This document shows positions 1-36,988 of a stretch of 36,988 bases of DNA, one piece after another. A program made the translations under genes and the position numbers. The DNA lies in contig JAISQR010000004.1 in NCBI GenBank assembly GCA_031274035.1, positions 1-36,988 on the forward strand. Reading direction: 5' to 3'. This DNA is from Treponema sp. Its GTDB lineage: Bacteria > Spirochaetota > Spirochaetia > Treponematales > Breznakiellaceae. Position 1 is the stretch's first letter, and every line of letters starts with the position of its first letter. The notes below the pieces were generated by a model that saw only the letters and a program-made list of their open reading frames with translations, was not told where the DNA came from and made no database searches.

Positions 1-557
1 GTATTCTTGTAACTCTTGATTTCTTCTTTGCCGTCAGCGTTAACGACCTTCCGTTCCCTGAAACCCAAAAGCCAGTTGTTAATGTCATCGGAAGTAATCT
101 TGTCCAGCCGTGTTTTCCCAAAGTAGGGGATGATTTGGTTCCTCACCATCTTCCGGCAGTTATCGGCGTAAGCCCGGGTAATATCCTTCCGGCCTTTCTG
201 ATTCTTGAGATATTCGCAGGTGTCCCAATCCCACCAATTGGCGGCGTATTCTTCAAATGTCGGAATGTGCTGCTTGTTAGGAAACAAATTCCCATCCCGG
301 TAGAGCCTCATGCAGTAGGCCCTTGCGGCGGTCTTGGTCACTTGCCCGGTGGACAATCCCGAAGAACGGTTGCCGTTCACATCATAACACTGGTAGTAGA
401 ACACCACTTTACCGGAGCGCAGTTTCCGGGGGAACACCGAAAAACATCCTTTACCCTCATACAAACCTCTTTTACGGATATTGCAATCACAGCCGCAATC
501 CCGCAATCCCGCAAATTTGTAGTTGTATAAACCCGCTGAACCAGCAACGCTAATTCG
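1..557 (-). CDS. Site-specific tyrosine recombinase/integrase, N-terminal part, truncated by window edge (start codon uncertain)
   Basis: Open minus-strand frame from the TAA at 558-560 to the window edge, absent from the ORF track. It reads ...YNYKFAGLRDCGCDCNIRKRGLYEGKGCFSVFPRKLRSGKVVFYYQCYDVNGNRSSGLSTGQVTKTAARAYCMRLYRDGNLFPNKQHIPTFEEYAANWWDWDTCEYLKNQKGRKDITRAYADNCRKMVRNQIIPYFGKTRLDKITSDDINNWLLGFRERKVVNADGKEEIKSYKN, typical of the integrase SAM-like core-binding domain. Confidence 0.8.
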
Positions 558-778
558 TTATAGGATAAAGAAATAACACCGCCTGTCGTGTTCTGAATAT
601 AGGTAAAATGCGCAATCCGGCACATCTCGTAAACAGCCGGAACGTTATGTGCAGATAATTCGTATTGAAGGGGTTTAATGCCCAAGAACCCGCTCCCGCA
701 AGGGAGCTTCCCGCCGCTTCCATATCGGGTTTTCCCCAGCCTTCTTCCCTGTTTCCTCAAGCCGGCGGAGCTCCGCCG

Positions 779-845
779 CTAATATTCCCCTGACCATGGG
801 GGTATTTTATCAGAAAGTTTTGTAAAAGTAAAAGTGTTGGCGCCG
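779..845 (-). repeat. Dispersed repeat module 2, copy 1 (promoter-like)
   Basis: CTAATATTCCCCTGACCATGGGGGTATTTTATCAGAAAGTTTTGTAAAAGTAAAA closely matches 16571-16624. Confidence 0.75.
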
Positions 846-902
846 TATGATTTTTCCAGGCGAAACGGGCGCTTAAAAAGGCATACGAAAGTACTGTCCA
901 CC

Positions 903-983
903 CAACAAACTCCGAAAGCATACCCATTGATCGGGATTTTTTGCATATTCATGCAAAAAATCCACAAGTGCAACAAACTCCTA
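903..983 (-). repeat. Palindromic repeat copy A, abutting the phoR stop codon
   Basis: GGATTTTTTGCAT(934-946)-ATTC-ATGCAAAAAATCC(951-963), 13-bp perfect arms; 11-bp direct repeats CAACAAACTCC at 903-913 and 971-981. Confidence 0.8.
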
Positions 984-2774
984 GAAAACAGGCAGTCGGA
1001 GTCTGAAAAGGGTTCCCTCTCCGGCACGGCTCTCCGCTTCCGCTGTCCCGCAGTGCAGCAGGGCTATATGGCGGACTATTGCAAGCCCCAGTCCCGTGCC
1101 CCCGGCTTCCCGGCTCCGGGCGCGGTCGATACGGTAGAACCGTTCAAATATCCGTTCCAAATGTTCCGGTGGAATTCCAAGGCCGTTATCCTGCACTTCG
1201 ATGGTAAGTTCCCTCGATACAACGGCCCCCCGGATAACAACGTCTGATCCTGGGGGAGTGTATTTTATAGCGTTGTCCAGAAGGTTGATCGAAGCCTGGA
1301 TGATAAGGGCGCCGTGTACCTTTACCTGAATATCCGGCGGGCAGAGTACCGAGACGGATGTCTTTTTTTCCCGTGCCAGAAAGTCTACCGCTTCGGCTGC
1401 CTCGTCCAAAAGTTTTTTAAGGTTCTCTTTCTCTATTTCAGGCCGTCCGTTCTCCGTATCCTCCAGTGCGGCGAGATTCAGAAGATCGGTGGTAAGATTT
1501 TCCATGGCCCGGACGTTTTTTTCGATGATCCGTATCCCGCGGCGCAGCAGTGCGATATCCGCTTCGGGATCATCCGGAGGGGAAGCCATCAGGGTTTCAA
1601 CCCAGCCCTTGACTACCTGGATGGGGGTACGCAGTTCATGGGAGACATTGGCCACAAAATCCTTGCGGACCTGCTCGAGCCGCTTAAGCCGGGTAATATC
1701 CCCCAGTACAATTACTACCCCGTCCCCTGCTTCTTCCGTACCGCCCAGGGGCCCGGCAAAAACCCTGAAGAAATGCCTGGTACCGGTTCCGGGGAGGCTC
1801 AGTTCCGCTTCCAGAGCAGTTCCGGCGGTAATTACCTGCCAGGCGGCGCTTTCCAGTTCCGTAGAATGAGTCGCTTCCAGAAGGGAGAGTGCACCGATGT
1901 CCCGATCACCGGGGATGCCGAAAAGTTCGCGGGCACGGGGGTTCACCAGGCTGAGCATAAGATGGCTGTCCATAGCGAATACCGCTTCGCTCATGCCGTT
2001 GAGGATACCCTGAAGGCGCCGGCCTTCCGCCTGGGCGCGGAGTATCCTTAGACTTAATTCCGCACTCATATCCCGCAGGGCTTTTTCAAGGGCCGCGAAT
2101 TCACGGGTGTCCGAGATCACCGGCGGGAGGGAGGAGGCTTCAAGGCTGGGTACGGAAGATACGGTTTGGGTTAAACGTACAAGGCGGGTAAAGGATCTGC
2201 CCAGGGATCGGGAGAAGAGGTACACAGCCCCTATTGCGGCGGCGGTGATAATCACGGGGATGTATAGATAGGGAAGAGCCGCGGCGGTGATACGGCTGCG
2301 GAAATTTTGTACCGGCAGGGCAAGGCGGAACACACCGATTGGAGATCCGCGGACGGCAGAGTTTGACGTATAGACCGGTAGGGCTATGTAAAGGTTGTCT
2401 ATTCCGGCGGTGTCCGATTTCCGCCGTGAAACCCCCTCCTGTCCGGCAAGCGCGACCGCTACTTCGGGCCGGTTTCCGTGGTTATCCAATTTCTGAGCGT
2501 CAAAGTGGGAATCCTCAAGGACATTTCCAGCAGGATCGATAAGGGTAAGCCGGTAGGAATTATTCTTCATGTCCGGCAGCCGCGGTTCAGACTCAAAAAA
2601 ATAGTCCTTTGTCAGTACGGAAAGGAGAGCCAGGGCCGCATCTCTGAGGTTCCGGGTATTAGTCTCGTAGTAGAGGGAATTCATAAACACAAGAATCGCA
2701 AGAATGAAGAAGAAAGACAGCCCCAGAGCCGCAGCCGAGAGAACTTCTGTACTTTTATGGAATACTGTTTTCAT
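981..2774 (-). CDS. phoR: Phosphate regulon sensor histidine kinase PhoR
   Basis: N-terminal TM, PAS-like region, H-box FVANVSHELRTPIQVVKGW, N-box NLLDNAIKYTPPGSDV, G-box GTGLGLAIVRHI; adjacent to phoB and the pst operon. Confidence 0.93.
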   Translation of the reverse strand: MKTVFHKSTEVLSAAALGLSFFFILAILVFMNSLYYETNTRNLRDAALALLSVLTKDYFFESEPRLPDMKNNSYRLTLIDPAGNVLEDSHFDAQKLDNHGNRPEVAVALAGQEGVSRRKSDTAGIDNLYIALPVYTSNSAVRGSPIGVFRLALPVQNFRSRITAAALPYLYIPVIITAAAIGAVYLFSRSLGRSFTRLVRLTQTVSSVPSLEASSLPPVISDTREFAALEKALRDMSAELSLRILRAQAEGRRLQGILNGMSEAVFAMDSHLMLSLVNPRARELFGIPGDRDIGALSLLEATHSTELESAAWQVITAGTALEAELSLPGTGTRHFFRVFAGPLGGTEEAGDGVVIVLGDITRLKRLEQVRKDFVANVSHELRTPIQVVKGWVETLMASPPDDPEADIALLRRGIRIIEKNVRAMENLTTDLLNLAALEDTENGRPEIEKENLKKLLDEAAEAVDFLAREKKTSVSVLCPPDIQVKVHGALIIQASINLLDNAIKYTPPGSDVVIRGAVVSRELTIEVQDNGLGIPPEHLERIFERFYRIDRARSREAGGTGLGLAIVRHIALLHCGTAEAESRAGEGTLFRLRLPVF

Positions 2775-3466
2775 GGCGATTTAAACCGGTAGCCTACGCC
2801 CCGGACCGTTTCGATAAGATCCCCTGCGCTTCCCAGCTTTTTCCGCAACCCCAGAATCTGTACATCCACGGAGCGATCCGTAACAGGATAATCGGAACCG
2901 TGGACAGCGGCGATGATCTGGTTTCGGGAAAAAACCATATCAGGACGGGAGAGAAAGTGTTGGAGCAGAGAGAATTCGGAGGCCGAAAGATTCAGATGCT
3001 TTTCATCCAGAGCAGCTTCATGTTTTACCGAGTCAAGACTGATCCGCCCCTGCCGCCAGAAGGTCCTTTCCATGGGCGTTTCGGCGGCTTCCTCCCGCCG
3101 GCGCAGAGCTGCCCGTACACGGGCGGTCAGAACTTTGGGGCTGTAAGGTTTTACCACATAGTCGTCGGCCCCCATTTCCAGCCCTGTTACTATATCCGCC
3201 TCTTCCCCCCGCGCAGTGGTCATGATCACTGGAATGCCCTTCATCTCCGGTTCACCCTTGATCTTCTTGAGAACCTTGAATCCGTCTATCCCCGGAAGCA
3301 TAATATCCAGGATGATGCAGTCCGCCGGATTCTGTTTCAGCACGGCAAGCCCTTCTTCCCCGGTTTTTGCCGCACGGAGAGACCAATTTTCCTTTGCCAT
3401 CGCCAACGAGAGTATTTCCTGAATATCATCATCATCCTCAATGATAAGGATTACCGCCTTAACCAT
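2771..3466 (-). CDS. phoB: Phosphate regulon response regulator PhoB (REC + winged HTH)
   Basis: ILIIEDDDDIQEIL, D-box CIILDIMLPGIDG, C-terminal wHTH with VDVQILGLRKKLG...IETVRGVGYRF. Confidence 0.94.
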   Translation of the reverse strand: MVKAVILIIEDDDDIQEILSLAMAKENWSLRAAKTGEEGLAVLKQNPADCIILDIMLPGIDGFKVLKKIKGEPEMKGIPVIMTTARGEEADIVTGLEMGADDYVVKPYSPKVLTARVRAALRRREEAAETPMERTFWRQGRISLDSVKHEAALDEKHLNLSASEFSLLQHFLSRPDMVFSRNQIIAAVHGSDYPVTDRSVDVQILGLRKKLGSAGDLIETVRGVGYRFKSP

Positions 3467-3486
3467 TTGATATTCCTCATCTAACT

Positions 3487-4140
3487 TTATAATTCTTCAT
3501 GTTTATTTTCTACCATATAGATTATTCCTTCGCAGATATTGGTCATGTGATCCCCCAGACGTTCCAGGAATCCCGATGTGTTAAGGATGCGTACCGCCTG
3601 GTTGATCAGTTCAGGGCGTTCCTTCATAAGCTCCAGTATCTCTTTGGTAAGGATATGGTGTTCCTCATCTATCCGGTTGTCCAGGGCCGCAGTTTGCCGG
3701 GCGGCGTCGATGTCCTGGTTTAAATACGCCGAAATCGAGGCGCGGATCATCTCTCTGCCGGTTTGGACCATCTTTTCCAGATGTTCCAGGGCGCGGAACG
3801 AAGGCTCGCCGGAGAGCTTCAATGCCGCCTTTGCCAGATGTACCGTATGATCTCCGGCCCGTTCCAGATTCCCCGTTACTTTGAATATAGTTACCAGTTC
3901 GCGGAGATCCCTTGCCACCGGCTGTTGGGTGGCTATAAGTATCGCGGCCTGATCTTCAATTTTCAACTGCATGGCATTGACTACCGCGTCCCCGGCTTTT
4001 ACTTCCTTTGCCAGTTCCCGGTCATTATTCCGCAACGCTTCCCAGGCATTCCCCAGATCTTCCTCTACCCGCGAGCTCATCGCCAGTATATCATGGCGTA
4101 TACGGTTCAGTTCTTCCAAAAATAGTATCCGTGTGTTCAT
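3487..4140 (-). CDS. phoU: Phosphate transport system regulator PhoU
   Basis: Two PhoU repeats (ARDLRELVTIFKVTGNLERAGDHTVHLAKAAL; AVRILNTSGFLERLGDHMTNICEGIIYMVENK). Confidence 0.95.
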   Translation of the reverse strand: MNTRILFLEELNRIRHDILAMSSRVEEDLGNAWEALRNNDRELAKEVKAGDAVVNAMQLKIEDQAAILIATQQPVARDLRELVTIFKVTGNLERAGDHTVHLAKAALKLSGEPSFRALEHLEKMVQTGREMIRASISAYLNQDIDAARQTAALDNRIDEEHHILTKEILELMKERPELINQAVRILNTSGFLERLGDHMTNICEGIIYMVENKHEEL

Positions 4141-4143
4141 AGT

Positions 4144-4908
4144 TTATCCATACCTGCCGGAAATATAATCCTCGGTGCGCCGATCACGGGGATTGGTAAA
4201 GACGGTTTTTGTGTCCCCATATTCAACCAGTTCTCCCAAAAGGAAGAAGGCGGTACGGTCGCTTATCCGGGCGGCCTGGTGCATAGCATGGGTTACGATG
4301 ATGATGCTGTAATCCTTTTTTAATACCGCCATCAGTTCTTCGATACGTCCTGTCGCAATGGGGTCCAGGGCGCTTGTCGGTTCATCCATCAGGATGATCT
4401 CAGGCTCCATCGCTATACACCGCGCAATACACAGGCGCTGCTGCTGTCCGCCGGATAGACGCATGGCCGGCGCTCTAAGCCTGTCCTTCACCTCGTCCCA
4501 AAGCGCAGCCTTGATCAGGGAATTCTCCACCAGTTCGGCAAGACGCCTCTTGTCCCTCATGCCCTGCATCCGCGGGCCGTAGGCCGTATTGTCGAAGATC
4601 GACATGGCAAAGGGGTTGGGCTTTTGAAACACCATCCCCACACGGCTGCGCAGTTCCGTTACATCCAGATCGTAGATATCCTGTCCGTCCAGAAGGATAG
4701 TGCCCGAAATGCGGCAGCCTGTAATGAGGTCGTTCATCCGGTTGAGTACCCGGATAAAGGTTGATTTTCCGCAACCCGATGGGCCTATGAGCGCGGCGAT
4801 CTCCCGCTTCCCAAGGGTAAAACCTATATTCTTCAATGCCTGGAATTCACCATAAAATAGATTCAATTTTCCTATATCAAGTTTATTATCCATCATAAGC
4901 CTCCCCAT
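4144..4908 (-). CDS. pstB: Phosphate ABC transporter ATP-binding protein PstB
   Basis: Walker [21 protein letters not shown], signature [33 protein letters not shown]. Confidence 0.97.
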
Positions 4909-5822
4909 TTCCCCTTGGCATTAAAGCCGCTGAATCTTCCGGCTATACTTTTGGCGGCCCAGTTGATAATTGCCACCAGGATGATAAGTACCCCCGCCGT
5001 AGCGAATGCCCTACCGAAATCACCGGGGTTGACGGCTTCCTTGGTAAGATAGTAAAGATGAATAGTCAGGGTACGGCCGGAATCGAAAATCGATTTTGGC
5101 AGATTCCGGGTTATCCCTACGGTGAGCAGTACCGGAGCGGATTCCCCTACTACCCGGCCTATGGCCAGAATGGCGGAGGTCACTATCCCCGGCAGGGCGC
5201 CCGGCAGTACCACGTGGAGGATGGTCTGGAATTTGGCAGCCCCCAAAGAGAGGGATGCGCTCCGCAGTTCATCGGGAATGGTCTTGAGGGATTCCTCCGT
5301 GGTACGGATGATCACCGGCAGGATCATGATGCTTAAAGTAGCGGCCCCCGCGGCTATGGATTGGCCGAATTTGAAGAACCGGCAGAAGAAGAGCAGCCCG
5401 AAGAGGCCGTAAAGGATCGAGGGAATCCCTGCCAGGGTTTCTATTGCAAGCCGGATAATGCGGATAAAGCCGGTCTCCCCGGCGTACTCGTTAAGGTAGA
5501 TTGCGGTCATCACCCCGATGGGGAGGGCGATCCCCAGGGAGAGCAGTACCACATAGAGGGTGGTAACGATCATGGGTAGAATCCCGCCGTCCCCGGAACC
5601 CAGAATAAAAGAAAAATTCAGGTATCCCGCCGACTGCACACCGATATAAATCAGGATGGAAAAGAGGAGAAGGATCACGAGGATAAGGGAACCGGCCATA
5701 AGGCAGTACAGGAAGGTTCCGCCGGTTTTCCGCTTGTCCCGCCGTCTATCGCGGCTTTTGGATATGCCGCGGATAGCAGGATTACCGCTTTTAGTGTTCA
5801 TTTCGTACCAGTTGTTTACCAT
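4893..5822 (-). CDS. pstA: Phosphate ABC transporter permease PstA
   Basis: Permease motifs [24 protein letters not shown] and [26 protein letters not shown]; overlaps pstB. Confidence 0.95.
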
Positions 5823-7009
5823 CAGGAAAGCTCCCGTCTTCGGATAAAGAGAATAGCGCTGTTAAGTATGAGGATAAGGATGAAGAGTACCGCGCCAATC
5901 GAAAAGAGGACGCTTCCGTGCCTTCCCTGGGCGTATCCCATCTCTAGGGCGATGGTCGCGGTCAGCGTCCGTATGCTGTCCAAGGGGCTGCGGATCATCT
6001 GAACCGAATTCCCCGCCACAAGGATTACCGCCATGGTTTCGCCCACAGCCCGCGAGACACCCAGGATGATTCCCGCTATTACCCCAGATCGGGCATGGAC
6101 CAGCACGATCCGCCATGCGGTCTGCATCTTGCTTGCCCCCAGTGCAAGACTCGCCTCCCGCTGGGAATGGGGCACAGCCCTCATGCTCGTTTCGGCGATA
6201 GTGATCACCGTGGGGAGGATCATCACCGCCAGGATGATGGTTGCCGAAAGGAGGCCGTTCCCTGACGGTACATGGAACGTGTTTTTTACTAATGGTACAA
6301 GGATCATAAGGCCGAAGAATCCGTATACCACCGAGGGAATCCCCGCCAGTAGTTCTATGCAGCTTCGGGCAACAGCCGCGGTTTTTTCGGAAAGAAATTC
6401 CGCCAGAAAAAGGGCGCAGAGAATCGCTATGGGAACCCCCAAGATCAGGGCGCCGAAACTTGCAAGAATAGTACCGGCTATCATGGGTAGAATCCCATAG
6501 ACCTTGTTGTAGGTAGGCCGCCATTCGCTTCCGCTTATAAACCGGAAGAAGCTGTATGGGGGTTCGGGAAGCAAGATATGTATTCGCTGACGGATCCCTG
6601 CCATGATTCCGGAATAGCTTACGGTATAGACGTATGCTTGGGGGTAGCTGATCTCCCCTTCATCATGCTGTACAAACAGCAGCTTTTTTTCGGGATTCTT
6701 TTCGGTGTTATCGATTCCCAGTTCCAAAATCCGTTCTCCGCCGCCGCCCGCAAAATGGATTGACAGCTTTTGTATGTTCCCCGGCAGGGTAACGGTCCCC
6801 TGTTCCTGCTGATACGGTTCCCCGTTCACGGTAAATTCCCCAATCCCCTCAACTACCAGTTGTATACCCGGCGCGGTGGAAACCGCAAAAGGCTCCGCCC
6901 CTTGTACAAAGACAAATACCAAAATGGCCCCCAGCGCCGTTACGGAAATAAGGGAAGTTGCCGTGAAAAGCAGCATAAAGAACCGGTCTATTTTCTTACG
7001 ATTGTTCAT
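5822..7009 (-). CDS. pstC: Phosphate ABC transporter permease PstC, with enlarged TM1-TM2 loop
   Basis: SCIELLAGIPSVVYGFFGLMILVPL and TSMRAVPHSQREASLALGASKMQTAWRIVLVHA permease signature. Confidence 0.94.
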   Translation of the reverse strand: MNNRKKIDRFFMLLFTATSLISVTALGAILVFVFVQGAEPFAVSTAPGIQLVVEGIGEFTVNGEPYQQEQGTVTLPGNIQKLSIHFAGGGGERILELGIDNTEKNPEKKLLFVQHDEGEISYPQAYVYTVSYSGIMAGIRQRIHILLPEPPYSFFRFISGSEWRPTYNKVYGILPMIAGTILASFGALILGVPIAILCALFLAEFLSEKTAAVARSCIELLAGIPSVVYGFFGLMILVPLVKNTFHVPSGNGLLSATIILAVMILPTVITIAETSMRAVPHSQREASLALGASKMQTAWRIVLVHARSGVIAGIILGVSRAVGETMAVILVAGNSVQMIRSPLDSIRTLTATIALEMGYAQGRHGSVLFSIGAVLFILILILNSAILFIRRRELS

Positions 7010-7018
7010 AATATTTAG

Positions 7019-7078
7019 GGGGAATAGGGAACGGGGGGATTTCCCTTGCGGATTTCTTCTATCCCTTCCCTATTCCCC
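7019..7078 (-). terminator. pstS-pstC intergenic stem-loop (attenuator or mRNA-stabilising hairpin)
   Basis: Perfect 13-bp inverted repeat: ggggaatagggaa (7019-7031) / ttccctattcccc (7066-7078). It lies between the pstS stop and pstC start; no T-run follows. Confidence 0.6.
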
Positions 7079-7085
7079 TTTCCTG

Positions 7086-7934
7086 TTATTTAACCGGGAT
7101 CCAACTGCTCTTAACGATGTTCTGTCCGTCCGCGGTCATGATCCAGTTTAGGAATTGCTGGGTTTCATCATGGATGGTTTGCCTGCTGGAAAGAACAATG
7201 AAAGGACGGGCAATCTTGTAGCTGCCGTTCACCACATTGGCGGTGGAGGCCGTGATTCCCTCCACTTGCAGGAGTTTAACCGTATTATCCGCCGAACCCA
7301 GAGAGATGTACCCTACGGCGTCGGCATTGCGGGAAATCTCGGCCTTGATAGCGCCGGTTCCGTCAAATTCCGTAGCTCCCGAAAGGAGTTTATCCTGGAA
7401 CTTGACGATTTCTTCAAATGCTCCCCGCGTACCGGAACCCGGCTCACGGGAAACTACAGCGATCCTGCCGCTCTTGGCGCCGCCGCTTACCTGGCTCCAG
7501 TCGGTAACGGCGCCGGTGTAGATATCCCGTATCTGGTCCAAGGTCAGGTTGGCAACAGGATTACTGTTGTTCACAATAACCGCGATGCCGTCTATGGCAA
7601 TGGTTAGTTCGGTAAGCCCTGTTCCTTTTTCCGCGGGGGAAAGCTCCCGGCTCGACATGCCCAACTCGCTGGTTCCAGCGGCGGCGGCTTTGATGCCGTC
7701 GGAAGAACCCGTACCGTTGATGTTGATCTTTACATTACTCCGTATCTTGGCATAGCCGGCGGCCAAGAGTTCCATGAGGGGTGTAACCGAAGTTGAACCC
7801 GCAACCTCAATGGTGTAGGGTGCGGAAGCCGGGGCTGAAGACGCGGGGGAACTTGTTCCTTCTGTTTTTCCGGCGGCAAAGGCCGAAGAGAGGAGGGCGG
7901 TTCCCAATAATAACGCGAGTGATGATCGATTCAT
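7086..7934 (-). CDS. pstS: Phosphate ABC transporter substrate-binding protein PstS
   Basis: Signal peptide; IEVAGSTSVTPLMELLAAGY, VSREPGSGTRGAFEEIV; SD AAGGAG before the ATG; heads the pst operon. Confidence 0.95.
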   Translation of the reverse strand: MNRSSLALLLGTALLSSAFAAGKTEGTSSPASSAPASAPYTIEVAGSTSVTPLMELLAAGYAKIRSNVKININGTGSSDGIKAAAAGTSELGMSSRELSPAEKGTGLTELTIAIDGIAVIVNNSNPVANLTLDQIRDIYTGAVTDWSQVSGGAKSGRIAVVSREPGSGTRGAFEEIVKFQDKLLSGATEFDGTGAIKAEISRNADAVGYISLGSADNTVKLLQVEGITASTANVVNGSYKIARPFIVLSSRQTIHDETQQFLNWIMTADGQNIVKSSWIPVK

Positions 7935-7988
7935 TCCATAACTCCTTATGATAGATAATGACTAAACCCTAAAGGCTCTCCATTAGCT

Positions 7989-8019
7989 TGTTATGAATGA
8001 ATTGTTAGAAAACGGTTAA
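7989..8019 (-). promoter_or_regulatory. Candidate PhoB-binding repeats upstream of pstS
   Basis: On the minus strand TTAACC-N5-CTAACA...ATAACA; the first two TAAC cores are 11 bp apart. Confidence 0.3.
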
Positions 8020-8171
8020 ATTATGGGGTATGGGGGCCGCTGTTTACAATAAGGCGTTAGGCCGCCATCAAGCCGCAAGTTCACGTATGATCGGTTGAAT
8101 AGCCAGTTACCGGTATTTTTCTATAATATTATTATAGAAGTACAAAAATTCGTCCGAAATTCTTATATTAG

Positions 8172-8204
8172 AAGTAGTTCCAAAATATATTGGAACTACT
8201 TTTT
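8172..8204 (+). terminator. Rho-independent-terminator-like hairpin in the pstS/LysM divergent intergenic region
   Basis: AAGTAGTTCCAA (8172-8183)-AATATA-TTGGAACTACTT (8190-8201) followed by TTT; 12-bp perfect stem. Confidence 0.7.
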
Positions 8205-8323
8205 ACCCTGAGAGGAAATTGCATAAGCTGTAATTGCTTAAATTATAAAAAATTAGTAATTTTCTCCAAAAGCCAGTTTCATTATTAGACTATGATACAA
8301 ATTTCGTTTAAGGAGTCGGGCCA

Positions 8324-9325
8324 ATGGCATCAACTATTGGTATAAAAATTGCTAATGGGGATTTTTATTCCATATTGGAAGAGAATTCTCAGGTAAAAAA
8401 AAAGCTCGTTCTTACCACCGTTCATAATCGTCAGAAGAGCGCCCAGATTGATCTTTACAAAAGTTATACAAAAACTATGGCGGACGCCCTGTATATAGGC
8501 AGTTTGGTTATCGAAAATATCAGTCCCAAAGTAAAAGGGGACCCTTCCATAGAACTGATCATCAACTCTAATGAGGATGGAGAAATTACCGCTGATGCTT
8601 ACGATAGGGATACTGCCTCAAAAGAACATCAGTACCTAACCGTATCCCTTAAATCCTTTGATGATGAAACAGCAGCCAATATTCCCGATTTTGAACTGGA
8701 GGAACTGGAATCAAGCTCTCCGCCGCGGGGACTCTACGAAAGGTACTCTTCAGCAAGGAATGGGGATAAAAAGGGAACGCCTTTGCTTATCGTGTTGATT
8801 GTTGGGCTGGTCCTTATCCTGCTCTGTCTGCTCCTCTGGTTTTTCTTTTTCCGTGGAAAGAAGAATGTCGCGGAGACGCAGTCTTCCCCGGTTGTTGTGC
8901 AGACCCAGATGGTTACACAGCAGCCCGTACCGCCGGTGGTTAGTCCGGTGCTGGCTGCTCCCCTACCCGAGCCGCCCGCATCAAGCCGGCCCTCCGTTCA
9001 GCCTTCTCTGCCGGCTGCATTCCAATCAGGGCCGTCCGCCCCGAGCGGAGCGCCGCCGGTAATCACCGCTCCGGCGGGACTGCCGGTCAGCCAGTCGGCA
9101 GCCCTCAGAACCAGGCCCGTGCCGCCGGTAGCTTCTTATAAAGTACCGGTTGTAATTCCCAAAGACGGCGCCGTATATAGGATACGCTGGGGGGATACCC
9201 TCTGGGATATAGCGGAATCCTTCTATCGCAATCCGTGGCTTTATCCCCGTATAGCCCGGTACAATAGTATTCGTAACCCCGACCTTATTATTTCAGGAAC
9301 AAACATCCGTGTCCCGTCCAGATAA
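8324..9325 (+). CDS. Membrane protein: Hsp70 substrate-binding-domain-like N-terminus, TM helix, Pro/Ala-rich linker, C-terminal LysM
   Basis: SD AAGGAG. N-terminus STIGIKIANGDFYSILEENSQVKKKLVLTTVHNRQKSAQIDLYK resembles the DnaK SBD-beta. TM is LLIVLIVGLVLILLCLLLWFFFF. LysM is YRIRWGDTLWDIAESFYRNPWLYPRIARYNSIRNPDLIISGTNIRVP. Confidence 0.88.
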   Translation: MASTIGIKIANGDFYSILEENSQVKKKLVLTTVHNRQKSAQIDLYKSYTKTMADALYIGSLVIENISPKVKGDPSIELIINSNEDGEITADAYDRDTASKEHQYLTVSLKSFDDETAANIPDFELEELESSSPPRGLYERYSSARNGDKKGTPLLIVLIVGLVLILLCLLLWFFFFRGKKNVAETQSSPVVVQTQMVTQQPVPPVVSPVLAAPLPEPPASSRPSVQPSLPAAFQSGPSAPSGAPPVITAPAGLPVSQSAALRTRPVPPVASYKVPVVIPKDGAVYRIRWGDTLWDIAESFYRNPWLYPRIARYNSIRNPDLIISGTNIRVPSR

Positions 9326-11846
9326 AAAGGAGCGCCTGCGGCTCCTCTGCTTCGGCAGCTTATTCTTCTATATATTTTCTTCCTGTAACGCGATGCCTCT
9401 TTTGGATATCCCCCGGAATGAAGCATTAAAGAGACTTAAAGAGGGGAATATTGCGTTTGTACTGGATGCAAAACCTGCCGCCATTATGCAACTCGGCAAG
9501 GCTAACCCCGAAGCGGCTTTTTATACCGGCCTTTTGGTCAAGGCGTCTGATGAATACCAGGTCAATTCAGAGATAGGCTTGCAGGAAGGGCTCTTCTTTG
9601 AAGCCGGTATTAACAGCCGATCCCCCAGAGTGCGCAGGGAAGCAGCATGGGAACTTATACCCCCCTTATTAAACGATGAAAGCCTGGCCGTCCGCATCCT
9701 TGAACGCCTTAACCGGAAAGGCCCCCCTCTCTTGGACAATAAAAATCTTAGGAATACCTCCGGCAAGGCCGCAGGTTCCAGATTGGTCTCCGACCAGACG
9801 CTCCGGGCGGCGGCGTTTTTTTCTCAGAGACGCTTTGCCGAAGTAATGCAACTCTATGAAAAAGCGCAGCCCCTCTGTTCATGGGACAGGGCCTTCTCCG
9901 TTATAGGCTCCTTTATCGCAGCATTAGAAACAACAACCCCGGTAGAAAAAACCGAAACCAGTACGGAAAGGCATGATACAAGGGATATTATAGACTTTTT
10001 CCTTACAAACCCTGTTGACGAGGCATACCTCTGGGCCAGGGATCAGCTTGAAATAATGCTGGAAGAAAACCCCGTTCTCCTTTCTGCCGGGGAACTTGCC
10101 GCGATAGACGGCAGAGCGGCCATTGCCCGCTCAAACTACGGCGGAGGTTTAAGGAATTTCAGGCCGGTGCTTGAAGGCCAGCCTGAACTATTTTTCCGCT
10201 ATCCTGATCTTATAATTGATCTGGGCAGGGCTTTTCAGTATTCCGGCGCACGGGAACAGGAAACCAGGGTACTGACGGACTGGGACAACCTGTTTGAAGC
10301 CGGCCCCCCGGGCAATTCCAGCCAGGCGGATAAACCTGAAACGAAAGCCCCTGAGAAAACAGACGCAAAACAGGGATTCAGCGTACCCCAACAGACTTGG
10401 GATGATCCCGCTCTCCCCCTTATCCGATACCGTCTGCTCCTCTATGCGGGAAGAATAGCGCGGCAGCGTTCCAGGCACGAAGAGGCCGCAGGCTTATTCC
10501 TCCGCGCACTTCCCTTTGCCCCCGGCCCCAAGGAGATAGATGCCTGTATATGGTACTTTCTGGACGAAAACCTCTCCTATCAACCGGAAAATACAGCCGG
10601 TATCGCACTTGAATACATATCCCGCTGGCAGGATGTCTCCTACTACGAGGACTTTCTGGATAACCTGTCATCGTATCTCTGTGCTCAAGGGCGGTGGAAA
10701 ACTTTGTTGCAACTGTTCTATGCGGTAAGGTCATCCGGTACATCAATCACCGCCCAGTATGCGTACATCATCGGTAGAGCCTTGCAGGAGGGGCTTTTAA
10801 CTGTAGAAGAACTGCGAACGGTAAGCATGGGGATCGGCACGGAACACCGAACACGGAACACGGTGAATACTGGGGATGGTACGCCAAAAGCGGATACGGC
10901 AGACGGTACAGGAAGCGCCGCAGGTGTAGAGGAAAACACGGCGGAAAGGGAAATGGCGGCCGGTTATTTTTTTAGGATAGCCAGGGATCCCAAGGCTGTA
11001 TTTTACTACCGGGTTTTAAGCTCCTCGCGTTTGGGGGAAAACCTTGTCCCTGTTGTTTTGGATGAGAAGGCCGCAAAGAAAAAGATCGATGTCAAAAAAT
11101 TTCCCCATGCAGACGATGTAACCTTCTTTCTCAACTTCTTTGAATACGGGGCCGCTTCGTTGCTCGCCCCCTATATCCTCAGCATGAAGGATGAACTTGG
11201 TATAGCCGAACTCCGCACTCTGGCCGATGCCTATGCGTCGGAGGGGTTCTGGTACGATGCCAACCGCGTCATCTCCTACTACGAAAACAGGGAAGACTAT
11301 GTCCCTACCCTTGAGGATATGCTTATCAATTACCCGCACCCTCTGTCTGAACTAATAGAAGGCCGCGCCCTGGAAATGGGCCTTCCGGCGCCCCTGCTCT
11401 ACGGTCTTATACGCACGGAAAGTTTCTTCCAGCCGGAAGTCGTATCCAGGGCCGGAGCCGTAGGCATGACCCAGCTTATGCCGGCGACTGCTATAGATAT
11501 AGCAGGCCGTATGGCAAAGGCAAATCTGCCCAATTATATAAAAAACGGCGCGGTTGATATGAAAGATCCGGCGATTAATATCCATATAGGCGCTTTCTAT
11601 CTGAATTATCTTATCAATAACCTCAAAAGTCCTATACTGGCCCTTGCGGCCTACAATGGCGGTATGGGCAGGGTTAGACGTTGGCGTGGATCCCAGAGCG
11701 CCTTGAGCGAAGATCTCTTCATCGAAACCATAGAATTCCGCGAAACACGCATGTACGGCAAACGTATCCTGGGTTCGGCGGCAATTTATGGATATCTTTA
11801 TTACGGTATGAGTATGGAGGCTGTAATAGCCGATATATGTAAATAA
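9309..11846 (+). CDS. Soluble lytic murein transglycosylase family protein (SLT domain, probable lipoprotein)
   Basis: Lipobox-like IFSSC near the N-terminus; C-terminal SLT domain ALEMGLPAPLLYGLIRTESFFQPEVVSRAGAVGMTQLMPATA...LALAAYNGGMGRVRRW. Confidence 0.93.
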   Translation: MSRPDKKERLRLLCFGSLFFYIFSSCNAMPLLDIPRNEALKRLKEGNIAFVLDAKPAAIMQLGKANPEAAFYTGLLVKASDEYQVNSEIGLQEGLFFEAGINSRSPRVRREAAWELIPPLLNDESLAVRILERLNRKGPPLLDNKNLRNTSGKAAGSRLVSDQTLRAAAFFSQRRFAEVMQLYEKAQPLCSWDRAFSVIGSFIAALETTTPVEKTETSTERHDTRDIIDFFLTNPVDEAYLWARDQLEIMLEENPVLLSAGELAAIDGRAAIARSNYGGGLRNFRPVLEGQPELFFRYPDLIIDLGRAFQYSGAREQETRVLTDWDNLFEAGPPGNSSQADKPETKAPEKTDAKQGFSVPQQTWDDPALPLIRYRLLLYAGRIARQRSRHEEAAGLFLRALPFAPGPKEIDACIWYFLDENLSYQPENTAGIALEYISRWQDVSYYEDFLDNLSSYLCAQGRWKTLLQLFYAVRSSGTSITAQYAYIIGRALQEGLLTVEELRTVSMGIGTEHRTRNTVNTGDGTPKADTADGTGSAAGVEENTAEREMAAGYFFRIARDPKAVFYYRVLSSSRLGENLVPVVLDEKAAKKKIDVKKFPHADDVTFFLNFFEYGAASLLAPYILSMKDELGIAELRTLADAYASEGFWYDANRVISYYENREDYVPTLEDMLINYPHPLSELIEGRALEMGLPAPLLYGLIRTESFFQPEVVSRAGAVGMTQLMPATAIDIAGRMAKANLPNYIKNGAVDMKDPAINIHIGAFYLNYLINNLKSPILALAAYNGGMGRVRRWRGSQSALSEDLFIETIEFRETRMYGKRILGSAAIYGYLYYGMSMEAVIADICK
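10843..10863 (+). repeat. Intragenic 7-bp tandem repeat, 3 units
   Basis: AACACCG AACACGG AACACGG inside the transglycosylase gene. Confidence 0.7.
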
Positions 11847-11913
11847 AGATATTGGAGGTTCAGGCCATTTTACGGCAGCCTAACCTTCATCATATAAATG
11901 GGGAGATGTATTT

Positions 11914-14685
11914 TTGAGTCAGCATTATTTCACCAATTTACTGAACGAGGACGGACCCGAATTCCGCATGGCGGCTATAGGCGGGGCCGTCCTGTTGGGC
12001 ATTGTCTCTGTTTTGTTATGTTTTTCGATGATAGGCGCTCTTTTTCATACTTCCTGGATTATTATCGGGCCCGGTCTCTTTTTTATTACTTCTTACGGCA
12101 TATTGGCCCTTGTTATACCCGCATTTCTCTTCTATGCGGCCTTTATCCTTGCGGAGAACGACTACCGCCCTGACCGTATCTTTATCCTTGCTTGCAGCAT
12201 AGTCCCCTTCCTGACCCTTGCCCTCGGTTTCTCCCTTATTCGCGGTTTCGATACCTATGCGGAAAAATCGGTCTTTGTCAACCTTGCGGGAAGGACGGGC
12301 CTGAGCCTCATCATACTTCTCATAACCACCATTGAGGTGTTAGGTATTGCCTTACTAAAGTTTCTGTTCTTCCCCTACAGATCCGAAAATCAGGGAACAG
12401 CATCTGGCGGTAAAAAACGGAAGGGTTTCGGCATACATATCACTTCCAGTCTCAAAATTAGGGAGATATATATGGGAGCTGCTGCTGAAAAAAATAATGA
12501 AAACGCGGAACGGCAAAAGCGCTGCTTTCAGTTTCCTAAACTAAAACCCCTTGCAAGTTCCCTGGCGTTTGAGGAATTTGACCGGATAGTGCAGCCTCGT
12601 GCGGAGGGTAATGATGAGTACGGGCAAACGGAAAATAGCCTTGTAGTTCAAACCCAGTTCCGTCCGCCTGCTATTCGGGAAGATGCTTTCCCTACTTTGA
12701 TCAGCCCCGCTTCAGGGTATGGTAAATTTTCGTCCAATCCCGCTTCCCCTTATATGCCGGACCATGCTCAGGGGCCGGAAATACCTCCGCATATGCAGGA
12801 AGAACCTGCAAGGGTTTATTTTATTCCGCCTTCCCCCCCGTATGAGGATAATACGGGGGCGCCAATTTCCCCGTCTACGGGCTGGGGAGGGATATCCGGC
12901 CCGAAAGAACTACAGGCAGAAAACGCCTGGGGTAGATGCGGTAAGGCGGTAGATGTCCTGGAAAACATGGCTGGTGTGCCCGATTCTGCCGGGAATACGA
13001 TTCCTTCCCCTGTTGACGAGAATGTTCCTGCTCTGGCTGGTAAAGAAAGTCTTCACTCTCACGAATTTTCAGGCTATAGCGATCCCTATATACAGCCGGC
13101 GGCCAGGGGGTTGTCAAACCGATCCTCAGCCGTTACTGCCGGAATGCAGAATAGCCCCCGCCCCGGGCATGCTGCTGGTTCCAAGCCCCCCCAGGATACA
13201 CTTCAGAGTACACGGAATAAAGAGGCATCCTCAGCCGTTCAGCAAATTCCCCCTTCCTCCAAAGCACGCATCCCCTATGCTATACCGGTTGAGGGCATAC
13301 TTACCCAGTACCCGGACGGTCAATACTGGATCATCGACCAGGCTACCCGCGAAGCGGCGTTGATCCTCAAGGAGACCCTCCGCGAATTCAAGATACAGGC
13401 CGAAGTTACCGGCATACGGAAGGGGCCTGTTATCACTATGTTCGAGATACTGCCCGCGCCTGGGGTAAAGCTATCCCGTATTGTGAACCTTCAGGACAAT
13501 ATAGCCCTGCGCCTTGCCGCTTCGTCGGTACGGATTGTCGCGCCCATTCCAGGCAAACATGCGGTAGGTATAGAAGTGCCCAATGCCAAACGGAATATTG
13601 TTTCTTTTAGGGAGATTATCGAAGGAGAGCTTCAGCGGGAAGGGCGGAAGCCGGAAATCCCCGTAGCCTTGGGCAAAGATATCACCGGGGAGGCCCAAAC
13701 CATAGATCTTGTGCAGATGCCCCATCTTCTTATCGCAGGTTCTACCGGATCGGGAAAATCGGTCTGTGTCAATTCGATGATCCTCTCTATCCTCTATCAG
13801 CGGGCTCCGGCGGAATGTAGGCTTATCCTTATAGATCCAAAAATCGTAGAACTTAAACTGTATAACGACATTCCGCACCTTTTAACGCCGGTTATCACCG
13901 AGCCCAAAAAGGCGTTTCAGGCTTTGCAGTACCTTATATTTGAGATGGAAAGACGCTACGCCTGCCTTGACTCTATGGGTGTCAGGGACATTAAAAGCTA
14001 TAACCGCCGCATCCGCGAGCGGGGTATTGCCGCAGAACACATGCCCTATATTGTGGTAGTGATAGATGAATTTGCCGATCTTATGGCCACTACCGGCAAG
14101 GAACTGGAATCTACCGTCGCCCGCCTTGCCGCCATGTCGCGTGCGGTCGGTATTCACCTGGTACTGGCAACGCAGAGACCTTCTATTGATGTGATAACCG
14201 GCCTTATCAAGGCAAATATTCCAAGCCGTATTGCATTTATGGTAGCCAGCAAGATGGACAGCCGTATCATTATAGATATGGTCGGTGCGGAAAAACTTCT
14301 TGGCAAAGGCGACTTGCTCTACGCTGGCGCGGTGGATCCCTTCCCCATCCGTATGCAGGGGGCTTATGTTTCCGAAGACGAAGTAGAAAATGTTGTAGAG
14401 TATGTTAAAACCCTCGGATCGCCGGATTACATTGACGAGGAGATATTCTACGATGATGATGAAGACGAGGCAAGCCCCAGTCTCTATTCCGAAGGAGACG
14501 ATCCGCTCTATGAAAAGGCTATAGAAATCGTTACCCAGCAGGGAAAGGCCAGCGCCAGCTACATTCAGCGCCGTCTCAAGATAGGGTATAACCGGGCGGC
14601 GCGGCTTGTAGAAGAGATGGAAAAACGCGGTGTAGTCGGCCCAGCCCAGGGCTCCAAGCCGCGGGAGCTTCTGCGGGGGATATAG
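11914..14685 (+). CDS. ftsK: DNA translocase FtsK/SpoIIIE (TTG start)
   Basis: N-terminal TM helices, low-complexity linker, motor with Walker A AGSTGSGKSVCVNSMI, VVIDEFADLMATTGKELE, HLVLATQRPSIDVITGLIKANIPSRIAF, C-terminal gamma-like winged helix. Confidence 0.96.
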   Translation: MSQHYFTNLLNEDGPEFRMAAIGGAVLLGIVSVLLCFSMIGALFHTSWIIIGPGLFFITSYGILALVIPAFLFYAAFILAENDYRPDRIFILACSIVPFLTLALGFSLIRGFDTYAEKSVFVNLAGRTGLSLIILLITTIEVLGIALLKFLFFPYRSENQGTASGGKKRKGFGIHITSSLKIREIYMGAAAEKNNENAERQKRCFQFPKLKPLASSLAFEEFDRIVQPRAEGNDEYGQTENSLVVQTQFRPPAIREDAFPTLISPASGYGKFSSNPASPYMPDHAQGPEIPPHMQEEPARVYFIPPSPPYEDNTGAPISPSTGWGGISGPKELQAENAWGRCGKAVDVLENMAGVPDSAGNTIPSPVDENVPALAGKESLHSHEFSGYSDPYIQPAARGLSNRSSAVTAGMQNSPRPGHAAGSKPPQDTLQSTRNKEASSAVQQIPPSSKARIPYAIPVEGILTQYPDGQYWIIDQATREAALILKETLREFKIQAEVTGIRKGPVITMFEILPAPGVKLSRIVNLQDNIALRLAASSVRIVAPIPGKHAVGIEVPNAKRNIVSFREIIEGELQREGRKPEIPVALGKDITGEAQTIDLVQMPHLLIAGSTGSGKSVCVNSMILSILYQRAPAECRLILIDPKIVELKLYNDIPHLLTPVITEPKKAFQALQYLIFEMERRYACLDSMGVRDIKSYNRRIRERGIAAEHMPYIVVVIDEFADLMATTGKELESTVARLAAMSRAVGIHLVLATQRPSIDVITGLIKANIPSRIAFMVASKMDSRIIIDMVGAEKLLGKGDLLYAGAVDPFPIRMQGAYVSEDEVENVVEYVKTLGSPDYIDEEIFYDDDEDEASPSLYSEGDDPLYEKAIEIVTQQGKASASYIQRRLKIGYNRAARLVEEMEKRGVVGPAQGSKPRELLRGI

Positions 14686-15062
14686 AGTTTGTTGCACTTT
14701 GGTAAAAAACAACATTGTTTTCGGAGAGTAGCCCGAATTTATTCCCCATATCGAGTGGAAATGGGTTCATTTTGTCCCCTTCCGCAGATGTACCGTGCGG
14801 TTGCGTCCGTAGGCCGCCTGTTGTATCAGCCGGGAGCTGAATATCCCGGGGAACCGGATGCTGCGGACCTGCGGTCTGAAAATTGGACATTGTCCCGATT
14901 CTACCTGCTGCATTTTACCTGTACTCCAGGGCATTGCAGGTTTTCATTTAAACCCTTTGTACCTGCCTGTAGAGGTAATCGCTAAGAATGCAAAATTTTC
15001 AGGGTATTTCTTCTTTGTGTACTTTGCGTTTTCTCTTAACTTATTGATAGTGATCTATAATA

Positions 15063-16433
15063 TTATTCCAACCGGTTAATCCGCTTTATCTCACGGAACA
15101 TAATGATTGCCGAAAGCACCGTAGCCCCCGCATCAGCGGCGGGCATGGCGGAAAAAACGCCGAGGATGCCGAAAAAACGGGGGAGGATCAGGAGGAGGGG
15201 AATGAATAACAGTATCTGCCGGGATAAACTTAATATTGTACCCTGTAGGGGTTTTCCTATGGCCTGGAAAAAATTGGAGGTGATAATCTGAAAACCTAGG
15301 GCGGGCATAAAAAGGGTACATATCCGTAAAACGCGGATGCCTAAGTCCATAAGTTCCCCCTGTTCATTGCGGAAGACGGCAATAAAGAAACCGGGGAAAA
15401 GCTGTATTAGTATAAAGCCCAGGCTTACGAAGAGGGTGCTAAAAACAACCGCCAGTTTGTAGGTTTTTTTAACCCTGCCGTATTTTTTCGCTCCGTAGTT
15501 ATACCCGATAATGGGCTGGGCCCCCTGATTCAGGCCCTGAAGAGGCATGAAAACCATCACCAGGATACTGTACACGATTCCCATAGCGGATACAGCCACA
15601 TCGCCGCCATAAAAAAACAGGGAACGGTTCAGCAGGATATTTACAAGCCCTACGGCTAACTGCATGGCAAAGGGGGCAAAGCCGATGGCCATTATTTTGA
15701 GGGAAAGATTCCGCGTAAGTTTCATGTCCTGGATGCGGAAACGGAGTTTGGTATACCGGGAATTGAAATAGAATATTACCCATAAAAAGGAGATAAACTG
15801 CGAGATGATCGTTGCCCAGGCCGCGCCCGCAATACCCCAGCCGAAACCGAAAATAAAAATGGGGTCCAGGATAATGTTTATCACTGCCCCAAGAATCTGG
15901 GTAAACATGGATGTCCGCGGGTGGCCGTCGGAGCGGATAAAATGGTTGATCCCTGGACCCATAGCGCTGAAGATACCGCCGTAGAGGATAATCCGCAAAT
16001 AGGTTTTTGCATAGGGAAAAACCGCCTCGCTAGCCCCCAGCACGTCAATGAGGACGGTATCCATGAAGATCATAAGGATAACAATCACGATAGCCGGAAT
16101 CAGGAAAAGGAGCGCAAGGGCATGGCCCATGATTTTTTCCACCTCGTCCCTGCGGCCCTCTCCGAGACGGATAGAAAAAAGGGAGTTAGCCCCAATACCG
16201 ATTAACATAGAAGAGGCCATCAGGATCATCATCAGAGGCATGGCAATGGTTATTCCCGCTATCCCCAGAGGATCCACCCCCTGCCCGACATAGATACGAT
16301 CAACGATGTTATAAACCGCGTTTACCAGCATACCGATGATTGCCGGTATAGAAAAGTCAAAAAGCAGTTTTCCTATTTTTTCAGTTCCGATTCTGTCCGT
16401 AGGATCAACGGTAGTAGTAGGTTTCATATACAT
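15063..16433 (-). CDS. MATE family efflux transporter
   Basis: Multi-TM protein with MATE-type repeats (DRIYVGQGVDPLGIAGITIAMPL; PLQGLNQGAQPIIGYNYGAKKY). Confidence 0.93.
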   Translation of the reverse strand: MYMKPTTTVDPTDRIGTEKIGKLLFDFSIPAIIGMLVNAVYNIVDRIYVGQGVDPLGIAGITIAMPLMMILMASSMLIGIGANSLFSIRLGEGRRDEVEKIMGHALALLFLIPAIVIVILMIFMDTVLIDVLGASEAVFPYAKTYLRIILYGGIFSAMGPGINHFIRSDGHPRTSMFTQILGAVINIILDPIFIFGFGWGIAGAAWATIISQFISFLWVIFYFNSRYTKLRFRIQDMKLTRNLSLKIMAIGFAPFAMQLAVGLVNILLNRSLFFYGGDVAVSAMGIVYSILVMVFMPLQGLNQGAQPIIGYNYGAKKYGRVKKTYKLAVVFSTLFVSLGFILIQLFPGFFIAVFRNEQGELMDLGIRVLRICTLFMPALGFQIITSNFFQAIGKPLQGTILSLSRQILLFIPLLLILPRFFGILGVFSAMPAADAGATVLSAIIMFREIKRINRLE

Positions 16434-16520
16434 GAGTATAGCCGGAAGGGGCGGCGGATACCAAGATACCGCGGCTCCTCCTTTATACTATTTTACGCGC
16501 ATACTGCTCGTACATATTGA

Positions 16521-16568
16521 TCGAAATTTTTGCATGAATATGCAAAAATTCACCAAAGTCCCACAGGC
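16521..16568 (-). repeat. Palindromic repeat copy B
   Basis: AATTTTTGCAT-GAAT-ATGCAAAAATT (16525-16550); 16525-16568 is identical (44 nt) to the reverse complement of 36873-36916. Confidence 0.85.
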
Positions 16569-16570
16569 CC

Positions 16571-16624
16571 CTAATATTCCTCTGCCCATGGGGCATTTTA
16601 TCAGAAAGTTTCGTAAGAGTAAAA
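16571..16624 (-). repeat. Dispersed repeat module 2, copy 2 (promoter-like)
   Basis: CTAATATTCCTCTGCCCATGGGGCATTTTATCAGAAAGTTTCGTAAGAGTAAAA; TTTACT-N17-TAAAAT on the minus strand, oriented toward the MATE gene. Confidence 0.75.
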
Positions 16625-16683
16625 TTGCTGCTGCCATAGGCTTAATAGTTGTATTCCCTCTCATTATCTGATAAGTTTATTAT

Positions 16684-18657
16684 ATGAATATACGGGAACA
16701 ACTCAACGCCCTTGCCGCTGAACGAATCCTCGTTCTGGATGGCGCTATGGGTTCCATGATACAGACCTTTCATCTTGAAGAACAGGATTTCCGCGGCGAA
16801 CGTTTTTCCGCTCATCCCAATTCCCTCAATGGCTGTAATGATCTTCTCTGTCTTACCCGCCCCGATATTATACGCTCAATACACGAAGCATATCTTAGAG
16901 CAGGCGCTGATATAATTGAGACGTGCAGTTTCAATGCAAACAGAATATCCCTTTCGGACTTTGGCATTGGTGATCTTGCCTACGAAATAAGTGCGGCGGC
17001 GGCTTCCCTTGCCCGCAAGGCGGCAGATTCTTTTTCTACTCAGCAAAAACCGCGTTTTGTTGCCGGTAGTATGGGTCCTACCGCAAAGAGTGCAAGCCTC
17101 TCCCCCGATATAAATAATCCTGCAAAGCGTTCCGTAACCTGGGATGAACTGGAAGAGGCCTATTACCAGAATGCCTGCGGGCTTTTGGACGGCGGGGCTC
17201 AGATACTCCTTATCGAAACTGTGTTCGACACCCTTAACGCCAAGGCCGCCCTTGCCGCCATCGGCAGGCTTCTTGACGAACGCCGCGCTCGGCAGCCGGA
17301 TGCGCGTAACTACTTCGACATTCCCGTGATGATCTCCGCTACGGTGTCGGATAATTCGGGCCGGCTTCTCGCGGGTCAAACCTTGCATGCGTTCTGTATA
17401 TCAATGCTCCATGCAAAGCCCTGGTCTATCGGCCTTAACTGTTCCTTTGGGGCGGAAAAGCTCAAATCTTCCCTTATGGAAATTGCTGGTTTTACGCCAT
17501 GCTTTACCAGCGCCCACCCCAACGGCGGAATGCCGAATCATCTGGGCATATACGATCAGACGCCTGAAAATATGGCTTTTTATATAAAAGAGTATTTGCA
17601 GGAAGGTTTAGTGAATATAATCGGAGGCTGCTGCGGTACTACTCCAGACCACATTACAGCTATTGCCGAACTGGTTCCGCACTACAAGCCCCGCAAGGTT
17701 CCCCGTAAAGATGCGGTCATGTATCTTGCCGGTCTTGAACCGTTCTACCTCAATCCAAATTCTACAAAATGGGGATTCGTACCTATAGGGGAACGCGGTA
17801 ATGTGGCCGGAAGCCGCAAGTTTCTGCGCCTCATAAAAGAAGAGGAATACGATGATGCCGTTAGCATACTGGATGATGAAATAGAAAAGGGCGCTGCAAT
17901 TATTGACCTCTGTATGGATAACGCCCTTCTTGATCCGGTTAAAGCGGTAAAAAATTTTCTCGGCCTGGCTCTTTCCTATCCGGCCGTAGCCTGTGTTCCT
18001 ATTATGCTGGATAGTTCACGATGGGATGTGATAGAAACCGGCCTTAAATTGATTCAAGGGAAGCCTCTTATCAATTCAATTAGTTTAAAAGAAGGAGAAA
18101 TACCCTTTCTGCAAAAAGCCGGACTTGCCCGGCGTTACGGGGCGGCCGTTGTTGTTATGCTTTTTGACGAAAAAGGCCAGGCCGCCAGTTACGAGCGTAA
18201 AATTGAAATTGCAGGACGGTCTTATAAGCTCTTGACTGAAAACGGCTTCCCGCCGGAAGACATTGTTTTTGATCCTAATATACTAACTATAGCTACCGGT
18301 ATTGCCGAACACGACTCGTACGCCCTGGACTTTATCCGCGCCTGTTCCTGGATACGTGAAAATTGTGCATGCGTACAAATTTCCGGCGGAATATCCAATT
18401 TATCTTTCAGCTTCCGGGGAAACAATCAAATCAGGGAAGCCATTCATGCGGTTTTTCTTAAACATGCTGTTGCAGCGGGCCTTAACATGGCTATCGTGAA
18501 CCCTGCAACAATCTTCCCGTACAACGAAGTTGATCCTCTGCTCAGGGAAACCATAGAAAACGTCATCCTCTGCCGTAATCTGGAAGAATCCTCGGAACGG
18601 CTCCTCGCCCTGGCAACAGATCTTAATGATGAAGTAAAAAAAAAATCTCAGGGGTAG
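16684..18657 (+). CDS. metH: Methionine synthase, N-terminal half (homocysteine- and methyl-H4folate-binding domains)
   Basis: [40 protein letters not shown], pterin-binding [20 protein letters not shown]. Ends abruptly just after A10. Confidence 0.94.
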
Positions 18658-18737
18658 ACCGTAATTCGGTAATATCTGGACATTCATCTGTTCCAGCCTG
18701 GCGTTCCCTCAGTCCTGATGAGCGGGTTATTCAGGCA

Positions 18738-20417
18738 ATGCTCAAAGGTTTAGATGACTATATAGAACAGGATATACTGGAACTAAGGTCGAAATTCTCC
18801 CGTTCCCTTGATATTATCGAAAATGTCCTTATGAAAGGTATGCAGGAAGTAGGAGATTCTTTTGCTGCCGGAAAAATGTTCCTTCCCCAGGTGATACGGA
18901 GCGCCAGGGTTATGAAGAAGGCTGTTACCGTGTTGGAGCCTTTTATTGAACAGGAAAAGACAAACGATGCGGAGGTTGATAACAAACGAAAAAAAATCCT
19001 TCTTGCCACAGTAAAAGGTGATGTTCACGACATTGGCAAAAATATAGTTGCCGTTATCCTTGCCTGTAATGGCTACCAGATAGTTGATCTGGGTGTAATG
19101 GTCCCCACAGAAGTAATAATAGAAACGGCAATCAAGGAAGAGGTGGACATCATAGGTCTTTCAGGGCTTATCAGCCCCTCCCTGGACGAAATGATCACTA
19201 CCGCCCGCGAAATGGAAAAACAGGGATTGCGTATTCCGCTCCTTATCGGGGGAGCCGCCGCAAGCCTTGCATTTACCGGCCTGCGGATTAGCCCCGAATA
19301 TTCGGGGCCTGTGGTCTATGTCAAAGACGCAAGCGGCTCTGTTGAAACGGCACAGGCTTTGTTTTCGGACATGGATCGCCCTTATTTTCTGGAAAAAGTA
19401 GAAAAAAGTTATCGGGCGGCGGCGGCAAGGCATAGTGTTATTCAGTCTCATATAACCGTTATCCCGATAGAACAGGCGCGGGAAAACAAGATACCAATGT
19501 CTGCGTATATTCCTGTGGAACCTCATGTAAAAGGGATAATCGAATTTCAGGATTATCCGCTGGAACAGGTTATTTATTACATTGACTGGGATAATTTCCT
19601 CTATTCATGGGATTTAGGTAAAAAAGGCAGCCTCGCCGATAATAGCCAAAGGGAAAAAATGGATTCTTCCAAAGCAGAGCTTTTATCGGATGCTCAAAAA
19701 CTTCTTGACCGGATTAAACGCGATAAACTATTAACGTTAAAAGGCGTTATTGGCTTTTTCCCTGCATACGCACAGAACGAGGATATTATAGTATTGGATA
19801 CTGATAAACAGGAGAGATTCTGTTTTCTGCGGAATCAGCAAAAAAAACCCATAGGGGGCGCCAATTCCTGCCTTGCCGATTTTGTATGCCCGGATGCCGC
19901 AACAGGCGCTACAACCGGATGGATAGGCTTTTTTGCCCTAAGCGCCGGATTCGGCCTTAAAGAGGCAGAGCCGGTATATACCGCATCAAACGATGTTTAC
20001 AGTTCCATCCTTCTGGGAACTCTGGCAAACAGCCTGGCGGAAGCCTTTTCCGAAGAGATGCACCTCCGGGTGCGCCGTGAATTCTGGGCTTACAATCCCC
20101 AGGAAAACCTCTCCGTAAAGAACATACTCAAGGGCGGCTATACAGGAATACGACCGGCTTTCGGTTATCCAGCCTGCCCGGATCATCAGGATAAAAAAAT
20201 TGTCTTCAGGCTGCTTGAGGCATCTGAACGTATCGGGCTTGAAATAACCGATTCGGCCATGATCATTCCGGCGGCATCGGTGTGCGGCATGTATCTTGCC
20301 CATCCTGCTTCTTATTATTTTAGTACAGGGGTTATCGGGGAAGATCAGCTTAACGATTGGGCGCTGCGTAAAGGCATTGGCAGGGAAGAAGCTCTTAAAA
20401 GGATGGGACGGATATAG
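18738..20417 (+). CDS. metH: Methionine synthase, C-terminal half (cobalamin-binding and AdoMet-activation domains)
   Basis: B12 motif TVKGDVHDIGKNIVAVIL...LSGLISPSLDEM; activation-domain end HPASYYFSTGVIGEDQL. The frame is open upstream to the A10 tract at 18636-18645, and the upstream codons read metH-like. Confidence 0.94.
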   Translation: MLKGLDDYIEQDILELRSKFSRSLDIIENVLMKGMQEVGDSFAAGKMFLPQVIRSARVMKKAVTVLEPFIEQEKTNDAEVDNKRKKILLATVKGDVHDIGKNIVAVILACNGYQIVDLGVMVPTEVIIETAIKEEVDIIGLSGLISPSLDEMITTAREMEKQGLRIPLLIGGAAASLAFTGLRISPEYSGPVVYVKDASGSVETAQALFSDMDRPYFLEKVEKSYRAAAARHSVIQSHITVIPIEQARENKIPMSAYIPVEPHVKGIIEFQDYPLEQVIYYIDWDNFLYSWDLGKKGSLADNSQREKMDSSKAELLSDAQKLLDRIKRDKLLTLKGVIGFFPAYAQNEDIIVLDTDKQERFCFLRNQQKKPIGGANSCLADFVCPDAATGATTGWIGFFALSAGFGLKEAEPVYTASNDVYSSILLGTLANSLAEAFSEEMHLRVRREFWAYNPQENLSVKNILKGGYTGIRPAFGYPACPDHQDKKIVFRLLEASERIGLEITDSAMIIPAASVCGMYLAHPASYYFSTGVIGEDQLNDWALRKGIGREEALKRMGRI

Positions 20418-20452
20418 TAAAAAACAGGCAGTTACTTAGGACTTTAGTAGTT

Positions 20453-20494
20453 ACAAAAATAGCATAAAGCCAACAGAATCAGCTTTATGCTATT
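20453..20494 (-). terminator. Rho-independent terminator of the KdgK-like gene
   Basis: AATAGCATAAAGC (20458-20470)/GCTTTATGCTATT (20482-20494), 13-bp perfect stem; T-run after the stem on the minus strand. Confidence 0.75.
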
Positions 20495-20519
20495 GAGGAT
20501 AGTCATTACAAAAAATTTG

Positions 20520-21632
20520 CTATCTTTGTATTCTTGCCGAGCCGCCTTGGGCAAAGGCATCTACCTGGTCGAGACTTACCAGAGAGGTATCCCCCGGCGT
20601 GGTGGTGATCATAGCGCCATGGGCCCAGCCGAGTCTGAGGGACTCCTCGGGGCTTTTACCGGAAAGGAGTCCGTAGAAAAGACCGGCGGCAAAGCCGTCG
20701 CCGCCGCCTACACGGTCGTACACGTCAAGCTCGCAGGTAGGGGCCTGATAGCTTTTGCCATCCAGCCAGAGTACTGCACTCCAGGAATGCCGGTTGGTGG
20801 AGTGTACTTCACGCAGGGTAGTAGCCACAGCCTTAATGTTAGGGAATTCCTTAACAACGCTTTCCATCATACCCAAAAAGGCGCTGGGGTCCAGTTTGCC
20901 CTTTGCCTCTACATCCTGGCCTTTAAGCCCCAAACCTTTCTGAAGGTCCTCTTCGTTTCCAACAAGAACATCCACATAACTGGTAATCTTCCGCAGGGTT
21001 TTTGCCGCCCCCACGCTTGCTTGATCTGCTGTAAGCCCCAGTTCAGCGGCGGCAATAGCCCAGAGCTTGGCACGATAGTTCAGGTCGAAGGAAACCACAG
21101 CGCCGGCATCCTTCGCGGCCTGCATTGCTTCAATAACTAGTTCCGAAGTGCTTGGAGATAACGCCGAAAAAATACCGCCGGAATGGAACCAGCGGATACC
21201 TTTACCAAAAAGGGTTTTCCAGTCAAAGCTGCCCGGTTGTAGCTGCTGGGCTGCCTCATTAGCCCTGTTGTAGAAAACTACCGGCGCACGTACACCCTGC
21301 CCCCGATCACTCCATACAATAGCCATATTGGGGCCCCGTACCCCGTCGTGGGCAAAGCGTTTGTAGTACGGTGTAACACCGGCCTTCTGCACAGCATTCT
21401 CAATCCGCCTGCCGATAGGGTAATCGACCATTGCGCTGGCAATTGCCGTCCGCATACCAAAACAGGTTGAAAGATTCGTCGCTACATTATATTCGCCGCC
21501 TGAAACATGCAGCGTATAGGTATCGGCTTCTTTAAAGGGGATTATCCCTGGATCAAGCCTGGTTACAAGCGCTCCCAATGCCAACAGATCGTGGGTTGTA
21601 CCTACCGTTGCGGGGATTGTTAAACTAGCCAT
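20520..21632 (-). CDS. PfkB-family sugar kinase, 2-keto-3-deoxygluconate kinase-like
   Basis: GGEYNVATNLSTCFG, VSFDLNYRAKLW, DRVGGGDGFAAGLFYGLL. SD GGAGG precedes ATG at 21632, so this start is preferred over the track's TTG at 21647. Confidence 0.87.
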   Translation of the reverse strand: MASLTIPATVGTTHDLLALGALVTRLDPGIIPFKEADTYTLHVSGGEYNVATNLSTCFGMRTAIASAMVDYPIGRRIENAVQKAGVTPYYKRFAHDGVRGPNMAIVWSDRGQGVRAPVVFYNRANEAAQQLQPGSFDWKTLFGKGIRWFHSGGIFSALSPSTSELVIEAMQAAKDAGAVVSFDLNYRAKLWAIAAAELGLTADQASVGAAKTLRKITSYVDVLVGNEEDLQKGLGLKGQDVEAKGKLDPSAFLGMMESVVKEFPNIKAVATTLREVHSTNRHSWSAVLWLDGKSYQAPTCELDVYDRVGGGDGFAAGLFYGLLSGKSPEESLRLGWAHGAMITTTPGDTSLVSLDQVDAFAQGGSARIQR

Positions 21633-21678
21633 ATTAGTATCCTCCAAATTGAATAGTATTGCTGATTTTCCCTAAATA

Positions 21679-23136
21679 TTAAACCGTATAAGTTGAAGCG
21701 GAAGTAGAGCCGCCTCTTCCTGTCCAGTTAGTATGAAAAAATTCGCCGCGGTTTTTATCGATCCGTTCATAGGTATGGGCGCCGAAATAATCCCGCTGGG
21801 CCTGTAGTAAATTGGCAGGAAGACGCTCATTACGGTAGCCGTCAAAGTAGGAAAGTGCGCTGGTAAGGGTTGGGGCCGGAATACCATTGCTTACCGCCGC
21901 TGCAACGACCCGGCGCCATGAAGCCTGGGCGTCTTCAATGATCGACGTAAAGAACGGATCCAAGAGCAGGTTTTCCAGGTCCGGTTTCCGGTCAAAGGCT
22001 TCTTTTATTTTACCAAGGAACACCGAACGGATAATACAGCCGCCGCGCCACATAAGGGCTATACCGCCATTATTCAAGTTCCACTTATACTCCTTGGCAG
22101 CTTCCCTCATCAAAAGATATCCCTGGGCATAAGAAACCACCTTAGCGGCATAAAGCGCCTTTTCAAGATCGCCGATAAAAGCATGCTTTTCCGCATCCAA
22201 AGGTTTGCATATCTTCGGGCCGGAAAAAATCCTGGAAGAACGTACCCGTTCAGCTTTTGCTGCCGAAAGACATCGGGCAAATACCGCTTCCCCAATCAAG
22301 GTCAGTGGGACGCCGAATTCCAGGGCTGCTATACCGGTCCATTTGCCAGTTCCCTTCTGACCCGCCGTATCCAGTATCTTCTCCGCAAGGGGCTGACCGT
22401 CGGTATCCTTAACAGCAAGAATATCCCGGGTTATCTCGATAAGGTAACTGTTAAGATTCCCCTTGTTCCATGTATCAAATACATCGTGCATTTCTTCATA
22501 AGAAAGCCCAAGATAGTTCCTCATTAAATCATAGGTTTCGCAGATAAGCTGCATATCGCCGTACTCTATGCCGTTATGCACCATCTTGACAAAGTGGCCT
22601 GCGCCGTTCTCTCCGACCCAGTCGCAGCAAGGAACACCGCCTTCAACTTTAGCGGCAATAGCCTGTAGGATAGGTTTTACAACAGGCCAAGCCGCAGGGG
22701 AACCGCCAGGCATAATGGAAGGACCGATAAGGGCGCCTTCCTCACCGCCCGAAACCCCCGTACCGATATAGAGCAAACCTTTGGATTCAACATAGGCTGT
22801 ACGCCGTATAGTGTCCTGGTAGTTAGAATTCCCGCCGTCAATAATAATATCACCCTTCTCAAAAACCGGCAATATATGTTCAATTGTATCATCAACCGCT
22901 TCACCGGCCTTTACCATGATCATTACCTTTCGGGGCCGTTTTAACGAGGCCGCAAGATCGGCAAGGCTATGGAATCCCGATATTTTTTTACCCGCTCCCC
23001 GTCCCTGAATAAATGCATCGACTTTAGATGTAGTCCGATTATATACAGCCACAGAAAAACCCTTGCCTTCCATATTGAGAACCAGATTTTCCCCCATCAC
23101 CGCAAGGCCGATAAGACCTATATCCACGTTTCCCAT
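21679..23136 (-). CDS. gnd: 6-phosphogluconate dehydrogenase, decarboxylating
   Basis: IGLIGLAVMGENLVLNMEGKGFSVAVYNRT, GDIIIDGGNSNYQDT, GHFVKMVHNGIEYGDMQLICE; SD AGGAG. Confidence 0.97.
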   Translation of the reverse strand: MGNVDIGLIGLAVMGENLVLNMEGKGFSVAVYNRTTSKVDAFIQGRGAGKKISGFHSLADLAASLKRPRKVMIMVKAGEAVDDTIEHILPVFEKGDIIIDGGNSNYQDTIRRTAYVESKGLLYIGTGVSGGEEGALIGPSIMPGGSPAAWPVVKPILQAIAAKVEGGVPCCDWVGENGAGHFVKMVHNGIEYGDMQLICETYDLMRNYLGLSYEEMHDVFDTWNKGNLNSYLIEITRDILAVKDTDGQPLAEKILDTAGQKGTGKWTGIAALEFGVPLTLIGEAVFARCLSAAKAERVRSSRIFSGPKICKPLDAEKHAFIGDLEKALYAAKVVSYAQGYLLMREAAKEYKWNLNNGGIALMWRGGCIIRSVFLGKIKEAFDRKPDLENLLLDPFFTSIIEDAQASWRRVVAAAVSNGIPAPTLTSALSYFDGYRNERLPANLLQAQRDYFGAHTYERIDKNRGEFFHTNWTGRGGSTSASTYTV

Positions 23137-23277
23137 ATCAGATACTCCTAAAAATTAAATTTTCGTTGAAAATTAAAATTAAATCAATTTAGTATACGTT
23201 ATATTTAAAAAAATTGAAAATGAAATTTGCGGATATACTCTATAATTTCCCTGACGATTTCCAGTATCCTGATATGC

Positions 23278-24009
23278 CTACCGCTTAAACCCCTCTAAAA
23301 AAAAATAACAAGCCTCGGCAATGGCAGACTTAAAAATGTCCATAAGCTCGTCATGCGAATAGGAACCCCAGGAAACATGTATCTTTTTCCGGCTATAGGT
23401 ATTAAAATTTTTGTAGTAAATCATTTTACCCGTTCTATCGGTAATGGTAACATTCATAAGTACATTGGCGCGAAAATTTCCATTCTTGCTGATACCGGAT
23501 ACCATTTCCTTGGTAAAGGTAAAATTTACAAACATAAGCGCCTGCGTTCCGGTTTCCTCGGCAATCCTTGCGGCAGCCTTCCTGTTACGGTAATCAATAA
23601 ACCGGTAGCCTGCGGCCTTTGCGGTCTCATTATCCCGCCTCCGGCTTTCAGGCGCTTCAAGATATGCAGCGGCATTTAACACCGTGTCTTTATCCATAAA
23701 AACGGCAAGGCCGCTGCCTGCGATATTTTCGCGGATAAGCAATTCAGCATCATTAATAAGCGTATCGGCCTTGGAAATATCCACCATTGTCTCATCAATA
23801 TTACCGCTTACTGTTTTCCGCAAAAAATCGCCCACTGAACTTGATACGGTAGGGGCTTCCCCTATCCAGTTTATATCGTAATTCGATACTACCGAAACAA
23901 TACCCACAGGATTATAGGGGGAAAAATCCCTTGTTTTATCCAGGGTATAACAACCGCTGAGGATCAGCAAAACCCCGCCAAAGCCTACAAAAAAGCCTAA
24001 TCTCTTCAT
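23278..24009 (-). CDS. Hypothetical lipoprotein
   Basis: Lipobox LILSGC after a hydrophobic signal; no family confidently recognised. Confidence 0.7.
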   Translation of the reverse strand: MKRLGFFVGFGGVLLILSGCYTLDKTRDFSPYNPVGIVSVVSNYDINWIGEAPTVSSSVGDFLRKTVSGNIDETMVDISKADTLINDAELLIRENIAGSGLAVFMDKDTVLNAAAYLEAPESRRRDNETAKAAGYRFIDYRNRKAAARIAEETGTQALMFVNFTFTKEMVSGISKNGNFRANVLMNVTITDRTGKMIYYKNFNTYSRKKIHVSWGSYSHDELMDIFKSAIAEACYFFLEGFKR

Positions 24010-24098
24010 ATATTCACCAACTTATCCTAATTTTTAAGCCCCGCTACTCATTTTCGGGGTATCAATATAAATCCATTAACAGGTATACTTATTATACT

Positions 24099-25070
24099 AT
24101 GAAAGACGAACAAGACATAGCCCTATTTGCCGCAAAAATTCGGGAAAATATTGAGAGGGTATTCCTGGGCAAAACTTCTGTCATCAACATGCTGGTAGCG
24201 GCTTTTCTGTCCAGGGGCCATGTGCTTCTTGAGGATGTCCCCGGTACCGGAAAGACCATCCTAGCCAGGGCGTTCGCGGCAAGCCTTAACCTGAGCTTTT
24301 CCCGCATCCAATGTACGCCGGATCTGCTGCCTGCGGACATTCTGGGGGTTTCCGTATGGCAACAGAAGGAAGGCCAGTTTGTCTACCGCCCCGGACCTGT
24401 GCTGAACCAATTTGTGCTGGTTGACGAAATAAACAGGGCAACCCCCCGTACTCAGTCCGCATTGCTGGAAGCAATGGCCGAAGGTCAAATAACCGTTGAC
24501 GGAAAAAAAATACCTCTGCCGGAACCATTCTTTGTACTGGCAACGGAGAACCCTGTCGAATTTGAAGGGACATTCCCTCTGCCGGAAGCCCAAAAGGATC
24601 GTTTTTTGCTTTCCCTTAATATTGGATATCCAGACATCTCCGCCGAAAAACAAATGCTGGAAAATCAACGCCGTATAAGCCACCCGGTAACGGACCTTAG
24701 ACCGGCGGCAGATGCCGTAGAAATTGCCCAACTTCAGGAGGCGGTTACACAAATTCATATAGAAAATACGGTACGGGATTATCTTCTGGCCCTTGTTGAA
24801 AATACCAGAAAGAACGCCAGTCTGCGTATAGGCGTCAGCCCGCGCGGCAGCCTTGCACTCTACCGTTCCGCCCAGGCCTTCGCCGCTATTCAAAAACGCA
24901 ATTATGTTACACCGGAAGATGTAAAGGCTATGGCTCTGCCGGTTTTCCGTCAGCGCGTGCTGCTCTCTTCCGAAGCCTTTGTCAGGGGAATCACCGCAGG
25001 CAGGATCATCAGTTCCTTGCTCGATAGCGTAGAAGTCCCGGAATACCGGAATTTCCATGAAAACCCCTAA
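24099..25070 (+). CDS. MoxR-family AAA ATPase
   Basis: GHVLLEDVPGTGKTILARAFAASL, VLVDEINRATPRTQSALLEAMAEGQITVDG, FFVLATENPVEFEGTFPLPEAQKDRFLL. Confidence 0.96.
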   Translation: MKDEQDIALFAAKIRENIERVFLGKTSVINMLVAAFLSRGHVLLEDVPGTGKTILARAFAASLNLSFSRIQCTPDLLPADILGVSVWQQKEGQFVYRPGPVLNQFVLVDEINRATPRTQSALLEAMAEGQITVDGKKIPLPEPFFVLATENPVEFEGTFPLPEAQKDRFLLSLNIGYPDISAEKQMLENQRRISHPVTDLRPAADAVEIAQLQEAVTQIHIENTVRDYLLALVENTRKNASLRIGVSPRGSLALYRSAQAFAAIQKRNYVTPEDVKAMALPVFRQRVLLSSEAFVRGITAGRIISSLLDSVEVPEYRNFHENP

Positions 25071-26373
25071 CAGTACAGGGAAGGAAAAGGAAGCGGAGGA
25101 TCAGACCGAGGTTAAAAAGGGTCCTGTTTTTTTATTCGCCGCCGGAATCTTTCTTCTGTTTATCATCTTTCTTTTTATTCCAGTTTTCACAGTACAATTC
25201 CTCTCCCTTTTTTTGTTCCTTCTCCTTTTAGGGTCGAAGGCTTACAGTGAATACCTTATCCGCAATCTAAAAATAATCCGCTTCGATTGCGAACTGCGCA
25301 GTTTCCGCAATGAATGGGTACAAATAGAAATTGCCGCGGAAAACCGCGGGATACTTCCCGCCTTTATGTTAGCCCTCAGCGACTCGCCGGGTATGCTGCC
25401 GGTTTTTCGGAATAATAAATCACTGTTCACGCTGAACGGCCGTTCCAGGCTTCTGTGGACATGGCAGGGGCTTTGTACGCATAGGGGTATCTTTATGCTG
25501 GGGCCCGCAAATATCCGTTGCGCGGATCCTCTGGGGCTTTTCCCCTTTCAACTTAAAACTTCTCAAACATGCAAACTTTTTGTGTATCCCTGCGCCTGCT
25601 TTGCTTCGGTTAAGGCGCCCCAAGGTATCCCTCTGGGCGCACTGATCAGCCCCAACCCGCTTTTCGAGGATCTTACCCGCAGTAGATCCCTCCGTGAGTA
25701 CCAGCCTGGCGATGAAATACGGCGGATCAACTGGAAGGCGACAGCCCGGCAATACGGCGGGACATTCCGTTTTATGATAAATGAATACGAGGCTGCCTTC
25801 TCCTACCCTCTGGTAATCTTTCTTAACCTATCCCCGCAGGAATATCCCCTTAAAAACCGGGAACTTTATCTTGAGAGGGTTATAGAAACAGCCGCAGCGC
25901 TCTGTTTAATGGCAGGCCGCGACCGGCAGGAATTGGGTATTATCTTTTATACTTCATCCAGGGCGGACGGCCTTACACTGATTGAAAGCGGTCCTCTAAC
26001 CATTACCCCTATTCTTGAACGTCTTGCCGGTCTGGAACGCTATTATGAGTCAGGGCAAACAAACAAAGCCGGTGAAACGCTCAATTCAAACGAAACAACT
26101 TCATCTTCTTCAACCTATACAGAAGGGGCGGCGCATAAACTTCATAACAGTGCGGAACGCATGCTTGAGGCGGGAAAATTTCTGCCCTACGGAACCCGGC
26201 TTATATATACCGGTTCTAAATTAAGCAATGAAGATTATATTCTTATCAACAGCCTTAAAACTTACCGGTTTTCTTTGGAATTTTTTATTATTGATGAACA
26301 AGTCTTATCACCGTTGGTTCCGGGGAATTCCCCACTGTACCAAATTAAGGAACAGGGATATGAGATTATCTAA
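25057..26373 (+). CDS. DUF58 domain-containing protein
   Basis: Two N-terminal TM helices, RSLREYQPGDEIRRINWKATARQYG motif; overlaps the MoxR gene. Confidence 0.92.
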   Translation: MKTPNSTGKEKEAEDQTEVKKGPVFLFAAGIFLLFIIFLFIPVFTVQFLSLFLFLLLLGSKAYSEYLIRNLKIIRFDCELRSFRNEWVQIEIAAENRGILPAFMLALSDSPGMLPVFRNNKSLFTLNGRSRLLWTWQGLCTHRGIFMLGPANIRCADPLGLFPFQLKTSQTCKLFVYPCACFASVKAPQGIPLGALISPNPLFEDLTRSRSLREYQPGDEIRRINWKATARQYGGTFRFMINEYEAAFSYPLVIFLNLSPQEYPLKNRELYLERVIETAAALCLMAGRDRQELGIIFYTSSRADGLTLIESGPLTITPILERLAGLERYYESGQTNKAGETLNSNETTSSSSTYTEGAAHKLHNSAERMLEAGKFLPYGTRLIYTGSKLSNEDYILINSLKTYRFSLEFFIIDEQVLSPLVPGNSPLYQIKEQGYEII

Positions 26374-27991
26374 AACATCCACCGGCAAAATTGAGGAACC
26401 CATAGGCAAGCCGTTTTATGCGGTACTGGCAGTCTATATACCTCTTTCCATCGTGTTTTTTGCCGGCATAGTCTCAGTTAAAATGCTTCTCTACTTTAAG
26501 CCTGATCTGTTCGTTTCTTTTACTACTATCATGGTGATGAGCGCTGTAAGCTGTCTGGCAGCCTCTGTGTATTTTTTTCTGATAAAGAATGTTCAAAGCG
26601 GCCGTTCCGCTGCGGACATTAGGGGCGCTGTCTTTACCGTACTGGCAGGATACAGCATATCTTCCATTTTTTCATTTTCCCTTCCCCCTGGGCAGCGCTT
26701 TTTCCCGGTATTTACCAATGTTATTTCGGCGCTTTCCAGCCTTTACTGCTGGGCCTCGGTACTTTCCATAAAAGAGATGTTCCATGCCCGTGAACTGTTT
26801 GAAGCATATACTTTTCTATATAGCGGCGATAAACTGCAAAGCGTCATGCTGGAGGATGCTCCCCGTATGAGCGCGGCCCTGGAACAATTTAGACAGACAC
26901 GGCGGGTATATGTCTTTGAAATTCTCCTTATTGGTATTCTTTTAATTGTATTAAAAATTTTACATATCCCATTTGAGCCAGCCTTGTCAATTCTGTTTTT
27001 GTTTCTTATTGTTAATGCCTGCCTGCTCTGTACTGTTTTAGGTTTATTTATCAGGGAACACTATTTTGCAGGGGAAGGGATAGCGGTTTCCAACAGCAAC
27101 CGGTACAAACGACTTCTTGGGGCCGCGTTTTTTTCTTTTAGTGCGGCTTTCTGCGCCCTTCTTTTAGCACGGGATGACAGCCTATTACCGCTTTCGGCCC
27201 TTCTTGACTTTATAGCCTTTATTCTGGGCTTTCTATCCCGGCTTTTTAGGCCCCCGAAAATTGACGGGGCTGCAATGGAAAGATTGCAGGTCCCTAATCC
27301 TTTAAATACAGCGAACCCCCTATTGCCTGATATGGCAGAAACAGAACCCTGGCCTTTCTGGGAACAGCTTTGGACATGGCTGCGCTATGCCTTAATCAGC
27401 GCCGCGGTTTTAGGCTTTGTCTGGTTTATGCTTAAACCTTTTTTTGCCAGGCTGGGTATCGTCAAAGGCGCCATTACCTTTTTTAAAAATTTACGCTTGT
27501 ATCTTTACAAATGGTTTGCCGGCCTTAAACTGGGTCTATTCAGTTTTATCGACGGCCTTAAAAACAGGAACCTTTCCGTCAAAATTCACCGGAGCGGCAT
27601 AGAAGAATTAAACCGTATTTCCAGGGATATTTTGGAAGGCCTATCCCCGGAAAAAAGGCGGAAGCTCAAGGCCAGCGTTTCATTGTTCAGCCGCCTAATC
27701 CTGTGGGGAACCGAAACAACCGGCCTTGCCTGGAAACCAAGCCGTGCGCCCGGCGAGTACTGCGCCCTGCTTGCGGAACGGGTGGTTGTACAGGCTGTCA
27801 TGTCCAATGATGCAGGAAACAGCCTTGGTACAAAGGCCGCCAAAACAGCGGCATCTGCGGACGGCAATACTGCACAAGCCCTTATTCAGTGCGGAGTGCT
27901 TTTCGAAAAGGCTCTCTATGCCCGCAATCCGCTTTCCGCGGTTGAACAGAAAAAATTTAAAACTCTTATTGAAGGGATTACTACTTTATAG
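26360..27991 (+). CDS. Multi-TM protein with a possible DUF4129-like C-terminal domain
   Basis: Internal ATG at 26360 (MRLSKTSTG), overlapping the DUF58 stop, is preferred over track start 26228. C-terminus LKPSRAPGEYCALLAERV-like segment (AWKPSRAPGEYCALLAERVV). Confidence 0.75.
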   Translation: MRLSKTSTGKIEEPIGKPFYAVLAVYIPLSIVFFAGIVSVKMLLYFKPDLFVSFTTIMVMSAVSCLAASVYFFLIKNVQSGRSAADIRGAVFTVLAGYSISSIFSFSLPPGQRFFPVFTNVISALSSLYCWASVLSIKEMFHARELFEAYTFLYSGDKLQSVMLEDAPRMSAALEQFRQTRRVYVFEILLIGILLIVLKILHIPFEPALSILFLFLIVNACLLCTVLGLFIREHYFAGEGIAVSNSNRYKRLLGAAFFSFSAAFCALLLARDDSLLPLSALLDFIAFILGFLSRLFRPPKIDGAAMERLQVPNPLNTANPLLPDMAETEPWPFWEQLWTWLRYALISAAVLGFVWFMLKPFFARLGIVKGAITFFKNLRLYLYKWFAGLKLGLFSFIDGLKNRNLSVKIHRSGIEELNRISRDILEGLSPEKRRKLKASVSLFSRLILWGTETTGLAWKPSRAPGEYCALLAERVVVQAVMSNDAGNSLGTKAAKTAASADGNTAQALIQCGVLFEKALYARNPLSAVEQKKFKTLIEGITTL

Positions 27992-28202
27992 ACCGCAAAT
28001 TTTTATCCTGTGAATATATCGCTTAACATAACAAAAAAAAACTCAAGGATGGCAGAGGAAAGAACCGCTGTTCCCGCTAGACACGATTTTTGATTGCGGC
28101 GGGGAAGGCGCCGCCTTGAATAGCGCTATAAGTGGATAAACGGTATTGAAAACTGCGCCGATGGTGAAAAACTGCCGGTCAATTACCTCTATTTTAAGCG
28201 CC

Positions 28203-29966
28203 TTAGCCCTTCTCCCCCAGAAGGGTTTTTAATTGCTGTATCTCATTTACCAGCCTAGAATTATCCATATTCTGAAACCGCTTGGGCACCATCTTTTTCG
28301 AGGTACATTCCAGAACCGCCACAAGGTTCTGGAGTTGTATCTCGTGCGGATAGGTCGGCGGGTTAAAGTCCATCATAACCTCTTCCATGTCGTCTTTGCT
28401 GATGTAGGTATGCTTATCAATAATAGCCTTCTGCTTGGCACGGATCAGCATAGATTCAATATCCGCCCCCGACATTTCCTTGTCATATTTACGGAAGAGT
28501 TCCGGCACAGAAAATTTATGCACCTGGAGCTTGTTTTTTCGTACCAAGGTTTCAAAAAGAGCAACCCGTTCCAAATCGGTTTCAGGGTAGAACAGTGCGA
28601 GGTGCTCCTCGGCGCGGCCCTGGCGTTTTAAGTCTATAGGGATAAGGTCGGGACGGCAGGTGATGAGGAACCAGATTATTTTGCCGCGGTATTCGGTATT
28701 ACCCATGAAGGTAGCAAGCTGGGCAAAAACACGGTTGCTGGTACCCGAATCCCCCTCCTGGCTGCGGTCCCCCAGGAATGCGTCGGCTTCATCCACCATC
28801 ACCGCTACCGGCGCCATAGATCTAAGAATAGTAAGGACCTTCTCCAGGTTTGATTCGGTAACCCCCTGCCATTTAGATCTGAAATTACGGAATTTAACCA
28901 TAGGAATACCAATTTCTCCGGCAAAGGCGCTGACCATATAGCTTTTTCCGGTTCCTACAGGACCTGAAATAAGGTAGCCCATGGGGAGTACATCCAGTTG
29001 GCCATGCCGTATAGCCCTGGCGGCATTTTTAAACTGTTTCTTTACATACTCATGGCCTGAAACATCATCCAGAGAGTAGGTAGAATCCATAAATTCCAGA
29101 AGACCGCCGGCTTCATTCTCTATCATCTCTTTTTTCTTGAGACGAAGATGATCTATGGTAAGTATCTTGTTTTCCTGATGCCGTTCCAGCACCAGGCGGT
29201 TCAGATTCATAAGGTTAAGACCGCTCGTTACTGCCGCAATCTGGGCGGTTTTAAGCCCTCGTTCCAAATGCAGCTTTCCTTCCTTCTCCTGAAACCGCAA
29301 GAAATTGTTCCGTATGCTTTCATCGGGGAACGGTACGCCTACAACCACCGTAGAAGGAGAACCGGAAAGGCGGGGGGAAATATCGACAAGATTTTCAGTT
29401 AGAAGGAAGATAGAAATATCGTTCTCGGTAAAGATAGGATTGGTTGCCCAGCGGTTAAGCGTTACAAGGCAGTAGCGGTCAATATCAGAGAAACGTACAA
29501 TATCACCGGCAGGAACTATAGTTTCGGCATAGTCAATGATAAAGACCATACGGCACCTGTTTTTGCCGCTCTGAGGTATCCTCATCATAAAATATCTTTC
29601 GATATAATAAAAACTCTTTTCAGGGTCCGATGATAAAAAATCAGCCGCATCCTCATCGGGGAAGCGCCGCCGCATCCATGCTTCGTATTCCCTGGCCATT
29701 TCCTCGTTGCAAAAGGCAACCCCTTCGGATCGGTCATAAAACGCAATAATATCACGGTTGCCGAAAAGCACATCGGAAATGTAGTCCTGGATTCGGGTAA
29801 AAATATACTCCCCTTCATATTTTTCATGGGGTAGAAAATCCCGGATGTTTCCATGCAGAATATAGAGATTTGCCGTTTTGGAACCGTATTTATTGGCTAA
29901 TTCCCTAGCCCAGTCGGGAAGTATCCTGATAAAATCTTCATTTTCATAAATAAAATGATCCTGCAC
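28203..29966 (-). CDS. AAA family ATPase with N-terminal degenerate AAA-like domain (GTG start)
   Basis: Walker A SGPVGTGKSYMVSAFAG, Walker B VAVMVDEADAFLG; SD GAGGGG before GTG. Confidence 0.88.
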   Translation of the reverse strand: MQDHFIYENEDFIRILPDWARELANKYGSKTANLYILHGNIRDFLPHEKYEGEYIFTRIQDYISDVLFGNRDIIAFYDRSEGVAFCNEEMAREYEAWMRRRFPDEDAADFLSSDPEKSFYYIERYFMMRIPQSGKNRCRMVFIIDYAETIVPAGDIVRFSDIDRYCLVTLNRWATNPIFTENDISIFLLTENLVDISPRLSGSPSTVVVGVPFPDESIRNNFLRFQEKEGKLHLERGLKTAQIAAVTSGLNLMNLNRLVLERHQENKILTIDHLRLKKKEMIENEAGGLLEFMDSTYSLDDVSGHEYVKKQFKNAARAIRHGQLDVLPMGYLISGPVGTGKSYMVSAFAGEIGIPMVKFRNFRSKWQGVTESNLEKVLTILRSMAPVAVMVDEADAFLGDRSQEGDSGTSNRVFAQLATFMGNTEYRGKIIWFLITCRPDLIPIDLKRQGRAEEHLALFYPETDLERVALFETLVRKNKLQVHKFSVPELFRKYDKEMSGADIESMLIRAKQKAIIDKHTYISKDDMEEVMMDFNPPTYPHEIQLQNLVAVLECTSKKMVPKRFQNMDNSRLVNEIQQLKTLLGEKG

Positions 29967-30008
29967 TACAGTCCCCTCATGTTTAAAAGTATAGCCCAGG
30001 AGCGGGGT

Positions 30009-30785
30009 TTAGGCAATTCCCAGAACATCCTCAAAGGTAAAAACACCCTTCCTGCTGACGCCCTTCCCTGCAAGCCATTCGGCGGCCAGGATAGCGCCGG
30101 AGGCAAGGCCATCGCGGTTACGTGCCGTATGCGTAATTTCGATGGTATCCGCGGCGGAATCGAAGATAAGGCTATGAACCCCGGGATAAGCGCCGGCACG
30201 GAGGCTGGGGAAGTGAAATTCCTCCGGCCGGGGGGGGCGGTTCAGGGTTTCCCAGACCGGCGTCTTCTTCCGGGTCATTTCCGCCAGTACCTTTTCCGCA
30301 AGGGTTTTGGCTGTCCCCGAAGGGCTATCGGCCTTCTTGTTGTGGTGCGCTTCAAAGCCTGCCGCATCGTATTCAGGGTAGGGATCGATAAGCTTTGCCG
30401 CATAGGAGGCAATCCGGTAGAAGAGGTTTACCCCCAGAGAAAAGTTGGGGGAGTAGAGCAGACAGGAACCGGCAGCCTGAACAATGGCGCTCACTTCGTC
30501 AAGCTCGTCATACCAGCCGGTCGTACCTACAACAAGGGGGATATTGCGCTCTACAACGGCCTTAATATTTGCCGCCGCCGTATCGGGGCGGGTAAACTCT
30601 ACGGCAACATCGGCTGGAGGCTGTTCGGTAAGCCGTGCAATGCTTTCAAGGATAGGCGCTCCGGATTGGGATACGCCAACCTTTACCAGAGGATCGACTA
30701 CCGAAACAATCTGATGGCCCCGGTCAAGGGCCTTTTCTTCGATAATCTTCCCCATCTTGCCGTAACCGATTATAGCTATTTTCAT
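30009..30785 (-). CDS. dapB: 4-hydroxy-tetrahydrodipicolinate reductase
   Basis: IAIIGYGKMGKIIEE, VEFTRPDTAAANIKA, EAHHNKKADSPSGTAKTLAE. Confidence 0.96.
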   Translation of the reverse strand: MKIAIIGYGKMGKIIEEKALDRGHQIVSVVDPLVKVGVSQSGAPILESIARLTEQPPADVAVEFTRPDTAAANIKAVVERNIPLVVGTTGWYDELDEVSAIVQAAGSCLLYSPNFSLGVNLFYRIASYAAKLIDPYPEYDAAGFEAHHNKKADSPSGTAKTLAEKVLAEMTRKKTPVWETLNRPPRPEEFHFPSLRAGAYPGVHSLIFDSAADTIEITHTARNRDGLASGAILAAEWLAGKGVSRKGVFTFEDVLGIA

Positions 30786-30797
30786 TCTAATTCCTCC

Positions 30798-32171
30798 CTA
30801 TCCCTGTTTTTTATAGGGGTCCTCATGGGGTTCCCCAAAGAAGTTTCTATGCAGACCTTTGACTACATCATCCGCCTGGGTATCGTTGACAATAAAACTG
30901 ATGTTTACCTTACTTGCCCCCTGCGAGATCATCTGAACCTGGACGCCCAAGTTTTCGCATACGCCGAAAGCCCGCTGGAGTATCTCACTGGATCGGTTTA
31001 CATCTCCAATAATGGTAACAATGGCCCTGCCTTTCTTGATTTCTACCGTGGCAATCTGGGAAAGCTCTGCTTTTACGGCATCCAAATCGTTAGCCGTATC
31101 CAGCGTTACAGAGACTGAAACTTCGCTGGTCGCAACCATATCCACAGAAATACCGAATCTGGCAAAGTTGGAAAAAACCTTTTCCAGGAATCCGTACTGC
31201 CCCAGCATACGGGTAGAAACAATATCTATCAGCGTAACGTTTTTCCGGGTACTGATAGCCCGTATAGGCCCCTTCTTCTGGACGGAACTTACAATGCGGG
31301 TGCCCGGCGCCTGGGGATTGTAGGAATTCTTGACAAGCACCGGCGTTCCTGTTTTAGTACAGGGCTGCATGGCCCGCGGGTGCAGCACTTGGGCGCCGAA
31401 GTAGGCAAGTTCCGCCGCTTCCTCGTAGGTAACTTCTTCCAAGGGTTTTGCCTCCGGTACAAGCCGCGGATCAGCCGTAAGTATGCCGTCTACATCCTTC
31501 CAAACCTGTACCTCTTCGGCCTTGCATGCAACGGCAATAACCGTAGCCGTCAAATCGGAACCCCCGCGCCCCAGGGTAGTAACGGCCCCCGACTTCTCCC
31601 GCGCTATAAAGCCCGTTACTACGGGAAGCACCCCGCTTTCAATAACAGGCAGTACCTTGGCAGGGATAAGATCCCAGCTTTCCTTTAAAAGCCATGCAGA
31701 AGAAAAATTGGAATCCGAAAGAAAGCCCATATCCCAGGCGTCAAAAGCCTGTGCTTTTATATGAATGGCATTGAAATACGCCGCCATTATACGCACCGAA
31801 AGCCGCTCGCCAAAAGATACAAGGTAATCTTTTGTCCTGTTGGTGATCTCCCTGATAAGGGAAATTCCTACAAGAAGGCTGCGCAACTCATCCAGCAGCG
31901 GCGTAATCTCCTGTTGCAACCCTTTTTCTATAGCCTCTGGAAGCCTCAGTTCCTGTATGGTTTTTGCATGCAGCTCTTCAATACTTCCAATCGAAACAAT
32001 TCCGGTTTTAACGGCAGTATCCGCAGCCCCCAGAAGATGATCCGTAGTATCCCCCATAGCGGACAGTATAAGCACCGGCTTCCGCTTAACCTGGGTTTCT
32101 ACAATACCTGCAACATGGCGAATCCTGCCGGCATCGGCAACCGAACTGCCGCCGAACTTCATCACAATCAT
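30798..32171 (-). CDS. lysC: Aspartate kinase
   Basis: [55 protein letters not shown]-terminal ACT domains. Confidence 0.95.
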
Positions 32172-32268
32172 ACAAACACCCCCTTCTGTTATGATTATTA
32201 TACAAATAATTCATTTATGACAAGAATGGGATCAGGGGGTAAATTGTATAGGATCCCTTTCCGGTTAT

Positions 32269-32297
32269 CTGACTCTTTTTACATTTTCTGCTATAGT
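32269..32297 (+). promoter_or_regulatory. Predicted sigma70-like promoter of mnmG
   Basis: CTGACT (32269-32274)-N17-TATAGT (32292-32297); 6 nt to ATG at 32304. Confidence 0.55.
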
Positions 32298-32303
32298 TAG
32301 GCC

Positions 32304-34271
32304 ATGTCAGGCAAGTATTACAAGGATTACGGCTGCATTGTAATTGGCGGCGGTCATGCAGGCATTGAGGCGGGCCTTGCCGTTGCCCGTCTTGGCTTTT
32401 CGGTGCTGCTGATTACACAGAACCCCGACCGTATCGGGGCTCTGTCCTGTAACCCCGCAGTAGGCGGTCTTTCCAAAGGGAACCTGGTACGTGAAGTAGA
32501 CGCATTGGGCGGAGAGATGGGGAAACTCATTGACGCTTCCATGATCCAGTACCGTATCCTCAATCGTTCACGAGGACCGGCGGTACAGGCGCCGAGGGCT
32601 CAGGCGGATAAGCATCTTTACCAGGCAAAGGCGCGTTCCGCGGTAGAAGGGCAGAAGGGCATAAGCATCTTTATGGATACCGTTACCGATCTGATTGTTT
32701 CGGGCAATGATGACGGAGGGAACAGCGTTGAGTATAAGACGGATGTTTCAAGTATAGGAGCGGGAAAGGCCGGACATCGGGGCCGGATAGAGGGCGTTAT
32801 CACACGGCGGGGACACCGCATTTCGGCGCAGACGGTGATCCTTGCATCCGGTACTTTTATGGAGGGGAAGATTTTTATCGGCGAGTATGACGCGCCGGAA
32901 GGCCGTCTGGGGGAAGAGGCCGCCCTGGGGCTGGGGATGAATCTGCGGCGGCAGGGCTTTCCTGTAGGCAGGCTTAAAACAGGGACGCCTGCCCGTATTG
33001 CCGGGGATACCCTTGATTATTCAAAAATGGAAAGACAGGACGGTGAGACCATGCTGCCCTTCTCTTTTGATGTTGAAACCGGTTTTGTTCCGGAAAGGCC
33101 GCGGGTCCCCTGCTGGATCACCTATACCAACGGGAAAACGCACGATATTATACGCAGAAATATTCACCGCTCCCCGCTTTACGGCGGGAAGATCACCGGC
33201 GCCGGGCCGCGTTACTGCCCGTCCATCGAAGACAAGGTTGTACGCTTCCCGGAACGGGACAGGCACCATATCTTTATAGAGCCGGAGGGCCTTTCCACCA
33301 ACGAGATGTATATGAACGGCGCTTCAAGTTCATTGCCGGAAGATGTTCAGGGGGAATTTATCCGCAGTATTGAAGGGCTAGAAGAAGCCCGTATAGTCCG
33401 GCCTGCCTATGCGGTAGAGTACGATTACCTTGATCCGCTCGATCTCTACCCTACGCTGGAATCCAAACGGCTTGAAGGATTTTTCGCCGCAGGGCAGACC
33501 AACGGCAGCTCAGGCTACGAAGAGGCCGCAGCCCAGGGCATCATAGCGGGAATAAACGCCGCCATGAAGATTGCCGGAAAGCCGCCCCTCGTGCTGGGCC
33601 GCGCCGACGCCTATATAGGGGTACTGATCGACGATCTTACAACCCTGGGGACAAAGGAGCCTTACCGTATGTTCACAAGCCGCGCCGAACACAGGCTTGT
33701 ACTGCGCCACGATACTGCCGATTCCCGATTGAGCCTTAAAGCCCGCAGGCTTGGCCTGGTAAATGGTAAACGATGGGAACGCTTTCAGAAGAAGACTGAA
33801 GCCCTGGACGCAATCAGGGAATTACTTAGACAGCGGAGAATCTCCGATAAGCCGGGGAAACTTGACCCAGCCGAATATGCCGGCGGTACAGCCGTATCCG
33901 CCGCCCTTACCCCTCACTTGGGTGAAAGCCTTGAACGGGCCCTTGGCGATTCGTCTGTGCAGACGCCGGATATTCTTCCCTTCGCGCCGGAACTTAAAGG
34001 CTATCCTGAAGAATGGCTTACGCGGGCGGTTCTGGATATCCGCTATGCGGGATACATCGAAAAAGAAAACAGGGTTATCGCCCGCAGCGGACGTATGGAT
34101 GCCGTCAAATTAAGCCCTTACTTGGACTATGACGGCATCCAGGGGCTTTCAGCGGAAGCAAGGGAAAAACTCCGTGTTGTCCGCCCGCTTACCATAGGTC
34201 AAGCCGCCAGGATTCCCGGAGTACGGCAGGGGGATATTGCCCTTCTCATGGTTCTGACAAAGAAGTCTTGA
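32304..34271 (+). CDS. mnmG: tRNA uridine-5-carboxymethylaminomethyl modification enzyme MnmG (GidA)
   Basis: [55 protein letters not shown]-type [26 protein letters not shown]. Confidence 0.97.
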
Positions 34272-34283
34272 TCGTAAGCCGGT

Positions 34284-34628
34284 TCAACCCGGAGGCCAGG
34301 CAAGCTGACGCCCGCCAAGTATGTGGATGTGCAGATGATCAACGGTCTGGCCGCCGTCGCTCTTGCAGTTGATGACAAACCGCGCGCCTTTTTCCCCGCA
34401 GCCAAGTTCTTTTGCCAGTTCCTGGGCTTTATAGAGAATTTTCCCTGCAAGGCCGCTGTCGGATGGTTCCAGTTCCATAATACTTGCGATATGCCTTTTA
34501 GGAATAATGAGGAAATGCACCGGCGCTTGCGGGTTGACATCGTGGAAGGCAAGCATGTCATCATCTTCGTAGATTTTCTTGCCGGGAATTTCACCTTTAA
34601 CAATTTTGCAGAAAATACAATTGTTCAT
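34284..34628 (-). CDS. HIT family protein
   Basis: CIFCKIVKGEIPGKKIYEDDDMLAFHDVNPQAPVHFLIIPKRHI...HLHIHILGG histidine triad. Confidence 0.95.
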   Translation of the reverse strand: MNNCIFCKIVKGEIPGKKIYEDDDMLAFHDVNPQAPVHFLIIPKRHIASIMELEPSDSGLAGKILYKAQELAKELGCGEKGARFVINCKSDGGQTVDHLHIHILGGRQLAWPPG

Positions 34629-34635
34629 AATCTTA

Positions 34636-34665
34636 ATTATAGAATCTTTTTATCTTTTTGGTAAA
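34636..34665 (-). promoter_or_regulatory. Predicted sigma70-like promoter of the HIT gene
   Basis: Minus strand TTTACC-N18-TATAAT-N7-ATG. Confidence 0.55.
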
Positions 34666-34827
34666 TACTCATTGTTCCGCTCCACCCGGGGAGCCCGTAT
34701 AACCGAAAAATAGGCCGTTACGGGCATCAGCGGTGATTGTTTTTCTTCCATGATGGTTCCCTATAATAATGCTCTTGAATATAAAACCAAATTCTATTAT
34801 ACATTTAGAATAATTGGAGATAGAAAT

Positions 34828-35319
34828 ATGAAATTGGCATTGTTAATTATCGACATGCAAAAGGCTTTTTATAAATATTATGGAAAGGAATCAATGGATC
34901 AAGCAATAGGGTACATAAATTATGCTGTAAAATTATTTAGAAAAAGCAATTATCCCATAATTTGGATACAAAATGAAAATAAATCTGAAAATATTGTAAA
35001 AGGAACTACCGAATTTGAATTAATTGACGGACTAAAACCCTTTGTTAATGAGAAATCAATAATAAAGGGGTATAACAATAGCTTCAATAAAACAGGATTA
35101 TTAGATTACATTAAGGAGAATGCAATAGATACATTAATTATTACTGGTTATAACGCAGTGTATTGTATCTTATCAACCTATCAAGGGGCAATGGATCACG
35201 ATCTAATGCCAATAATATTGAAAAAATCATTGGCAAGTAATACAAAAGAAAATATAAAATTTGTTGAAGAATTATGCGAGACAATATCAATAAAGGTATT
35301 AGAAAAAATAATGGAATAA
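34828..35319 (+). CDS. Cysteine hydrolase / isochorismatase-like protein
   Basis: SD GGAGATAG before ATG 34828 (MKLALLIIDMQKAFYKYYG); IIWIQNENK, TLIITGYNAVYCILSTYQGAMDHD. Coding DNA is markedly AT-rich compared with neighbours. Confidence 0.85.
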   Translation: MKLALLIIDMQKAFYKYYGKESMDQAIGYINYAVKLFRKSNYPIIWIQNENKSENIVKGTTEFELIDGLKPFVNEKSIIKGYNNSFNKTGLLDYIKENAIDTLIITGYNAVYCILSTYQGAMDHDLMPIILKKSLASNTKENIKFVEELCETISIKVLEKIME

Positions 35320-35392
35320 TAGTATAAATTCTAAATAGATGATCGATCATTCGTCCCCGCCATAAGGCAGGGGCATGGAAACCGGCAGTTTT

Positions 35393-36634
35393 TTAATTTT
35401 CCAGAATCGTTATCTCGACACGGCGGTTACGGGCACGGCCTGCTTCGTTGAGATTATCGGCAATGGGCTTTTCCGCACCGTAACCGCGCACAACAATACG
35501 CTCCGGGCTGCGTACCTTTTTACTGATAAAATAATCGGCTACAGTCCCCGCCCTATCTAAAGAGAGCTTCATGCGGCCTTCGGCGTTACCGGCCAAGGCA
35601 GTATGACCCCCTACAAGAATATCCCTTTCGCTGTAGCGCATAAGTATCTCGGATATCTTGTCAAGTTTCTGCTGTTCGCCGGGAAGCATAACAGGAGAAT
35701 CAGGATAGAACTGTATATTTTCCAGATTTAAGATGACGCCTTCATCGGATTCTCTTACGGACACATCACCTAAATCCAGGCGGTCCAGGTCCTCTTTAAT
35801 TTCATCCGTAATTTTTTTCTTGTCCATACGCTGCGATTCAAGCACTTCCGCCTTTGCCCAGCCGCGGTATTCTACGGTCTGGTTATTGGAGAGTTCAAAA
35901 ATCATACGAAAATTTTCTTCGTAGGCAACGGCCTGCCCCATTTCCGTGTCCCAGTAAACGGTTTGGTCCGATGCGCCCATTATCCGCATCGGATAGATAA
36001 GGCCCCGTACTGCCGCAGGCTCGGTAAAGATTCGGTATGTAACTGAAAATGCGGGGTAGCTCTTTTCCTTCCAGTTCCTGGTTCCAAGAAAAGTATACCG
36101 CGCTGTAAAAGGGATAAGGTAAGGTTCCTGAATGCCGAAGCTATCCCTGAAATCGTGCATCTCGTGCCCTTCGGCGGACCAGGACTCCCCCACCTTAATA
36201 TCTTTTAGAGGAAAAACCGGTACATTTCTCACCACTGGCATATAATACTGCTTGCCTATGGTAAGGCGTCCCTGTTTATCGCGCTCGAATTCCGATTCGT
36301 ATTCCCGCGACCATTGAAAAGACCGCCCTGCCAGGGCCAGCGCATGTTCGGCGGTGATGAATGAAGCCTTCAGCCGGCCTTTTCCTTCATTTACATCCGT
36401 TACCTCTACCGCTATCCTATTCAGTATCTCGGCCTGATGACTGAGACGCCGGTTGATATACACATCCTCGTTAACGGTGGAAAGGATACGGTAGGCATCC
36501 CCATTTTCATGTTTGTATAAAAATTGCTCCGCTTTGAGATTTGGAGGTTGCAGAATGAAGACGCAGAACAAAAAAGGAACTATTATCGATAGTATCAAAT
36601 ATTCCGGTTTAAACGACAGAACTTTTTTTTTCAT
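35393..36634 (-). CDS. OmpA-family protein (C-terminal peptidoglycan-binding domain)
   Basis: N-terminal signal/anchor; ILVGGHTALAGNAEGRMKLSLDRAGTVADYFISKKV...ERIVVRGYGAEKPIADNLNEAGRARNRRVEITI; SD GGGAG. Confidence 0.92.
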   Translation of the reverse strand: MKKKVLSFKPEYLILSIIVPFLFCVFILQPPNLKAEQFLYKHENGDAYRILSTVNEDVYINRRLSHQAEILNRIAVEVTDVNEGKGRLKASFITAEHALALAGRSFQWSREYESEFERDKQGRLTIGKQYYMPVVRNVPVFPLKDIKVGESWSAEGHEMHDFRDSFGIQEPYLIPFTARYTFLGTRNWKEKSYPAFSVTYRIFTEPAAVRGLIYPMRIMGASDQTVYWDTEMGQAVAYEENFRMIFELSNNQTVEYRGWAKAEVLESQRMDKKKITDEIKEDLDRLDLGDVSVRESDEGVILNLENIQFYPDSPVMLPGEQQKLDKISEILMRYSERDILVGGHTALAGNAEGRMKLSLDRAGTVADYFISKKVRSPERIVVRGYGAEKPIADNLNEAGRARNRRVEITILEN

Positions 36635-36868
36635 TTAAACTCCCGCAAAAAATAAATTCTTTATATTTATCGGAAGAAAAAGGCTGAATGATAAGGGGCC
36701 GGAGCAGACAACAAGTAATAGAGAGTCTGTAAAGTATGGATCGATCGATCTTGCTGGAAATTGTCCGTAAATATGCATTTTACAAAAAAGATATCGCCAT
36801 GAACCTGAAAAGCATCTTCAGGAATAGTATTAATTTTGCGGCGGAACATAATTCGTTCTGCCGCCTCT

Positions 36869-36933
36869 GGGAGCCTGTGGGACTTTGGTGAATTTTTGCA
36901 TATTCATGCAAAAATTCCGATTAACGAGGCTCC
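36869..36933 (+). repeat. Palindromic repeat copy C
   Basis: GAATTTTTGCAT (36890-36901)-ATTC-ATGCAAAAATTC (36906-36917), flanked by inverted GGGAGCC (36869-36875) and GGCTCC (36928-36933). Confidence 0.85.
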
Positions 36934-36950
36934 TTTGGGAGTTTGCAAGG

Positions 36951-36980
36951 TATAAATTTGCAATAAATTGCAAATTTATA
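36951..36980. repeat. Perfect inverted repeat at window end
   Basis: TATAAATTTGCAA (36951-36963)-TAAA-TTGCAAATTTATA (36968-36980). Confidence 0.8.
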
Positions 36981-36988
36981 CAATTTTC

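Follow-up and report, generated by a model that had tools for sequence, protein, structure and literature searches.

A membrane-anchored Hsp70 substrate-binding domain without its ATPase is encoded beside mltS in spirochetes and may serve the flagellum

Introduction

Hsp70s are commonly studied as ATP-clocked machines. A stretch of 36,988 nt from a Treponema sp. (contig JAISQR010000004.1; hereafter the window) encodes a protein that raises the question of what an Hsp70 substrate-binding domain (SBD) might do once it is detached from that clock and fixed to a membrane. A sequence-only reading of the window had compared the first ~110 aa of this protein to the DnaK SBD-beta sandwich, found no ATPase domain, noted that a transmembrane (TM) helix, a Pro/Ala linker and a LysM domain follow, and proposed that a cytoplasmic peptide-binding module free of nucleotide control is coupled across the membrane to peptidoglycan. 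Here we analyze this gene, which we call the orphan, together with its homologues, its neighbors and its co-distribution with flagella. The relevant features of the window are as follows.

8310..8315, + strand: ribosome-binding site AAGGAG, 8 nt 5' of the orphan ATG (from sequence)
8324..9325, + strand: orphan SBD-beta / TM / LysM gene, ATG start, 333 aa (open reading frame and homologues)
8333..8668, + strand: Hsp70 substrate-binding domain beta, aa 4-115 (Pfam, PDB sequence search, AlphaFold2 with Foldseek, column mapping)
8684..8701, + strand: motif PDFELE, aa 121-126 (column entropies)
8783..8839, + strand: single TM helix, aa ~154-172, most likely N-in/C-out (hydropathy 3.44; K+R bias)
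8852..9175, + strand: Pro/Ala-rich linker, most likely periplasmic, aa 177-284 (P or A at 37 of 108 residues)
9176..9316, + strand: LysM domain, aa 285-331 (Pfam PF01476, 30.3 bits)
9309..11846, + strand: mltS, a BB0259-type flagellar lytic transglycosylase gene whose product has a lipoprotein-like N-terminus (NCBIfam NF047373, Pfam SLT)
11914..14685, + strand: ftsK, the conserved cluster's third gene (alpha, motor and gamma FtsK domains by Pfam)

Results

An Hsp70 substrate-binding domain on a membrane anchor

The Pfam HSP70 profile (PF00012) matched the orphan protein at 28.4 bits (cut-off 20.6) over aa 4-115 only, which correspond to profile positions 393-506 of 599, that is, to SBD-beta alone. 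A phmmer search of the PDB returned DnaK/Hsp70 SBD chains at E ~1e-5, and a family profile built from 69 homologues matched PDB Hsp70 SBDs at E 3.7e-13. The AlphaFold2 model of the domain, made from an alignment of homologues, is an eight-strand sandwich (pLDDT 85.5); its best 50 Foldseek matches in the PDB were all Hsp70-family SBDs, headed by DnaK 4r5j (E 2.3e-9, rmsd 2.0 A over 111 columns). Model and profile searches thus converge on the fold suggested by the sequence-only reading, and we hold the assignment of the N-terminal domain to the Hsp70 SBD-beta fold to be practically certain; the concordance of Pfam, PDB profile and Foldseek rules out a chance similarity. The other defining parts of an Hsp70 chaperone are missing around this domain. 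Pfam found no nucleotide-binding (ATPase) domain (NBD) anywhere in the open reading frame, which begins at the SBD and encodes no interdomain linker, and the helical SBD-alpha lid is absent from both model and sequence, in which a short helix (aa 110-115) is followed by a low-confidence stretch and then the TM helix. The gene is also not a remnant or pseudogene of dnaK: its frame is open in more than 100 homologues, the orphan SBDs form a clade of their own, and the genome has two intact dnaK genes at other loci.

The remainder of the protein follows the anticipated order, with one TM helix, a Pro/Ala-rich linker and a LysM domain that scores well above its curated Pfam cut-off (30.3 versus 20.9 bits). 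K+R residues are more abundant on the N-terminal side of the TM helix in 85 of 104 homologues and less abundant in 8, which most likely places the SBD in the cytoplasm and the LysM domain in the periplasm; no signal peptide was found in the orphan protein, in keeping with the cytoplasmic placement that had been proposed.

The genome bin from which the window comes contains two full-length DnaK frames of 648 aa each and several other Hsp70-like genes, some of which may be foreign, as the bin has a listed contamination of 5.85%.

The peptide cleft is conserved and the surfaces for nucleotide and J-protein control are lost

We aligned 79 orphan representatives (<80% identity) to E. coli DnaK numbering and calculated column entropies. 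In the window's protein, the DnaK peptide-cavity residues are represented by I7, A10 (arch, 404), L30, T31, T32, V33 (arch, 429), Q37, A40 (436), I42 and I76, the position of DnaK V436 being Ala in this copy and Val in most homologues. Entropies were lowest at DnaK positions 399-402, 404 (Ala), 406, 408, 422, 426-428, 433, 455 and 486, with Q433, I401, G406, T428 and the Ala at 404 nearly invariant. When the cavity was defined by the DnaK residues listed in PMC4408060 Table 4, mean entropy was 1.29 bits in its columns and 1.99 elsewhere (p = 2.6e-4, from random sets as low), and a smaller DnaK contact set pointed in the same direction. Cavity columns were also better conserved than hydrophobic columns that do not contact peptide.

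Both comparisons speak against a reading in which the SBD-beta is a mere folded scaffold, supporting oligomerization or protein contact through another face while its cleft holds no peptide, as does the concentration of invariant residues in L1,2 and L3,4, the loops that enclose peptide in DnaK. The scaffold reading can draw on the lack of a lid or nucleotide cycle, on the Borrelia members, in which the conserved T..Q motif of the cleft has diverged, and on the Chlamydomonas axonemal protein FAP363, whose Hsp70-like C-terminal stretch is apparently structural (a weak PDB match, E 0.006). On balance we consider it unlikely, and we give peptide binding in the cleft, as predicted from these conservation patterns, a somewhat better than even chance.

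The residues through which an Hsp70 SBD is controlled have fared differently from the cleft. I418-P419 is deleted in all 79 representatives, K414 is replaced by E or D in 72 of the 79, reversing its charge, and neither D477 (mostly replaced) nor D481 (variable) is retained. In Hsp70s, P419 and D477 contact the J-domain, and K414 and D481 form the NBD clamp (PMC8215388). Because the cavity columns are conserved and these contact residues are lost, the orphan domain looks like one in which selection has acted on the cleft and control by nucleotide and J-proteins has been given up, which agrees with the earlier suggestion that it works without a nucleotide cycle.

About 10 residues past the SBD, within an otherwise variable acidic stretch, lies a conserved motif, PD-F-[ED]-[LF] (PDFELE in the window's copy). 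Its D122 and F123 columns have entropies of 1.03 and 1.29 bits, surrounding columns being mostly above 2, and the segment is modeled with low confidence (pLDDT ~55). This motif may be a cis ligand of the cleft or a docking site for a partner.

A single spirochete family in which LysM is optional

Homologues were present in 50 of 59 related genomes, and the best 80 matches of a genome scan, from which 80 contigs were taken, were all labelled spirochetes. In a tree of 52 SBDs, a branch with support 100/99 separated every orphan from DnaK and the other Hsp70s; by this tree the orphan SBDs are a single spirochete clade, distinct from every Hsp70/DnaK SBD included. Among 28 diverse aligned members, LysM was present in 28 of 28 and the Pfam HSP70 profile recognized 24. 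Across the whole family, distant members included, what is shared is an SBD-beta followed by an acidic stretch and a TM helix. Borrelia and the copies linked to mltS in families f6, f7, f8, f9 and f12 have no LysM; Borrelia and the f6, f8, f9 and f12 copies rule it out as the defining part of the family. The proposed SBD-TM-LysM layout is therefore conserved in spirochetes for its first two elements only, and coupling to peptidoglycan holds as a LysM tether in the window's protein and fails as an essential link, so that a wall tether is not the core function everywhere.

The family reaches two well-known pathogens, the bacteria of syphilis and Lyme disease. A genome that we take to be T. pallidum Nichols encodes a full-length homologue with 31% identity, followed by MltS; this would be TP0042. 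The corresponding TPASS_0042 has been given only as a LysM protein (PMC4403809). The Borrelia gene that precedes mltS would, from gene numbering, be BB0260. Its product has no Pfam or NCBIfam match, and its N-terminus was matched by profiles at 2e-9 to 2.5e-4. AlphaFold2 modeled it at pLDDT 87.2 from an alignment in which some rows came from the wider family and may have helped the model, and the best 50 Foldseek matches in the PDB were all Hsp70 SBDs (best E 7.6e-6). Profile matches and model show an Hsp70 SBD fold in the Borrelia protein as well.

Two further groups of genes were seen alongside the family. Two paralogues of the orphan SBD gene occur in family f6 (L178:6932-7948, L180:7137-8156, L179:8105-8710, L181:6757-7350): a short one without LysM adjoins mltS, and a LysM-bearing one lies elsewhere, next to a gene of ~1,610 aa whose product in L178 matches bacterial Ig-like domains. 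Several deep spirochete lineages (L210-L219, L224, L225) carry an Hsp70 paralogue of ~575-600 aa; its SBD mostly outscores canonical DnaK with the orphan profile, and it groups with DnaK in the tree.

The orphan gene is linked to mltS and ftsK

In the window, the first 17 nt of mltS (9309-9325) are shared with the orphan gene, and the mltS product matches the NCBIfam family of BB0259 (NF047373) at 405 bits (cut-off 234). Hook penetration of the wall depends on BB0259, which also binds FlgJ (PMC8517470); BB0259 is a genuine lytic transglycosylase and has been renamed MltS (PMC12279116). The SLT neighbor pointed out in the sequence-only reading is thus conserved, since at 98 of 112 loci (a non-redundant set with >1.5 kb of room) the gene immediately 3' of the orphan is mltS, and the NF047373 score led us to drop a generic SLT enzyme in favor of MltS/BB0259.

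A third gene, ftsK, frequently comes next after the orphan-mltS pair. It does so in the window (11914-14685), in Borrelia, f6 and f12 a uppP gene separates mltS from ftsK, and in family f10 ftsK follows immediately after an SBD-TM-LysM orphan with mltS absent. These arrangements favor a second rival, in which the orphan is a divisome or general wall-growth adaptor that works with FtsK and UppP and not with flagella.

No recognizable MltS was found in genome G285 or, with NF047373, in family f10, both of which have the orphan, and MltS occurs without the orphan in non-flagellate members of family f4; this weakens the idea of a strict pairing. In f16 and f29, families outside the window's class of the phylum, an SBD-TM-LysM gene is located apart from mltS. 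The f10 genomes G190, G262 and G288, which keep SBD-TM-LysM beside ftsK, gave partial FliF matches in frames of 322-475 aa.

The orphan is lost with flagella

Using TIGR00206 as a marker for FliF, we compared hand-picked genomes with and without this flagellar protein. FliF was absent from nine f13 and five f4 genomes, which represent two losses only; a further FliF-negative genome, G005, is 64% complete and was left out of the count. None of the 14 FliF-lacking genomes from these two lineages has the orphan, the matches found there being DnaK-type or stray LysM frames. MltS is likewise absent from the f13 genomes. In f4, four of the five FliF-lacking genomes retain MltS (L228, L229, L230, L231) and no orphan was detectable upstream of mltS, whereas f4 members with flagella retain the orphan. 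Because mltS is kept in the FliF-lacking f4 genomes, its product presumably serves some non-flagellar purpose in them.

Linkage alone can hardly account for the disappearance of the orphan along with flagella from genomes that retain mltS, a pattern that also counts against an exclusive role with FtsK or in division. The divisome reading thus faces two losses of the orphan that accompanied the loss of flagella, one of them with mltS retained, in f13 and f4 bacteria that still have to divide, and we rate it as quite unlikely. A flagellar role for the orphan, which the sequence-only reading had not anticipated, is in our assessment probable.

Among FliF-positive genomes tested, 31 of 39 have the orphan. 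It is absent from the other eight (G010, G012, G024, G028, G032, G225, G289, G269), of which G010, G028 and G032 are 74-81% complete, and its absence from these genomes means that flagella do not require it in every case. In the flagellate G024, a broken remnant of an orphan LysM (52% identity over 42 aa, with stops) lies directly upstream of mltS at L227:3176-3301.

Discussion

A proposed constitutive adaptor for flagellar sites

We tentatively infer, at somewhat less than even confidence, that the orphan is a nucleotide-independent peptide-recognition adaptor which, at flagellar sites, links the wall to a flagellar ligand in the cytoplasm. An Hsp70 SBD-beta split from its ATPase would here act as a permanently "unclocked" recognition head facing the cytoplasm from the inner membrane, its cleft gripping an extended linear motif of a cytoplasmic flagellar protein or, in a resting state, possibly the protein's own conserved PDFELE tail. 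The TM helix would relay this position, or address, across the membrane, and in the window's protein and most close relatives the long Pro/Ala linker and LysM would reach the peptidoglycan. The orphan might thereby mark or scaffold the site at which MltS opens the wall for the periplasmic flagellum; spatial control of wall opening, and any effect on MltS itself, would be part of this proposal. A fuller version is possible and more doubtful: an SBD captured early in spirochetes may have been stripped of nucleotide and co-chaperone control to become a membrane-fixed linear-motif receptor that directs MltS to the flagellum site.

The last alternative, a membrane receptor that delivers clients in an unfolded or export-competent state, such as flagellar substrates or the signal peptide of MltS, to the DnaK system or accepts them from it, fits the SBD-beta fold and the two full-length DnaK genes of the same genome but is improbable, the J-domain and NBD contact surface being erased and the conserved neighbors in the neighborhoods read being mltS, uppP and ftsK and not chaperone genes, with a short Hsp70 gene a few genes off in Borrelia alone.

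Relation to known proteins

In overall anatomy the orphan resembles RodZ, DamX and FtsN, bitopic adaptors that bind the wall and that also have a cytoplasmic N-terminal part, one TM helix, a flexible periplasmic linker and a C-terminal periplasmic domain; those proteins carry helix-turn-helix or other segments in the cytoplasm and SPOR or other domains in place of LysM. With DnaK and other Hsp70s it shares the eight-stranded SBD-beta fold (the C-terminal part of PF00012), the conserved peptide-cavity columns and the enclosing loops. It differs from them in having no NBD, linker or lid, in the deletion of I418-P419 and the reversal of K414, in forming a separate clade, and in its fusion to a TM helix and usually LysM. 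The fold is that of an SBD-beta, but because NBD, linker, lid and J-domain contacts are all gone, the orphan is a new use of the Hsp70 SBD and not an Hsp70 chaperone. MltS (LTase-Bb, BB0259), encoded by the adjacent and often overlapping or abutting gene, shares the process proposed for the orphan; it is an enzyme of a different family and a neighbor only. HscA, the Hsp70 for IscU, provides a precedent for an SBD dedicated to a single motif and not to general chaperoning (PMC8215388); unlike the orphan, it is soluble and retains a functional ATPase and lid. The literature searched, largely without subscription papers, contained no description of the orphan protein, whether as Hsp70 plus LysM, SBD-only Hsp70, TP0042 or BB0260, in line with the earlier remark that no characterized system has this layout.

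A natural, conserved SBD-beta without ATPase, lid or co-chaperone surface offers a clean test of the cleft acting alone. The orphan is likewise a testable candidate for how spirochetes place and time wall opening for their periplasmic flagella, and the adaptor proposed here is a first functional hypothesis for two uncharacterized genes, the presumptive TP0042 of T. pallidum and BB0260 of B. burgdorferi. If it is true, a chaperone fold has been turned into a constitutive spatial adaptor.

Upstream of the orphan gene, a pstS-like gene (7086-7934, - strand) is divergently oriented. Between the two, at 8172-8201, lies a near-perfect 15+15 nt palindrome (AAGTAGTTCCAAAAT/ATATTGGAACTACTT), a possible operator or terminator-like hairpin.
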